The position numbers and the translations under genes are program-made. Below are positions 1 through 64,000 of a stretch of 64,000 nucleotides of DNA, one piece after another (position 1 is the first letter of the stretch; every line of letters starts with the position of its first letter). The stretch is from Pseudoxanthomonas beigongshangi (lineage in GTDB: Bacteria > Pseudomonadota > Gammaproteobacteria > Xanthomonadales > Xanthomonadaceae), in contig NZ_JADHDV010000005.1 in NCBI RefSeq assembly GCF_016820515.1, positions 1 through 64,000 on the forward strand. The letters run 5' to 3'. The notes beneath the pieces are model-generated. The model saw only the letters and a program-made list of their open reading frames with translations. It did not search any database and was not told the origin of the DNA.

Positions 1-27
1 GGCGTCGTGGCCAAGATCATCAAGTAA
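1..27 (+). CDS. tuf: Elongation factor Tu, C-terminal end (partial)
   Basis: The first eight codons read GVVAKIIK and are followed by a TAA stop. This matches the C-terminal tail of EF-Tu, the GTPase that delivers aminoacyl-tRNA to the ribosome. Its place just upstream of rpsJ fits the usual rpsL-rpsG-fusA-tuf order. Only the tail is inside the window, so the call rests on the tail motif plus gene order. Confidence 0.8.
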   Translation, partial: GVVAKIIK

Positions 28-34
28 TGAATCG

Positions 35-65
35 ACGGGGCGGGCCGAAAGGCCCGCCCCGTTTT
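35..65 (+). terminator. Rho-independent terminator after tuf
   Basis: A perfect GC-rich stem (GGGGCGGGCC at 37-46 with GGCCCGCCCC at 51-60) closes on a GAAA tetraloop and runs into TTTT at 62-65. It separates the str operon (tuf) from the S10 operon. Confidence 0.92.
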
Positions 66-182
66 GTCGGTTCTTTTCCTGGCGAAAGCCGGGGCCATTG
101 AACCGGCAAGGCGAGAAGTACCCCGGCGGGGCAGGGATTCCAGCCTCCACCGGTCTCCGGTAATAAAAATTCGCCGGATTTG

Positions 183-211
183 CTGCAAACCAGCAAAAAC
201 ATCGCTATAAT
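183..211 (+). promoter_or_regulatory. Possible distal promoter of the S10 operon
   Basis: A consensus -10 TATAAT lies at 206-211. The best -35 at 17-bp spacing is CTGCAA (183-188), which is poor. If used, it gives a leader of about 375 nt before rpsJ that contains a hairpin with GCGCCGG (257-263) and CCGGCGC (282-288) arms. The 66-182 stretch holds nothing else recognisable. Confidence 0.4.
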
Positions 212-381
212 GCGCGCCCCCAGATGGCCCAGCCATCCCGGGATATCGCAATACCCGCGCCGGTCCCCCCTGGGAGGTATGCCGGCGCTACCGCGAAAAG
301 AAGCGCAGGGAGTGCTTCGTGTTCGCCAGACAAGGAGAGTCGCGTGCCTGCCGCCCGGTTTCAGGGGTGGACGCCCCGCTA

Positions 382-410
382 TTGACGGGGCCAGTCATGC
401 GTCCTATACT
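382..410 (+). promoter_or_regulatory. Main S10-operon promoter (sigma-70 type)
   Basis: TTGACG at 382-387 and TATACT at 405-410 are separated by exactly 17 bp, a near-consensus sigma-70 promoter. Transcription should start near 416-418, giving a leader of about 175 nt before rpsJ. Confidence 0.8.
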
Positions 411-417
411 TTTCTGT

Positions 418-452
418 CTGGGCGGGCCGGTTTACCGGCCTGCCCAGTTTTT
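418..452 (+). terminator. Terminator-like hairpin at the 5' end of the S10 leader
   Basis: A 13-bp stem with one G-T pair (418-430 with 435-447, loop TTTA) is followed directly by five T residues at 448-452. It has the form of an intrinsic terminator. It begins at the predicted transcription start of the 382-410 promoter, so it may be an attenuator, may end readthrough from the upstream promoter, or may act as a 5' stabilising stem. Confidence 0.7.
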
Positions 453-567
453 CAGGATGAAACCCCAGGCCGCTCAGGCTCACCGTTACCGCGCTTTCCG
501 GCGGTTCCGGGACGGGGCTGAACGTCTGGACCCTACCGGGGCAAGGCATCCCAGAAGCCGCGCCCGT

Positions 568-578
568 CGCTCTTTAAC
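568..578 (+). promoter_or_regulatory. boxA antitermination element before rpsJ
   Basis: CGCTCTTTAAC closely matches the rrn boxA core (TGCTCTTTAACA), the RNA site bound by NusB-S10 (NusE). It lies 15 nt before the rpsJ start and abuts its Shine-Dalgarno AAGGA (580-584). NusE binding here could couple S10 level to transcription or translation of its own operon; that role is inferred. Confidence 0.6.
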
Positions 579-593
579 GAAGGAAATTCCGTC

Positions 594-905
594 ATGGCGG
601 ACCAAAAGATCCGAATCCGGCTCAAGGCGTACGATCATCGCTTGATCGACCGCTCGGCCAGCGAGATCGTTGAGACGGCCAAGCGGACCGGCGCGCAAGT
701 GCGCGGCCCGATCCCGCTGCCGACCAAGATCGAACGCTACACCGTCCTGGTTTCCCCGCACGTCGACAAGGACGCCCGCGACCAGTACGAAACCCGCACG
801 CACAAGCGTGTGCTCGATATCGTCGACCCCAACGACAAGACCGTGGACGCGCTGATGAAGCTCGAACTCGCGGCCGGCGTCGACGTCCAGATCAAGCTGA
901 CCTGA
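594..905 (+). CDS. rpsJ: 30S ribosomal protein S10 (NusE)
   Basis: The 103-residue product is full length for S10 and nearly collinear with the E. coli protein: [14 protein letters not shown] near the N-terminus, [13 protein letters not shown] around 32-44 and YETRTHKR in the tRNA-site loop. S10 sits in the head of the small subunit and also works as transcription factor NusE with NusB on boxA RNA. It is the first gene of the S10 operon. The start has a good AAGGA ribosome-binding site (580-584). The boxA-like element just upstream makes feedback by S10 itself plausible. Confidence 0.98.
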
Positions 906-916
906 GGCCAACGACC

Positions 917-1570
917 ATGACCGCGAAGAAGTATTCGTTGGGAATCGTCGGCCGCAAGGCCGGCATGACCCGCGTGTTCACCGAGGACGGCAAGTCCATT
1001 CCGGTGACGCTGATTGAAGCCACCCCGAACCGCATCACCCAGATCAAGACCCAGGAAACCGACGGCTACAGCGCCGTGCAGGTTGCCGTCGGCACCCGCC
1101 GTGCGTCGCTGGTCACCAAGCCGGTCGCCGGCCACCTGGCCAAGGCCAAGGTCGAAGCCGGTCGTGGCCTGTGGGAACTGCGCGTCGAAGCCGACAAGCT
1201 GGGCGACTTCACCGTCGGCGGCGAAATCAAGGCCGACATTTTCGAAGTGGGCCAGAAGGTCGACGTCCAGGGCGTGACCAAGGGCAAGGGCTTCCAGGGC
1301 ACCATCAAGCGCTGGAACTTCACCATGGGCGACGCCACCCACGGTAACTCGCTGTCGCATCGCGCGCCGGGTTCGCTGGGCCAGCGCCAGACCCCGGGCC
1401 GCGTTTTCCCGGGCAAGAAGATGTCCGGTCACATGGGCGCGGTGCAGCAGAGCACCCAGAACCTTGAAGTGGTTCGCGTCGATGCCGAGCGCGGCCTGAT
1501 CGCCGTCCGCGGCGCCGTTCCGGGTGCTGCCGGTGGCGACGTGATCGTGCGTCCGGCTAGCAAGGCTTAA
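917..1570 (+). CDS. rplC: 50S ribosomal protein L3
   Basis: 217 residues, the normal length for L3. The N-terminus ([15 protein letters not shown]) and the central loop with [18 protein letters not shown] are typical. The glutamine in that loop is the family's PrmB methylation site. L3 is an early-assembly 23S rRNA binder whose extension reaches the peptidyl transferase centre. It begins 11 nt after rpsJ and is followed 11 nt later by rplD, so it is co-transcribed in the S10 operon. Confidence 0.98.
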
Positions 1571-1581
1571 GGAGAACGACA

Positions 1582-2187
1582 ATGGAACTAGCCATTACAG
1601 GTAGCGCCAACAAGCTGTCGGTTTCCGACGCCGTGTTCGGTCGTGAATTCAGCGAAGATCTGGTCCACCAGGTCGTCGTTGCCTATCGCAATGCCGGTCG
1701 TGCCGGTACCAAGGCGCAGAAGACCCGCGCCGAAGTCAACGGCACCACCAAGAAGTCGAAGAAGCAGAAGGGCGGTGGTGCCCGTCACGGTGCGCTGACT
1801 GCGCCGATCTTCGTCGGCGGCGGCGTGACCTTCGCAGCGAAGCCCCGCAGCTTCGACCAGAAGGTCAACCGCAAGATGTACCGCGCGGCCATCTGCGCGA
1901 TCCTGTCGGAGCTGAACCGCCAGAACCGCCTGATGGTGGTGGATGCGTTCGACCTCGACACCACCAAGACCAAGACGCTGATCGAAAAGCTGAAGGGTCT
2001 GGAAGTCGGTCAGCGTCCGCTGATCGTCACCGAAGACGCCTCCGAGCATCTGTACCTGTCCGCCCGCAACCTGCCGTATGTGGAAGTGCGCGACGTGCAG
2101 GGCCTGGATCCGGTCGCCCTGGTGGGCGCCGACAGCGTCGTCGTCACCGCCGATGCCGTCAAGAAGATCGAGGAGTGGCTGGCATGA
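1582..2187 (+). CDS. rplD: 50S ribosomal protein L4
   Basis: 201 residues with the basic internal loop [19 protein letters not shown] that enters the exit tunnel and binds 23S rRNA. In E. coli L4 also represses the S10 operon by binding its leader. The leader here contains hairpins, but whether L4 binds them cannot be judged from sequence. The stop codon overlaps the start of rplW (ATGA), giving translational coupling. Confidence 0.98.
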
Positions 2188-2480
2188 GCAACGAGAAAAT
2201 CTTCAGCGTGCTGCGTGCTCCGCGTGTCTCCGAGAAGACGGCGCGCCTGCAGGAAGTTTCCAACCAATACGTCTTTGAAGTTTCGAACGACGCCACCAAG
2301 GCCGATGTGAAGGCCGCCGTGGAAAAGTTGTTCGACGTCAAGGTCGAGGCAGTCAATGTGGTCAACGTGAAGGGCAAGAACAAGTCCTTCCGTTTCCGCA
2401 ACGGCCGTCGCGGCGACTGGCGCAAGGCGTACGTGCGTCTGGCCGAGGGCCAGGCTATCGACGTAACGGCCAAGGCCTGA
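2184..2480 (+). CDS. rplW: 50S ribosomal protein L23
   Basis: 98 residues from an ATG at 2184 that overlaps the rplD stop by 4 nt. A GAGGAG ribosome-binding site lies inside the end of rplD (2170-2175). An in-frame ATG at 2175 sits on that site and is a poorer start. The sequence [16 protein letters not shown] near the N-terminus is typical of L23, which lines the exit tunnel and docks trigger factor and SRP. Confidence 0.97.
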
Positions 2481-2491
2481 GGTAGACCCAC

Positions 2492-3319
2492 ATGCCATTG
2501 ATGAAATTCAAGCCAACCTCCGCCGGCCGCCGTTCCGCGGTCCGCGTGGTGACGCCGGACCTGCACAAGGGTGCCCCGCATGCTGCGCTGCTTGAAAAGC
2601 AGAGCAAGACCGGCGGTCGCAACCACCACGGCCGCATCACCACCCGCCACATCGGCGGTGGCCACAAGCAGCATTACCGCATCATCGACTTCAAGCGCGA
2701 CAAGGAAGGCATCCCGGCGCGCGTTGAGCGGATCGAATACGATCCGAACCGCACCGCGCACATCGCGCTGCTGTGCTACGTCGATGGCGAGCGCCGCTAC
2801 ATCATCGCCCCGAAGGGCCTGAAGGCCGGTGACCAGGTCATCGCCGGCAGCGACGCGCCGATCAAGGTCGGCAACACGCTGCCGCTGCGCAACATCCCGG
2901 TCGGTACCACCGTGCACGGCATCGAGCTGAAGCCGGGCAAGGGCGCCCAGATCGCCCGCGCCGCCGGTGCTGCCGTGCAGCTGGTTGCCCGCGAGCAGGG
3001 CTTCGCCACGCTGCGCCTGCGCTCGGGCGAAATGCGCAAGGTGCAGGTCGAGTGCCGCGCCACCGTTGGCGAAGTCGGCAACGACGAGCACAGCCTGGAA
3101 AAGCTGGGCAAGGCCGGTGCCAAGCGCTGGCGCGGCGTCAAGCCGACCGTCCGCGGTGCGGCCATGAACCCGGTTGACCACCCGCACGGTGGTGGTGAGG
3201 CCAAGGCCGGCCAGGGCAACCCGCATCCGGTCACCCCCTGGGGTGTGCCGACCAAGGGTTACAAGACGCGCAAGAACAAGCGCACTCAGCAATTCATCGT
3301 CCGCGATCGTAGGGGCTAA
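2492..3319 (+). CDS. rplB: 50S ribosomal protein L2
   Basis: 275 residues, the normal length. The highly conserved [14 protein letters not shown] segment near residue 225, with the histidine long linked to peptidyl transfer, is intact. The SRSx-like basic N-terminus and the C-terminal TRKNKRT tail are also present. L2 bridges the subunits next to the peptidyl transferase centre. It starts 11 nt after rplW and ends 6 nt before rpsS. Confidence 0.98.
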
Positions 3320-3325
3320 TCGACC

Positions 3326-3601
3326 ATGGCACGTTCACTCAAGAAGGGCCCGTTCGTCGATCACCACCTCATCAAGAAGGTGGAGGCCGCGGGCGGCAGC
3401 AAGAAGCCGATCAAGACCTGGTCGCGCCGCTCGATGATCCTGCCGGAAATGGTGGGCTTCACGATCGCCATCCACAACGGCAAGAACCACGTTCCGGTGC
3501 TCGTCAACGAGAACATGGTTGGCCACAAGCTCGGCGAATTTGCCGTCACCCGTACCTTTAAGGGCCACGGTGGCGACAAGAAAGCCGGCGGGAAGAAGTA
3601 A
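3326..3601 (+). CDS. rpsS: 30S ribosomal protein S19
   Basis: 91 residues beginning [15 protein letters not shown], diagnostic for S19, with the [16 protein letters not shown]-terminus. S19 binds 16S rRNA in the head together with S13. It lies 6 nt after rplB and just before rplV in the standard S10-operon order. Confidence 0.98.
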
Positions 3602-3613
3602 GGAGAGATGACC

Positions 3614-3949
3614 ATGGAAGCGAAAGCCATCCTGCGCACCGCGCGCATCTCCCCGCAGAAGGCCCGCCTGGTTGCTGACCAGGTGCGTGGCCTGTCGGCC
3701 GAACGCGCCGTCAACCTGCTGAAGTTCTCGGACAAGAAGGCCGCCCACCTGATCAAGAAGGTGGTCGAGTCCGCTATCGCCAACGCCGAGAACAACCAGG
3801 GTGCCGACGTCGACGAGCTGAAGGTCAAGACCATCATGGTCGACGAAGGTCCGGTGCTGAAGCGTTTCATGGCCCGTGCCAAGGGCCGTGGTACCCGCAT
3901 TCTTAAGCGCACCAGCCACATCACCGTGGTCGTGGGCGAGGGCAAATAA
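3614..3949 (+). CDS. rplV: 50S ribosomal protein L22
   Basis: 111 residues from ATG 3614. An in-frame ATG at 3608 is only 1 nt from the AGGAGA ribosome-binding site (3601-3606), whereas 3614 has the normal 7-nt spacing and aligns with the E. coli start. [17 protein letters not shown] and the beta-hairpin with [11 protein letters not shown] are typical. The L22 hairpin lines the exit tunnel and is the usual site of macrolide-resistance changes in the family. Confidence 0.96.
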
Positions 3950-3951
3950 GT

Positions 3952-4686
3952 ATGGGTCACAAAGTTCATCCGACCGGAATCCGCCTGGGCATCGCCAAGG
4001 ACTGGAATTCCAAGTGGTTCGCCAACAAGCGCGACTACGCCGACTACCTGGCCGCCGACCTCAAGGTGCGCGAAATGCTGCGCAAGAAGCTGGCGCAGGC
4101 GGGCATCTCCAAGATCCTGATCGAGCGTCCGGCCAAGACCGCCCGCGTGACCATCCACACCGCCCGTCCGGGCGTGGTGATCGGCAAGCGTGGTGAGGAT
4201 ATCGAGAAGCTGCGCAAGGAAGTCAGCGACCTGATGGGCGTTCCGGCGCACATCAACGTCACCGAAGTCCGCAAGCCGGAACTGGACGCGCAGCTGGTGG
4301 CCGAGTCGATCGCCCAGCAGCTGGAGCGCCGCATCATGTTCCGCCGCGCCATGAAGCGTGCGGTCGGCAACGCGATGCGCCTGGGCGCCCTGGGCATCAA
4401 GGTCAATGTCGCTGGCCGCTTGAACGGCGCCGAAATCGCCCGTTCGGAGTGGTACCGCGAAGGTCGCGTGCCGCTGCACACCCTGCGTGCGGACATCGAC
4501 TACGGCTTTGCTGAAGCCAAGACCACCTACGGCATCATCGGCATCAAGGTGTGGGTCTACAAGGGCGAAATCTTCGATTTCAGCCAGGTGGGCCAGGAAA
4601 AGCAGGACGACACGCCGCGCGCCGAACGCAATGAGCGCAGCGACCGTCCGCGTGGACCGCGCCGTGATCGCGAGGCGAGGGAATAA
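3952..4686 (+). CDS. rpsC: 30S ribosomal protein S3
   Basis: 244 residues. The N-terminus [13 protein letters not shown], the KH domain around [18 protein letters not shown] and the C-terminal domain ending in a basic/acidic tail ([11 protein letters not shown]) are those of S3. The protein sits at the mRNA entry tunnel. It starts 2 nt after the rplV stop. The charged tail is somewhat extended relative to E. coli. Confidence 0.98.
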
Positions 4687-4688
4687 TC

Positions 4689-5102
4689 ATGTTGCAACCC
4701 AAGCGAACCAAATTCCGCAAGATGCACAAGGGCCGTAACGACGGCCTGAGCTGGAACGGCAACCTCGTCAGCTTCGGCGAGTACGGCCTGAAGGCCACGG
4801 CGCACGGTCAGCTGACCGCGCGCCAGATCGAGGCGGCCCGCCGCTCCATCAGCCGTTACGTCAAGCGTGGCGGCAAGATGTGGATCCGCGTGTTCCCCGA
4901 CAAGCCGATCACCAAGAAGCCGATCGAAGTCCGAATGGGCTCCGGTAAGGGCAACGTGGAGTACTGGGTCGCCCAGATCCAGCCCGGCCGCATGATTTAT
5001 GAAATCGAAGGCGTCAGCGAGGAAATCGCGCGCGAGGCGTTCCGCCTGGCCGCGGCCAAGCTGTCCGTCACCACCCAATTCGTGACCCGGACGGTGCGCT
5101 AA
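4689..5102 (+). CDS. rplP: 50S ribosomal protein L16
   Basis: 137 residues beginning [17 protein letters not shown], with the [18 protein letters not shown] segment. The arginine there corresponds to the hydroxylated Arg81 of E. coli. L16 positions the A-site tRNA elbow. It starts 2 nt after rpsC, and its TAA shares one base with the rpmC ATG (TAATG). Confidence 0.98.
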
Positions 5103-5287
5103 TGGAACTCAAGCAACTCCGCGAGAAGTCGGCTGACGAACTGAAGGCCCACCTGACCGATCTGCGCAAGGAGCAATTCTCCCTGCGCATGCAGAAGGTC
5201 ACCGGCCAGCTGCCGAAGACCCATGAAACCCGCCGGGTTCGCCGCGAGATCGCTCGCGTCAAGACCCTGCTTGGCGGCAAGAAGTAA
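5102..5287 (+). CDS. rpmC: 50S ribosomal protein L29
   Basis: 61 residues forming the two-helix L29 hairpin: [18 protein letters not shown], then [11 protein letters not shown] and ARVKTLL. It is translated from a TAATG overlap with rplP. L29 sits beside L23 at the exit tunnel. Confidence 0.97.
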
Positions 5288-5299
5288 GGAGCGCCCGAG

Positions 5300-5566
5300 A
5301 TGAGCGATAACAAAGACAAAGCGCAACGCACCATCGAAGGCCGCGTCGTCAGCAACAAGATGGACAAGACCGTCACCGTGCTGGTGGAGCGTCAGGTCAA
5401 GCATGCCCTGTACGGCAAGTACATTCGTCGTTCCACCAAGCTGCACGCGCACGACGCGGACAACAGCTGCAAGGAAGGCGACGTGGTGCGGGTGACCGAA
5501 ATCGCCCCGATGTCCAAGACCAAGAACTGGCGCGTGGTGGAAATCATCACCCGCGCGGCTGAATAA
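5300..5566 (+). CDS. rpsQ: 30S ribosomal protein S17
   Basis: 88 residues with the S17 OB-fold signature: [32 protein letters not shown] and [19 protein letters not shown]17 is a primary binder of 16S rRNA helix 11. It lies 12 nt after rpmC and closes the S10 operon in the classical division; here no gap separates it from rplN. Confidence 0.98.
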
Positions 5567-5581
5567 GAGGAGATCTGAATC

Positions 5582-5950
5582 ATGATCCAGATGCAGAGCT
5601 ACCTTGACGCGGCCGACAACTCCGGCGCCAAGGAACTGATGTGCATCAAGGTGCTGGGCGGCTCCAAGCGCCGTTACGCCGGCATCGGCGACATCATCAA
5701 GGTGACCGTCAAGGACGCCATCCCGCGTGGCAAGGTCAAGAAGGGCGAAGTCTACGATGCCGTGGTCGTGCGCACCCGCAAGGGCGTTCGTCGCCCGGAC
5801 GGTTCGCTGATCCGCTTCGACGGCAACGCCGCCGTGCTGCTCAACAACAAGCAGGAGCCGATCGGTACCCGCATCTTCGGGCCCGTGACCCGCGAGCTGC
5901 GTTCCGAGAAGTTCATGAAGATCGTTTCGCTCGCGCCTGAAGTGCTCTGA
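5582..5950 (+). CDS. rplN: 50S ribosomal protein L14
   Basis: 122 residues, exactly the normal length, beginning [19 protein letters not shown], with [19 protein letters not shown] near the C-terminus. L14 forms an intersubunit bridge and binds the silencing factor RsfS. It is the first gene of the classical spc operon, 15 nt after rpsQ with an AGAGGAG ribosome-binding site, so S10 and spc appear to be one transcription unit. Confidence 0.98.
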
Positions 5951-5965
5951 GCGGAGGACATAGAA

Positions 5966-6283
5966 ATGGCAAACCGTATCAAGAAGGGCGACCAGGTGGT
6001 CGTCATCGCCGGCAAGGACAAGGGCAAGAAGGGCGACGTGGTGCGCGTGGACGGTGACCGCGTGGTCGTCTCCAACGTCAACGTCGTCAAGCGCCACACC
6101 AAGCCGAATCCGCAGGCGGGCATCGCCGGCGGCGTGGTCGAGCGTGAATCCTCGATCCACATTTCGAACGTCGCGCTGTTCAACCCGGCCACCGGCAAGG
6201 GCGAGCGTATCGGTTTCAAGGTCCTGGAGGATGGACGCAAACTGCGTGTGTTCCGCTCCAGTGGTGAGGCGCTCGACGCCTGA
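5966..6283 (+). CDS. rplX: 50S ribosomal protein L24
   Basis: 105 residues with an N-terminal KOW motif ([20 protein letters not shown]) and the [13 protein letters not shown] segment. L24 initiates assembly of the large subunit and sits by the tunnel exit. It starts 15 nt after rplN behind a GCGGAGG ribosome-binding site. Confidence 0.98.
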
Positions 6284-6294
6284 GGAATGAGGTC

Positions 6295-6837
6295 ATGACC
6301 ACCCGTCTCGAAAAAATTTACAAGGAAGAAGTGGCGCCGGCTCTGATGAAGAAGTTCGGTTACACCAATCCGATGGAAGTCCCGAAGATCACCAAGATCA
6401 CCATCAACATGGGTGTGGGTGAAGCGGCGACCAACAAGAAGATCCTGGAAAACGCCGTGGCCGACCTGGCCAAGATCAGCGGCCAGAAGCCGATCACGAC
6501 CAAGTCCCGCATTTCGGTGGCTTCGTTCAAGATCCGCGACGGCTGGCCGATCGGCTGCAAGGTGACCCTGCGTCGCGCCAAGATGTACGAGTTCCTGGAC
6601 CGCCTGATCAACATCTCGCTGCCGCGCGTGCGTGACTTCCGCGGCGTGTCGGGTCGTTCGTTCGACGGCCGCGGCAACTACAACATGGGCGTGAAGGAAC
6701 AGATCATCTTCCCGGAAATCGACTTCGACCAGGTCGACGCGCTCCGCGGCATGGATATCGCCATCACCACGACCGCCAAGAGCGACGCCGAAGCCAAGGC
6801 GCTGCTGGAAGCGTTCAAGTTCCCGTTCCGCAACTGA
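6295..6837 (+). CDS. rplE: 50S ribosomal protein L5
   Basis: 180 residues: [13 protein letters not shown], then [18 protein letters not shown], and the C-terminal [18 protein letters not shown]. All are conserved in L5, which carries 5S rRNA into the central protuberance. In E. coli S8 represses the spc operon at the start of this gene; an equivalent structure was not resolved here. Confidence 0.98.
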
Positions 6838-6857
6838 TATCGCGAGGAATACCACAC

Positions 6858-7163
6858 ATGGCCAAGACCTCAATGGTGAACCGCGATATCAAGCGGGCCA
6901 AGCTGGCGAAGAAGTACGCCACCAAGCGCGAAGCGCTGAAGAAGATCATCTCGGGCACCACCGCTTCCTATGAAGAAAAGATGGAAGCCGTGACCAAGCT
7001 GCAGAAGCTGCCGCGCGACTCGTCGCCGTGCCGCGAGCGCAACCGCTGCGAGCTGTCCGGCCGTTCGCGCGGCGTCTACCGCAAGTTCGGCCTCGGCCGC
7101 AACAAGCTGCGCGAAGCCACCATGCGTGGCGACGTGCCGGGCCTGCGCAAGGCCAGCTGGTAA
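6858..7163 (+). CDS. rpsN: 30S ribosomal protein S14
   Basis: 101 residues, the long zinc-free form: there is no CxxC pair, and the C-terminus [27 protein letters not shown] is typical. S14 sits in the 30S head. After it comes a 198-bp structured spacer that separates the first part of the spc operon from rpsH. Confidence 0.98.
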
Positions 7164-7361
7164 GCCATCCGGCCTCCCGGGCACGCTCCGGGATGGCCAG
7201 AATCCAAGTCCGGCACATGCCGGACTTGTTGCTGTATAATTGCCGGTTCCCGCGGCCCGCCGCGGACCTGGGCCCCGTCGGGGCCGCCACCTGGGGCTTC
7301 CAGGCACAACCCAAGATTTTCGCGAAAGCGGATATCGGTGCTACTCAAAAGGCATTTACTT
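7164..7361 (+). promoter_or_regulatory. Structured rpsN-rpsH spacer with a possible internal promoter
   Basis: This spacer holds three hairpins. The first has GCCAT and ATGGC outer arms (7164-7196). The second is a perfect 9-bp stem AAGTCCGGC/GCCGGACTT (7206-7227). The third is GGCCCC/GGGGCC (7271-7285). A consensus -10 TATAAT lies at 7235-7240 right after the second hairpin, but its -35 (GGCACA, 7212-7217) is weak and sits inside that hairpin. The hairpin lacks a clear T tract. A possible reading is partial attenuation followed by an internal start for rpsH onward. Confidence 0.5.
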
Positions 7362-7760
7362 ATGAGCATGACTGATCCCATCGCCGACATGCTGGTCCGC
7401 ATCAAGAATGCGGCCGCGGTCGGCAAGCAGACGGTGAAGATGCCGTCCTCCAAGATCAAGGCCTCGATCGCCAACGTCCTGAAGTCGGAAGGCTACATCG
7501 CCGACGCGCGCGTGACGAAGACGGAAAACAACAAGGCCGAGCTGGAAATCGTCCTGAAGTACTTCGAAGGCAAGCCGGTCATCGAGAAACTGTCGCGCGT
7601 GTCCCGTTCGGGCCTGCGCCAGTACCGTGGCAAGGCCGAGCTGCCGAAGGTCCTCGGCGGCCTGGGCGTCGCCATCATTTCCACCTCCAAGGGCATCATG
7701 ACCGATGCGCAGGCGCGCCAGCAGGGCGTCGGCGGTGAAGTCCTGTGCTTCGTGGCCTAA
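7362..7760 (+). CDS. rpsH: 30S ribosomal protein S8
   Basis: 132 residues from ATG 7362 ([16 protein letters not shown]), which matches the E. coli start. An in-frame ATG at 7338 would add eight residues absent from the family. The C-terminal [26 protein letters not shown] is typical. S8 nucleates the platform on 16S rRNA and is the spc-operon repressor in E. coli. It is the first gene after a 198-bp leader-like spacer. Confidence 0.97.
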
Positions 7761-7772
7761 CGGAGTAAGCCA

Positions 7773-8300
7773 ATGTCCCGTGTAGCCAAAAAGCCGATTG
7801 CCCTACCCAAGGGCGTTGAAATCAACCTCCAGGCGGAAACGCTGACCGTCAAGGGCCCGAAGGGCACCCTGGCGATCACCAAGCCCGCCGGCGTCGAAGT
7901 GAAGATCGAGAACGGCGTTGCCAACCTGGCGCCGGAAGCCATCGAGCACGACGCCATCACCGGTACCATCCGCGCCATCCTCGCCAACATGGTGAAGGGC
8001 GTGTCCGAAGGTTTCGAGCGCAAGCTGGAACTGGTCGGCGTGGGTTACCGTGCCGCGATGCAGGGCAAGGATCTGAGCCTGTCGCTCGGCTTCTCGCACC
8101 CGGTCGTGTTCAAGGCGCCGGAAGGCATCACCATCGCCACCCCGACCCAGACCGAAATCCTGGTCCAGGGCGCGGACAAGCAGCGCGTGGGCGAAGTCGC
8201 CGCCAAGATCCGCGGTTTCCGTCCGCCGGAGCCCTACAAGGGCAAGGGTGTGAAGTACTCCGACGAGACCATCATCCGTAAGGAAGCGAAGAAGGCGTAA
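7773..8300 (+). CDS. rplF: 50S ribosomal protein L6
   Basis: 175 residues with the duplicated L6 fold: [17 protein letters not shown], the middle [14 protein letters not shown] and the C-terminal signature [17 protein letters not shown]6 lies near the sarcin-ricin loop. It follows rpsH by 12 nt. Confidence 0.98.
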
Positions 8301-8329
8301 GCACGCCTTCGGCTTCGAGGAACCAGATC

Positions 8330-8686
8330 ATGAGCATCAAGAACACCGCCCGCCTGCGCCGCGCCAAGTCGACCCGTGCGCACATCCGCGAACTGGGTGT
8401 GCCGCGCCTGTCCGTCCTGCGTACCGGCCAGCACATCTACGCCCAGCTGTTCACCGCCGACGGCGCCAAGGTCATCGCTTCTGCGAACACCCTGCAGTCC
8501 GACGTGAAGGATGGCCTGAAGAATGGCAAGAACAGCGACGCCGCCGCCAAGGTCGGCAAGCTGATCGCCGAGCGCGCCAAGGCCGCGGGCATCGAGAAGG
8601 TGGCCTTCGACCGTTCCGGTTACCGCTTCCATGGCCGCATCAAGGCCCTGGCCGACGCGGCCCGCGAAGGCGGCCTGCAGTTCTAA
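8330..8686 (+). CDS. rplR: 50S ribosomal protein L18
   Basis: 118 residues: [33 protein letters not shown] condensed over residues 6-40, and the [21 protein letters not shown]-terminus that binds 5S rRNA. It starts 29 nt after rplF. A strong hairpin follows its stop codon. Confidence 0.98.
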
Positions 8687-8692
8687 TCTTGA

Positions 8693-8718
8693 AAGGCATG
8701 GGGGCGACCCCATGCCTT
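8693..8718 (+). other. Intra-operon hairpin with GCGA tetraloop
   Basis: A perfect 11-bp stem (AAGGCATGGGG at 8693-8703 with CCCCATGCCTT at 8708-8718) closes on GCGA. No T tract follows, so it is unlikely to terminate well. It lies between rplR and rpsE inside a 153-bp spacer, the rest of which (8719-8839) shows no convincing promoter. It could be an RNA processing or stability element. Confidence 0.7.
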
Positions 8719-8839
8719 GACCTGCCGGCGCGGGCTGCGCCGGGCGCCCCGGTCCTTGTGTGACCGGAAGCGTGGCAACGAAGTACTCCACAACCATAAG
8801 TGGCCAAGCCACAAATCCACATCAACCAAGGATTTCGAA

Positions 8840-9382
8840 ATGGCAGAACAACGTGAACCGCGGGGTCGTGATCGCGACCGCAACCGCGAAGAGAAAGTCG
8901 ACGACGGCATGATCGAGAAGCTGGTCGCGGTCAACCGCGTCAGCAAGACCGTCAAGGGCGGCCGCCAGTTCACCTTCACCGCGCTGACGGTGGTGGGCGA
9001 CGGCGCCGGCAAGATTGGCTTCGGCTACGGCAAGGCGCGCGAAGTGCCGGTCGCCATCCAAAAGTCGATGGAGTATGCCCGCAAGAACATGTCCAACGTC
9101 GACCTGAACAACGGCACCCTGTGGCACCCGGTCAAGGCCGGTCACGGCGCGGCGCGCGTGTTCATGCAGCCGGCGTCGGAAGGTACCGGCGTGATCGCCG
9201 GCGGCGCGATGCGCGCCGTGCTGGAAGCGGTCGGCGTGAAGAACGTGCTGGCCAAGGCTGTCGGTTCGCGCAACCCGATCAACCTGGTGCGCGCCACCCT
9301 GAAGGGCCTGAACGACATGCAGTCGCCCACCCGCATCGCGGCCAAGCGCGGCAAGAAGGTGGAGGAACTCCTCAATGGCTAA
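8840..9382 (+). CDS. rpsE: 30S ribosomal protein S5
   Basis: 180 residues from ATG 8840 ([15 protein letters not shown]) with an AAGGAT ribosome-binding site at 8828-8833; an upstream in-frame ATG at 8717 would place the start inside the hairpin. The charged N-terminal extension precedes the S5 double-stranded RNA-binding domain ([16 protein letters not shown], residues about 53-68) and the C-terminal domain. S5 lines the mRNA entry channel and affects decoding accuracy. Confidence 0.97.
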
Positions 9383-9566
9383 CGAGTCCAACAAGACCGT
9401 CAAGGTCCGCCTGGTGCGCGGCCTGCGTGGTTCCCAGTCCCGCCACCGCCTGTCGGTGAAGGCGCTGGGCCTGAACAAGCTGAACGATGTGCGTGAACTC
9501 AAGGACAGCCCGCAGGTTCGCGGCCTGATCGCCAAGGTCCACTACCTCGTCAAGGTCGAGGAGTAA
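9375..9566 (+). CDS. rpmD: 50S ribosomal protein L30
   Basis: 63 residues. [20 protein letters not shown] and LGLNKLND are the L30 core. Its start lies 8 nt inside the end of rpsE, so the two are translationally coupled. L30 binds 23S rRNA near the 5S region. Confidence 0.97.
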
Positions 9567-9571
9567 TCATC

Positions 9572-10009
9572 ATGCGTCTGAATACGTTGAAGCCCGCCGA
9601 GGGCGCCCGCGCCGAACGCACCCGCGTTGGCCGCGGTATCGGTTCCGGCCTGGGCAAGACCGCCGGTCGCGGTCACAAGGGTTCCTTCGCCCGTGCGGGC
9701 AAGGGCAAGATCAAGGCGAAGTTCGAAGGCGGCCAGATGCCGCTGATCAAGCGTCTGCCGAAGGTCGGTTTCCGCTCCAAGCTCAAGCAGGACACCGCGG
9801 AAGTGCTGTCCTACCAGCTGGACAAGCTGGAAGCCGGCGAGATCGACTTCGCAGCATTGCGTGCCGCCAAGCTGGTCCCCAGCACCGCCAAGCGCGCCAA
9901 GATCGTCAAGAAGGGCGAACTGACCAAGAAGTTCGTGCTGAAGGGCGTGCTGGCCACCGCAGGTGCCAAGGCGGCTATCGAAGCCGCCGGCGGCAGCGTG
10001 CAGGAGTAA
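9572..10009 (+). CDS. rplO: 50S ribosomal protein L15
   Basis: 145 residues. The glycine- and basic-rich N-terminal arm ([20 protein letters not shown]) and the globular C-terminus define L15, a late-assembly 23S rRNA binder. It starts 5 nt after rpmD and ends 7 nt before secY, the usual pairing. Confidence 0.98.
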
Positions 10010-10016
10010 GTGACGC

Positions 10017-11369
10017 ATGGCGCAGGGTAATGCCGCCAGCGCGCTGGCAGGCGCAGGCAAGTTCACCGAACTCCGCCAGCGCCTGCTGTTCGTGCTGGGT
10101 GCCTTGATCGTCTATCGCATCGGCTGCTACGTGCCGGTGCCGGGCGTCAATCCCGACGCCATGCTCGCGATGATGCAGAACCAGGGCGGCATCGTGGACA
10201 TGTTCAACATGTTCTCGGGTGGCGCCCTGCATCGCTTCAGCATCTTCGCGCTGAACGTGATGCCGTACATCTCGGCGTCGATCGTGATGCAGCTGGGCGT
10301 GCACATCTTCCCCAGCCTGAAGGCGATGCAGAAGGAAGGCGAGTCCGGCCGCCGCAAGATCACCCAGTACTCGCGCATCGGCGCGGTGCTGCTGGCGGTC
10401 GTGCAGGGCGGCAGCATCGCCGTCGCGCTGCAGAACCAGGTCGCTCCGGGCGGCGTGCCGGTGGTTTATGCACCGGGCCTCGGCTTCGTCCTGACCGCCG
10501 TGGTGGCACTGACCGCCGGCACCATCTTCCTGATGTGGCTGGGCGAGCAGGTGACCGAGCGCGGCGTCGGCAACGGCGTGTCGTTGATCATCTTCGCCGG
10601 CATCGTCGCGGGCCTGCCGGGCGCCGTGCTGACCACCCTGGAAGCCTTCCAGGCCGGTACGCTCAGCGCCATCTCGCTGATCATCATCGTGCTGGTGGTC
10701 TTCGGCTTCACCTTCTTCGTGGTGTTCGTGGAACGCGGCCAGCGCCGCATCACGGTGAATTACGCACGCCGCCAGGGTGGCCGCAGCGCGTACATGAACC
10801 AGACCTCGTTCCTGCCGCTGAAGCTCAACATGTCCGGCGTCATCCCGCCGATCTTCGCCTCCAGCATCCTGGCCTTCCCGGCCACGCTGGCGATGTGGTC
10901 CGGCCAGAACGGCGCGACCACCTGGTTGCAGCGCATCTCGCAGGCGCTGGCGCCGGGCGAACCGCTGCACATGATCGTGTTCGCGGCGATGATCATCGGC
11001 TTCGCGTTCTTCTACACGGCGCTGGTGTTCAACTCGCAGGAAACCGCCGAAAACCTGAAGAAGTCGGGCGCGCTGATTCCCGGCATCCGTCCGGGCAAGG
11101 CGACGGCGGATTACGTCGACGGCGTGCTGACCCGCCTGACCGCGGCCGGCTCGCTGTACCTGGTGGCGGTGTGCCTGCTGCCGGAAGTGATGCGGACCCA
11201 ACTGGGCACGTCGTTCTACTTCGGCGGCACCTCGCTGCTGATCGTGGTGGTGGTGGTGATGGACTTCATTGCGCAGGTCCAGGCGCACCTGATGTCGCAC
11301 CAGTACGAAAGCCTGTTGAAGAAGGCAAATTTGAAGGGTGGTTCCCGCGGCGGACTTTCGCGCGGATAA
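10017..11369 (+). CDS. secY: Protein translocase subunit SecY
   Basis: 450 residues with ten predicted membrane helices, the pore-forming subunit of the SecYEG translocon. Typical segments are [13 protein letters not shown] in helix 1, [23 protein letters not shown] split over helix 2, the cytoplasmic loop [13 protein letters not shown] and the C-terminal [16 protein letters not shown]. It follows rplO by 7 nt. Directly after the stop there is a hairpin (11381-11399), and no rpmJ gene is seen before rpsM. Confidence 0.98.
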
Positions 11370-11723
11370 TCGCTCCCCTGGCGCGGAAGCCTTCCGCGCG
11401 GCCGGCCCGAGAGGACCGGACCAACCAAAAGGGCGGCCCGGGCGGCGATCTCGCGCACGGGTGTGAAGCCGCCGGTCCCGCGCCAGAGTAGCGCGGGCGG
11501 GGCCGGGCCCCGGGGGAAACCCCGGAAGCCCGGCACCAGGCAGCTTCCGGCGCCGGAGCATGGGCACACTCCCCATGCCGGGCTTCGTGCCGACCCCTGG
11601 TCGGCGCGGGCTTCCCAGTAACCCGAGATCTTGCTAAAATTTCCAGTTCACTCCGTCCGTCTGCCCGTTTTCCTTGCCGGAAGGCGGCCTGCCGGGCCAT
11701 CAAACACAGTTGGAGACCGCGTC
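11370..11723 (+). promoter_or_regulatory. secY-rpsM spacer: hairpins and putative alpha-operon promoter
   Basis: The 354-bp spacer has no supported gene. It contains hairpins GCGCGGAA/TTCCGCGC (11381-11399) and CCCGCGC/GCGCGGG (11477-11497), and a G+C-rich snapback near 11505-11530, none with a T tract. A -10-like TAAAAT (11635-11640) with TTCCCA (11612-11617) at 17 bp could be the promoter of rpsM-rpsK-rpsD-rpoA-rplQ. The small L36 gene often found here (rpmJ) is absent. Confidence 0.5.
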
Positions 11724-12080
11724 ATGGCGCGTATTGCAGGTGTCAACCTGCCTGCCCAGAAGCATGTCTGGGTCGGTTTGCAAAGCATCTACGGCATTGG
11801 CCGTACCCGTTCCAAGAAGGTCTGCGAAGCCGCTGGCGTCGCATCGACCACCAAGATCCGCGACCTGTCGGAGCCGGAAGTCGAGCGACTGCGCGCCGAA
11901 GTCGGCAAGTACGTGGTCGAGGGCGACCTGCGCCGTGAAGTCGGCATCGCGATCAAGCGCCTGATGGATCTGGGCTGCTATCGCGGTCTGCGCCATCGCC
12001 GCGGCCTGCCGCTGCGCGGCCAGCGCACCCGCACCAACGCCCGTACCCGCAAGGGTCCGCGCAAAGCCATCAAGAAGTAA
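11724..12080 (+). CDS. rpsM: 30S ribosomal protein S13
   Basis: 118 residues from ATG 11724 ([19 protein letters not shown]); the in-frame ATG at 11631 lies in the promoter region and adds unconserved sequence. The helix-two-turn-helix core and the basic C-terminal tail ([15 protein letters not shown]) that contacts P-site tRNA are present. It is the first gene of the alpha operon. Confidence 0.97.
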
Positions 12081-12092
12081 GGGGCGACCATC

Positions 12093-12485
12093 ATGGCCAA
12101 GCCAGCTGCTGCCAAAGTCAAGAAGAAGATCAAGCGCGTCATCACCGACGGCGTCGCCCACGTCCACGCTTCTTTCAACAACACCATCGTCACCATCACC
12201 GATCGCCAGGGCAATGCGCTTTCCTGGGCGACCTCCGGTGGTGCCGGTTTCCGCGGTTCGCGCAAGTCGACCCCGTTCGCTGCACAGGTCGCCGCCGAGA
12301 AGGCCGGCCGAGCCGCACTGGATTACGGCGTGAAGTCGCTGGAAGTCCGCATCAAAGGCCCGGGTCCGGGCCGTGAGTCGGCCGTTCGTTCGTTGAACAA
12401 CGTCGGCTACAAGATCACCAACATCATCGACGTGACGCCAATCCCGCACAACGGGTGCCGTCCGCCGAAGAAGCGTCGCGTCTAA
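12093..12485 (+). CDS. rpsK: 30S ribosomal protein S11
   Basis: 130 residues. Typical features are VTDG-like [20 protein letters not shown] early on, [14 protein letters not shown] in the middle and [18 protein letters not shown] at the C-terminus. S11 forms the platform with S18 and contacts the mRNA near the E site. It lies 12 nt after rpsM. Confidence 0.98.
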
Positions 12486-12499
12486 GGGGGCGATAAGAA

Positions 12500-13126
12500 A
12501 TGGCTCGTTATATCGGTCCTACCTGTAAGCTCGCGCGCCGCGAAGGCGCCGACCTGTCCCTGAAGAGCCCGGCCCGCGCGCTGGACTCCAAGTGCAAGCT
12601 GGAGCAGAAGCCCGGCCAGCACGGTGCCGCCCGCAAGGGCAAGCTGTCCGACTACGCCACCCAGCTGCGCGAAAAGCAGAAGGTCAAGCGTATCTACGGT
12701 CTGCTGGAGCGCCAGTTCCGCAACTACTACAAGAAGGCCTCGACCAAGAAGGGCAACACCGGCGAGAACCTGCTGCAGTTGCTGGAAACCCGCCTGGACA
12801 ACGTGATCTACCGCATGGGCTTCGCCGTGACCCGTCCGGCCGCCCGCCAGCTGGTCTCGCACCGCGGCGTGCTGGTCAACGGCAAGCCGGTCAACCTGCC
12901 GTCCTACCAGGTCAAGGCCGGTGACGCGATCGCCCTGTCCGAGCGTGCCCAGAAGCAGCTGCGCGTGCAGGAGTCGCTGACCCTGTCCGAACAGCTCGAC
13001 CTGAGCCCGTCCTGGATCGAAGTCGACGCGAAGAAGTTCAGCGGCGTGTTCAAGGCCGTGCCGGAACGTTCCGACCTGCCTGCGGACATCAACGAAGCGC
13101 TGATCGTCGAGTTGTACTCGAAGTAA
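12500..13126 (+). CDS. rpsD: 30S ribosomal protein S4
   Basis: 208 residues: [19 protein letters not shown], then an S4 RNA-binding domain around 98-160 ([23 protein letters not shown] region). S4 starts small-subunit assembly and, in E. coli, represses the alpha operon by binding its leader. A short hairpin CCCCC/GGGGG with TTT (13148-13163) sits between this gene and rpoA and may lower downstream readthrough. Confidence 0.98.
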
Positions 13127-13180
13127 TTCATTCACGCACCCCCGATGCCCCCGTCGGGGGTTTGCAGGAGACAAAGCAAC

Positions 13181-14179
13181 ATGACGGGTATCACTCAGCA
13201 AGTGCTGCGCCCCCGCGGCCCGCAGATCGAGCGTCTGACCGACAACCGCGCCAAAGTGGTCATCGAACCGCTGGAGCGTGGTTACGGCCATACGCTCGGC
13301 AATGCGCTGCGCCGCGTGCTGCTCTCCTCGATTCCCGGCTTCGCGATCACCGAAGTCGAGATCGACGGCGTGCTGCACGAATACAGCACCATCGAAGGCC
13401 TGCAGGAAGACGTGCTGGAAGTCCTGCTGAACCTCAAGGATGTGGCCATCCGCATCCACACCGGTGATTCCTCGACCCTGACCCTGAGCAAGCAGGGCCC
13501 GGGCGTGGTGACCGCCGCCGACATCAAGACCGATCACAACGTCGAAATCCTCAATCCGGACCTGGTCATCTGCAACCTGACCAAGGACACCGCGATCAAC
13601 ATGCGCCTGAAGATCGAGCGCGGTTTCGGCTACCAGCCGGCGGCTGCCCGCCGTCGTCCGGATGAAGAGACTCGCAGCATCGGCCGCCTGCTGCTGGACG
13701 CTTCGTTCTCGCCGGTCCGCCGCGTCGCCTACGCCGTGGAAGCCGCGCGCGTGGAGCAGCGTACCGACCTGGACAAGCTGGTCCTGGACATTGAGACCAA
13801 CGGCACGATCGACGCCGAGGAAGCCGTGCGCACCGCCGCCGACATCCTCAGCGACCAGCTGTCGGTGTTCGGCGACTTCACCCACCGCGACCGCGGCGCG
13901 GCCAAGCCGGCCAGCAGCGGCGTGGATCCGGTGCTGCTGCGTCCGATCGACGATCTGGAGCTGACCGTGCGTTCGGCCAACTGCCTGAAGGCCGAGAGCA
14001 TCTACTACATCGGCGACCTGATCCAGAAGACCGAAGTGGAACTGCTCAAGACCCCGAACCTCGGCAAGAAGTCGCTGACCGAGATCAAGGAAGTCCTGGC
14101 GCAGCGCGGCCTGTCCCTGGGCATGAAGCTGGAGAACTGGCCGCCGGCCGGCGTCGCCCAGCACGGCATGCTCGGTTAA
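13181..14179 (+). CDS. rpoA: DNA-directed RNA polymerase subunit alpha
   Basis: 332 residues from ATG 13181, preceded by CAGGAG (13165-13170); an upstream in-frame ATG (13145) lies before the ribosome-binding site. The N-terminal dimerisation/assembly domain holds [23 protein letters not shown] (around residues 30-52, split here). The C-terminal domain from about 250 carries RSANCLKAE and [13 protein letters not shown], which contact UP elements and activators. It sits between rpsD and rplQ as in most proteobacteria. Confidence 0.98.
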
Positions 14180-14202
14180 GCCGCACGCAGTCATCGCAAT
14201 AC

Positions 14203-14222
14203 CCCGCGCCTTCGGGCGCGGG
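14203..14222 (+). other. rpoA-rplQ intergenic hairpin
   Basis: A perfect 8-bp stem CCCGCGCC/GGCGCGGG closes on a stable TTCG tetraloop. The following bases (TGGTTTCACC) are only slightly T-rich, so it is at most a partial terminator. The rest of the 204-bp spacer before rplQ shows nothing else. Confidence 0.6.
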
Positions 14223-14383
14223 TGGTTTCACCAGAGCAACAACGTCGACGGGCCTGAAGGTTCGCGACGGTTTCCGGCCAGGGAGCACAGGCCGGTTCGG
14301 GCCATCCGCAGTCCAAGTTCCAACGCCAGGAAGGCGACAACGACGTCCAACAGCTTCAACATTCATCATCAGGAATCAAAACC

Positions 14384-14755
14384 ATGCGCCACCAGAAAGC
14401 CGGCCGCAAGTTCAGCCGCACCAGCGCCCATCGCGAAGCGATGTTCAGCAACATGGCTGCCTCGCTGATCAAGCACGGCCTCATCCGTACCACCCTGCCC
14501 AAGGCCAAGGAACTGCGCCGCGTCGCCGAGCCGCTGATCACTTTGGCCAAGGTCGACGGGGTCGCCAACCGCCGCCTCGCCTTCTCGCGCCTGCGCGACA
14601 AGGAAGCCGTCGGTACCCTGTTCACCACCCTCGGCCCGCGCTACCAGTCCCGTCCGGGCGGTTACCTGCGTATCCTCAAGTGCGGTTTCCGCGCTGGCGA
14701 CAATGCGCCGATGGCCTACGTGGAACTCGTGGACCGTCCGGAAGCGGCCGAGTAA
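14384..14755 (+). CDS. rplQ: 50S ribosomal protein L17
   Basis: 123 residues. [20 protein letters not shown] is diagnostic for L17. It lies at the tunnel exit and in contact with L22 and L32. It ends the ribosomal cluster and is followed within 30 nt by an intrinsic terminator. Confidence 0.98.
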
Positions 14756-14782
14756 TCCGCCGTCCCGCAGGACCCCGAAAGA

Positions 14783-14805
14783 CCCCGGCGATGCCGGGGT
14801 TTTTT
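14783..14805 (+). terminator. Rho-independent terminator of the ribosomal cluster
   Basis: CCCCGGC (14783-14789), loop GAT, GCCGGGG (14793-14799), followed by six T residues (14800-14805). Confidence 0.95.
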
Positions 14806-14914
14806 GTGCCCGGAGGATCCGGCCCCGGCGATGGGAACGGAATGCGGATTCCCGGCCGGCGTGCCGTCCTTGGGGAGGAGGCCGCGAAGGGAATCGCTGG
14901 TAACCAGGTGGAAT

Positions 14915-14942
14915 TTGTTTTTGGCCTTCACACGGCGATAAT
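14915..14942 (+). promoter_or_regulatory. Putative dsbB promoter
   Basis: TTGTTT (14915-14920) and GATAAT (14937-14942) are 16 bp apart. The predicted start lies just upstream of ATG 14971. Confidence 0.5.
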
Positions 14943-14970
14943 GCGCCTTACCCGTCCGCAGCGAGCTTTC

Positions 14971-15486
14971 ATGAACCCGTTCCGCTGGTCGTTCCGCGCG
15001 CAGTTTCTCCTTGGCTTCGTCATCTGCGCCGGCCTGTTGGGCTATGCGCTGTATCTGGAGCATGTCCAGGGGCTGATTCCCTGTCCGCTGTGCACCTTCC
15101 AGCGCGGTGCGTTCGCGCTGCTGGCGCTGGTGTTCCTGCTGGGTGGCCTGCACTCGCCGAAGGCGGCGGGCGGGCGCGGCTTCTACGGCATCCTCGGACT
15201 GGCGGCGGCCGGGCTGGGCATCGGTATCGCCGGACGTCACGTCTGGCTGCAGGGCCTGCCGCCGGATCAGGTGCCGGCCTGTGGCCCGGATCTGGCCTAC
15301 ATGATGGAAGCCTTCCCGATGGGCGACGTGCTGAGGCAGGTGCTGACCGGCTCCGGCGAATGCGCCAAGGTCGACTGGGCCTTCCTGGGCCTGTCGATGC
15401 CGGGCTGGGCGTTGGTCTGGTTCGTGCTGCTGGCCCTGTGGGCGCTGTTTGCTGCGTTCAAGCGGCGCAAGTCGCGCTACTACTGA
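14971..15486 (+). CDS. dsbB: Disulfide bond formation protein B
   Basis: 171 residues with four membrane helices. The quinone-linked pair is C38-P-L-C41 in the first periplasmic loop, and the second redox pair is C104 and C131 in the second loop. These are the four cysteines DsbB uses to reoxidise DsbA and pass electrons to ubiquinone. ATG 14971 gives the normal length; an in-frame ATG at 14941 overlaps the -10 box. It stands alone between the ribosomal terminator and the DAHP synthase gene. Confidence 0.93.
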   Translation: MNPFRWSFRAQFLLGFVICAGLLGYALYLEHVQGLIPCPLCTFQRGAFALLALVFLLGGLHSPKAAGGRGFYGILGLAAAGLGIGIAGRHVWLQGLPPDQVPACGPDLAYMMEAFPMGDVLRQVLTGSGECAKVDWAFLGLSMPGWALVWFVLLALWALFAAFKRRKSRYY

Positions 15487-15541
15487 GGTTTGACGCGGCG
15501 CACCATTCTGTCACCATGGTGGACCGCATGAGGAATCCCCC

Positions 15542-16936
15542 ATGAGTTCCCCCGATCGCAATCTCCGCGCCGTCAGCCTGCCCGCGAACTGGGCGCCCGA
15601 CAGTTGGCGCGAACGGCCGGCGGTGCAGATGCCGACCTATCCCGACGCCGCGGAGCTCGCGTCGGCGCTGGCCGAACTTCGGCAGTTGCCGCCGCTGGTG
15701 ACGTCGTGGGAAATCTTCGCGCTGAAGAAGCAGCTGGCCGAGGCACAGGAAGGCAAACGCTTCCTGTTGCAGGGTGGTGACTGCGCCGAGAGTTTCAGCG
15801 ATTGCGAATCGGGACTCATCTCCAACCGGTTGAAGGTCCTGCTGCAGATGAGCCTGGTGCTGGTGCATGGCCTGCGCCTGCCGGTGGTGCGGGTGGGACG
15901 GTTCGCCGGCCAGTACGCCAAGCCACGTTCGGCCGACAACGAGACCCGCGACGGGACCACGCTGCCCAGCTACCGCGGCGATCTGGTCAACCGGCCGGAG
16001 TTCACCGCGGAGGCGCGGATCCCGGATCCGCGCCGGATGATCAAGGCGCATGCGCGTTCGGCGATGACGATGAATTTCGTGCGCGCGCTGATCGACGGCG
16101 GTTTCGCCGATCTGCACCACCCGGAATACTGGAACCTGAGCTGGGTGGGCTACTCGCCGCTGGCGGCCGAGTACCAGGACATGGTGCGTTCGATCGGTGA
16201 CGCCGTGCGCTTCATGGAGACCCTGTCCGGATCCGAAGTCCACAATCTCAACCGCATCGATTTCTATACCTCGCACGAAGCGCTGCTGCTGCCGTACGAG
16301 GAAGCGTTGACCCGTGAAGTGCCGCGCCAGTGGGGCTGGTTCAACCTGAGCACGCACTTCCCGTGGATTGGCATGCGCACCGCGGCGGTCGACGGCGCGC
16401 ACGTGGAGTACCTGCGCGGCGTACGCAATCCGATCGCCATCAAGGTTGGGCCGTCGGTCTCGCCCGATCAACTGCTGCGCCTGATCGATGTGCTGAATCC
16501 GGAAGACGAGCCGGGCCGCTTGACCTTCATCCACCGCATGGGCGCGACCCAGATCGCCGAGAAGCTGCCGCCGTTGCTGGAAGCGGTCCGCCGCGACAGC
16601 CGGCGCGTGCTGTGGGTCTGCGATCCGATGCACGGCAATACCGAGAGCACTTCGAACGGCTACAAGACCCGTCGGTTCGACAACATCCGGGGCGAGGTCG
16701 AGCAGTCATTCGATCTGCACGCCGCGGCCGGAACCCGGCTGGGAGGCGTGCACCTGGAACTGACCGGCGAGGACGTCACCGAATGCACCGGTGGCGCGCG
16801 CGAACTGACCGACGCCGATCTGGAGCGCGCATATCGCTCGACCGTGGACCCACGTCTGAACTACGAGCAATCGCTGGAAATCGCGATGTCGATCGTGCGC
16901 AAGCAGAACCAGCTGGCGTCGCCGGCCGGGCGCTGA
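15542..16936 (+). CDS. Class II 3-deoxy-7-phosphoheptulonate (DAHP) synthase
   Basis: 464 residues of the plant/mycobacterial-like class II family. It condenses phosphoenolpyruvate and erythrose 4-phosphate, the first step of the shikimate pathway. Visible family motifs are FLLQGGDCAE (residues about 77-86), RVGRFAGQYAKPRS, HRMGATQIAEKLP and WVCDPMHGNTE. These include the metal-binding Cys/His/Glu and substrate-binding Arg/Lys positions known for the family. It lies 55 nt after dsbB. It ends 7 bp from the convergent GGDEF/EAL gene with no terminator between them. Confidence 0.95.
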   Translation: MSSPDRNLRAVSLPANWAPDSWRERPAVQMPTYPDAAELASALAELRQLPPLVTSWEIFALKKQLAEAQEGKRFLLQGGDCAESFSDCESGLISNRLKVLLQMSLVLVHGLRLPVVRVGRFAGQYAKPRSADNETRDGTTLPSYRGDLVNRPEFTAEARIPDPRRMIKAHARSAMTMNFVRALIDGGFADLHHPEYWNLSWVGYSPLAAEYQDMVRSIGDAVRFMETLSGSEVHNLNRIDFYTSHEALLLPYEEALTREVPRQWGWFNLSTHFPWIGMRTAAVDGAHVEYLRGVRNPIAIKVGPSVSPDQLLRLIDVLNPEDEPGRLTFIHRMGATQIAEKLPPLLEAVRRDSRRVLWVCDPMHGNTESTSNGYKTRRFDNIRGEVEQSFDLHAAAGTRLGGVHLELTGEDVTECTGGARELTDADLERAYRSTVDPRLNYEQSLEIAMSIVRKQNQLASPAGR

Positions 16937-16943
16937 GCCCGAC

Positions 16944-19900
16944 TCAGGACCAGTGCGCGTGCATCCCGCGCGCCGGTTGCGGAATGAACCATGAAGGCTC
17001 GCCTGCGAACAGGCGGGCGAAATCGGCCGCCGGAACCGGAGGGCTGAACAGGTTGCCCTGCAATTCGTCGCATCCGTTGGCCACCAGCCACGCCAGCTGT
17101 GCCTGGGTCTCGACGCCCTCGGCGACCGTGCGGCACTGGAGCTGGCCAGCGAGGCCGATGATGGCGCGGGTGATCGCGCCCTGGTTGGCCTCGGTGACGT
17201 CGCGCACGAACGACTGGTCGATCTTGAGCACGTTGAAGCCGTAGTTGCCCAGGTAACTCAGGCTGGAGAAGCCGGTGCCGAAATCATCGATGGCGATGCG
17301 CACGCCCAGTGCCTTGAGCGCGCGCAGGACGCGGTCGGTGCGCTGCACGTCGCGCATCAGCGTGGTTTCGGTGACTTCCAGTTCCAGGTACTCGGCGGGC
17401 AGGCCGCTTTCCCCGAGCGCGGAGACGACGGTGTCCACCAGCGTATCGGTGTCGAAGTTGGCGGCGGCGACATTCACCGAAACCCGGATCGGCGGTAGGC
17501 CCATCTGCTGCCACTGCCGGCTCTGTCGGCAGGCGGCGCGGATGGCCCATTGGTCGAGATCGACGATGAGGTTGGTTTCCTCGGCGATCGGCAGGAATTC
17601 GCCGGGCAGCATCAGCCGCTCGCCGCGCTTCCAGCGCACCAGTCCTTCGACGCCGACGATGCGGCCGGTGCGGCGGTCGATCTGCGGCTGGTAGTAGAGG
17701 GTCAGGTCGCCGTTGCGCAGACTGCGGCGCAGGCTGCTTTCCAGCTCGATGCGCGCATCCACGCTCGACGCCAGTTCGCGGGTGTAGAAACGGAACGCAT
17801 TGCGGCCGTTGCGTTTGGCCAGGTACATCGCCGCGTCGGAACGCATCATCAGGGTGGGCGCATCGTAGCCATCCTCCGGGAACAGGCTGACGCCGATGCT
17901 GAAGGCCTGGTGCAACTCGTGCGAGGCCACCGTGTAGGGCGTGCCGCCGGTCGCCAGCAATCGCTCTGCGATCAGCGCGACGCCGTCGCGGTTGACCACG
18001 TTGTCCAGCAGCACGACGAACTCGTCGCCGCCGGTCCGGTAGACCGTGCCCAGGTTGCCGATGTTGCGCTGGATCCGCTTGGCCACCTGTTGCAGCAGTT
18101 GATCGCCGATGTGGTGGCCCAGCGCGTCGTTGACGTGCTTGAACAGGTCCAGATCGATGAACAGCACCGCGACGCTGGTGCCGCGATGGGTGGCGTTGGC
18201 GATCGACTGCGCCAGCGCCTCGTTGAGCTGGAGGCGGTTGGGCAGCGTGGTCAGCGAGTCGTGGTGCGCCAGATAGGCCATGCGCGCGCTGAGCGTGCGC
18301 TCCTCGGTGATGTCGCGCAGGACCATGACCGATCCCATCAGGCTGTCGTCGTGCCCATGCAGGGGCGAGACGGAGCGCTTCACCAGCATCCGTCGGCCGT
18401 CCCGCCGAGCCAGTTCCAGATCACCCGGCACTGAAACCGGCGCACCGGTTTCGCCTTCTTCCGCGGATTCGGCGACGGACCGCAATGGCAGCACTTTCTC
18501 CAGCGCGAGGCCGACGGCCTCCTGCAGCGTCCAGCCACCGATCGCTTCCGCCGCCGGGTTCATGTAGGTGACGCGGCCTTCGGTATCGACCGTGACCACC
18601 GCCTCGCTGATCGAGGACAGGGTGACCTCGGCGCGCTCGGTGGCGTCGTGCAGCGCGCTTTCCAGCTGTGCCTTGTCGGTGATGTCGATCACCATCACCA
18701 GGAAACCGTTCACCGCGCCGTCGTCGCCGATGTCGGGTGTGTAGTAGACGTGCATCCGGCGCGGGCCGGAGGGCAGGGTGAAGGATGTCTCGAAGTCGAC
18801 ATCGCGGCCGGAGAGCACGGCGTCGATGTAGGGCTTGCGGCGCGCGTAGTGCTCTTCACCCAGCATCTCGCGAATCGGCACGCCCGGCGAGTACGGGCGT
18901 TGCCAGATCGGCAGCTCCTGGCAGGCGCGGTTGAAGAACACCGTGCGTTCCTGGCGATCGTACTGGGCGATCATCGCCGGCAGCTTGTCGGTGATGCGCT
19001 GCAGATGATCGCGGGCGAGCGAAATTTCGCGCTGCGCGCGCTTCTGCTCGCTGGTGTCGGTGGCCATCAGGTACCAGCCGGCGATGGTCCGGTCGGGGTC
19101 CACGTCCGGCACCAGATAGGCCTGGACCGGGCGTTCCGGGTCGCCGATGCGGGTCTCCCACACCGCGCCGTGATCCGGAGTGCTTTCCTCCAGCGCCCGG
19201 CGCAGATCGGCCAGGAACGCGGGATTGCCGGCATGGACTTCCTCGATGGTGCGATCCGTCCAGGGCGCCTGGTCGCCGAACCAGTCGCGGGTGGCCCGGT
19301 TGGTGAAGCCGTAGCGGCGATCCCGGCCCACGTAGGCGATCAGCGCCGGCAGGTGATCGGCGACCGCATCGAGCAAGGCGCGGCTGCGGTGCTCCGCGCG
19401 TGCCAGGCTGCGCAGGAGGAGGAACATCAGCACGCCGAAGGCCAGGCCGCAGAGCGTCAGTGCCGCAATGGGCAGCAGGCCGGGAATGGCGACGCGCGCG
19501 GGGGCCGAAAACAGGGTCAACTCCCAGGCGCCGCCGAGGAAATCCAGGTTGCGGGTGTAGTGGAAAGCCGGCTCCATGTCGGTGCCGTAGCGCGCACGCA
19601 GATTGGCGCGTTCGAACACCAGCATCGGAGGGGCGCCGGGCGCGCGGACGAGCAGGCGCAGATCGAGCGGATCTCCGCCGCCGGTTTCGCCCGCGACTTC
19701 CTGCATCACCTGGGCCCAGCCGAATCCCGCCGTCGCAAAGCCGCGCAGGTGCGCGCGGCGCAATGCCGCATCGGCCTCCAGCGGCATCGCGGCGTCGTAG
19801 ACCGGCGAATAAAGCAGGAAGCCGGGACGTCCGGAATCGCCGCGCGAACTGTCGGCCAGGGCGATCCGTGGGGCGATGCTCAGTTGTCCGCTGTCACGGG

Positions 19901-20474
19901 CCCGCTGCATGGCCACGCGCCGGTCAGGTTCGGCGAACACGTCCTTGCCCAGCAGCGGCAGCATGCCGTCCCGTTCGGGGTAGACCAGGTCGAGCACCAC
20001 GTATTCGTCGCGCGCGCCGTCGGGATGCAGACGGAATGCCGGCCCGTGGATTTCGCGCTGGCGGGCCAGATAGGCGGGTAGCTCGGCCGCCGCCACCCGG
20101 CGCGCGAAGCCCAGGCCATGCACGCCGGTGGGCTGGTTGGGAATCCGCAACCGGCGGGCGAAGGTCTGGAAGCCGGCGCGATCCAGACCCGGCTGCGCCT
20201 CCAGCACGGCCGCGGCGGCGCGCACCGTGTCCTCGTAGGCATTCATGTGGGTGGCCAGCGCGGTGGCCATGGCTTCGGCCCGCGCATGGAAGCGCGCGCC
20301 GGCGCCGGCCCGCGCCTGCTGCCAGGCCATCACCCCGAACCACAGCGACAGCAGGAAGGACAGCACCAGCACGCCCCATGCCAGCCGGTCCAGGCGCCGC
20401 CGGCGCTCTGCGGCGGCGAAGCGGGAGCTGCCCAGGGCACGCAGTTCCGAGGCGCGTTGCGGATCGAGCTCCAT
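16944..20474 (-). CDS. Membrane CHASE-PAS-GGDEF-EAL cyclic-di-GMP protein
   Basis: 1176 residues. Order: membrane helix about 28-52, a periplasmic CHASE-like domain to about 325, a second helix about 330-355, three PAS-type modules (about 365-740), GGDEF (about 750-910), then EAL (about 920-1170). The GGDEF signature is intact, so diguanylate cyclase activity is plausible; no RxxD I-site precedes it, so product inhibition is not expected. The EAL signature is EGL instead of EAL, but the catalytic Glu, EVTET, DDFGTG, KID and EGVET are kept. The terminal QGY reads QGN. Phosphodiesterase activity is therefore likely but not certain. It lies downstream of the amidase on the same strand. Confidence 0.93.
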   Translation of the reverse strand: MELDPQRASELRALGSSRFAAAERRRRLDRLAWGVLVLSFLLSLWFGVMAWQQARAGAGARFHARAEAMATALATHMNAYEDTVRAAAAVLEAQPGLDRAGFQTFARRLRIPNQPTGVHGLGFARRVAAAELPAYLARQREIHGPAFRLHPDGARDEYVVLDLVYPERDGMLPLLGKDVFAEPDRRVAMQRARDSGQLSIAPRIALADSSRGDSGRPGFLLYSPVYDAAMPLEADAALRRAHLRGFATAGFGWAQVMQEVAGETGGGDPLDLRLLVRAPGAPPMLVFERANLRARYGTDMEPAFHYTRNLDFLGGAWELTLFSAPARVAIPGLLPIAALTLCGLAFGVLMFLLLRSLARAEHRSRALLDAVADHLPALIAYVGRDRRYGFTNRATRDWFGDQAPWTDRTIEEVHAGNPAFLADLRRALEESTPDHGAVWETRIGDPERPVQAYLVPDVDPDRTIAGWYLMATDTSEQKRAQREISLARDHLQRITDKLPAMIAQYDRQERTVFFNRACQELPIWQRPYSPGVPIREMLGEEHYARRKPYIDAVLSGRDVDFETSFTLPSGPRRMHVYYTPDIGDDGAVNGFLVMVIDITDKAQLESALHDATERAEVTLSSISEAVVTVDTEGRVTYMNPAAEAIGGWTLQEAVGLALEKVLPLRSVAESAEEGETGAPVSVPGDLELARRDGRRMLVKRSVSPLHGHDDSLMGSVMVLRDITEERTLSARMAYLAHHDSLTTLPNRLQLNEALAQSIANATHRGTSVAVLFIDLDLFKHVNDALGHHIGDQLLQQVAKRIQRNIGNLGTVYRTGGDEFVVLLDNVVNRDGVALIAERLLATGGTPYTVASHELHQAFSIGVSLFPEDGYDAPTLMMRSDAAMYLAKRNGRNAFRFYTRELASSVDARIELESSLRRSLRNGDLTLYYQPQIDRRTGRIVGVEGLVRWKRGERLMLPGEFLPIAEETNLIVDLDQWAIRAACRQSRQWQQMGLPPIRVSVNVAAANFDTDTLVDTVVSALGESGLPAEYLELEVTETTLMRDVQRTDRVLRALKALGVRIAIDDFGTGFSSLSYLGNYGFNVLKIDQSFVRDVTEANQGAITRAIIGLAGQLQCRTVAEGVETQAQLAWLVANGCDELQGNLFSPPVPAADFARLFAGEPSWFIPQPARGMHAHWS

Positions 20475-20565
20475 CAGCGTTCTGGTCGGGTGGCCGCGCG
20501 GACAGTTGGGGCCATGCTACGCCGGCTCCCGGATGGTCGCCAGAACCGGGAAGGGAGTGGAGCGT

Positions 20566-22179
20566 TCAGCGGCGGACCGCCTGCGACCCGCGGGTATCCA
20601 GGGTTGGCCAGTACTCGGGGGGATTGCGGGCACGGGTCAGTTGCTCGTAGGCGTAGCCGAGTTCGATCAGGCGGCCCTCGCTCCAGGCGGTTCCCATGAA
20701 GACGATGCCCAGCGGCAGGCCATCGCTGTGGCCCATCGGCACCGTCAGGCTGGGATAACCCGCGACCGCGGCGGCGCCGTAGCCCGCACCCGGGAAGTGA
20801 TCGCCGGCCTTGTGGTCGGTCAGCCATGCCGGACCGGTGGCTGGCGCGATCAGCGCATCGAGCCGCTGCGCCTTGAGCGCCGCATCGATGCCCTCCGGAC
20901 CGGCCAGCCGGCGCGCGCGACTGCGCGCGCTGATGTAGTCGCTTTCGCCGAGGCCACCCTTGGCGTTGGCCATCTCGAACAGCTCCTGCCCGAAATACGG
21001 CATCTCCGAGACGCGGTACTGCTGGTTGTAGCCGATCAGCTGCGACAGGGTTTTCACCGGCGCGCCGTGGCCGGCGAGGTAGCGCTCCAGCCCGGCCTTG
21101 AACTCGTACAGCATCAATTCCAGTTCGGCCTCGTCCCATTGGCCATCGGTCGGGATTTCGGCATCGACGATCGTCGCGCCGGCCTCGCGCATCACCTTGA
21201 TCGCGCCTTCCATCGCGGCGGCGGCGTCCGGGTGGATCGCGAGCTTGCTGCGCAGCACGCCGATGCGCGCGCCCTTCAGTCCGTCCGGTTTCAGCCGCGC
21301 GTGATAGTCGAGGGTGATGTTCCAGGCCGCGTTGGTGGTGGCGGGATCGGCGGCGTCGCGACCGGCCAGTGCCGTCAGCAGCAGCGCCGCGTCCGCCACG
21401 CTGCGGGTCATCGGTCCGGCGGTGTCCTGGCTGAACGAGATCGGGATGATGCCGTCGCGGCTGATCAGGCCGACCGTCGGCTTCAGCCCGACCACGCCGC
21501 TGACCGCGGCCGGGCAGATGATGCTGCCGTCGGTTTCGGTGCCGATGCTGGCGGCGGCGAGGTTGGCCGAAACGGCGACCGCGCTGCCGGAACTGGAGCC
21601 GCAGGGATTGCGATCCAGCACGTAGGGATTGCGGGTCTGGCCGCCGCGGGCGCTCCATCCGGAAGTGGAATGGGTGGAACGGAAGTTCGCCCATTCGCTC
21701 AGGTTGGTCTTGCCCAGGATGACCGCGCCGGCCTCGCGCAGGCGCTTGACCAGGAAGGCGTCGCTGGCGGGCCGGAAATCCTTCAGCGCCAGCGAACCGG
21801 CCGAGTTGACCATCGGGGTGGCGTCGATGTTGTCCTTGAGCAGGATCGGGATGCCGTGCAGTGGGCCGCGCACCGCGTTGTTCTTGCGCTCGAGATCTCG
21901 CAGGGCCGCTTCCTTCATGGCGTCGGCGTTGATTTCGATGACCGAGTTCAGTTGCGGCCCGGCCTTGTCGATCGCGGCGATGCGGTCCAGGTAGGCGCGG
22001 GTGAGGGTGCGGCTGTCGAGTTCGCCGCGCTGCATGCGTCCCTGCAGGTCGTCGATGTCCAGTTCGGCGTAGGCGAAGTCCGTCGGCGCGTCGGCGGGCG
22101 CGTTGGTGACGGCGGCGGGCTGGCGCTGGCAGGCGGCCAGCATCAGGGCGGCTGAAAACAGCAGCGTTCGCGAACGCAT
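20566..22179 (-). CDS. Amidase-signature lipoprotein, peptide-amidase-like
   Basis: 537 residues. The N-terminus has a lipoprotein signal peptide with lipobox LAAC (Cys17). The rest is one amidase-signature domain with the Ser-cisSer-Lys triad visible: Lys in GIPILLKDN (near 118), Ser in TDGSIICP and the nucleophile Ser in the GSSSGSA loop. The [17 protein letters not shown] stretch resembles the peptide amidase (Pam) of Stenotrophomonas, which removes C-terminal amides from peptides; the substrate here is inferred. It is likely attached to a membrane facing the periplasm. A GGGGGAA ribosome-binding site precedes the start. Confidence 0.88.
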
Positions 22180-22199
22180 GTGGCGGATTCCCCCGGTGA

Positions 22200-22216
22200 G
22201 CTAGCGTGAGGCTAGC
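22200..22216 (-). other. Small inverted repeat between the DUF2127 and amidase genes
   Basis: GCTAGC (22200-22205) and GCTAGC (22211-22216) flank a 5-bp spacer, and each arm is itself a palindrome. There is no T tract. It lies in the 53-bp gap upstream of the amidase start and may be an operator or a weak hairpin. Confidence 0.35.
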
Positions 22217-22232
22217 AGGCCGGGAGGTCCTT

Positions 22233-22703
22233 TCAAACCCTGCGGCGCCTGTGCAGGTCGCGGCCGAGTATGTAGACCACGGCCAGATTGATCAGCAGCA
22301 CCGCCCAGGTGTGCCAGCCGGGATGGTGGTACAGCGCGTACAGATCCAGAGGCAGGTACAGCGCCGAGCCGATGCAGCCCAGCCAGGAAGCCCACGCCCG
22401 GGCGCGCCACAGGCCCCAGGCTTCAGCCAGTCGCATGATCGCGTACAACACGACCACCAGGACGGCCAGGTGGACCGCTTCGGGATTGATGGCGTTGAGC
22501 AGCGACGGCAGGGTGCCGTGCTCGGTATCGAGGTGGAAGCGGGCGATCATCGCCTCCACCCAGCGCCGCAGCGGCTGCGGTCCCAGCAGCGCCAGCCCGG
22601 TCGCGGCGGCCAGCGCCAGTACCCCCTTCAACCCCTCGAACAGGGCGATGACATGCAGGCCCGGATGCGCCTTGGGATCCGGGTTGTAGGGGGCCTCGAC
22701 CAT
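22233..22703 (-). CDS. DUF2127 family membrane protein
   Basis: 156 residues with about four membrane helices. HVIALFEGLKGVLAL near the N-terminus and AEAWGLWRARAWASWLG in the middle fit the DUF2127 family, whose function is unknown. Its start lies 10 nt after the typA stop on the same strand, so it is probably co-transcribed with typA. Nothing in the sequence suggests a catalytic role. Confidence 0.8.
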   Translation of the reverse strand: MVEAPYNPDPKAHPGLHVIALFEGLKGVLALAAATGLALLGPQPLRRWVEAMIARFHLDTEHGTLPSLLNAINPEAVHLAVLVVVLYAIMRLAEAWGLWRARAWASWLGCIGSALYLPLDLYALYHHPGWHTWAVLLINLAVVYILGRDLHRRRRV

Positions 22704-22713
22704 CCGTGGGCGA

Positions 22714-24543
22714 TCAGGCGGCGCGCGAGGCGCGCTTGCGATCGCTTTCGGTCAGCATCTTCTTGCGCAGGCGGATTTCCTTCGGGGTGACTTCCACCAG
22801 CTCGTCGTCCTCGATGAAATCCAGGGCCTGTTCCAGCGAGTACTTCAGCGCGGGGGTCAGCTTGATCGCGTCGTCCTTGCCCGAGGCGCGCATGTTGGTG
22901 AGCGGCTTGGGCTTGATCACGTTGACGGTCAGGTCGTTGTCCTTGGAATGGATGCCGACCAGCTGGCCTTCATAGACGTTGTCGCCTTCGGCGGCGAACA
23001 GGCGGCCGCGCTCTTCCAGCGGTCCCAGCGAGTAGGCCGGGGTGACGCCGGGGGCGTTGGCGATCATCACGCCGTTCTGGCGCTTGGCGATCGGGCCGGT
23101 TTCCTTCGGACCGTAGTGGTCGAACACGTGGAACAGCAGGCCCGAACCCTGGGTGAGGGTCCTGAACTCGTTCTGGAACCCGATCAGGCCGCGCGCCGGA
23201 ATCGTGTAGTCCAGGCGCACGCGGCCCTTGCCATCCGACTCCATGTTCTTCAGCTGCGCCTTGCGGGTGCCCAGCTTTTCCATCACGCCGCCCTGGTGCA
23301 CTTCCTCGATGTCGACCACCAATTGCTCGACCGGCTCCATCAACTGGCCGTCGATTTCCTTGATGATGACTTCCGGGCGCGACACCGCCAGCTCGAAGCC
23401 TTCGCGGCGCATGGTTTCGATCAGCACCGACAGGTGCAGTTCGCCGCGGCCGGAGACCAGGAACTTGTCGGCGTCGGCGGTCTCTTCGACCTTCAGCGCG
23501 ACGTTGTGCAGGGTTTCGCGCTCGAGGCGTTCACGCAGCTGGCGGCTGGTGATGAACTTGCCGCCGGAGAAATCCTTGTGGCCGGCGAACGGCGAGTTGT
23601 TGACCTGGAAGGTCATGCTGATGGTCGGCTCGTCCACGGTCAGCGCCGGCAGCGCTTCCGGGGTGTCCAGCGCGCACACGGTATCGGAGATGCTCAGGTC
23701 CTGGATGCCGGCGATGGCGACGATGTCGCCGGCCTCGGCTTCCTCGACCTCGATGCGCTCCAGGCCCATGAAGCCCAGCACCTGCACGATCTTGCCCTGG
23801 CGCTTCTTGCCTTCGCGATCGACCACGCTGACCGGCTGGTTCTTCTTGACCTTGCCGCGCTGGATCCGGCCGATGCCGATCAGGCCGACGAAATTGTTGT
23901 AGTCCAGCTGGCTGATGCGCATCTGGAACGCGCCTTCCGGATCCACCGACGGCGCCGGGACGTGCTTCATGATCGCTTCGTACAGCGGGGTCATGTCGCC
24001 GTCGCGGGTGGTGTCGTCGAGGCTGGCGTAGCCGTGCAGCGCCGAGGCGTAGACGATCGGGAAGTCCAACTGTTCGTTGGTGGCGCCCAGCTTGTCGAAC
24101 AGATCGAACACCTGGTCGATGACCCAGTCCGGACGCGCGCCGGGGCGGTCGATCTTGTTGACCACGACGATCGGCTTGAAGCCCATCGCGAACGCCTTCT
24201 GGGTGACGAAGCGGGTCTGCGGCATCGGGCCGTCCATCGCGTCGACCAGGATCAGCACCGAGTCGACCATCGACAGCACGCGCTCCACTTCGCCGCCGAA
24301 GTCGGCGTGCCCGGGGGTATCGACGATGTTGATGCGGTTGCCCTGCCAGGTGATGGCGGTGTTCTTGGCCAGGATGGTGATGCCGCGTTCCTTTTCCTGG
24401 TCGTTGCTGTCCATCACCCGCTCGGCAAGCACCGTGCGCTCGGACAGGGTGCCGGACTGCTTCAGCAGGCAGTCGACGAGAGTGGTCTTGCCGTGGTCGA
24501 CGTGGGCGACGATGGCGATGTTGCGGAGATTCTGGATGGACAT
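22714..24543 (-). CDS. typA: Ribosome-associated translational GTPase TypA/BipA
   Basis: 609 residues, the normal length. G1 is [10 protein letters not shown] (P-loop near residue 12), G3 is [11 protein letters not shown], and G4 is NKID. The elongation-factor-like domains and the BipA-specific C-terminal region ([15 protein letters not shown]) follow. BipA binds the 70S ribosome and assists large-subunit assembly at low temperature or under stress. It leads a minus-strand set with the DUF2127 gene, the amidase and perhaps the GGDEF/EAL gene. Confidence 0.97.
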
Positions 24544-24593
24544 GCGGAAAAGCGCGCCAGTGTGCGCGCAGGGGCTGTGGAGGAATGGGGCGT

Positions 24594-24599
24594 ATTATA
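24594..24599 (-). promoter_or_regulatory. typA promoter -10 box
   Basis: A consensus TATAAT reads on the minus strand about 50 bp upstream of the typA start. No good -35 was found at 16-18 bp, so the promoter may depend on an activator or on an upstream element. Confidence 0.4.
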
Positions 24600-24746
24600 A
24601 CGGGTTACGTCCCCGCAATTAGCGTCCGGGCGTCCTGGCTGAACGGGCCGGGGCTGGAAACGGTGCCAACGGCCCCCAGATTCGGGCCAGGCCCGGTTTC
24701 CGGACCCCCGGCCCCCTGAACCCCTGTCCCGTATCTGGAGCTCCCG

Positions 24747-25241
24747 ATGTCCCTCATCGCCACTTTCGACACCTCCCGCGGCCCCATCAAGGTCGAGCTG
24801 TACCCCGACAAGGCCCCGCTGACGGTCGCCAACTTCGTCAACCTGGCCAAGCGCGGCTTCTATGACGGCCTGAACTTCCACCGGGTGATTGCCGATTTCA
24901 TGATCCAGGGCGGCTGCCCCGAGGGGTCCGGCCGCGGCGGCCCGGGCTACCGGTTCGAGGACGAAACCAACAACGGGGTGCGCCACGAGCGCGGCGTGCT
25001 GTCGATGGCCAATGCCGGCCCCAACACCAATGGCAGCCAGTTCTTCATCACCCACGTGGCGACCCCCTGGCTGGATGGCAAGCACACCGTGTTCGGCAAG
25101 GTCCTGGAGGGCCTGGACGTGGTCGACGCGGTCCAGCAGGGCGACCTGATCAACCGCCTCACCATCGAGGGTGACGCCGACGCCGTGCTGGCCGCCAAGG
25201 CCGACCGCGTGGCCGAGTGGAACCGTTACCTGAGCGCCTGA
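24747..25241 (+). CDS. ppiB: Cyclophilin-type peptidyl-prolyl isomerase
   Basis: 164 residues forming a single cyclophilin domain with no signal peptide, so it should act in the cytoplasm as a proline isomerase. The catalytic motif [13 protein letters not shown] and the [10 protein letters not shown] substrate-binding segment are intact. The gene is divergent from typA, with a 203-bp gap that otherwise shows only the typA -10 box. A hairpin without a T tract follows (25258-25277). Confidence 0.93.
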
Positions 25242-25257
25242 CCCGCGCCGGCCGTGC

Positions 25258-25277
25258 GCTCCCCCGGTCGGGGGAGC
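25258..25277 (+). other. Hairpin after ppiB
   Basis: A perfect 8-bp stem GCTCCCCC/GGGGGAGC with loop GGTC lies 16 nt after the ppiB stop. There is no T run after it, so termination is doubtful. A -10-like TAAAAT at 25344-25349 further on may belong to the aminotransferase gene. Confidence 0.55.
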
Positions 25278-25413
25278 CTCGGCTACGACCAAGGGAGGAG
25301 GCCGGACCCTCCGATCCACCCCGGCCGGACCGGGGCGGCGTGGTAAAATTCCGCGCCGCAAAAAACGGCGCACGCACGCTCCTCCCGCGAAACATCCCCT
25401 GCGAGGTAATGCA

Positions 25414-26613
25414 ATGCCCCAGCTTGCCCGGCGCACCGGTCGCGCCAAGCCCAGCGCGATCATGGCGGTCGCGGAAAAGGCGAAGAAGCTCAAGGCCGAA
25501 GGCCGCGACACCATCAGCTTCTCGATCGGCGTACCGAATTTCCTGCCCGGCGAGCATGTCTACGAGGCCGCGCGCAAATCGCTGGACAAGGATTCCGGTC
25601 AGTACGGTTCCAACCGCGGTACCGACGCGCTGCTGGATGCCTTCCTGCATCATCTTGAAGGCAGCGGGCTGACCGGCTACACCCGCCGCAACATCGTCGC
25701 CGGCGTCGGCGCCAAGCACGTGCTGTACAACCTGGCCGAGGCGCTGCTGGACGAGGGTGACACCATCGCCTATCCGACCCCGTACTGGACCACTTACCAG
25801 GACATCGCCGACATCGTCGGCGCGGTGTCGCTGAAGCTGCCGTGCCCGCCCGAGCAGAACTACAAGCTCACCCCGGAACAACTGGACGCCGCGCTGGCTC
25901 AAAGGCCCAAGGTGTTCCTGTTCAACAACCCGTCCAACCCGACCGGCATGGTCTATTCGAAGGACGAGGTCGCCGCGCTGGCCGAGGTGGTGGCGCGCCA
26001 TCCGGACACCTGGATCCTGCTGGACGACATCTACAACCGCCTGGTGTTCGATGGCGTCGGCTACCACAACTTCCTGCATTTCCGCCCGGAACTGCGCGAA
26101 CGCACCGTCGTCATCGACTCGCTGTCGAAGACCTACGGCATGCCGGGCTGGCGGGTGGGCCTGATCGCCGCGCCGGAGAACGTCGCCCAGGCGCTGGTGG
26201 CGCTCAACTCCAACCACATCACCAACTTGCCGGAAGTGGTCACCGCCGCGGCGGTCGCCGCGTTGACCGGCCCGCAGGACATTCCGCAGCGCAAGTGCGC
26301 CGAATTCGCCGCCAAGCGGGATCGCGTGCTGGCGGCGCTGGCCGGGATTCCGGGCGTGGTGTGCCCGCGTCCGGAAGGCGCGTTCTATGCGTTCCCGGAC
26401 ATCTCGGTCGCGTTCGGCAAGACCCATGATGGCGTGGTCATCCACAACGACGTGGACTTCTGCAACGCCCTGCTGGAAGCCAAGGGCGTGGCCTGCGTGC
26501 CGGGTTCGGCCTTCGGCGAACCGCGCGCGCTGCGCATTTCCTACACCTGTGCCGACGCCCAGCTGGATGAAGGCCTGTCGCGCATCCAGGCCTTCTTCGC
26601 TGAACTCGCGTGA
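25414..26613 (+). CDS. Class I/II pyridoxal-phosphate aminotransferase
   Basis: 399 residues. The PLP lysine is Lys239 in [24 protein letters not shown] binds the cofactor region, and the C-terminal RISY carries the carboxylate-binding arginine. The fold and motifs fit the aspartate/aromatic aminotransferase subgroup I. Transfer between aspartate and 2-oxoglutarate is the likely reaction, which would suit the neighbouring malate dehydrogenase because both use oxaloacetate. The exact substrate cannot be fixed from sequence. mdh starts 32 nt downstream. Confidence 0.88.
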
Positions 26614-26645
26614 GTCCGGCTTTCCTTTCTCTCGGAGACAACCCC

Positions 26646-27632
26646 ATGAAGACCCCCGTCCGTGTTGCAGTCACCGGCGCCGCCGGCCAGATCGGTTATG
26701 CCCTGCTGTTCCGCATCGCCTCCGGTGAAATGCTCGGCAAGGACCAGCCGGTCATCCTGCAGTTGCTGGAGCTGCCGATCGACAAGGCCCAGGCCGCGCT
26801 GAAGGGCGTGATGATGGAGCTGGAAGACTGCGCGTTCCCGCTGCTGGCCGGCATGGTCGGCACCGACGACCCGGAAGTGGCGTTCAAGGACGCCGACGTG
26901 GCCCTGCTGGTCGGCGCGCGTCCGCGCGGCCCGGGCATGGAGCGCAAGGACCTGCTGCTGGAGAACGCCAAGATCTTCACCGCCCAGGGCGCCGCGCTGA
27001 ACAAGGTCGCCAGCCGCGACGTCAAGGTGCTGGTGGTCGGCAACCCGGCCAACACCAACGCCTACATCGCCATGAAGTCGGCGCCGGACCTGCCGGCCAG
27101 GAACTTCACCGCGATGCTGCGCCTGGACCACAACCGCGCGCTGAGCCAGCTCGCCAACAAGGCCGGCGTGGCCGTCGGCGACATCGAGAAGCTGGTGGTG
27201 TGGGGCAACCACAGCCCCACCATGTACCCGGACTACCGCTTCGCCACCGCCAACGGCGTGTCGCTGAAGGACAAGATCAACGACGCCGACTGGAACGCCA
27301 ACGCGTTCATCCCGCAGGTCGGCAAGCGCGGCGCCGCGATCATCGAGGCGCGCGGCCTGTCCTCGGCCGCTTCCGCCGCCAATGCCGCGATCGACCACAT
27401 CCGTGACTGGGTGCTGGGCAGCAACGGCAAGTGGGTGACCATGGGCGTGCCGTCCGACGGCAGCTACGGCATTCCGGAAGGCGTGATCTACGGCGTGCCG
27501 GTGATCACCGCCAACGGCGAATACACCCGCGTGGAAGGCCTGGAAGTCGATGCGTTCAGCCGCGCCGCGATGGACAAGACCCTGGCCGAGCTGGAAGAAG
27601 AGCGCGCCGGCGTGGCGCACCTGCTGGGCTGA
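26646..27632 (+). CDS. mdh: Malate dehydrogenase
   Basis: 328 residues from ATG 26646 ([18 protein letters not shown]) with a CGGAGA ribosome-binding site. It interconverts malate and oxaloacetate with NAD in the TCA cycle. The Rossmann motif TGAAGQIG, the substrate arginine region [23 protein letters not shown] and the catalytic histidine in [14 protein letters not shown] are all present. It belongs to the longer, cytosolic-type MDH group, distinct from the 312-residue E. coli enzyme. It probably forms a transcript with the aminotransferase gene and ends at the terminator at 27661. Confidence 0.97.
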
Positions 27633-27660
27633 GCCTTTCCAGCTCTGGCACTGTAATCAG

Positions 27661-27692
27661 AACGCTGGGCGAGAGCCCGGCGTTCCTTTTTT
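27661..27692 (+). terminator. Rho-independent terminator after mdh
   Basis: AACGCTGGGC (27661-27670) pairs with GCCCGGCGTT (27675-27684) around a GAGA loop, with one G-T pair. Six T residues follow at 27687-27692. Confidence 0.93.
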
Positions 27693-27754
27693 AGTTCTTC
27701 TTGACGGATTTTTGCGCATGGGTACCCGCCTGTGGAGCCACGCTAGGCCTGATA

Positions 27755-27764
27755 GTATGCATAC
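27755..27764. promoter_or_regulatory. Palindrome before the polytopic membrane protein gene
   Basis: GTATGCATAC is a perfect 10-bp palindrome ending 4 bp before ATG 27768. It overlaps a TAGTAT -10-like box. It could be an operator or chance. Confidence 0.25.
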
Positions 27765-27767
27765 CGG

Positions 27768-29123
27768 ATGATGATCAGAATCTGGGCGCAGATGATGGAG
27801 ATGGTGGGGTCACGGCCGAAGATTTGGCACTACCTCGCAATCGTGCAATTCCTATTGCTGGCAATGGCAGCGATCATTCTGGGGATATGGTGGCATCCAG
27901 AGCCTCATAGTGACTGGCTCTATTACTGGAATGCGGCGGGTGTTCCAAGCGCTTACGAGCGGGGAGGAATTGGTATTTGGCTGCTGGCAATTCCAAAGGC
28001 AATGGGGGCTTCACCACTGGCAGCCGCATTGCTTCTCAATGTATCCGCTTTGGGATGGTTGTCCTGGTTGGCCTATAGGTTGGACGGTTCTCGATGGCGC
28101 TGGCTCGCCCAGATCGTCGTCGCAGCACTTTTTCTGATCGTACCTTTCATGTCGCTTGTGCAATTGGACCTCATAGCGGCAACAGGATTGGCGACGGCAT
28201 TCTGGCTGCTTGCCGATGAGCGGCTCGTCCTTGCGGCGCGATGGCGGTCGCTGCTTGTACTGCTGACGGTTGCCATGGGTGTATCGACAAAGCCGCAATT
28301 CGCACTGATTCTTTGGACGCTTGTAGGCCTTGGGGCAATGTTCGGCTTGTTGCCGTTTTTCCGGAAGGAGAAAAGTCGTGGCAGGCGGGTTCTGCTGATT
28401 CTGCTGGTTGGCTCGATTCTGGGATTCCTGATGGATATGGGCTTCCGACAACTGAGCGGAAGGACAGAACAGATCAGGACCAGTTCTGCCGTGACCCTAT
28501 ATGGTGGTTTACTTGTGTCCAGCAACGAGCCCGACCAGGGATGCGGATATTGGTCAACCCGTGCGGCCGAGGCTGCCAAGGAAGATCTGTCGCGCACGTT
28601 GCCCGTAGCGGTCATTCAGCGGCTGCAGGCCCGACCCTTTCAGCACTGGCTGTCTGTCATGCGCTGCAAGGCACCCGAAATTCTGAATCCCCCGCCTTTC
28701 GCGCTCTATTGGCTGATTGAATCGCCCAATGTCCGGGCCGATATCAATGCGGCACCGAATGCGGCCGAATTCCAGAAACGCTATTACCAGGCGCTTGCCC
28801 TGGAAAGGTTCGCCTACGGTTGGCTGAAAATTGCTGTCTTCTTTGCCTGTTTTTTGACGACCCTCTGGCTATGGAGAAGAGACCGGCTCCTGTCATTGCT
28901 GCCCATGCTCTGGCCGATTTCTTTCTGGTGCGTTCACCTGGTCTTCGAGATCCAAGGCAGGTATTTCCTGGGTCTCTTCCTGCTTGCGCCGCTGCTTTGC
29001 ATGATGGTCCTACGCATGACTGTGCAGCCGGATCGCGAGATGGCAGGGATATTGAATCCTGAACGTTCCGGGCGGCTCGTCGAAGGAACCAGCAACGACC
29101 TGCTGGAGACACCTGCCAGATAG
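27768..29123 (+). CDS. Polytopic membrane protein, GT-C glycosyltransferase-like
   Basis: 451 residues with about ten hydrophobic helices. A first periplasmic loop holds SDWLYYWNAA (near residue 49), which resembles the Asp-containing loop of GT-C lipid-linked glycosyltransferases. Late in the protein FEIQGRYFLGLFLLAP resembles the E-x-x-RY segment of that class. No family was recognised firmly. The gene is visibly less GC-rich than its neighbours and stands alone between the mdh terminator and prpE, which suggests horizontal acquisition. The start may also be ATG 27771 or an ATG slightly further in. Confidence 0.6.
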   Translation: MMIRIWAQMMEMVGSRPKIWHYLAIVQFLLLAMAAIILGIWWHPEPHSDWLYYWNAAGVPSAYERGGIGIWLLAIPKAMGASPLAAALLLNVSALGWLSWLAYRLDGSRWRWLAQIVVAALFLIVPFMSLVQLDLIAATGLATAFWLLADERLVLAARWRSLLVLLTVAMGVSTKPQFALILWTLVGLGAMFGLLPFFRKEKSRGRRVLLILLVGSILGFLMDMGFRQLSGRTEQIRTSSAVTLYGGLLVSSNEPDQGCGYWSTRAAEAAKEDLSRTLPVAVIQRLQARPFQHWLSVMRCKAPEILNPPPFALYWLIESPNVRADINAAPNAAEFQKRYYQALALERFAYGWLKIAVFFACFLTTLWLWRRDRLLSLLPMLWPISFWCVHLVFEIQGRYFLGLFLLAPLLCMMVLRMTVQPDREMAGILNPERSGRLVEGTSNDLLETPAR

Positions 29124-29288
29124 GGATGCTCCAGGGCGAACCTGACGACGGAAAGGCGAGAACGATGCCGCGACACCTGGTATGCGCCGGCACGTCGCGG
29201 GTGGCACCGCTCATGCGACCAAGGTCGCAGGGCATGGACTGCGGTGCAGCTCTATGCTCTAGGGCGTCTCGGCGGCCCGGGAGAGGCC

Positions 29289-31190
29289 ATGCGGTACGAA
29301 GACGTTTATGGCAGATCCATCGAGCAACCGGAAGCCTTCTGGGGCGAAGAGGCACGCGCCATCCACTGGCATGTGCCGCCGCGGCAGGTGCTGGACTATT
29401 CGAAGCCGCCGTTCCGGCGCTGGTTCGTGGGTGGCCAGACCAATCTCTGCTACAACGCGGTGGACCGGCATCTGGCGGAACGCGCCGATCAGCTGGCGCT
29501 GGTGGCGGTATCCACCGAAACCGGCACCACGCGCGAGATCAGCTACCGCGAACTGCATCGCGAGGTGAACGCATTCGCCGCGATTCTCCAGCGCCTGGAC
29601 GTGGGGCGTGGCGATCGGGTGGTCATCTACATGCCGAACATGGCCGAGGCGGTGTTCGCGATGCTCGCCTGCGCGCGCATCGGAGCCATCCATTCGGTGG
29701 TCTTCGGCGGTTTCGCCGCGCACAACCTCGCGCTGCGCATCGACGATGCCCAACCCAGGCTGTTGATCGCCGCCGATGCCGGCATGCGAGGCGGCAAGGT
29801 CATCCCCTACAAGCCGCTGGTCGACGAAGCCTGCGCGAAGGCGGCCACGCCGCCGCCCAAGGTGCTGATTGTCTCGCGCGGACTGGATCCGGCCGAACCG
29901 AGGATGGCGGGGCGCGACGAGGACTACGCCACGCTGCGCCAGGCGGTCGGCGACGAGCAGGTGGACGTGGCATGGCTGGAATCCAACGAGCCCAGCTACC
30001 TGCTGTACACCTCCGGCACCACCGGCAAGCCCAAGGGCGTGCAGCGCGATGTCGGCGGCTACGCGGTCGCGCTGGCGCTGTCGATGCGCACGGTATTCGA
30101 CGTCGCGCCGGGGCAGGTGATGTTCTCCACCTCCGACGTCGGCTGGGCGGTCGGACACTCGTACAACGTCTATGGGCCGCTGATCGTCGGCGCCACTTCG
30201 GTGTTGTACGAAGGCCTGCCATTCCACCCGGATGCCGGCATCTGGTGGTCGCTGTGCGAGAAGTACGGCGTGCGCACCATGTTCTCTTCGCCGACCGCGA
30301 TCCGGGTACTGAAGAAGCACGATGTCGATTTCATCCGCCGGCATGATCTGTCGAAGCTGCAATACCTGTTCCTGGCCGGCGAGCCGCTGGACGAACCGAC
30401 CGCGCACTGGATCAACGACGTGCTGGGCAAGCCGGTCATCGACAACTACTGGCAGACCGAGACCGGCTGGCCGGCGCTGACGCTGCTGCCGGGCCTGGAC
30501 ATGAAGCCGGTGAAGTTCGGCTCGCCCGGTTTTCCCAATCTAGGGTACCGGATGAAGGTCATCGACGAAGGCACCGGCGCGGAAGTCGGGCCGGGCGAGA
30601 AGGGCGTGCTGGTCATCCAGCCGCCGCTGCCGCCGGGTTGCATGACCACCATCTGGAATGACGACGCCCGCTTCCTGTCCAGCTATTTCAGCCACTTCAA
30701 GGAACTGCTGTACAGCTCGCTGGACTGGGCCATCCGCGACGAGCAGGGCTACACCTTCATCCTCGGACGCACCGACGACGTAATCAATGTCGCCGGCCAT
30801 CGTCTGGGCACGCGCGAGATCGAGGAATCGGTGTCCGGCTTTCCCGCCGTGGCCGAGGCCGCGGTGATTGGTGTCAACGACGAACTGAAAGGGCAGGTAC
30901 CGGTGGTATTCGCGACGCTGCGGCAGGCGACCGAGGAACCGCACGAACGCGTGCGTGCGGCCGAAGGCATGCGCCGTACCGTGGAACAGAGCCTGGGCGC
31001 GGTGGCGCGGCCGGCGCGCGTGTACATCGTCAATGCGTTGCCCAAGACCCGTTCCGGCAAGCTGCTGCGGCGTTCGTTGCAGGCGCTGGCGCAGGGCGCG
31101 GATCCCGGCGACCTTTCCACCCTGGATGATCCGAACGCGCTGGAGGAAGTGAGGAAGGCGCTGCAACGCGGGCCGGAGGCCGGCAACTGA
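29289..31190 (+). CDS. prpE: Propionate--CoA ligase
   Basis: 633 residues from ATG 29289, behind GGGAGAGG. It activates propionate to propionyl-CoA with ATP, feeding the methylcitrate cycle. The acyl-adenylate motif YTSGTTGKPKG, NYWQTETGWP, the hinge-region GRTDDVINVAGHRLGT and the C-terminal catalytic lysine in PKTRSGKLLRR are intact. The N-terminal ACAS region (VHWHVPP-like IHWHVPPRQVLDY) matches PrpE and acetyl-CoA synthetases; context with prpBC-acnD-prpF decides for PrpE. It ends 7 bp from the convergent HTH-citrate synthase gene. Confidence 0.93.
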   Translation: MRYEDVYGRSIEQPEAFWGEEARAIHWHVPPRQVLDYSKPPFRRWFVGGQTNLCYNAVDRHLAERADQLALVAVSTETGTTREISYRELHREVNAFAAILQRLDVGRGDRVVIYMPNMAEAVFAMLACARIGAIHSVVFGGFAAHNLALRIDDAQPRLLIAADAGMRGGKVIPYKPLVDEACAKAATPPPKVLIVSRGLDPAEPRMAGRDEDYATLRQAVGDEQVDVAWLESNEPSYLLYTSGTTGKPKGVQRDVGGYAVALALSMRTVFDVAPGQVMFSTSDVGWAVGHSYNVYGPLIVGATSVLYEGLPFHPDAGIWWSLCEKYGVRTMFSSPTAIRVLKKHDVDFIRRHDLSKLQYLFLAGEPLDEPTAHWINDVLGKPVIDNYWQTETGWPALTLLPGLDMKPVKFGSPGFPNLGYRMKVIDEGTGAEVGPGEKGVLVIQPPLPPGCMTTIWNDDARFLSSYFSHFKELLYSSLDWAIRDEQGYTFILGRTDDVINVAGHRLGTREIEESVSGFPAVAEAAVIGVNDELKGQVPVVFATLRQATEEPHERVRAAEGMRRTVEQSLGAVARPARVYIVNALPKTRSGKLLRRSLQALAQGADPGDLSTLDDPNALEEVRKALQRGPEAGN

Positions 31191-31197
31191 TGCCGAG

Positions 31198-32415
31198 TCA
31201 TTCCGCCGTGGCGGGCGGCACGCCGGCGTAGCTGGCGCGGGGGCGGATCAGCCGGCCCTGGGCCTGCTGTTCCAACGCATGCGCGAGCCAGCCTGCCAGC
31301 CGCGCCGCCGCGAACATCACCAATGCCGGCGCGGCGGGCAGGGCGTTGGCGTGGCAGATCGCCGCCAGGGTGAAATCGACGTTGGGGCGCAGTCCGTTGA
31401 TGTCCTCGGTGGCGCTGATCACCGCCTCCATCCGCTGCATCACCGGCGTATCCGCGTGTAGCCGGCGCAGCCGCGCCAGCAATTCCGTCGCGCGGGGATC
31501 GCCATGCGGATAGAGCGCATGACCAAAGCCGGGCAGATCCTCGCCTTGCTGCCAGCGTGCGGCGATGAAATCACGGGGCGAGTCGGCCGCGCAGGCGGCT
31601 TCTATCAGCGAATAGGCGCGTGCGGTGGCGCCGCCGTGGCGCGGGCCGGACAACGCCGCCAGGCCGCTGCATACGGTCGCGTGCAGGTGCGCGCCGGTCG
31701 AGGCGACCACGCGCGCGGCGAACGCGGAGACGTTGAGTTCGTGCTCGGCGCACAGCACCAGCGCCGCGCGCACCGTATCTGCGAAACCTTCGTCGCCCGG
31801 TTTCCACGCATCCGCCAGCAGCCGATGGACCGGCCCCGCGGAAGGTGGGCGCGCCACCAGCAACGCGGCATTGTGGCGCAGCAGGGTGGCCGCGATTTCG
31901 TGGCGGACCAGGGCGGAGGCGCCCACGGATTGGCGCACGTCCAGCGCCAGCAGCGGAATCGCCGACATCGCGCGCGCCAGCGGCGGCAGGTCCGCGTCGC
32001 CGGCAATGGGGGCGACGTGCGCCGGCCATTGCGTCTCCAGCGTCGCCGTGAAGGGATCCTGGTCGCCGCAGTCCCACAGCAGCCGGGCGGCGTCTTCCAG
32101 GGTGGCGCCTTCGCGCACCGCGGCGACCGCCGAACGCCCGCGGTAGTAGGGGCCCTCCGGGCGGATCAGCGAAATCCGCGTCTCCAGCACCGGCAGGCCG
32201 CGATCCAGGCTCTGCGCGGCCCCGCGGGCGGCGCCGCGCCCGGCGCGCTTGCGCTGGGCCAGCCGGTCGACGTCGCGACGCAGGTACAGCCGGCTGCGGT
32301 GGTCCGGGCCGGGGCGCGACTCGATCAGGCCACGGCTGACATACGCATACAGGGTGGCCTGGCTGATGCCGAGCAGTCGGCAGGTGTCCTGGGCGGAGAG
32401 CAGGTCGGTGTCCAT
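31198..32415 (-). CDS. HTH domain fused to citrate synthase; candidate prp regulator
   Basis: 405 residues from ATG 32415 (a TTG at 32442 could extend it by 9). Residues about 7-52 form a MerR/excisionase-type winged HTH ([22 protein letters not shown]), followed by an RxGxR basic linker. Residues about 75-400 are a citrate synthase fold. Its catalytic residues are all present: His225 (AEHELN), His260 (GPRHGG), His299 (GFGH), Arg308 (DPRA) and Asp347 (NVDF). It is divergent from prpB with tandem TTGATCAA sites between them. The fusion plus this position suggests a regulator sensing a methylcitrate-cycle compound, possibly still enzymatic; this is inferred. It could instead be a plain citrate synthase. 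Confidence 0.82.
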
Positions 32416-32434
32416 GGCCGATAGATTGATTGAT

Positions 32435-32452
32435 TTGATCAAGATTGATCAA
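32435..32452. promoter_or_regulatory. Tandem TTGATCAA operator in the prpB divergent region
   Basis: Two perfect 8-bp palindromes TTGATCAA occur at 32435-32442 and 32445-32452, exactly 10 bp (one helical turn) apart. A degenerate TTGATTGA lies at 32426-32433. The second copy overlaps a possible prpB -35 (TTGATC at 32445) with a weak -10 CAGATT at 32468. The site starts 20 bp from the regulator's ATG. It is the natural candidate binding site of the HTH-citrate synthase protein. Confidence 0.6.
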
Positions 32453-32483
32453 CCCGAGCGATGGTGCCAGATTGTGCGCCGCC

Positions 32484-32507
32484 GGTGCGCGTACCCTTGC
32501 GCGCACC
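32484..32507 (+). promoter_or_regulatory. Inverted repeat in the prpB leader
   Basis: GGTGCGCG (32484-32491) and CGCGCACC (32500-32507) flank an 8-bp spacer. It may be a 5' untranslated hairpin or a second protein-binding site before prpB. Confidence 0.45.
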
Positions 32508-32560
32508 CCCGGCCCGCTCCGCCGAGGAACGGGCGCCATCCGCTTCCGCAGGAGACATGC

Positions 32561-33448
32561 ATGAGCAACGCATCCGCCGGCGCGCGCTTCCGCGCCGCGA
32601 TCGCCGAGGAATCCCCGCTGCAGGTGATGGGCGCCATCACCGCCTATGCCGGCCTGATGGCCCGCCGCGTCGGCTACAAGGCGCTGTACCTGTCCGGCGG
32701 CGGCGTCGCCGCCAACTCGCTGGGCATGCCCGATCTGGGCATCAGCACAATGGAAGACGTGTTGACCGACGCGCGCCGCATCGTCGACGCCACCGGTTTG
32801 CCGCTGCTGGTCGACATCGACACCGGCTGGGGCGGCGCGTTCAACATCGCGCGCACCATCCGTTCGTTCGAGCGCGTCGGCGTTGCCGCCGTGCACATGG
32901 AGGACCAGGTCGGCCAGAAACGCTGCGGCCATCGGCCCGGCAAGGAAGTGGTGTCGAAGGACGAGATGGTCGATCGGGTCAAGGCCGCGGTGGACGCGCG
33001 TGGCGATGAAGGCTTCGTGATCATGGCGCGCACCGACGCCGCCGCCGTCGAGGGCATCGACTCGGCGATCGAACGCGCGGTGGCCTATGTCGAGGCGGGC
33101 GCGGACATGATCTTCCCCGAGGCGATGAAGACGCTGGAGGACTACCGCCGTTTCAAGGACGCGGTGAAGGTGCCGATCCTGGCCAACCTGACCGAGTTCG
33201 GCTCCACCCCGTTCTTCACCGTCGACGAACTGCGCACGGCCGGCGTGGACATCGCGCTGTACTGCTGCGGCGCCTATCGCGCCATGAACAAGGCGGCGTT
33301 GAACTTCTACGAGACCGTGCGCCGCGAAGGCACCCAGAAGAACATCATCGATACCCTGCAGTCGCGCGCGGACCTGTACGACTACCTGGGCTACCACGCC
33401 TACGAAGACAAGCTCGACGCCCTGTTCGCGAAGAAGGGCGACGCCTGA
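32561..33448 (+). CDS. prpB: 2-methylisocitrate lyase
   Basis: 295 residues from ATG 32561 with a CAGGAG ribosome-binding site (32549-32554). It cleaves 2-methylisocitrate into pyruvate and succinate, the last step of the methylcitrate cycle. The family's catalytic KRCGH loop appears as [13 protein letters not shown], and DIDTGWGG holds the metal-binding aspartates. The length matches PrpB. It is the first gene of prpB-prpC-acnD-SRPBCC-prpF, transcribed away from the HTH-citrate synthase gene. Confidence 0.96.
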
Positions 33449-33539
33449 CATCAGCCCGGGGGGCGGTTCGGTCCGTCCCCGGTCATTCCAGCGCGGTGGA
33501 GCAGCTTCCGCCGCACCGCCACACCATCGGGAGGCAGCA

Positions 33540-34694
33540 ATGAGTGAACCCACCCCAGCCACCGGCTTCAAGCCGAAGAAGTCCGTCGCCCTGAGCGGCA
33601 CCGCCGCCGGCAACACCGCGCTGTGCACGGTCGGCCGCAGCGGCAACGATCTGCACTACCGCGGCTATGACATCCTCGACATCGCCACTACCAGCGAGTT
33701 CGAGGAAGTCGCCTACCTGCTGGTCCACGGCAAGCTGCCCAACTGCGCCGAACTGGCCGGCTACAAGGCCAAGCTGAAGTCGCTGCGCGGCATCCCGGCC
33801 TCGGTCAAGACCGCGCTGGAACAGCTGCCGCCGTCGGCGCACCCGATGGACGTGATGCGCACCGGCGTGTCGGTGCTGGGCTGCGTGTCGCCGGAGAAGG
33901 ACGACCACAACCACCCGGGCGCGCGCGACATCGCCGACAAGCTGATGGCCTCGCTGGGTTCGATGCTGCTGTATTGGTACCACTACAGCCACAACGGAAA
34001 GCGCATCGACGTGGAGACCGACGACGACTCGATCGGCGGCCACTTCCTGCACCTGCTGCATGGCGAGAAGCCGCGCGACTCGTGGGTGCGCGCGATGCAC
34101 ACCTCGCTGATCCTGTACGCCGAGCATGAGTTCAACGCCTCGACCTTCACCGCGCGCGTGATCGCCGGCACCGGCAGCGACATGCACTCATGCATCACTG
34201 GCGCCATCGGCGCGCTGCGCGGACCCAAGCACGGCGGCGCCAACGAAGTGGCGTTCGAGGTGCAGAAGCGTTACGAGACGCCGGACGAGGCCGAGGCCGA
34301 CATCAAGGCGCGGGTCGAACGCAAGGAAGTGGTCATCGGTTTCGGCCATCCGGTCTACACCGTCGGCGATCCGCGCAACGACGTGATCAAGCAGGTGGCG
34401 AAGGATCTGTCCGAGGAACAGCAGAGCACCAAGATGTACGCCATCGCCGAGCGCCTGGAAGCGGTGATGTGGGACATCAAGAAGATGTTCCCCAACCTGG
34501 ACTGGTTCAGCGCGGTGAGCTACCACATGATGGGCGTGCCGACCGCGATGTTCACCCCGCTGTTCGTCATCGCCCGCACCAGCGGCTGGAGCGCGCACGT
34601 CATCGAGCAGCGCATCGACGGCAAGATCATCCGCCCCAGCGCCAACTACACCGGCCCCGAAAACCTGAAGTTCGTCCCGATCGACCAGCGTTGA
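33540..34694 (+). CDS. prpC: 2-methylcitrate synthase
   Basis: 384 residues. It condenses propionyl-CoA with oxaloacetate to 2-methylcitrate. Citrate synthase residues are intact: [16 protein letters not shown] (catalytic His), GFGHPVY (second His), DPRN and NLDWFSA (catalytic Asp). Length and context between prpB and acnD favour PrpC over a TCA citrate synthase. A GGGAGG ribosome-binding site precedes ATG 33540. The protein is a distant relative of the HTH-citrate synthase encoded 1 kb upstream. Confidence 0.96.
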
Positions 34695-34791
34695 TTCGGC
34701 CGTGCCCGCGCGTTTCCGTCCGGGAACGCGCGGAGCCGCCATCGATGGCCTGGAATCCCGACCGCCGCAAAGCCACGCCGACCGCGAAGCC

Positions 34792-37401
34792 ATGAACACC
34801 GAATACCGCAAGGCCCTGCCGGGCACCTCACTGGACTACTTCGACGCGCGCGCCGCGGTCGACGCGATCGCGCCCGGCGCCTACGACCGGCTGCCGTACA
34901 CCTCGCGTGTGCTGGCGGAAAACCTGGTACGCCGCTGCGAACCGGCAGCGCTGACCGATTCGCTGAAGCAGCTGATCGAACGTCGCCGCGATCTCGACTT
35001 TCCGTGGTTCCCGGCGCGCGTGGTCTGCCACGACATCCTCGGCCAGACCGCGCTGGTCGACCTGGCCGGCCTGCGCGACGCCATCGCCGACAAGGGCGGG
35101 GATCCGGCCAAGGTCAATCCGGTGGTGCCGGTACAGCTGATCGTGGATCACTCGCTGGCGGTGGAATGCGGCGGCTACGATCCGGACGCGTTTTCCAAGA
35201 ACCGCGCCATCGAGGATCGCCGCAACGAGGATCGCTTCCACTTCATCGAATGGACGCGGCATGCGTTCGAGAACGTCGACGTCATCCCGCCGGGGAACGG
35301 CATCATGCACCAGATCAACCTGGAGAAGATGTCGCCGGTGATCCAGGTGCGTGGCGGCGTGGCCTTCCCGGATACCTGCGTGGGCACCGACAGCCACACC
35401 CCGCATGTCGATGCGCTGGGCGTGATCGCGATCGGTGTCGGCGGCCTGGAAGCGGAGAACGTGATGCTGGGGCGCGCCTCCTGGATGCGCCTGCCCGACA
35501 TCGTCGGCGTCGAGCTGACCGGCCGCCCGCAGCCCGGCATCACCGCCACCGACATCGTGCTGGCGCTGACCGAGTTCCTGCGCAAGCAGAAGGTGGTCGG
35601 CGCCTATCTGGAGTTCCGCGGTGAAGGCGCCGCCGCGCTCACCCTGGGCGACCGCGCGACCATCTCCAACATGGCGCCGGAGTACGGCGCCACCGCGGCG
35701 ATGTTCTTCATCGACGGCCAGACCCTGGACTACCTGCGCCTGACCGGTCGCGAGGAAGAGCAGGTCCGCCTGGTCGAAACCTACGCGAAGACCGCCGGCC
35801 TGTGGGCCGACAGCCTGGGCAACGCCGAATACGAACGGACGCTGGCGTTCGATCTTTCCAGTGTCGTCCGCAACATGGCCGGTCCGTCCAATCCGCATGC
35901 CCGAGTCGCCACCGCCGATCTGGCGGAGAAGGGCATCGCCGGCGATCTGGCGCAGGCACGCGCGCAGGAGGCCGAGGGCCTGATGCCGGATGGCGCGGTC
36001 ATTATCGCCGCCATCACCAGCTGCACCAACACCAGCAATCCGCGCAACGTGATCGCCGCCGCGCTGCTGGCACGCAACGCCAACCGGGTCGGCCTGACCC
36101 GCAAGCCATGGGTGAAGTCGTCGCTGGCACCCGGTTCCAAGGCGGTCGCGCTGTACCTGGACGAGGCCGGACTGACCCCGGAACTGGAAAAGCTCGGCTT
36201 CGGCGTGGTCGCCTTCGCCTGCACCACCTGCAACGGCATGTCCGGCGCGCTGGATCCGAAGATCCAGCAGGAAATCGTCGATCGCGACCTGTATGCGACC
36301 GCCGTGCTGTCCGGCAACCGCAACTTCGACGGCCGCATCCATCCCTACGCCAAGCAGGCCTTCCTGGCCTCGCCGCCGCTGGTGGTGGCCTACGCGATCG
36401 CCGGCACCGTGCGTTTCGATATCGAGAAGGACGTGCTGGGCACGTTCGAGGGGCGCGAGATCCGGCTGAAGGACCTGTGGCCGAGCGACGAGGAAATCGA
36501 CGCGGTGGTGCGCGCCTCGGTGAAGCCGGAACAGTTCCGCCGCGTGTACGGTCCGATGTTCAACGTGCGGGTCGAACACGGCGAACGCGCCAGCCCGCTG
36601 TACGACTGGCGCCCGATGAGCACTTACATCCGCCGCCCACCGTACTGGGAGGGCGCGCTGGCCGGCGAACGCTCGCTGCGCGGCATGCGCCCGCTGGCGG
36701 TGCTGCCGGACAACATCACCACCGATCACCTGTCACCGTCCAACGCGATCCTGCTGGACAGCGCGGCCGGCGAGTATCTGGCGAAGATGGGCCTGCCGGA
36801 AGAGGACTTCAATTCCTATGCCACCCACCGCGGTGACCACCTGACCGCGCAGCGCGCGACCTTCGCCAATCCGAAGCTGTTCAACGAGATGGTGCGCAAC
36901 CCCGACGGCGGCGTGAAGCAGGGCTCGCTGGCGCGGGTCGAGCCGGAAGGCCGGGTGATGCGCATGTGGGAAGCGATCGAGATCTACATGGAGCGCAAGC
37001 AGCCGCTGATCATCATCGCCGGTGCCGACTACGGACAGGGTTCGTCGCGCGATTGGGCGGCCAAGGGCGTGCGCCTGGCGGGCGTCGAGGCGATCGTCGC
37101 CGAGGGCTTCGAACGCATCCACCGCACCAACCTGATCGGCATGGGCGTGCTGCCGCTGGAGTTCCAGCCCGGCACCACCCGCCTGACCCTGGGCATCGAC
37201 GGCACCGAGACCTTCGACGTCGTCGGTGAACGCAGGCCACGCGCGACGCTGACCCTGGTGATCCATCGCCGCGACGGCGAGCGCATCGAGGTACCGGTGA
37301 CGTGCCGCCTGGACAGCGACGAGGAAGTCTCGATCTACGAAGCCGGCGGCGTGCTCCAGCGCTTCGCCCAGGACTTCCTGGAGTCGGCGCAGGCGGCGTG
37401 A
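34792..37401 (+). CDS. acnD: Fe/S-dependent 2-methylcitrate dehydratase AcnD
   Basis: 869 residues, an aconitase-family protein. The iron-sulfur ligands are in ITSCTNTSN and CTTCNGMSG. GTDSHTPHVDALG and the C-terminal GADYGQGSSRDWAAKG are aconitase signatures. AcnD dehydrates 2-methylcitrate to the trans isomer of 2-methylaconitate and needs PrpF, encoded two genes downstream; that pairing separates it from AcnA/AcnB. ATG 34792 (MNTEYRKALPGTSL) gives the normal length. Confidence 0.95.
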   Translation: MNTEYRKALPGTSLDYFDARAAVDAIAPGAYDRLPYTSRVLAENLVRRCEPAALTDSLKQLIERRRDLDFPWFPARVVCHDILGQTALVDLAGLRDAIADKGGDPAKVNPVVPVQLIVDHSLAVECGGYDPDAFSKNRAIEDRRNEDRFHFIEWTRHAFENVDVIPPGNGIMHQINLEKMSPVIQVRGGVAFPDTCVGTDSHTPHVDALGVIAIGVGGLEAENVMLGRASWMRLPDIVGVELTGRPQPGITATDIVLALTEFLRKQKVVGAYLEFRGEGAAALTLGDRATISNMAPEYGATAAMFFIDGQTLDYLRLTGREEEQVRLVETYAKTAGLWADSLGNAEYERTLAFDLSSVVRNMAGPSNPHARVATADLAEKGIAGDLAQARAQEAEGLMPDGAVIIAAITSCTNTSNPRNVIAAALLARNANRVGLTRKPWVKSSLAPGSKAVALYLDEAGLTPELEKLGFGVVAFACTTCNGMSGALDPKIQQEIVDRDLYATAVLSGNRNFDGRIHPYAKQAFLASPPLVVAYAIAGTVRFDIEKDVLGTFEGREIRLKDLWPSDEEIDAVVRASVKPEQFRRVYGPMFNVRVEHGERASPLYDWRPMSTYIRRPPYWEGALAGERSLRGMRPLAVLPDNITTDHLSPSNAILLDSAAGEYLAKMGLPEEDFNSYATHRGDHLTAQRATFANPKLFNEMVRNPDGGVKQGSLARVEPEGRVMRMWEAIEIYMERKQPLIIIAGADYGQGSSRDWAAKGVRLAGVEAIVAEGFERIHRTNLIGMGVLPLEFQPGTTRLTLGIDGTETFDVVGERRPRATLTLVIHRRDGERIEVPVTCRLDSDEEVSIYEAGGVLQRFAQDFLESAQAA

Positions 37402-37453
37402 CGCCGTCTTGCGCCCGCCGCGCTAGAGTGGGACGGACCATCCCCGAGAGGCC

Positions 37454-37918
37454 ATGACCATGTCGAACGAGACCGGAACCGTCCGCCTGCACCGCGTCCT
37501 GCGCGCGCCGCCCGAGCGCGTCTACCGCGCCTTCCTGGATCCGGAGGCCATGGTGAAGTGGCTGCCGCCACACGGCTTCACCGGCAAGGTCCACCACATC
37601 GATCCGGTGGTCGGCGGGACCTACCGGATGTCGTTCACCAATTTCGGCACCGGCTCCAGCCATGCCTTCGGCGGCACCTATCGCGAACTGGTGCCGGGTG
37701 AGCGCATCCGCTACGACGATCAGTTCGAGAACCCGGCGTTGCCGGGCACCATGCAGGTCAGCGTCTCGCTCAAGGCGGTGGCCTGCGGCACCGAGATCAG
37801 CATCGTGCAGGAAGGCATTCCGGCGATGATTCCGGTGGAGTTCTGTTACCTCGGCTGGCAGGAGTCGTTGACCCTGCTGGCCAACGTGGTCGAACCCCAG
37901 ATTCCCGACAACCCCTGA
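37454..37918 (+). CDS. SRPBCC (AHSA1-type) domain protein
   Basis: 154 residues (148 if translation starts at ATG 37460). A single START-like SRPBCC fold with the AHSA1 pattern: VYRAFLDPEAMVKWLPP, GGTYRMSF, ELVPGERIRYDD and the C-terminal GWQESLTLLANVVE. Such proteins bind hydrophobic ligands in a central cavity, and many have no known partner. It sits between acnD and prpF, 18 nt before prpF on the same strand, so it is presumably co-transcribed. A role in methylcitrate metabolism is not established. Confidence 0.85.
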   Translation: MTMSNETGTVRLHRVLRAPPERVYRAFLDPEAMVKWLPPHGFTGKVHHIDPVVGGTYRMSFTNFGTGSSHAFGGTYRELVPGERIRYDDQFENPALPGTMQVSVSLKAVACGTEISIVQEGIPAMIPVEFCYLGWQESLTLLANVVEPQIPDNP

Positions 37919-37936
37919 CCGAACACCGAGACCTCC

Positions 37937-39130
37937 ATGCCGCACGTGCCCCAGATCCGAATCCCCGCCACCTACATGCGCGGAGGCACCAGCAAGGGCG
38001 TGTTCTTCCGGCTGCAGGATCTACCCGAACCCGCGCGCGCGCCGGGCGCGGCGCGCGATGCGCTGATGCTGCGGGTAATCGGCAGCCCCGATCCCTACGG
38101 CAAGCAGATCGACGGCATGGGCGGCGCGACTTCCAGCACCAGCAAGACGGTGATCCTGGCGAAGAGCGAGCGGCCGGACCACGATGTCGATTACCTGTTC
38201 GGCCAAGTGTCCATCGACAGCGCCTTCGTCGACTGGAGCGGCAACTGCGGCAACCTGTCGGCGGCGGTGGGATCGTTCGCCATCGCGGGTGGACTGGTCG
38301 ATGCCGCGCGCATCCCTCAGGACGGTGTCTGCACGGTGCGTATCTGGCAGTCGAACATCGGCAAGACCATCGTCGCACACATGCCGATCACCGGCGGGCA
38401 GGTGCAGGAAACCGGGGACTTCGAACTGGACGGCGTGACATTCCCGGCAGCCGAGGTGCAGCTGGAGTTCCTGGATCCGGCCGACGAGGGCGAAGGCGAG
38501 GGCGGCGGCGCGATGTTTCCGACCGGCAACCTGGTCGATGAGCTGGACGTGCCAGGCGTCGGCAAGTTTCCGGCGACGCTGATCAATGCCGGCATCCCGA
38601 CCATCTTCGTCAACGCCACCGACATCGGCTACACCGGCGCGGAATTGCAGGACGCCATCAACGGTGACCCGAAGGCGCTGGCGATGTTCGAGGCGATCCG
38701 TGCGCACGGCGCGGTAAGGATGGGATTGATCGCCGATGTGTCGGAGGCCGCGCGCCGCCAGCACACGCCGAAGGTGGCGTTCGTGGCGCCGGCGAAGGAC
38801 TACGTCACTTCCAGCGGCAAGCAGGTGGGCGCGGATGATATCGACCTGCTGGTGCGCGCGATGTCGATGGGCAAGCTGCATCACGCGATGATGGGCACCG
38901 CCGCCGTCGCCATCGGCACCGCCGCGGCGGTGCCGGGCACGCTGGTCAATCTGGCCGCGGGCGGTGGTGAACGCAGCGCGGTGCGCTTCGGTCATCCGTC
39001 CGGCACGTTGCGGGTGGGCGCGGAAGCCACGCAGGAAAATGGCGAATGGAAAGTCGCCAAGGCCATCATGAGCCGCAGCGCCCGCATCCTGATGGAAGGC
39101 TGGGTGCGCGTTCCCGGCGATGCGTTCTGA
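37937..39130 (+). CDS. prpF: 2-methylaconitate isomerase PrpF
   Basis: 397 residues. IRIPATYMRGGTSKGVFF at the N-terminus, MGGATSSTSKT and WSGNCGNLSAAVG are hallmarks of PrpF. The protein isomerises the trans-2-methylaconitate made by AcnD to the cis form, allowing hydration to methylisocitrate. It is the last gene of the prp operon, and a bidirectional terminator follows. Confidence 0.95.
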   Translation: MPHVPQIRIPATYMRGGTSKGVFFRLQDLPEPARAPGAARDALMLRVIGSPDPYGKQIDGMGGATSSTSKTVILAKSERPDHDVDYLFGQVSIDSAFVDWSGNCGNLSAAVGSFAIAGGLVDAARIPQDGVCTVRIWQSNIGKTIVAHMPITGGQVQETGDFELDGVTFPAAEVQLEFLDPADEGEGEGGGAMFPTGNLVDELDVPGVGKFPATLINAGIPTIFVNATDIGYTGAELQDAINGDPKALAMFEAIRAHGAVRMGLIADVSEAARRQHTPKVAFVAPAKDYVTSSGKQVGADDIDLLVRAMSMGKLHHAMMGTAAVAIGTAAAVPGTLVNLAAGGGERSAVRFGHPSGTLRVGAEATQENGEWKVAKAIMSRSARILMEGWVRVPGDAF

Positions 39131-39200
39131 ATCGGCGCGGAGCCGACGTCTCCGCGCGCATATGGGGATGTCGGCTGGTGGCATCGATTGTTGAAACGAG

Positions 39201-39224
39201 AAGGGCGGGCCTTGGCCCGCCCTT
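39201..39224. terminator. Bidirectional terminator between prpF and the GST gene
   Basis: AAGGGCGGGCC (39201-39211) pairs perfectly with GGCCCGCCCTT (39214-39224). CCGTTTGTTT follows on the plus strand, and CGTTTCAAC on the minus strand. It lies between two convergent genes. Confidence 0.85.
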
Positions 39225-39233
39225 CCGTTTGTT

Positions 39234-39845
39234 TCAGTGCAGGCCTTCGGCCTTGAGCGCCGCCTGCACGCCCGGGTCGGCTTCCATGCGCTGGCGGAAT
39301 GCCGCCAGGTTGTCCAGGCCGCCCAGATCCACGCCGACGTTACCCGCCCAGCGCAGGGTGATGTAGAGATAGGGATCGGCGAAGCTGCGGAAGCCCGCCA
39401 GCCACTGCCGGCCTTCAAGCCGCTGGTTGGCGCTTTCGAACAGGCCGCGCAGGCGCTTGCGGGCGGTGGCCTTGATGGCATCGAACTCGGATTCGTCGGC
39501 GATGAACTTGCCCGGCGCGAACAGCGGGGTGAAAGCCGGATGCACGTCGGAGTTGACGAAGGACAGCCAGCGCGCCGCCTCGGCGCGCTGCTGCGCGGAA
39601 CCGTCGCCGCCCAGCCCGGCCTGCGGGTAGCGGTCGGCGATATAGCCCATGATCGCGGCGTTCTGGGTCAGGACGAAGTCGCCGTCGACAATCGCCGGGA
39701 CCGCGCCGGTCGGGTTGATCGCCAGGTACTCCGGCGCCTTCATCTCCGCGGCGGTCATCACCTTCAACTCGAAGGGCTGGCCGGTCCATTGCAGGGCGAT
39801 ATGGTCGGCGGTGGAACAGGCGCCGGGCTTGCTGTACAGCTTCAT
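39234..39845 (-). CDS. Glutathione S-transferase
   Basis: 203 residues from ATG 39845. The N-terminal thioredoxin-like domain begins MKLYSKPGACSTADHIAL, and the Cys/Ser in PGACS matches the active site of beta-class bacterial GSTs (GstA type). GAVPAIVDGD carries the cis-proline, and NAAIMGYIAD is the glutathione-binding Ser/Asn region. The helical C-terminal domain follows. It is a cytoplasmic detoxification enzyme; the natural substrate is unknown. Confidence 0.92.
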   Translation of the reverse strand: MKLYSKPGACSTADHIALQWTGQPFELKVMTAAEMKAPEYLAINPTGAVPAIVDGDFVLTQNAAIMGYIADRYPQAGLGGDGSAQQRAEAARWLSFVNSDVHPAFTPLFAPGKFIADESEFDAIKATARKRLRGLFESANQRLEGRQWLAGFRSFADPYLYITLRWAGNVGVDLGGLDNLAAFRQRMEADPGVQAALKAEGLH

Positions 39846-39990
39846 GGGTGGACTCCAGGTACTAGAAAGCGATCCGGGAACTCTCCCAGACCTGTCCAGG
39901 GCCCACAAGGCCACCGCCGTAACGGACCGTCACGGACGGCCCGCTTGCCGGAAGGGGAAAATCGCCGCGTCGGCGACCGGGCGCTCGGGT

Positions 39991-40455
39991 TTACGAGCGC
40001 GGTGGCTGCGGCTTGAGCGACTGCACGCGCAGGAAGGTGTGATCGCCGATGGTGGCCACGCGGTAGGCGTTGCGCCAGCTCGGGCTGGCGATCTGGTGGG
40101 CCATGAAGTGGCTGGCGCCGGGCACGATTTCCTTGCGCTGGCCGGGCGGGAGGGCCCAGTTGCGCTCGGCGTTCAGGGCCACGCTGACCGACTTGGCCCA
40201 GGCGTCCGCGTTCTGCAGGCGGGTGCCGGGGGCGACGATGGTGGGGGCGAACTGCTTGCGGGCGGTCACCACCTCGCAGACCGAATCACCCCACAGGCCG
40301 CTGTCGCGGCGGCGCAGGGCGACCTCGGCGACGGCTTGCTGGCCGCGCAGGGTCTGGTCGCGGGCTTCCAGGTATACGGTGGTACTGAGGCACAACGAAT
40401 CAGCGGCCGGCTGCGGCAACATCTGCGACAGCCAGAGAATCCAGGCCAGTTTCAT
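39991..40455 (-). CDS. SleB-like cell wall hydrolase
   Basis: 154 residues with a short Sec signal sequence (MKLAWILWLSQML...) and one Hydrolase_2 (SleB-type) domain. The conserved segment STTVYLEARDQTLRGQQAVAEVALRR contains the presumed catalytic Glu in YLEAR, and GASHFMA carries the conserved His. Relatives cleave peptidoglycan as lytic enzymes; in this non-spore-forming background a role in wall remodelling is more likely than germination. Confidence 0.85.
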   Translation of the reverse strand: MKLAWILWLSQMLPQPAADSLCLSTTVYLEARDQTLRGQQAVAEVALRRRDSGLWGDSVCEVVTARKQFAPTIVAPGTRLQNADAWAKSVSVALNAERNWALPPGQRKEIVPGASHFMAHQIASPSWRNAYRVATIGDHTFLRVQSLKPQPPRS

Positions 40456-40905
40456 GGGAACTCCTTGCTCCGTCTTTGCCGGTCCCGACCGTTCCGATCC
40501 ATTGGAAGCGGCGGGGGAGGGACGCGGCAGGGCGTCATGGGGAGGCAGCCTTCACACGGGCTGCCCGGGGTCCCGGCTGAATGATGAGGGCGCCGGGGCG
40601 GCCTGCCGGAACTGGGGGGCGGGCCGAAAAAGTTGGCGCAAGGTACGGGCGAAAACCGGAACCCCCCCTGAACACGCCGGGTTGACAGCTCTACTAAGTA
40701 TTTGATTGGAAATGCTTGTTGGTGAAAACCGTGTCAAGGTCGAGGCGGCTTGGCGGTGCATCCGAGAACCGTCGCGCGCTGGCGGGAAGCGCCTGAAAAG
40801 CCCGGGAAAAGCGCCGTGGTCGCATGCATGCGCGGCGATGCGCGCGCATGATTCCGTGATGGCCGTCATCAAGCGCGGCGAGGGACCGCCTCGCCGCCCG
40901 TCGGT
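40456..40905. other. 450-bp intergenic region between the SleB-like gene and fadH
   Basis: No gene is supported here. It contains a consensus TTGACA (40682-40687) without a matching -10 at normal spacing, and an AT-rich patch near 40690-40720. GCGGCGAGG (40875-40883) and CCTCGCCGC (40889-40897) form a hairpin just past the fadH stop that may be a weak terminator for fadH. Confidence 0.4.
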
Positions 40906-43125
<2,220 letters not shown>

Positions 43126-43127
43126 TC

Positions 43128-44483
43128 ATGGACGCCGCATCACCTCCCCTGCACGACTACCTGCGCGACGGCATCGCCGCCGCGGATCTGCCGGACCTCC
43201 ACCCCCTGCTTGCCGCCCGCGATCAGTTGCGGGCCTTCTCGACCCTGTTCCACGGGGGCGAGGAGAACGTCATGGTGCGCCTGCTGGTCTTGCGCACGAT
43301 CGGCGAGCGCGGGCAGGCGCCGGACTGGAGTCCGCAGGAACTGCGCGACCAGTTCGCGTATCTGGATCCGGTCAAGTTCGACACCGTGCTGGGACGCCTG
43401 CGCGAGAACGGCCTGCTGCTATGGGAAGCGCACAGCCAGCGCTACCGCATCAGTCCGGTCGGGCGCCAGGCGCTGGCGGCGATCGGCATGCTGCTGCAGT
43501 TCAACCGCGAAGGCGACGAACTGGCCTACGTCACCGCGCAGCTGGCCGCGGGCCAGGCGGTGGGCCGGGTCGGCGCCGACGATCTGCAGCACCTGCTGTC
43601 GCGGCTCAACGAACTGCGCGAGGACTTCGACCAGGCCGTGCTGAGCGGTTCGGAACACCGCATCCAGCGCGCCGCCGATACGTTGCAGTCGGTCTGGCAA
43701 TGGGTGGAGAAGGGCACCGAACTGATTCGCGACATCGCCGCCGACGGCGATCTGGATACCGCGACCCATCGGGTGGCCCAGCAGATCGGCCGCGCGCAGA
43801 GCGCGTTGCTGCGCCAGGCGTCGGTGTTCCAGCGCGCGCTGAACCAGCTGGATCGCCACCGCGTGCACCTGGGCGCGAGCGGACTGTCCTCTTCCGACGT
43901 CAACCGTTTCCTGCGCGCCCGCGACATCGACGCGCTGGCCGCCCTGGCCGACGACGTGCTGGTGCGCACGCCGATGCCGGCCTTCGTGCTCGGGCCGATC
44001 GCCCTGGACGTGGCCGAGTACGAACTGGTCGAGCGCGAACGCGAAGGCCAGGAAAGCACCGCGCTGCCGCCGGCGCAGCAGGCGCCCAGCGATACCCAGG
44101 CCCCGGTCGCGCAGAACGACTACGCCCATGCCGAACAATGGCTGGATCAGCTCGCCGGCCTCGACCAGGAGGCCCCGCTGGCCGACTGGGTGCCGCAGGA
44201 AAGCTTTGCGCTCAGCGCGTACCGGCTGTCGCTGCTCGGGTTGATCGGCGATGCCGGTGCCGAGAACCGGCAGGGTGTGGGCGCGTCGCTGGCGCAGTTG
44301 CCGATGCAGTGGCGGGTCGAACCGGTGTTCGAAAAGGTCCAGCGCGCCGGCGTCGCCTATATGAGCCGCGGCCAGTTGCTGCCGCAATCCGCGCCGACAC
44401 CTGCCATGCCCGTCGCCACGCGCAAGCCAGACAAACAAGACAAGCAAGACAAACCGAAGAAACGGAAGACCCAGACCGCATGA
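43128..44483 (+). CDS. Kleisin-like subunit of an SMC complex (MksF/JetA-like)
   Basis: 451 residues from ATG 43128. An N-terminal winged-helix region (ENVMVRLLVLRTIGERGQ through YRISPVGRQALAAIG, residues about 40-115) is followed by a long helical middle (about 120-300) and a C-terminal domain from about 330. A Lys-rich tail (KPDKQDKQDKPKKRK) ends it. This layout, and being first of three coupled genes before a MukB-type ATPase, fits the kleisin of a MukBEF/MksBEF/JetABC complex. It overlaps the next gene by ATGA. Direct family matches cannot be run here. Confidence 0.75.
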   Translation: MDAASPPLHDYLRDGIAAADLPDLHPLLAARDQLRAFSTLFHGGEENVMVRLLVLRTIGERGQAPDWSPQELRDQFAYLDPVKFDTVLGRLRENGLLLWEAHSQRYRISPVGRQALAAIGMLLQFNREGDELAYVTAQLAAGQAVGRVGADDLQHLLSRLNELREDFDQAVLSGSEHRIQRAADTLQSVWQWVEKGTELIRDIAADGDLDTATHRVAQQIGRAQSALLRQASVFQRALNQLDRHRVHLGASGLSSSDVNRFLRARDIDALAALADDVLVRTPMPAFVLGPIALDVAEYELVEREREGQESTALPPAQQAPSDTQAPVAQNDYAHAEQWLDQLAGLDQEAPLADWVPQESFALSAYRLSLLGLIGDAGAENRQGVGASLAQLPMQWRVEPVFEKVQRAGVAYMSRGQLLPQSAPTPAMPVATRKPDKQDKQDKPKKRKTQTA

Positions 44484-45247
44484 GTGACCCCATCGCATCC
44501 CTGATCGCGCGGCTGCTGGCCGAGCGCTGGCTGCCGCGCGAGGACCGCGCCATGCGCCAGGTCCTGGTCGACGCCGAGCTGCGCGACGATCTCGATCGCC
44601 GCCTCGCCGCCGCCGGCCTGCGCCTGCTCGAACATCCCTATGCCGCGCATGTGGCGGTGGGCGTGGCACGCGCGCAGGAGAACGAGGTATTCGGCAACGC
44701 CGAGGCGTGGGCGGCCAGCAACCTGTCGCTGGGCCGCGACGCGCTGGCGTTGCTGGTGGTCCTGTGGGCGCTGCTGGTGCTGCCCAAGCGCCAGCGCCAG
44801 ATCGCGCGCCAGGAAGGCGAGCGCGCGCAGGAACAGGAGCAGATGTTCGCCGAACTCAAGCCGGTGCCGGTGGGCGCGGAAGTGATCGAGCCGATCAACG
44901 AACGCACCCTGCTGGCCGACTTCAGCGACAAGCTGGGCGGCAAGGGGCGATTGCAGATGAACCTGGGCGCGCTGCAGCGCCAGGGTTTCATCGTCCGCCG
45001 CCGCGAGCGCATCCACGAGGGCCCGCTGCTGGACCTGGCGTTCGACTACGAGCGCATCGCCAGCCGGGTGATGGACGGCGCGCTGTCGCAGGTCATCGAG
45101 GAAGCGCGGCAGTCGCAGGCCGCCGCCCGCGAACGCGGCGAGGAAGCGGGCGTGGATGCGTCCGGGAATATGCCGGGCGACGACATGCCCGACGAGGACG
45201 CACTCGACGAGAGCGCGTTGGACGAAGAGGTGCAGGCCGATGTTTGA
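44480..45247 (+). CDS. KITE-like subunit of an SMC complex (MksE/JetB, DUF4194-like)
   Basis: 255 residues from ATG 44480, overlapping the previous gene (ATGA). The first half is helical, and a winged-helix segment follows (NERTLLADFSDKLGG, LGALQRQGFIVRRRER; about 137-200). The last 25 residues are strongly acidic (DDMPDEDALDESALDEE). Size and position between the kleisin-like and SMC-like genes match MksE or JetB. Its end overlaps the SMC gene by 8 nt. Confidence 0.72.
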   Translation: MSDPIASLIARLLAERWLPREDRAMRQVLVDAELRDDLDRRLAAAGLRLLEHPYAAHVAVGVARAQENEVFGNAEAWAASNLSLGRDALALLVVLWALLVLPKRQRQIARQEGERAQEQEQMFAELKPVPVGAEVIEPINERTLLADFSDKLGGKGRLQMNLGALQRQGFIVRRRERIHEGPLLDLAFDYERIASRVMDGALSQVIEEARQSQAAARERGEEAGVDASGNMPGDDMPDEDALDESALDEEVQADV

Positions 45248-48047
45248 GTTCCGTCAGCTGGAAGTCGTCCACTGGGATTACTGGCAGCGCTACACGCTGC
45301 CGCTGGATGCTTCGATCATCACCGTGGTCGGCCCCAACGGCTCCGGCAAGACCACCCTGCTGGATGCGCTGCGCACGCTGCTGGCGATCGATGATCGCGA
45401 CATGGCGCGCGACTACAAGACCTACCTGCGCCACAACGGCAAGCCCTATGCCTGGTTGCGCGCGGTGGTCAGCAATCCCGCCGACCGGCGCGGCAAGCGC
45501 GCGTTCTTCCCATACATGGACGAGCAGGTCACGATTGCCTGCCGGGTGCGCAAGCGCGGCGGCGACTGGTCCCGCGACTACCAGATCGTGCCCGGCGACG
45601 TGCCGATCGAGACGCTGGAGCAGGGTGGCGAATGGCTGGGCGTACGCGACTACCGGGTGCGCCTGGCCGGCGCGGGCCTGAGCCGCGCGATCTGCCGCGT
45701 GCTGACGCTGGAGCAGGGCGCCACCGACAAACTCTGCCAGCTTTCGCCGCGCGAATTGCTGCAACTGGTGTTCGACGTGTTCGAGGACAAGGCGGTGCTG
45801 GACGACTACCAGCGCGCGCGCAGCGAGCAATTCGACGTGGAGAAGGAAATCGGCCAGCTCCAACAGGGCCTGGCCGAGCTCCATCTGCGGCTGGAGTCCT
45901 CGCGCGCCGATGTGCGCTCGTTCGAAGACGGCCTGTCGCTGCGGTCGCAGCGCAACCGCCTGCATACCGAGATCGTGCCGAAGGTGGAACTGGCGGATCT
46001 GCGTGCCACCATCGAAGGCGCGCGGCCGCGCCTCACCGGCCTGCGCCGCGCGCTGCGCGAACGCGGGCATGCGCACGCCGCGTTGCTGGCGCAGGAAGCC
46101 GGCGCGCAGGCGCAGCGCACCACGTTGCAGCAGGCGCTGGCCGAGGTGCGCGCGCGCCAGGCCGAGGCCGAAGCGGTGTTCACCCATGCTCGCGACCATG
46201 CGCGCGATGCGGAGATGCTGGTCAAGCGACGCGACGATCTGGATCGCCTGCAGGGTGGACGCAAGGGCGCCGATGTCAAGGCGCTGAGCCGGGAAGTCGA
46301 GGAGGGCCGCCGGCGCCAGGCCGAGCTGAAACTGGAAGGCCAGCGCGATCGCCAGCGCGCCGCCGAGATAACCGCCCAGGTCGCCGCGCTCAGCGGCGGC
46401 GGTCGGGTCACCGAGCCGTTCGAACGCGACTTCCGTGCCGCGCTCGACGCCAAGGGCATCGGCCACAAGGTGCTGACCGAACTGGTCGAGATTGCAGAGC
46501 CGGAATGGGCGACGGCGGTGGAAGCGGTGCTCGCGCCCTACCGCCATCTGCTGGTGCTGGATTCGCCCAAGGACGCCGCCGCGGCGTGGCAATTGGGCGA
46601 GCAGATGCAGTACCGCCACTTCCTGGTCGCCGATCGCGCGCCGGCCGACAAGCCGACCCGCGGTTCGCTGCTGGAAGTGGTGCGCTTCCTCGACGACCCG
46701 CCGGCGTGGCTGCCGCGCCAACTGGATCGGATCCAGCGGGTGGAGGACGTGCAGGCTGGCCATCGCCTGCCCAAGGGCCAGGACTGGATTACCGCCAAGG
46801 GCTATCTGCGCGAACAGCGTGGCGGTCGTCATATCGGCGGCAACGCGCATCACTTCGGCGCGGGTGCCCGCCAGGCGCAACTGGCCGAACTGCGCGCGGA
46901 ACTGACGGCCCTCCAGCAGCGTGCGCATGCGCGCGAGGAAGAACTGAGCGGGTTGGGCCAGCAGGTCGACGCCAGCCAGGCGCGCCTGCTCGGACTGGGC
47001 GCGGGCAACGAACTGGTGACGCGCGCGGCCGAGTTCGCCGATGCGGCCGAACGCCTGCCGGAACTGGCCGAGGCCGCGCAGCAGGCGGCCACCGCTTTGA
47101 TGGAAGTGCGCACCGAGCTCGATCGCCTGGCCGCCGAGGACAAGGCGGAGAGCATCGCCGCCGCCAGCCGGGCGGGTGAACTGAAGGCGCTGCAGAATGA
47201 ACTGCGCGAGCGCGAACACCAGATCGCGCAGGAGCGGATGGCGCTGGTGCAGCGGATCGTCGACTTCCGCCGCCGCCGCGCGCAGATGCCGGTGGAGTGG
47301 CGCGGCGTGGCCGCGTTGCGGGCCGCACGCGACGAATACGAAAGCGCCAACGCGGTGCGTCGCGAAGTCGAGCGCATCGACGAGCGGCTGGCGCGCGGCG
47401 CCTACGTGGAGGACGACGGCTGCGTCGCGCTGCGAGACAAGTTCGCCGCCGACCACGCCGGGCTGGAAGCCGCCATCGGCAAGCGCGAGGCGCACCTGCA
47501 CCGCGCGCGCAAGTTGACCGAGGAAGCGCGGGGCGCCTACATCAACGTGCTGCGTGCCACCGTCCGCCGCTACCGCAAGAACCTGGTCGCGCTGGGCGAG
47601 CTGTCCGGCATCGGCGTCGACGTGGAGATGCCGGAACTGGTCAACGAGGACACCGCGCTGGCGCAGGCGGCCCTGACCGTGCGCTTCGATTTCGATCGCA
47701 AGGGCTGGATCGGCCTGGACGACGGCGAAGCGTCCGGCGGCCAGCAGGTGATGAAGTCGCTGCTGTTGCTGGTGGCGCTGCTGCGCGACGAGGAACAACC
47801 GGGCGGATTCGTCTTCATCGACGAACCGTTCGCGCACCTGGACGTGGCCAACATCGAAAAGGTCGGCCGCTTCCTGCGCTCGACCGACGCCCAGTACATC
47901 CTGACCACGCCGATCACCCACAACGTCAACGTGTTCGAACCCTCGGACCTGGTGCTGGCGACCAGCAAGCGGCGCGCCGGCAGCAGTTGGGCCGAACCGG
48001 TGGCGGTGCTCAAGCGCGATCGCGGGCAGGACGCGGCCGCGGCCTGA
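45240..48047 (+). CDS. MukB/MksB/JetC-like SMC ATPase
   Basis: 935 residues from ATG 45240. Walker A is GPNGSGKTTL (G31-T38). Two long coiled coils (about 190-400 and 540-760) flank a hinge-like region (about 400-530, with EWATAVEAVLAPYRHLLVLDS split). The C-terminal head has the signature EASGGQQV (near 830) and Walker B VFIDEPFAHLD (near 860). This is the SMC architecture in the short MukB-like form. The three genes make a complete SMC-kleisin-KITE set. No Toprim/JetD gene follows; the next gene is convergent after 12 bp. It may act in chromosome segregation or plasmid restriction. Confidence 0.85.
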   Translation: MFEFRQLEVVHWDYWQRYTLPLDASIITVVGPNGSGKTTLLDALRTLLAIDDRDMARDYKTYLRHNGKPYAWLRAVVSNPADRRGKRAFFPYMDEQVTIACRVRKRGGDWSRDYQIVPGDVPIETLEQGGEWLGVRDYRVRLAGAGLSRAICRVLTLEQGATDKLCQLSPRELLQLVFDVFEDKAVLDDYQRARSEQFDVEKEIGQLQQGLAELHLRLESSRADVRSFEDGLSLRSQRNRLHTEIVPKVELADLRATIEGARPRLTGLRRALRERGHAHAALLAQEAGAQAQRTTLQQALAEVRARQAEAEAVFTHARDHARDAEMLVKRRDDLDRLQGGRKGADVKALSREVEEGRRRQAELKLEGQRDRQRAAEITAQVAALSGGGRVTEPFERDFRAALDAKGIGHKVLTELVEIAEPEWATAVEAVLAPYRHLLVLDSPKDAAAAWQLGEQMQYRHFLVADRAPADKPTRGSLLEVVRFLDDPPAWLPRQLDRIQRVEDVQAGHRLPKGQDWITAKGYLREQRGGRHIGGNAHHFGAGARQAQLAELRAELTALQQRAHAREEELSGLGQQVDASQARLLGLGAGNELVTRAAEFADAAERLPELAEAAQQAATALMEVRTELDRLAAEDKAESIAAASRAGELKALQNELREREHQIAQERMALVQRIVDFRRRRAQMPVEWRGVAALRAARDEYESANAVRREVERIDERLARGAYVEDDGCVALRDKFAADHAGLEAAIGKREAHLHRARKLTEEARGAYINVLRATVRRYRKNLVALGELSGIGVDVEMPELVNEDTALAQAALTVRFDFDRKGWIGLDDGEASGGQQVMKSLLLLVALLRDEEQPGGFVFIDEPFAHLDVANIEKVGRFLRSTDAQYILTTPITHNVNVFEPSDLVLATSKRRAGSSWAEPVAVLKRDRGQDAAAA

Positions 48048-48059
48048 GTCCGCGCGGCG

Positions 48060-48689
48060 TCAGGTGGCCTGCCTGCGCAGTCGCAGCAGGCCCAGTCCCA
48101 GCCCGATGAACAACGTGCCGCTGAGGCGCTGCCACCAGCGCCCACGGGCGCCACCCAGCCAGCGGCGCAGGTGGCGCGCGGCGGCGACGTAGCACAGGTG
48201 CGACAGCACCGTGCAGGCGGCGAAGGTGACGGTCAGCAGCAGGCCCTGCCGCCAGGGCGAAGCCTGCGGCTGCATGAACTGCGGCAGCAGCGCGGTGAAG
48301 AACAGGATGCTCTTCGGATTGGTCGCCGCCACCAGCACGCCCTGGCCGAACAACCGCCATGCATCGCCATTCGCCGGCGACAGCGAAGCGTCTGCCGCGA
48401 ACGGCGGCGGGCTGCGCCATTGGCGGATGCCCAGATAGACCAGATACATCGCACCGGCGATCTTGAGCACGGTGAACGCGGTCGAGGACGCCTGCAACAA
48501 CGCTCCCAGCCCCAGCAACGCGGTGACCGCGACGACGAACACGCCGGTCGCGTTGCCGAGCGAACTGATCAGCGCCCGCCGCGCGCCCAGCGTGGCGGCA
48601 TTGGAAACCGCCAGCAGCACCGCCGGTCCCGGCGTGAATGCGGTGATCAGTGACAGCGTGCAGAACAGCCACCAGGCGCCTGCGCTCAT
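48060..48689 (-). CDS. LysE/RhtB family amino acid exporter
   Basis: 209 residues from ATG 48689 with about six membrane helices. The N-terminal TAFTPGPAVLLAVSNAATLGARRAL is the family signature, and ATNPKSILFFTALLPQF is the second conserved block. Members export amino acids or homoserine lactones; the substrate here is unknown. Its start is 4 bp from the stop of the dehydrogenase gene on the same strand, so the two are likely co-transcribed. Confidence 0.9.
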   Translation of the reverse strand: MSAGAWWLFCTLSLITAFTPGPAVLLAVSNAATLGARRALISSLGNATGVFVVAVTALLGLGALLQASSTAFTVLKIAGAMYLVYLGIRQWRSPPPFAADASLSPANGDAWRLFGQGVLVAATNPKSILFFTALLPQFMQPQASPWRQGLLLTVTFAACTVLSHLCYVAAARHLRRWLGGARGRWWQRLSGTLFIGLGLGLLRLRRQAT

Positions 48690-48693
48690 GCCG

Positions 48694-49713
48694 TCACTCC
48701 CAGCCCGCCAGCACCAGCTTGCCGATGGTGGTGCCGGACTCCAGCCGGCGATGCGCCTCGCGCAGGTTGGCGGCGTTGATCGGCCCCAATGTCTCGCGAT
48801 GGTTGCTGCGCAGTTCACCCGCATCGATCAGGCTGGCGGCGCGGCTGAGCAGCCGGTGCTGTTCGATCAGATCGGGTGTCTGGAAGCGCGGGCGCGCGAA
48901 CATCATTTCCCAGTGGATGCCGACCGACTTGGCCTTGTAGGGATCGCCGATGCGCGGCTCGCCCCTGGGTTCGACGATCAAGCCGACATGGCCGAGCGGA
49001 GCAATGATTTCGCCAATCGCGGTCCAGTAGCGGTCGGTGTCGGCCAGGTTCAGCACCGCGTCGACCTGTGAAAACCCGATCGCCGCCAGTTGCGGCGCCA
49101 GATCCCGTCGATGATCGATGACGTGCTGCGCGCCCAGCGAACGGCACCATTCGATCGTTTCCGGACGCGAGGCGGTGGCGATGACGGTGAAGCCGGCGCG
49201 GCGCGCCAGTTGGATCGCCATCGACCCTACGCCACCGGCGCCGGCGATGACCAGCAGGCTGCGGCGGTTGCATTCGTTGTCGATCGAATAGGGCATGCGG
49301 TGGAACAGCAGCTCCCAGGCGGTGATGGTGGTCAGCGGCAGCGCCGCGGCCTCGGCGAAGTCCAGCGTCGCCGGCTTGCGGCCGACGATGCGCTCGTCGA
49401 CCAGTTGGAACTGCGCGTTGCTGCCGGCACGGGTGATGTCGCCGGCGTAGTAGACCTCGTCGCCGGGCGCGAACAGGGTCACCTGGTCGCCGACCGCCTC
49501 GACCACACCGGCGGCGTCGTAGCCGAGCACGCGCGGCGGATCTTCCTGCTGCGGCTTGGGCGCGCGCACCTTGGTATCGACCGGGTTGACCGAGATCGCT
49601 TCCACCCGCACCAGGATGTCGTGGCCGGTGGGTTCTGGCTTGGGCAGTTCGATGTCCTGCAGGGATTGCGGATCGTCGATGGGCAGGTAGCGGGTAAGGC
49701 CGACGGCTTTCAT
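48694..49713 (-). CDS. Zinc-type alcohol dehydrogenase-like oxidoreductase
   Basis: 339 residues of the medium-chain dehydrogenase superfamily. It begins MKAVGLTRYLPI, and the VLGYDAAGVVEAVG segment and the nucleotide-binding GAGGVGSMAIQLARR are typical. The catalytic zinc cysteine and structural zinc cluster are missing, placing it with quinone-oxidoreductase-like (ZADH1/QOR) enzymes that reduce enones or quinones with NADPH. The natural substrate is unknown. Confidence 0.9.
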   Translation of the reverse strand: MKAVGLTRYLPIDDPQSLQDIELPKPEPTGHDILVRVEAISVNPVDTKVRAPKPQQEDPPRVLGYDAAGVVEAVGDQVTLFAPGDEVYYAGDITRAGSNAQFQLVDERIVGRKPATLDFAEAAALPLTTITAWELLFHRMPYSIDNECNRRSLLVIAGAGGVGSMAIQLARRAGFTVIATASRPETIEWCRSLGAQHVIDHRRDLAPQLAAIGFSQVDAVLNLADTDRYWTAIGEIIAPLGHVGLIVEPRGEPRIGDPYKAKSVGIHWEMMFARPRFQTPDLIEQHRLLSRAASLIDAGELRSNHRETLGPINAANLREAHRRLESGTTIGKLVLAGWE

Positions 49714-49751
49714 GGGGGACTCCGGTTGCGACGAGGATTCGGGCGAGTGAT

Positions 49752-50783
49752 TCAGACGGGAAGCGGGCTGCGCTCGGCGAACTGCCCGCGCCAGTAGGGA
49801 TAGTACGGATACGGCGTTTCGGTCGCGCTCACGGCGTCAAGGCGGGCGATCTGATCCGGCGTGAGCTGCCAGCCGACCGCGCCAAGGTTCTGCTTCAGCT
49901 GCTCTTCGTTGCGCGCGCCGATCAGTACGGTCGACACGGTGGGACGCTGCAGCAGCCAATTGATGGCGATCTGCGGGACCGCCTTGCCGGTCTCGGCGGC
50001 GATTTCATCGAGGACGTCGACGATGCGGTACAGGCGTTCGGAATCCACCGCCGGACCGATCGCGGCGGTGTCGTGCAGGCGGCTGGTTTCCGGCAGCGGC
50101 TGGCCGCGGCGGATCTTGCCGGTCAGCCGGCCCCAGCCCAGCGGACTCCAGACCACCGCGCCGACACCCTGGTCGAGGCCCAGAGGCATCAGTTCCCATT
50201 CGTAATCGCGGCCGATCAGCGAGTAGTAGGCCTGGTTGGCGACGTAGCGGCTCCAGCCGTGGCGCTCGGCGATGCCCAGCGATTTCATCAGCTGCCAGCC
50301 GGAGAAGTTGGAGACGCCGAGATAACGCACCTTGCCCGCACGGACCAGGTCATCGAGGGTGGAGAGGGTCTCCTCGATCGGCGTCATCGCATCGAAGGCA
50401 TGCAGTTGCAGCAGGTCCAGGTAGTCGGTATCCAGCCGCTTCAGCGAAGCGTCCACCGCCTTGAGCAGGCGCAGCCGCGAGGTGCCGGCGTCGTTGGCGC
50501 CGTCGCCCAGCCGCAGCCCGGTCTTGCTGGACAGGATCACCTGGTCGCGGCGGCCGCGCAGCGCTTCGCCGAGGATGGATTCGGACGCGCCGTCGGAATA
50601 GACATCGGCGGTGTCGAAGAAATTGATGCCGGCTTCGATGGACAGATCGATCATGCGGCGTGCTTCGGCGACATCGGTGTTGCCCCAGGCGCTGAACAGC
50701 GGACCCTTGCCGCCGAAGGTGCCGGCACCGAAGCCGAGCGCGGAGACTTTGAGGCCAGAACGGCCGAGAAAACGGGTTTCCAT
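49752..50783 (-). CDS. Aldo/keto reductase
   Basis: 343 residues from ATG 50783 (METRFLGRSGLKVSALGFG). The catalytic Asp and Tyr are in FFDTADVYSDG, the Lys in SSKTG, and the His in LLQLHAFD. It is a TIM-barrel NADPH-dependent carbonyl reductase. It lies 38 bp upstream of the dehydrogenase gene on the same strand and may share its transcript. Confidence 0.93.
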   Translation of the reverse strand: METRFLGRSGLKVSALGFGAGTFGGKGPLFSAWGNTDVAEARRMIDLSIEAGINFFDTADVYSDGASESILGEALRGRRDQVILSSKTGLRLGDGANDAGTSRLRLLKAVDASLKRLDTDYLDLLQLHAFDAMTPIEETLSTLDDLVRAGKVRYLGVSNFSGWQLMKSLGIAERHGWSRYVANQAYYSLIGRDYEWELMPLGLDQGVGAVVWSPLGWGRLTGKIRRGQPLPETSRLHDTAAIGPAVDSERLYRIVDVLDEIAAETGKAVPQIAINWLLQRPTVSTVLIGARNEEQLKQNLGAVGWQLTPDQIARLDAVSATETPYPYYPYWRGQFAERSPLPV

Positions 50784-50829
50784 GGAATGTCCTAGAAGGG
50801 AGAAGGGGAGGGGAAAGGTAGGAGGTGCG

Positions 50830-52026
50830 TCAGGCGCACTCGCCGGCGCGCAGTGTGGCCGGAGTGGCGGCGTCGCGAAGCTGGCGGCGCTCCAGCGCGA
50901 TGCTCCACAGCGCCACCACGAAGGCCGACAGCGGCACCAGCGCGCCAATCCAGGTCAGCGCGGACAGGCCGGCGCCGTGGGCGATGACCAGGCCGCCCAG
51001 CCAGGCGCCCATCGCATTGCCCAGATTGAAGGCACCGATGTTGAGGCTGGAGGCCAGGCTCTGCGCGGCGCCAGCCTTCTGCAGCACCCACAGCTGCAGC
51101 GGCGAGACCGTGGCGAACGCGGCGGCGCCGAGCAGGCCGGTGAACAGCACCATCGCCCAGCGGCTGTGCAGCGCGAAACTCATCAGCCCCATCACCAGCG
51201 CCAGCGCGATCAGCGTGCCGAGCAGCGCCGGTTGCAGGCGGCGGTCGGCGAAGCGGCCGCCCAGCAGGTTGCCGACAATCATGCCGACGCCGAAAACAAG
51301 CAGGATGGGCGACACCGCCGCGTCGGCGAAGCCGGTGATCTGGGTGAGCAGCGGCTGGATATAGGTGTACACGGTGAACATGCCGCCGAAGCCCAGCACC
51401 GTCATCAGCAGGCCCAGCAGCACCTGCGGCTGCGCGATCGACTTCAATTCCTCGCGGAAGGCGATCGGCGCGGTGTCGCCGCGATCGGAGGGCACCAGCG
51501 TGGCGATCACGATGGTGGCGATCACGCCGATCGCGGTCACCGCCCAGAATGTCGCGCGCCAGCCGAACTGCAGACCCAGCCAGGCGCCGGCGGGCACGCC
51601 GAGCAGGGTCGCCACGGTCAGGCCGGTGAACATGATCGAGATCGCCGACGCCTTGCGGTCCTCGGCCACCAACCCGGTGGCGACCACCGCGCCGACACCG
51701 AAGAAGGTGCCATGCGCCAACGAAGTGATCACCCGCGCGATCATCAGCGTGGTGTAGTCCGGCGCGATCGCGCAGGCCAGGTTGCCGAGCGTGAAGATGA
51801 TCATCAGCGCCACCAGCACCGCCTTGCGCGGCATCCGGCTGGTGGCTGCGGTCAGCAGCGGCGCCCCGGCGAACACGCCCAGCGCGTAGCCGGAGATCAG
51901 CAGCCCGGCGGCGGCGATGGAGACATGCAGATCGGTGGCGACCTGCATCAGCAGGCCCATGATGACGAATTCGGTGGTGCCGATGCCGAATGCCCCGGCG
52001 GTCAGGGCGTACAGCGCGATCGGCAT
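50830..52026 (-). CDS. Major facilitator superfamily transporter (AraJ/DHA1-like)
   Basis: 398 residues from ATG 52026 with twelve predicted helices. The first helix GIGTTEFVIMGLL and the motif-A loop between helices 2 and 3 (AATSRMPRKAVLVAL) place it with the AraJ/NepI/YdhP-type drug-proton antiporters. The gene is divergent from the LysR regulator, a common regulator-exporter pairing. Confidence 0.92.
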   Translation of the reverse strand: MPIALYALTAGAFGIGTTEFVIMGLLMQVATDLHVSIAAAGLLISGYALGVFAGAPLLTAATSRMPRKAVLVALMIIFTLGNLACAIAPDYTTLMIARVITSLAHGTFFGVGAVVATGLVAEDRKASAISIMFTGLTVATLLGVPAGAWLGLQFGWRATFWAVTAIGVIATIVIATLVPSDRGDTAPIAFREELKSIAQPQVLLGLLMTVLGFGGMFTVYTYIQPLLTQITGFADAAVSPILLVFGVGMIVGNLLGGRFADRRLQPALLGTLIALALVMGLMSFALHSRWAMVLFTGLLGAAAFATVSPLQLWVLQKAGAAQSLASSLNIGAFNLGNAMGAWLGGLVIAHGAGLSALTWIGALVPLSAFVVALWSIALERRQLRDAATPATLRAGECA

Positions 52027-52131
52027 ACGGGAGCGGGGGGCGGCAGCGGTCACGGGGAAGGGTCCGGGTGGAGAAGGTGCGCACTCTGGACCTTCCACAG
52101 ATTGCGAAAAAGCGCGAATATGTCGAATCAC

Positions 52132-52150
52132 TATCAATGAATATTTGATA
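52132..52150. promoter_or_regulatory. Inverted repeat in the MFS/LysR divergent region
   Basis: TATCAA (52132-52137) and TTGATA (52145-52150) flank a 7-bp AT-rich spacer, a typical LysR-type recognition element. It ends 3 bp before the lysR-type start codon and covers its ribosome-binding region, so binding would repress the regulator's own gene. No Shine-Dalgarno is visible there. Confidence 0.55.
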
Positions 52151-52153
52151 ATC

Positions 52154-53083
52154 ATGGACCGTGTCGGCGACCTGACCCTGTTCCTGCGCGTGCTGGACCT
52201 GGGGTCCATCACCGCGGCGGCGCACAGCCTGGACCTGTCGGTGGCGGTTGCCAGCCAGCGGCTGAAGCGGCTGGAGCGCGAACTGGGCGTGCGCCTGCTG
52301 CACCGGACCACCCGTCGCCTGCACCCCACCCCGGAAGGCGCGGCGCTGGCCCAGCAGGGCCGGGCGCTGGTGGAGGATCTGGAGTCGCTGGGCGCCGGCC
52401 TGCGCGAAGCCGCCACCGAGGTGGCCGGCACCCTGCGGGTGACCCTGTCGGCGACCTTCGGACGGCAGTACGTCTCGCCGCTGCTGCCCGCGTTCCTGGC
52501 CGAGCATCCGAAACTGCGGATGGCCGTGCACCTGAGCGATCAGGTGGTCGATCTGGTCAGCGAGGGCTTCGATCTGGCGATTCGCATCGGCGCGCTCGAG
52601 GACTCGGGGCTGGTCGCACGCCGCATCGCGCCCAACCGACGGCTGCTGTGCGCCTCGCCGGACTATCTGCGGCGGCGCGGGCGTCCGTTGCATCCGGAAC
52701 AACTGGCGCAGCACGAATGTCTGCTGCTGGTCGGCAGCCAGGGTCGGCAGGATGTGTGGCGGTTGCAGGATCCGCAGGGCAAGGAGGTCGCGGTGCGGGT
52801 GAACGGACGCTACGAAAGCAACTTCGGCGAACTGCTGCGCGACGCGGCGGTCGCGGGCGAGGGCATTGCCGTGCATTCCCTGTGGCATGTCGCCGACGAC
52901 CTGCGCGCCGGCCGGCTGGAAGTCGTGTTGCCGATGTACCCGCCGGCCACCACCGCGATCAGTGCGGTGATGCCGCAGCGGCGGCTCGTGCCGCCGCGGG
53001 TGCGCGCGTTCATCGACCTGCTGGCCGCACGATTCGGCGAGAACCCGCCCTGGGAGCAGGGACTTCCCTCGCTGGTCGGCTGA
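52154..53083 (+). CDS. LysR family transcriptional regulator
   Basis: 309 residues. The N-terminal winged HTH runs from DLTLFLRVLDLGSITAAAHSL to about residue 60 (RLLHRTTRRLHPT). The ligand-binding domain follows, with GEGIAVHSLWHVADDL near 250. It is divergent from the MFS transporter and probably controls it; the effector is unknown. Its end is 30 bp from the convergent dioxygenase gene. Confidence 0.93.
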   Translation: MDRVGDLTLFLRVLDLGSITAAAHSLDLSVAVASQRLKRLERELGVRLLHRTTRRLHPTPEGAALAQQGRALVEDLESLGAGLREAATEVAGTLRVTLSATFGRQYVSPLLPAFLAEHPKLRMAVHLSDQVVDLVSEGFDLAIRIGALEDSGLVARRIAPNRRLLCASPDYLRRRGRPLHPEQLAQHECLLLVGSQGRQDVWRLQDPQGKEVAVRVNGRYESNFGELLRDAAVAGEGIAVHSLWHVADDLRAGRLEVVLPMYPPATTAISAVMPQRRLVPPRVRAFIDLLAARFGENPPWEQGLPSLVG

Positions 53084-53113
53084 ACGTCCGGTTCGGGCGC
53101 GCCGGTCGGCGCC

Positions 53114-53923
53114 TCAGGTCCAGGTGTCGAAGGCGAAGGCGTCCAGCGCCAGGCCCGCCATCTCCACGTCGCGATGCAGCAGCCGGCCGTGCGCGCCGTC
53201 GCCACCCGCGCCAAGGGCGACGTAAAGCGGATACAGGTGTTCCTGGGTCGGATGGTTGCGCAATGCTTCGGGCAGCGCGCGCCAGTCCAGCGCGCCGGCG
53301 GTGTCACCCGCCTCCAGTTTCGCGCGCAGCGCGTCGGTGAACGCGGCGACCCACGGGAACTCGGCGGCTCCGGGGTTGCGCCAGTCCAGCGCGCGCAGGT
53401 TGTGTGAGAAACCGCCGGAGCCGACCACCAGCACGCCATCGGCGCGCAGCGGCGCGAGCGCATGGCCAACCCGATAGTGCTCCTCGGCGTCGCCGTCCGG
53501 ATTCACCGACAGCGCCACGACCGGTATGTCCGCCTGCGGATACATGCGCCGCAGCGGCACCCAGACGCCGTGATCGATGCCGTGCTGATCGTCCTGGCGC
53601 GCGTCGATGCCGGCCTCGCGCAGCAGTTCGAAGACCGTGCCGGCCAGCGACGGCGAGCCCTGCGCCGGATAGCGGATTTCGTACAGCGGCGCGGGAAAGC
53701 CACCGAAGTCGTGGATGGTGCGGGGCGCGCCGGTGGCGGTGACGGTCGGAACCGCCGCCATGAAGTGCGCCGACGCCACCACGATGGCGCGGGGACGCGG
53801 CAGCAGTTCGCCGAGCCGATCCAGGAACCGGCCGGTGGGCGAGTCCTCGACCGCCAGCATCGGCGAACCGTGGGAAAGGAAGACGGCGGGAAGCGCGGCG
53901 GGAGTGTCCATGCCGTGCAGCAT
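53114..53923 (-). CDS. LigB-type extradiol aromatic ring-opening dioxygenase (DODA family)
   Basis: 269 residues. Metal-binding histidines lie in VFLSHGSPML (near 18) and HGVWVPLRRMYP, and VGSGGFSHNLRAL carries another. It matches the YgiD/4,5-DOPA-dioxygenase group of class III ring-cleaving enzymes. YgiD of E. coli opens L-DOPA; the substrate here is unknown. The start may also be ATG 53911, four codons later; GGAG lies suitably before 53923. Confidence 0.9.
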   Translation of the reverse strand: MLHGMDTPAALPAVFLSHGSPMLAVEDSPTGRFLDRLGELLPRPRAIVVASAHFMAAVPTVTATGAPRTIHDFGGFPAPLYEIRYPAQGSPSLAGTVFELLREAGIDARQDDQHGIDHGVWVPLRRMYPQADIPVVALSVNPDGDAEEHYRVGHALAPLRADGVLVVGSGGFSHNLRALDWRNPGAAEFPWVAAFTDALRAKLEAGDTAGALDWRALPEALRNHPTQEHLYPLYVALGAGGDGAHGRLLHRDVEMAGLALDAFAFDTWT

Positions 53924-54051
53924 GGGCCTGCTCCGGGCCTACGCCAATAGACGGCGGCACACCGATGTGTTGCGGCGCCGGAACGCCCTGCGAAGCCGGC
54001 GCGGGATCGGGTTCTGGCAAGATGGCGATGCCCTCAATCCAAGGAGGCCCC

Positions 54052-55503
54052 ATGAGCCAGGATGATCTGCGTTCGGCGCGCCGCCCGGATCCCGATCCGC
54101 CGATGGTCCAGGTGGCCGACTATGTCGTCGACCATCGCATCGACTCGGCCGAGGCCTACGACACCGCCCGCTGGGTGCTGCTGGATTCGCTGGCCTGCGC
54201 GATGCTGGCGACGGAGTTTCCCGAGTGCGCCCGCCACCTGGGACCAGTAGTACCCGGAGCGGAGATGGCCGGCGGCGTCCGGATACCGGGAACGGTCCAC
54301 GAACTGGATCCCGTCCAGGCGGCGTTCGCCATCGGCACCCAGATCCGCTGGCTGGACTTCAACGACACCTGGCTGGCCGCCGAATGGGGGCATCCGTCCG
54401 ACAACCTGGGCACCCTCTTGGCGCTGGGGGACTATCTGAGCCGGCAGGCGCGCCGCGAAGGCCGCGCGCCGATGACGGTACGCGACCTGTTGGGCCATGC
54501 CATCAAGGCTCACGAGATCCAGGGCGGCTATGCGCTGCTCAATGCCTTCAACCGGGTTGGCCTGGATCACGTCATCCTGGTCAGGCTGGCCTCCACCGCG
54601 GTGGCGACCCACATGCTCGGCGGCACCCGCGGGCAGATCATCAATGCGATTTCCAACAGCTGGATCGACAACGGCGCCTTGCGCACCTATCGACACGCGC
54701 CCAACACCGGCCCTCGCAAGAGCTGGGCGGCGGGCGACGCCTGCCGCCGTGCGGTGATCCACGCCTTGAACGCAATGAAGGGCGAAACCGGCTACCCCAG
54801 CGCCCTCAGCGCCCCGGTCTGGGGCTTCTACGACGTGGCCTTCGGCGGCCAGCCGTTTCGCTTCGAGCGACCCTTCGGCAGTTACGTGATGGAAAACATC
54901 CTCTTCAAGATCAGCCATCCCGCCGAGTTCCATGCGCAGACCGCGGTCGAATGCGCCCTGCGCCTGCATCCGCAGGTGGCGCCCCGCCTGGACCAGGTGG
55001 AGCGCGTGGTCATCGAGACCCAGCAGGCGGGCCAGCGCATCATCGACAAGACCGGCCCCCTGGCCAACTACGCCGATCGGGACCACTGCCTGCAATACAT
55101 GGTGGCGGTGCCATTGATCTTCGGGCAACTGGAAGCAGGGGACTACGGCGACGTCCGTGCCGCCGATCCGCGCATCGACTGGCTGCGCAAGCTGATGATT
55201 GTCAATGAGAATCCGGATTTCACCCGAGACTATCTGGATCCCGGCAAGCGTTTCATCGGCAACGCGGTGCAGGTGTTTTTCAGCGACGGAAGCCGGACGG
55301 AGCGGATCGCGATCGATTACCCTGTCGGCCACCGGCGTCGGCGGCAGGAGGGCATGCCGCTGCTGATGGCCAAATGCGAGGCGGCACTGAGGAGGTGCCT
55401 GCCGGAGGACCAGGTCGACCACCTGATGGCGTTGGCGAGGACCCCGGAGCGCCTGGATGCGCTGGCCATGGACGACCTGATGGCGCTGTGCCGGGCCGCA
55501 TGA
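54052..55503 (+). CDS. prpD: 2-methylcitrate dehydratase PrpD
   Basis: 483 residues from ATG 54052, preceded by a strong AAGGAGG. It is the MmgE/PrpD family, and segments such as IRWLDFNDTWLAAEWGHPSDNLG, TYRHAPNTGPRKSWAAGDA and FKISHPAEFHAQTAVE match E. coli PrpD almost word for word (given here in pieces of a longer run). PrpD dehydrates 2-methylcitrate without an iron-sulfur cluster. It lies 15 kb from the prp operon, which already encodes AcnD and PrpF for the same step. No TTGATCAA site precedes it. Confidence 0.93.
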   Translation: MSQDDLRSARRPDPDPPMVQVADYVVDHRIDSAEAYDTARWVLLDSLACAMLATEFPECARHLGPVVPGAEMAGGVRIPGTVHELDPVQAAFAIGTQIRWLDFNDTWLAAEWGHPSDNLGTLLALGDYLSRQARREGRAPMTVRDLLGHAIKAHEIQGGYALLNAFNRVGLDHVILVRLASTAVATHMLGGTRGQIINAISNSWIDNGALRTYRHAPNTGPRKSWAAGDACRRAVIHALNAMKGETGYPSALSAPVWGFYDVAFGGQPFRFERPFGSYVMENILFKISHPAEFHAQTAVECALRLHPQVAPRLDQVERVVIETQQAGQRIIDKTGPLANYADRDHCLQYMVAVPLIFGQLEAGDYGDVRAADPRIDWLRKLMIVNENPDFTRDYLDPGKRFIGNAVQVFFSDGSRTERIAIDYPVGHRRRRQEGMPLLMAKCEAALRRCLPEDQVDHLMALARTPERLDALAMDDLMALCRAA

Positions 55504-55558
55504 ATTGCCGGCACGGACGAGACAATTTCCTTGGCCGGGTGGACTTGTTATGGTACCG

Positions 55559-55589
55559 TTAACGCTGTCTTCACTTCCTCCCGCATAAT
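55559..55589 (+). promoter_or_regulatory. Putative promoter of the OmpA-family gene
   Basis: TTAACG (55559-55564) and CATAAT (55584-55589) are 19 bp apart, longer than ideal. The leader of about 110 nt up to ATG 55706 is AT-richer than its surroundings and has AAGGAG at 55695-55700, consistent with a highly expressed outer-membrane protein gene. Confidence 0.4.
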
Positions 55590-55705
55590 CTGTTCAGGAT
55601 GGCGAGCGTGACGGCCGTCCGCACAACCATAAGAAAGCTGGAAAAAACGCGAGTTTTAAGTACGTCGGTTTTTCTACAACTGCTGATTTAGACAAGGAGC
55701 TGCAA

Positions 55706-56797
55706 ATGAACAAGAAACTGCTTTGTGCCGCGCTGCTGAGCGGTCTGAGCCTGGCGCAGGCTGCTTCCGCCCAGGAGTTCGACGACCGTTGGTACCTGAC
55801 CGGTTCCGCCGGCATCAACGTCCAGGACAACGACCGCAACACCGACGACGCCCCGTTCGGTGCCATCGGTCTGGGCAAGTTCATCAGCCCGAACTGGTCG
55901 CTGGATGGTGAAATCAACTACCAGAACACCCAGTTCGAAAAGAACGTCAACCTGAACTGGAGCCAGTACGGCATCTCGCTGGACCTGCGCCGCCACTTCT
56001 GGCTGTCGGACCGCAACTGGCATCCGTACCTGCTGGCCGGCCTTGGCCTGCAGCGTTCGGAAGAAGAGTTCGACGCGTTCCCGAACGCGAACTCGCCGGG
56101 TGAGCGCAAGGACAACAACTTCGCCGCCAAGCTGGGTGGTGGTATCCAGGCCAAGCTGGGCCGCGTCGGCGTCCGCACCGAACTCGCCTACCGCATCGAC
56201 TTCGACGACCAGGCCATCGGCCCGTCGTACGACGGTTCGATCGATGACGGCGACGACTTCGCCGATCTGCTGGCTTCGGTCGGCATCATCATCCCGCTGG
56301 GTCCGGAAGCCGCTCCGCCGGCCCCGCCGGCTCCGGCACCGGCTCCGAGCTGTGCGGATTTGGATGACGACGGCGACGGCGTCAACAACTGCGACGACAA
56401 GTGCCCCGGTTCGCAGGCTGGCCAGACCATCGGTCCGGACGGCTGCCCGGTCCCGGTTTCGATCGACCTGAAGGGCGTGAACTTCGACTTCGACAAGTCG
56501 GTGCTGCGTCCTGACGCGGTCGCCATCCTGGGCGAAGCCGTCGAAATCCTGAAGCGCTACCCCGACCTGAAGGTCGAAGTCGCCGGCCATACCGACGCCG
56601 TCGGTACCGACGCCTACAACCAGGGTCTGTCGGAGCGTCGCGCCAAGGCCGTGTACGAGTACCTGACCAGCAATGGTGTTGACGCTTCGCGTCTGATTGG
56701 CCCGAACGGTTACGGCGAGAGCCGTCCGATCGACACCAACGACACCAAGGAAGGCCGTGCGCGCAACCGTCGTACGGAACTGAACGTCCAGAACTAA
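55706..56797 (+). CDS. OmpA-family outer membrane protein
   Basis: 363 residues. Signal peptide 1-22 (cut after ASA). Residues about 23-200 form an eight-strand beta-barrel (RWYLTGSAGINV, ASVGIIIPLG). A proline/alanine hinge is followed by a thrombospondin-type-3 calcium-binding repeat (DLDDDGDGVNNCDDKC) and an OmpA C-terminal peptidoglycan-binding domain (VAGHTDAVGTDAYNQGLSERRA; RNRRTEL). It tethers outer membrane to cell wall. A strong terminator follows. Confidence 0.95.
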   Translation: MNKKLLCAALLSGLSLAQAASAQEFDDRWYLTGSAGINVQDNDRNTDDAPFGAIGLGKFISPNWSLDGEINYQNTQFEKNVNLNWSQYGISLDLRRHFWLSDRNWHPYLLAGLGLQRSEEEFDAFPNANSPGERKDNNFAAKLGGGIQAKLGRVGVRTELAYRIDFDDQAIGPSYDGSIDDGDDFADLLASVGIIIPLGPEAAPPAPPAPAPAPSCADLDDDGDGVNNCDDKCPGSQAGQTIGPDGCPVPVSIDLKGVNFDFDKSVLRPDAVAILGEAVEILKRYPDLKVEVAGHTDAVGTDAYNQGLSERRAKAVYEYLTSNGVDASRLIGPNGYGESRPIDTNDTKEGRARNRRTELNVQN

Positions 56798-56822
56798 TCG
56801 GACGTCGCTTCCCGCAACACGC

Positions 56823-56853
56823 AAAGCCCGGCCTCGTGCCGGGCTTTGTTTTT
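56823..56853 (+). terminator. Rho-independent terminator after the OmpA-family gene
   Basis: AAAGCCCGGC (56823-56832), loop CTCGT, GCCGGGCTTT (56838-56847), then GTTTTT. Confidence 0.95.
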
Positions 56854-56953
56854 GCATCGCCGACAGGGCACGCCAGTGCGCTCTTCCGCCGCCTCGTCCG
56901 TGCGCACAGGCACAGAAGCGTCAACCACTTGGCGGAAACAGGTGAGGCTTTTC

Positions 56954-56982
56954 TTGATATCGCGAACGACGCTTCTTACACT
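56954..56982 (+). promoter_or_regulatory. Promoter of the small secreted protein gene
   Basis: TTGATA (56954-56959) and TACACT (56977-56982) are exactly 17 bp apart. The predicted start near 56989 gives a 24-nt leader to ATG 57013. Confidence 0.7.
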
Positions 56983-57012
56983 GCGGATTCGTTCGATTGC
57001 CGGGGTATCCGC

Positions 57013-57513
57013 ATGCGCCATCTTCTCCTTGCCGGGCTGACCGGCCTTGTCGCCATCCCCGCCGCGAACGCCGCCCAGAACTGCAGTGGCAGCCTGGTCC
57101 AGCCCCCGTTGCCGGTTCGTGCCACGGTGCTGGAACCGGTGGCGTCCGAGTTCACGCCCACGGTATCCCAGCTGGGTGCGCCCAGCGGCGTGCTGACGCA
57201 GGCGTTGGACGAGGCGCTGTCGGTGGATCGGGTCCTGATGCGTCTGCGCATCGAAGGTTGCCAGAACGTGGCCAAGGCGATGCCCGCACTGCCCGCGGCG
57301 GCCAATGCGAACGATCCTTCGGGCTACAAGCCGAAGACCCAGTACGACAACACGCCGTGGCGCTTCGACATGAACCAGAACGGCAAGCGGATGACCGCCG
57401 AGGAATTCGACGCCTGGATGAAGGCACGCGGCGTGCGCGTGGCCAAGGGCGCCGGCACCGCAGCCCCCGCGCCGGCGGCACCGGCCGCACCCGCGCCCGA
57501 AGCCAAGAAGTAA
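57013..57513 (+). CDS. Secreted protein of unknown function
   Basis: 166 residues. A Sec signal peptide (MRHLLLAGLTGLVAIPAANA) is followed by a mature part with two cysteines (NCSGS and EGCQN) that could form a disulfide, and a short Ala/Pro-rich tail (APAPAAPAAPAPEAKK). No known domain was recognised. The ATG sits 24 nt after a well-formed promoter, so it is expressed. Its end is 23 nt before the pseudouridine synthase gene. Confidence 0.8.
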   Translation: MRHLLLAGLTGLVAIPAANAAQNCSGSLVQPPLPVRATVLEPVASEFTPTVSQLGAPSGVLTQALDEALSVDRVLMRLRIEGCQNVAKAMPALPAAANANDPSGYKPKTQYDNTPWRFDMNQNGKRMTAEEFDAWMKARGVRVAKGAGTAAPAPAAPAAPAPEAKK

Positions 57514-57536
57514 TCCCGACCTGCGCAGCGGCGGCC

Positions 57537-58325
57537 ATGGCCCGGCATGACCATGGCGCCCGCGCGCGTCCACGCAACGCATCGAACGGGCCAGTTGTCG
57601 GCGATCGCGCCGTGCCGCCGCGCCATGGGTTGGCGCGCGTCCTTTCCAAGCTCGGGGTCTGTTCCCGTACTGAAGCCGCCCGCTGGGTCCTGGCCGGTCG
57701 CGTCGCCGTTGACGGTCGGGTTGTCCGGGATCCCGAATTCCCGATCCTCCAGGACAGACACCGCCTCAGCGTCGATGGCGTGTCCGTCGGCGCCGGCGAG
57801 CGTTTCTACCTGATGCTCAACAAGCCGCGGGGGCTGCTGACCACCGCCCGCGACGAGCAGGGACGCGATACCGTCTACCGTTGCTTCGATGGCGCCGGGC
57901 TACCGTGGATCGCTCCCGTCGGGCGGCTGGACAAGGCCAGCGAAGGCCTGCTGTTGTTCTCCAACGATCCCCAGTGGGCCGCCGCCATCACCGATCCCGC
58001 GCGCGGACCCGACAAGACCTACCACGTCCAGATCAATCGCATTCCTGACGACGCACTGCTGGAGAACCTGCGCAACGGCGTCGTCGCGGGCGATGAAATC
58101 CTGCGGGCGAAGTCGGCGGTGCTGCTGCGTGCCGGGGAAAAGAACGCGTGGTTGGAAATCCAACTGGATGAAGGCCGCAACCGGCAGATACGACGCCTGC
58201 TGGAAGCCTTCGACATCCAGGTACTGCGGCTGATCCGGGTAGCGATCGGCCCCTTGGCGCTTGGCGCACTGGCGAAGGGGACCTGGCGTCCCCTGACCAT
58301 GGACGAAGTCGGTGCCCTCCCGTAG
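57537..58325 (+). CDS. RsuA/RluB-family pseudouridine synthase
   Basis: 262 residues from ATG 57537; a GTG at 57612 would drop 25 poorly conserved residues and could be the true start. An S4 RNA-binding domain (LARVLSKLGVCSRTEAARWVLAGRVAVDG region) precedes the catalytic domain with GRLDKASEGLLLFSND (catalytic Asp) and EGRNRQIRRLLEAF. Members modify uridines in 16S or 23S rRNA; the exact target (RsuA, RluB, RluE or RluF type) is not settled. Its TAG stop lies inside the GTAG end of a REP element. Confidence 0.9.
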   Translation: MARHDHGARARPRNASNGPVVGDRAVPPRHGLARVLSKLGVCSRTEAARWVLAGRVAVDGRVVRDPEFPILQDRHRLSVDGVSVGAGERFYLMLNKPRGLLTTARDEQGRDTVYRCFDGAGLPWIAPVGRLDKASEGLLLFSNDPQWAAAITDPARGPDKTYHVQINRIPDDALLENLRNGVVAGDEILRAKSAVLLRAGEKNAWLEIQLDEGRNRQIRRLLEAFDIQVLRLIRVAIGPLALGALAKGTWRPLTMDEVGALP

Positions 58326-58500
58326 AGCGGAGCTCGCTCCGCCGCTTTTCCAGGGAAGGCCCCAGCCGAGCAAGCTCGGCTCTACGGGAACGCATGGAGC
58401 GGAGCTTGCTCCATTGTTTTTTGAGGGAAGGCCCGAGCCGAGCAAGCTCGGCTCTACGGGAACGCGTGGAGCGGAGCTTGCTCCGCTGCTTTTGGCGGTA
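58322..58500. repeat. GTAG-type REP array, 72-bp period
   Basis: About 2.5 tandem units of 72 bp, each pairing a plus-oriented and a minus-oriented hairpin. The plus hairpins are GCGGAGC/GCTCCGC (58327-58342), a variant (58394-58414) and AGCGGAGC/GCTCCGCT (58470-58487). The minus ones are AGCCGAGC/GCTCGGCT with CTAC at the far end (58364-58385 and 58436-58457). GTAG/CTAC ends are the signature of the Stenotrophomonas/Xanthomonas REP family. The array fills the gap between two convergent genes and may also act as their terminator. No RAYT transposase is in the window. Confidence 0.85.
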
Positions 58501-58506
58501 GCCGCC

Positions 58507-59706
58507 TCAGCCCTTCAACACCCCAAGCTCCCGCCCGATTCGGGTGAACGCGTCGATCGCGCGATCCAGGTGCTCGCGGGTATGCGCGGCGCTCATCTGG
58601 GTGCGGATGCGGGCCTGGCCCTTGCCGACCACCGGGAAGAAGAAGCCGATGGCGTAGATGCCTTCTTCCAGCAGGCGCGCGGCAAAGCGCTGCGCCAGCG
58701 GCGCGTCGTACAACATCACCGGGCAGATCGGATGCACGCCGGGCTTGATGTCGAAACCGGCGGTATCCATGCGCTCGCGGAAGTAGCGGGTGTTTTCCTG
58801 CAACTGCTCTCGCAGGTCACCGGCCGAGGACAGCATCTCGAAGGCCTTGATGCCGGCCGCGACCACGTGCGGCGGCAGCGAATTGGAGAACAGGTAGGGG
58901 CGCGAGCGCTGGCGCAGCAGCTCGATCACTTCCTTCTTCGCGGTGGTGAATCCGCCCAGCGCACCGCCCATCGCCTTGCCGAGGGTGCCGGTGAAGATGT
59001 CGATGCGGTCCAGGACGCCCTTCACCTCGGCCGACCCGCGGCCAGTGGCGCCGAGGAAACCGGTGGCGTGGCATTCGTCGATGTGCACCAGTGCGTTGTA
59101 CTTCTTCGCCAGGGCGGTGATCTCGTCGAGTGGGGCGATGAAGCCGTCCATCGAGAACACGCCGTCGGTGGTGATCAGCTTGGTCCGGCAGCCGGCGGCG
59201 TCGGCTGCCTGCAACTGCGCCTCCAGATCGGCCATGTCGCAGTTGGCGTAGCGGAAGCGCTTGGCCTTGCACAGGCGCACGCCGTCGATGATCGAGGCAT
59301 GGTTGAGCGCGTCGGAGATGATCGCGTCGTTCTCGTCCAGCAGCGGTTCGAACAGGCCGCCGTTGGCATCGAAGCAGGCCGCGTACAGGATGGTGTCCTC
59401 GGTGCCGAAGAAGTCCGCGATGGTCTTTTCCAGTTGCTTGTGCAGGTCCTGGGTGCCGCAGATGAAGCGCACCGAGGCCATGCCGAAGCCGTGGCTGTCC
59501 AGGGCCTGCTTGGCGGCGGCGATGACATCGGGGTGGTCGGCCAGCCCGAGGTAGTTGTTGGCGCAGAAATTCAGCACCGTGCGTCCGTCGGCCAGGGTGA
59601 TCTCGGCCGATTGCGGGCTGGTGATGATGCGCTCGGACTTGAACAGGCCCTGCGCCTGCAGGTTCTCCAGCTCGGCGGCGTAACGGGCGGTCAGCGATTC
59701 GGACAT
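58507..59706 (-). CDS. kbl: Glycine C-acetyltransferase (2-amino-3-ketobutyrate CoA ligase)
   Basis: 399 residues from ATG 59706. It cleaves 2-amino-3-ketobutyrate with CoA to glycine and acetyl-CoA, in threonine breakdown. The PLP lysine is in [11 protein letters not shown], and [10 protein letters not shown] carries the cofactor Asp/His. The length and [19 protein letters not shown] match Kbl rather than related alpha-oxoamine synthases. The usual partner tdh is not adjacent. A TAAAAT -10-like box lies on the minus strand at 59736-59741. Confidence 0.95.
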
Positions 59707-59876
59707 GGACGGCTCGGGGACGGAGGAAAGTCGCCATTTTAACGGCCTCCGCCGTGTCCCTGCCGGTGTCATGCCGATGCGGCATAAGGAACGCCCCTCA
59801 AGTCATTTCCCGGCGACGATGTGCATCCGCAGCATCAACGGTTCCGGTCGAAAGGCCACAGACGGGAAACCTTGCG

Positions 59877-61343
59877 ATGCGTGGACACGGGCAGGCGGTG
59901 CGGGCGAAACAGCGGATCACGCGGCTGGCCGCCGTGCTGCTGTGTTCGCTGGCGTTGCCGGTGGCCGCGCAGCAGCACAAGCCCACGGTCGAGGAACTGC
60001 AGCAGCGGCTGGAGGCGCTGGAGCGCCGCCTCGGTGGCACCGTCGCCACGGAGGCTGGCGAGGGGGGCGAGGTCGGCCTGGCGGATCTGGACCAGCGCCT
60101 GCGGGTGCTGGAACGGCGCCTGGAACTGCAACAGGAAGAACAGGTGGCCAAGGCGAAGGAGGCGCCGGTCATCGCGGTCAACGACAAGGGCGCCTCGTTC
60201 AAGTCGGCCGGCGGCGATTACGAGATCCGCCTGCGCGGGCTGATCCAGGGCGATGGCCGGTTCTTCCTCGACGATCATGCGCCGGCGCAGAACGACACCT
60301 TCCTCCTGCGCACCGCGCGACCGACGATCGAAGGCTCGCTGGGCAAGCTGGTCGGCTTCCGCCTGACCCCGGAATTCGCGGGCGACAACGCGAGCATCGT
60401 CGATGCCTACGTGGATCTGCGCTTCGATCCCGCCTACACCCTGCGGATCGGCAAGTTCACCTCGCCGGTGGGCCTGGAACGGCTGCAATCGTCTTCTGCG
60501 CTGTCGGCGGTGGAACGTTCGCTCCCCAGCGAACTGGCGCCCAACCGCGACATTGGCGTACAGCTCCAGGGCGAAGTCGCCGATGGCCGCTTCAGCTATG
60601 CGCTGGGCGTGTTCAACGGGACAGTCGATGGCCGCGACGCGGTCACCAGCAATCCAGACAACGAGTTCGAGTACGCGGGCCGGGTGTTCTTCGAGCCGTT
60701 CCGCAACGATGCCAATGCGCTGTCCGGGCTGGGGTTCGGACTGGGCGCGAGCATCGGCGACAAGCGCGGCACCGGCAACAACTTCCTGCCGCGTTATCGC
60801 ACGGCGGGGCAGGCGCAGTTCTTCACCTATCGCTCGGCGGTGAACGCGGACGGCGAGCATTTCCGGTGGTCGCCGCAGGCGTACTACTACCTGGGCCGGT
60901 TCGGTCTTCTGGGTGAATACATCCAGTCGCGCCAGGAAGTCGTGATAGCCAGCGGGGTGAATGCCGGACGCCGCGACAAGCTGGAAAACACCGCCTGGCA
61001 GGCCACCGCGCAGTGGGTGTTGACCGGCGAGGATGCCGGCTACCGGGGCGTGGTGAAGCCGTCGCGCCCGTTCCGTCCGGGCGAGGAGGGTTGGGGCGCG
61101 TTCGAACTGGTTGCCCGCTACGGTGCGCTGGACATCGATGACGATGCGTTCCCGCTGTTCGCCGATGCTGCCACATCCGCACGCCAGGCCCGCAACTGGA
61201 CGCTCGGCCTCAACTGGTATCTCACCAGCAATCTCAAGCTTGTCTTCAACTACCTGGACACGACCTTCAAGGGCGGTGCCGCCGACGCCACCGATCGCGA
61301 GGACGAGAAGGCGATCTTCTCGCGCCTGCAGGTCGCTTTCTGA
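59877..61343 (+). CDS. OprO/OprP-type anion-selective porin
   Basis: 488 residues from ATG 59877. Signal peptide to about residue 31 (LALPVAAQ), then a coiled-coil segment ([33 protein letters not shown]), and a porin O/P-type beta-barrel from about 90 ([51 protein letters not shown]). The last residue is Phe, as in outer-membrane porins. Relatives carry phosphate or polyphosphate. Here the sulfate transporter genes start 14 nt downstream, so sulfate uptake across the outer membrane is inferred. Confidence 0.9.
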
Positions 61344-61357
61344 TTCCGGAGATCCCC

Positions 61358-62377
61358 ATGAGCCACCATTCCCTGCGACGCCACCTGCGCACCCTGCTGA
61401 TCGCCTTCGGCCTGACCGTGGCCGCAGCGGCCGGCGCGCGCGACGTGAAGTTGCTGAACGTTTCCTACGATCCCACCCGCGAGTTCTATCGCGAGTTCAA
61501 TGCCGCCTTTGCCAGGGAGTGGCAGCAAAAGAAAGGCCAGAAGGTCGAAGTCGAGACCTCGCACGGTGGCTCCGGCAAGCAGGCGCGTGCGGTCATCGAC
61601 GGGCTGGAAGCCGACGTGGTGACGCTGGCGCTGGCCTACGACGTGGATTCCATCGCCCAGCGTGCGCGCCTGTTTCCGGCCAACTGGCAATCGCGCCTGC
61701 CGGAGAACAGCGCGCCGTACACGTCCACCATCGTGTTCCTGGTGCGCAAGGGCAATCCGAAGAAAATCAAGGACTGGGTGGATCTGGTGAAGCCGGGTAC
61801 CTCGGTGATCACGCCGAACCCGAAGACGTCCGGCGGCGCGCGCTGGAACTACCTCGCCGCCTGGGCCTATGGCCTGAAGATCTTCAAGGGCGACGAAGCC
61901 AAGACCCGCAACTTCGTGCGCGCGCTGTTCCGCAACGTGCCGGTGCTGGACACCGGCGCACGCGGCGCCACCACCACCTTTGTCCAGCGCGGCATCGGCG
62001 ACGTGCTGCTGGCGTGGGAGAACGAGGCGTTCCTGTCGATCGAGGAGCTGGGGCCTGACAAGTTCGACATCGTGGTGCCGTCGCTGTCGATCCTGGCCGA
62101 GCCGCCGGTGGCGCTGGTCGACAGGAACGTCGACAAGCACGGTACCCGCGAGGCCGCGCAGGCCTATCTGCAGTTCCTGTACTCGCCGACCGGACAGCGA
62201 TTGGCGGCCAAGCACTACTACCGGCCGCGCTATCCGCAGTACGCGGCGCCCGCCGACGTGGCACGGTTTCCGAAGCTGGAACTGGTGACCATCGACAAGG
62301 TGTTCGGTTCGTGGGCCAAGGCCCAGGCCACGCACTTCGCCGATGGCGGGGTGTTCGATCAGATCCAGGCGAAGTGA
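61358..62377 (+). CDS. sbp: Sulfate ABC transporter, periplasmic binding protein
   Basis: 339 residues with a Sec signal peptide (cut near AAGARD). The binding motifs [29 protein letters not shown] and [16 protein letters not shown] are those of Sbp/CysP, which bind sulfate or thiosulfate without metal. It follows the porin by 14 nt and precedes cysT by 37 nt. Confidence 0.95.
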
Positions 62378-62414
62378 GCATGCGGCCTTGGCGTATTCCT
62401 GTCGGAGGCCGTGA

Positions 62415-63275
62415 ATGGCCGCCGTGATTGATGCGCGGGCGAATCCGGTACGCCGTCGCCGGATCATCCCCGGCTTCGGCCTCAGCCTTGGCTACACGCT
62501 GGCTTGGCTGGGCCTGATCGTGCTGATTCCGTTTGTGGGGCTGTTCGTCAAGGCGAGCGGCCTGGGCCTGGAGGGCCTTTGGCGGATCTGGACCGAGCCG
62601 CGCGTGCTGTCGGCGCTGTGGGTGAGCTTTGGAACCGCACTGGCGGCGGCGGCATTCAACGCGGTGATGGGTACCTGGGTGGCATGGGTATTCGTGCGCT
62701 ACCGGTTCCCCGGCAAGCGCCTGTTCGACGCGATGATCGATCTGCCGTTCGCGCTGCCGACCGCGGTGGCCGGCATCGCGCTCACCGCGCTGTACGGACC
62801 GACCGGTTGGCTGGGGCGCTGGCTGGAAGCGGCGGGATTGAAAGTGGCCTATACCCCGCTGGGCATCACCGTGGCGCTGGTGTTCATCGGCCTGCCGTTC
62901 GTGGTGCGGGTGGTGCAGCCGGTGCTGGTCGAAACCGAGCGCGAACTGGAGGAGGCCGCCGCGACCCTGGGCGCGAACCGCTGGCAGACCATCCGCCGCG
63001 TCGTGTTGCCGGGCCTGTGGCCGGCGGTACTGGCCGGATTCGCGCTGGCGTTCGCGCGCGGGGTCGGCGAGTACGGTTCGGTGATCTTCATCGCCGGCAA
63101 CCTGCCCGGTGTATCCGAGATCGCGCCACTGTTGATCACCATCAAGCTGGAGGAATTCGATTACGCCGGCGCGACCGCGATCGCCGCGGCGATGCTGTTG
63201 CTGTCGTTCGTCCTGCTGCTGGCGATCAACAGCCTGCAATCGCGGCTGGCGCGCACCGCGCGGAGCCAGGGATGA
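62415..63275 (+). CDS. cysT: Sulfate ABC transporter permease CysT
   Basis: 286 residues with six membrane helices. The EAA coupling loop reads EEAAATLGANRWQTIRRVVLPG (near 178) and GVGEYGSVIFIAGNLP is conserved in CysT/CysU. It pairs with CysW to form the membrane channel. GGAGG lies before ATG 62415. Its stop overlaps the cysW start (ATGA). Confidence 0.96.
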   Translation: MAAVIDARANPVRRRRIIPGFGLSLGYTLAWLGLIVLIPFVGLFVKASGLGLEGLWRIWTEPRVLSALWVSFGTALAAAAFNAVMGTWVAWVFVRYRFPGKRLFDAMIDLPFALPTAVAGIALTALYGPTGWLGRWLEAAGLKVAYTPLGITVALVFIGLPFVVRVVQPVLVETERELEEAAATLGANRWQTIRRVVLPGLWPAVLAGFALAFARGVGEYGSVIFIAGNLPGVSEIAPLLITIKLEEFDYAGATAIAAAMLLLSFVLLLAINSLQSRLARTARSQG

Positions 63276-64000
63276 GCGAGGCCATATCCGTCGTGATCCC
63301 GCTGCCGCATGATTCCCTTGCCGAGGTTTCTTCCGAAGCCAGGGCGCACCGCAGGCGATCGGCAACCACCGAACCGCGCTGGGTGCAGCTGCTGCTGATC
63401 GCCGGCGCGCTGGGTTTCCTGCTGGCGTTCCTGCTGCTGCCGCTGCTGCTGGTGTTCGTGGAAGCGCTGCGTGGCGGATGGACGGCGTTTCTCACCGCGA
63501 TCCGCGAACCCGATGCGCTGGCGGCGATCCGGTTGACCCTGCTGGTCACCGCCATCGTGGTACCGCTGAACCTGGTGTTCGGCGTCGCCGCGGCTTGGGC
63601 GGTCAGCAAGCACGAGTTTCCCGGCAAGCGCTGGCTGGTGACATTGATCGATCTGCCGTTCGCGGTCTCGCCGGTGGTGGCGGGCCTGATCTTCGTGCTG
63701 ATCTTCGGTGCGCAGGGCTGGGCCTGGCCGCTGATCGACGAGGGCTGGCGTTTCTCGCTGCCGCTGGTGGGCGAGGTGACGCTGCAGTTGCCGAAGATCA
63801 TCTTCGCGCTGCCGGGCATCGTGCTGGCGACGATCTTCGTGACCTTTCCCTTCATCGCCCGCGAACTGATGCCGCTGATGGAGCAGCAGGGCATCGACGA
63901 GGAGCTGGCCGCGCTCAGCCTCGGCGCCAGCGGCTGGCAGGCATTCTGGCGGGTGACCCTGCCCAACATCCGTTGGGCGTTGCTGTATGGCGTGCTGCTG
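63272..64000 (+). CDS. cysW: Sulfate ABC transporter permease CysW (partial)
   Basis: Starts at ATG 63272, overlapping the cysT stop, and runs open to the window end (243 codons). The product begins MSEAISVVIPLPHDS, has membrane helices, SKHEFPGKRWLVTLIDLPF and the EAA-type loop EELAALSLGASGWQAFWRVTLP. The C-terminus and probably cysA lie beyond the window. Confidence 0.95.
   Translation, partial: MSEAISVVIPLPHDSLAEVSSEARAHRRRSATTEPRWVQLLLIAGALGFLLAFLLLPLLLVFVEALRGGWTAFLTAIREPDALAAIRLTLLVTAIVVPLNLVFGVAAAWAVSKHEFPGKRWLVTLIDLPFAVSPVVAGLIFVLIFGAQGWAWPLIDEGWRFSLPLVGEVTLQLPKIIFALPGIVLATIFVTFPFIARELMPLMEQQGIDEELAALSLGASGWQAFWRVTLPNIRWALLYGVLL

Follow-up and report, generated by a model that had tools for sequence, protein, structure and literature searches.

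The prp genes of the methylcitrate cycle in Pseudoxanthomonas beigongshangi are very likely regulated by the product of a divergent gene, in which an HTH domain is joined to a citrate synthase (CS) domain, and for which we predict an operator between this gene and prpB. We consider it probable that the protein is a one-component transcription factor that uses its CS domain as sensor and controls prpB-prpC-acnD-prpF as well as its own gene. The comparison with related genomes supports this by the architecture of the protein, its linkage to the prp genes, an operator that co-occurs with the protein, and the recurrence of this operator before some relocated acnD genes. The initial annotation had already read the protein as a regulator, and both the prp linkage and the operator co-occurrence speak for that reading.

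The fusion protein and its locus

Within the window, i.e. the whole stretch of 64,000 nucleotides that was analysed, the fusion gene extends over positions 31198-32415 of the minus strand (ATG at 32415, stop at 31198) and encodes 405 amino acids with an HTH and a whole CS domain, just as the initial annotation had claimed. The DNA-binding domain comprises residues 5-56 (32248-32403, minus strand), contains the segment TLYAYVSRG and matches Pfam HTH_17 over the cut-off (E 1.5e-8). It had been called MerR-like; the HTH as such stands, but the MerR label is loose, since both MerR models of Pfam stay below their cut-offs (PF00376: 19.9 of 28.2 bits, PF13411: 19.8 of 21.6 bits). The PrpR_N, GntR HTH and FCD domains gave no Pfam match in the fusion protein. 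The CS domain comprises residues 72-393 (31237-32202, minus strand; Pfam Citrate_synt, E 1.3e-65), its fold matches, and a score of 222.2 bits with PF00285 (Citrate_synt) against a cut-off of 27 places the protein in the citrate synthase superfamily. None of the models in the NCBIfam scan of the protein exceeded its cut-off, the top one being the 'citrate synthase' subfamily PRK12350 with 163.5 of 332 bits.

The residues His225, His260, His299, Arg308 and Asp347, which had been listed as catalytic positions, are each found where the initial annotation put them, and Arg372 and Arg393 are present as well. Judging by citrate synthase biochemistry, we take H260, H299 and D347 to be catalytic and R308, R372 and R393 to be citrate-binding. 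The AlphaFold model, built with 42 aligned sequences (mean pLDDT 87.1, pTM 0.78), consists of the HTH, a long helix (residues 46-71) and the CS fold, with residues 61-75 at low confidence. Its best matches in the PDB are citrate and 2-methylcitrate synthases (1a59, 6s87, 3o8j), with a Foldseek E-value of 8.2e-15 for 1a59, while 6s87 is PrpC with oxaloacetate. In the HTH, residues 21-28 (TLYAYVSR) are invariant in the 42 aligned members. The protein thus has the build of an enzyme-fold one-component regulator, i.e. an HTH joined to an enzyme-like domain. Among the matches listed, 19 of 20 plasmid records name the homologue 'citrate synthase family protein', and the remaining one has 'citrate/2-methylcitrate synthase'.

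The fusion gene is divergent from prpB-prpC-acnD-prpF, as had been stated before, and all four of these genes exceed NCBIfam cut-offs. On the plus strand follow prpB for methylisocitrate lyase (32561-33448; PRK11320, TIGR02317; ATG at 32561, searches started from 32552), prpC for 2-methylcitrate synthase (33540-34694; PRK12351), acnD for the Fe/S-dependent 2-methylisocitrate dehydratase (34792-37401; TIGR02333; ATG at 34792, searches started from 34786), a gene for an AHSA1-domain protein (37454-37918; Pfam PF08327) and prpF for 2-methylaconitate isomerase (37937-39130; TIGR02334). On the other side, prpE for propionate-CoA ligase (29244-31190, plus strand; NCBIfam TIGR02316 over cut-off), which does not appear in the initial annotation, converges on the fusion gene. 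A relative of the AHSA1 gene is located at most 1.5 kb from acnD in 15 of the 17 genomes in which acnD has moved away from prpC. The PrpB protein of the window shares 63-67% identity with most genus-mates as against 88-91% with several records of Dyella, Rhodanobacter and Fulvimonas, and PrpC shares mostly about 85-95% with genus-mates (partial matches); judged by these identities, it seems that within the operon only prpB was exchanged.

A scan of eight flanking ORFs at 20.5-43 kb gave no regulator gene (the ORF at 27768-29123 has no family match), on which ground a second regulator adjoining the locus was rejected. The earlier statement that no PrpR is present in the window was borne out and holds for the whole 4.23 Mb genome, where PrpR_N (PF06506) had no match and the E. 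coli control was positive. A sigma-54 PrpR hidden elsewhere in the genome is thereby ruled out.

Linkage to the prp genes in related genomes

Full-length orthologues (E <= 1e-120) are present in 41 of 100 relatives, including the genome under study, and 41 of 41 loci have a prp gene as divergent neighbour, namely prpB in 40 cases and acnD in one (L039). In addition, the HTH-CS homologue of one genome (G076; L050:5044-6278) is divided between two reading frames; its operator is intact, and the gene opposite is another citrate synthase. A scan of named genomes (relatives at least 583, 80 loci kept), in which the divergent neighbour within 450 bp was scored, gave prpB at 55 loci, acnD at one, another citrate synthase at 17, a CoA-transferase at four and none at three; the latter are L174 and L179 (prpB about 1.2 kb off in both) and L170 (no flank). 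The linkage to prp genes elsewhere, which the initial annotation had proposed as a test, is thus found in 41/41 and in 56/80 loci, counts that are to be read with the fact that the two sets share genomes and that related genomes are non-independent observations. The closest named relative among the matches listed is a Pseudoxanthomonas metagenome assembly (94%).

The predicted operator and the proposed prpB promoter

The intergenic site at 32426-32452, which had been suspected as a binding region, turned out to be a conserved predicted operator of 27 bp, TTGAT-N7-ATCAA-GA-TTGATCAA (no strand assigned). It consists of a dyad of two half-sites, TTGAT-N7-ATCAA at 32426-32442, and of TTGATCAA as third half-site. 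The 25-mer at 32426-32450 is unique in the window even if three mismatches are allowed, where 0.02 matches would be expected. There is one operator in the 4.23 Mb genome, and the only other match at this threshold carries three mismatches, for which reason a second functional operator in this genome was rejected.

The search pattern TTGATN7ATCAAGATTGATC (at most one mismatch) was found in 43 of the 100 relatives, i.e. in 42/42 with the fusion gene vs 1/58 without it (G063, where the match is intragenic). The reversed pattern, used as control, had no match in the 100 genomes; together with the expectation of 0.02 in the window this excludes a chance motif. Of the 79 named loci that have a flank, 74 carry the strict core of the operator upstream of the fusion gene; four others are one base off (L146, L171, L177, L179), and the fifth is L200. 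All 74 matches are upstream, and the strict core occurs nowhere else in the named loci.

From conserved sequence and spacing we propose a prpB promoter at 32445-32473 (plus strand), which would consist of a -35 element TTGATC (32445-32450, within the operator), a 17-bp spacer and a TG-extended -10 element CAGATT (32468-32473). In the 59 prp-type loci, an element (G/C)TGN(C/A)A is at a fixed distance at 48 of 58 operator sites, at other distances at three and absent at seven. A consensus promoter scan called no promoter at prpB. Operators of the MerR family are located inside a long promoter spacer of 19-20 bp; here, the proposed operator would be situated upstream of and over the -35 element of a promoter with a 17-bp spacer. 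With its centre near -41, it would be placed like the site of a class II activator, but repression is sterically possible, too. As to the sign of regulation, we lean slightly towards activation, given this position of the operator at what would be a weak promoter. With 10 bp between its start codon and the operator, the fusion gene is likely to be autoregulated.

Second sites before relocated acnD genes

Nine members of the genus (G002, G004, G007, G009, G010, G011, G015, G017, G031) possess a second operator, which in 9/9 is located about 83-126 bp upstream of a relocated acnD gene, in the same orientation as at prpB and with GTGCCA(G/C/A)ATT downstream, spaced as it is there. Apart from G070, where acnD faces the fusion gene, we examined the other fusion-bearing relatives for acnD (30 of 31) and recovered it in 28, adjoining prpC in 11 and elsewhere without a full operator in 17. 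Fifteen of these 17 (L218, L219, L221-L233) have, 134-168 bp upstream of acnD, a dyad TTGAY-N7-RTCAA that lacks the third half-site; the other two have nothing. Elsewhere the dyad pattern is rare, with 96 occurrences in 807 kb of 97 loci, mostly the operators themselves. The lone dyad may be a reduced operator of the fusion regulator, or a different protein may bind there. A separate acnD would then be under full control in some lineages, perhaps under reduced control in many, and under none in a few.

Distribution of PrpR and of the fusion

PF06506 is present in four of the 100 relatives. In three of them (G038, G053, G058) PrpR is encoded at the prp locus and the fusion is absent; the PrpR gene is divergent and about 0.3 kb from prpB in G038 and G053, and about 3.6 kb from prpB in G058. 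These three cases fit a replacement of one regulator by the other at the prp locus. The fourth genome, G087, possesses both regulators, with PrpR about 1.7 Mb away from the fusion. Four genomes of the same genus (G006, G024, G032, G034) have kept the prp genes and lack both fusion and operator, so the regulator is dispensable.

The wider HTH-CS family

Because a class search with the full-length alignment (E 1e-45) gave only close relatives, we used an alignment of the N-terminal part, which at E <= 1e-6 matched 52 of 398 genomes at the level of the phylum and five of 369 at that of the class. From the 53 matches listed, 28 distant loci (L085-L112) were picked for diversity. The gene opposite the fusion is another citrate synthase in 14 of these, a CoA-transferase III in four (L087, L090, L091, L097), a 2-hydroxyacid dehydrogenase in two (L088, L093), MipA with a citrate:proton symporter behind it in two (L104, L109) and a methyltransferase in one (L095). 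In L086 (5933-6934) the fusion faces a TctC-type tricarboxylate receptor, with an operator spacer of six bases, not seven, and in L092 it is the end of a gene row that diverges from a 2-hydroxyacid dehydrogenase gene, with two operator sites between them. No target class was assigned to L100, L105 and L106.

A variant of the operator is located upstream in 22 of the 28 distant loci, some with one base or spacer position altered. L100, L104, L105, L106 and L109 have no operator upstream, nor genome-wide at up to one mismatch. In L104 and L109 the HTH segment reads TLYAYVGRK vs the usual TLYAYVSRG. L105 and L106, from genomes of the same phylum, have the usual segment despite the missing operator, and the proposed model gives no account of these two. 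The locus of L104 and L109, both gammaproteobacterial, comprises MipA, the citrate:proton symporter, a 2-hydroxyacid dehydrogenase and an aconitase-like gene beside a fusion devoid of H260 and D347; it is possible, that this is an uncharacterised locus for the use of tricarboxylates.

Sensor or enzyme

The residues H225, H260, H299, R308, D347, R372 and R393 are invariant in 42/42 prp-type members, and the same seven are invariant in a 42-row alignment covering three neighbour classes. Among the 28 distant members, H260 and D347 are both lost in five (L086, L104, L105, L106, L109) and H299 is changed in two further ones (L094, L100), with the alignment being unsure near H299 in L104 and L109. 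L105 and L106 have lost H225, H260, H299 and D347 altogether and kept the arginines. R308 and R393 are conserved in 28/28 and R372 in 27/28 (His in L111); all three are retained in the five members without H260 and D347, the alignment being unsure near R308 in L106. Arginines that are kept where catalytic residues are lost form the pattern that is expected of a tricarboxylate sensor, which indirectly supports sensing through the CS domain. Nevertheless, the prp member may also be an enzyme. The invariance of its catalytic residues goes beyond what a pure sensor would strictly require.

For the proposed regulator, one can imagine the following mechanism. The CS domains would hold a dimer together as in ordinary citrate synthases, and its two HTH domains would bind to the dyad at 32426-32442, while the third half-site would overlap the probable -35 element of prpB. 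The CS active site with its three citrate-binding arginines could serve as ligand pocket for a pathway metabolite, most likely 2-methylcitrate or a related tricarboxylate, with propionyl-CoA or oxaloacetate as further possibilities. The open-to-closed motion of the CS fold would then alter DNA binding, at the promoter of prpB and presumably also at that of the fusion gene itself.

A somewhat different explanation would be a trigger enzyme, i.e. an active citrate or methylcitrate synthase that additionally binds the operator, so that regulation reports catalytic turnover. The invariant catalytic and citrate-binding positions in the prp-type members and in the 42-row alignment are in line with it, as is a fold near that of PrpC with oxaloacetate. 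However, the operon already includes a true PrpC, all NCBIfam synthase models stay below their cut-offs with the fusion protein, and the architecture is kept in those five of 28 distant members that have lost catalytic residues, so we regard this explanation as rather unlikely. It is very improbable that the HTH is vestigial and the protein a plain enzyme, i.e. one more citrate synthase that is merely located at this locus. Such an enzyme would agree with the presence of the catalytic residues and, among the matches listed, with the annotation of 19 of 20 plasmid homologues, but neither with a TLYAYVSR segment that is invariant in 42 aligned members nor with an operator that accompanies the gene in 42/42 relatives and occurs again before acnD in nine.

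The conserved site might also belong to another regulator, with the fusion protein only regulating its own gene or being a bystander. A trans-acting regulator could be encoded elsewhere in the genome, and it could be a different protein that binds the lone dyad which 15 of 17 genomes have upstream of acnD. Against this, the operator tracks the fusion across Gamma- and Alphaproteobacteria, whatever gene is faced, and only one of 58 relatives without the fusion has it, which makes this possibility highly unlikely. The one-component regulator that acts at this operator remains our preferred explanation.

The initial annotation had proposed that the regulator borrows the cycle's own synthase fold. 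In the narrow sense this does not hold, since the CS domain and PrpC fall into different groups. In a tree of 55 proteins, for which the program warned of long branches, all 44 HTH-CS rows are on one side (100/99), apart from PrpC and from divergent citrate synthases, and the 13 that are linked to prp cluster together (98/97). Subject to the same warning, the 100/99 split rules out that the CS domain originated from a duplication of the neighbouring PrpC. By this tree, the fusion probably predates its role at the prp genes and was not derived from the local PrpC.

Relation to known regulators and significance

Like the fusion protein, the sigma-54-dependent PrpR of Salmonella and E. coli is a prp regulator at the same locus, but its PrpR_N sensor has an unrelated fold, and PF06506 is missing both in the fusion and in the genome. 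PrpR is a sigma-54/Fis-type activator with 2-methylcitrate as coactivator in Salmonella, as cited in PMC9765439. The same paper cites Suvorova 2012, according to which all Xanthomonadales analysed use a Fis-type PrpR and GntR types are typically found in Gammaproteobacteria. The GntR-family PrpR of Pseudomonas aeruginosa is an HTH regulator of the methylcitrate cycle, too, but according to PMC9765439 it has a GntR/FCD fold and the site ATTGTCGACAAT. For Xanthomonas citri, PMC12153269 describes a PrpR whose gene is upstream of prpB and which, as a repressor, binds the palindrome GTTGCAA-N2-TTGCAAC of the prpB promoter, in contrast to TTGAT-N7-ATCAA proposed here for the fusion. Because of the different site, and since this repressor is compared with Salmonella PrpR there, we infer that it is not an HTH-CS protein.

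The design itself has precedents in BzdR with an HTH and a shikimate kinase-like domain (PMC3602430) and in MocR/GabR with an HTH and an aminotransferase fold (PMC4944035, PMC5734734), though the enzyme folds are different ones. With citrate synthases and 2-methylcitrate synthases the fusion shares the complete fold and the active-site residues, but it differs by the N-terminal HTH, the operator and its position apart from PrpC in the tree. No regulator with a citrate synthase fold was among the matches listed in the open-licence literature, and PrpQ as a literature term gave only unrelated papers among the matches listed. Within this literature, transcription factors with a citrate synthase fold apparently are an undescribed family.

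As a wider and more tentative hypothesis, which we regard as possible but doubtful, there might exist a proteobacterial transcription factor family with an intact citrate synthase fold as sensor and a shared operator TTGAT-N7-ATCAA-GATTGA. Lysobacterales and their relatives would have taken it over for the methylcitrate cycle and Alphaproteobacteria for a citrate synthase gene, and elsewhere it would have been recruited to genes for CoA-transferase, 2-hydroxyacid dehydrogenase or tricarboxylate transport. The prp member would still be catalytically competent, and turnover of its own substrate, by the open/closed cycle, would be passed on to the promoter.

Metabolite sensors that originate from enzyme folds are known for a few folds only, and citrate synthase is among the best-studied enzymes. 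If the proposed function is correct, many entries named 'citrate synthase family protein' would in fact be regulators, and the open/closed motion of a classic enzyme would become directly testable as a genetic switch. For Pseudoxanthomonas and its relatives, the missing regulator of the prp genes would be identified together with its operator.
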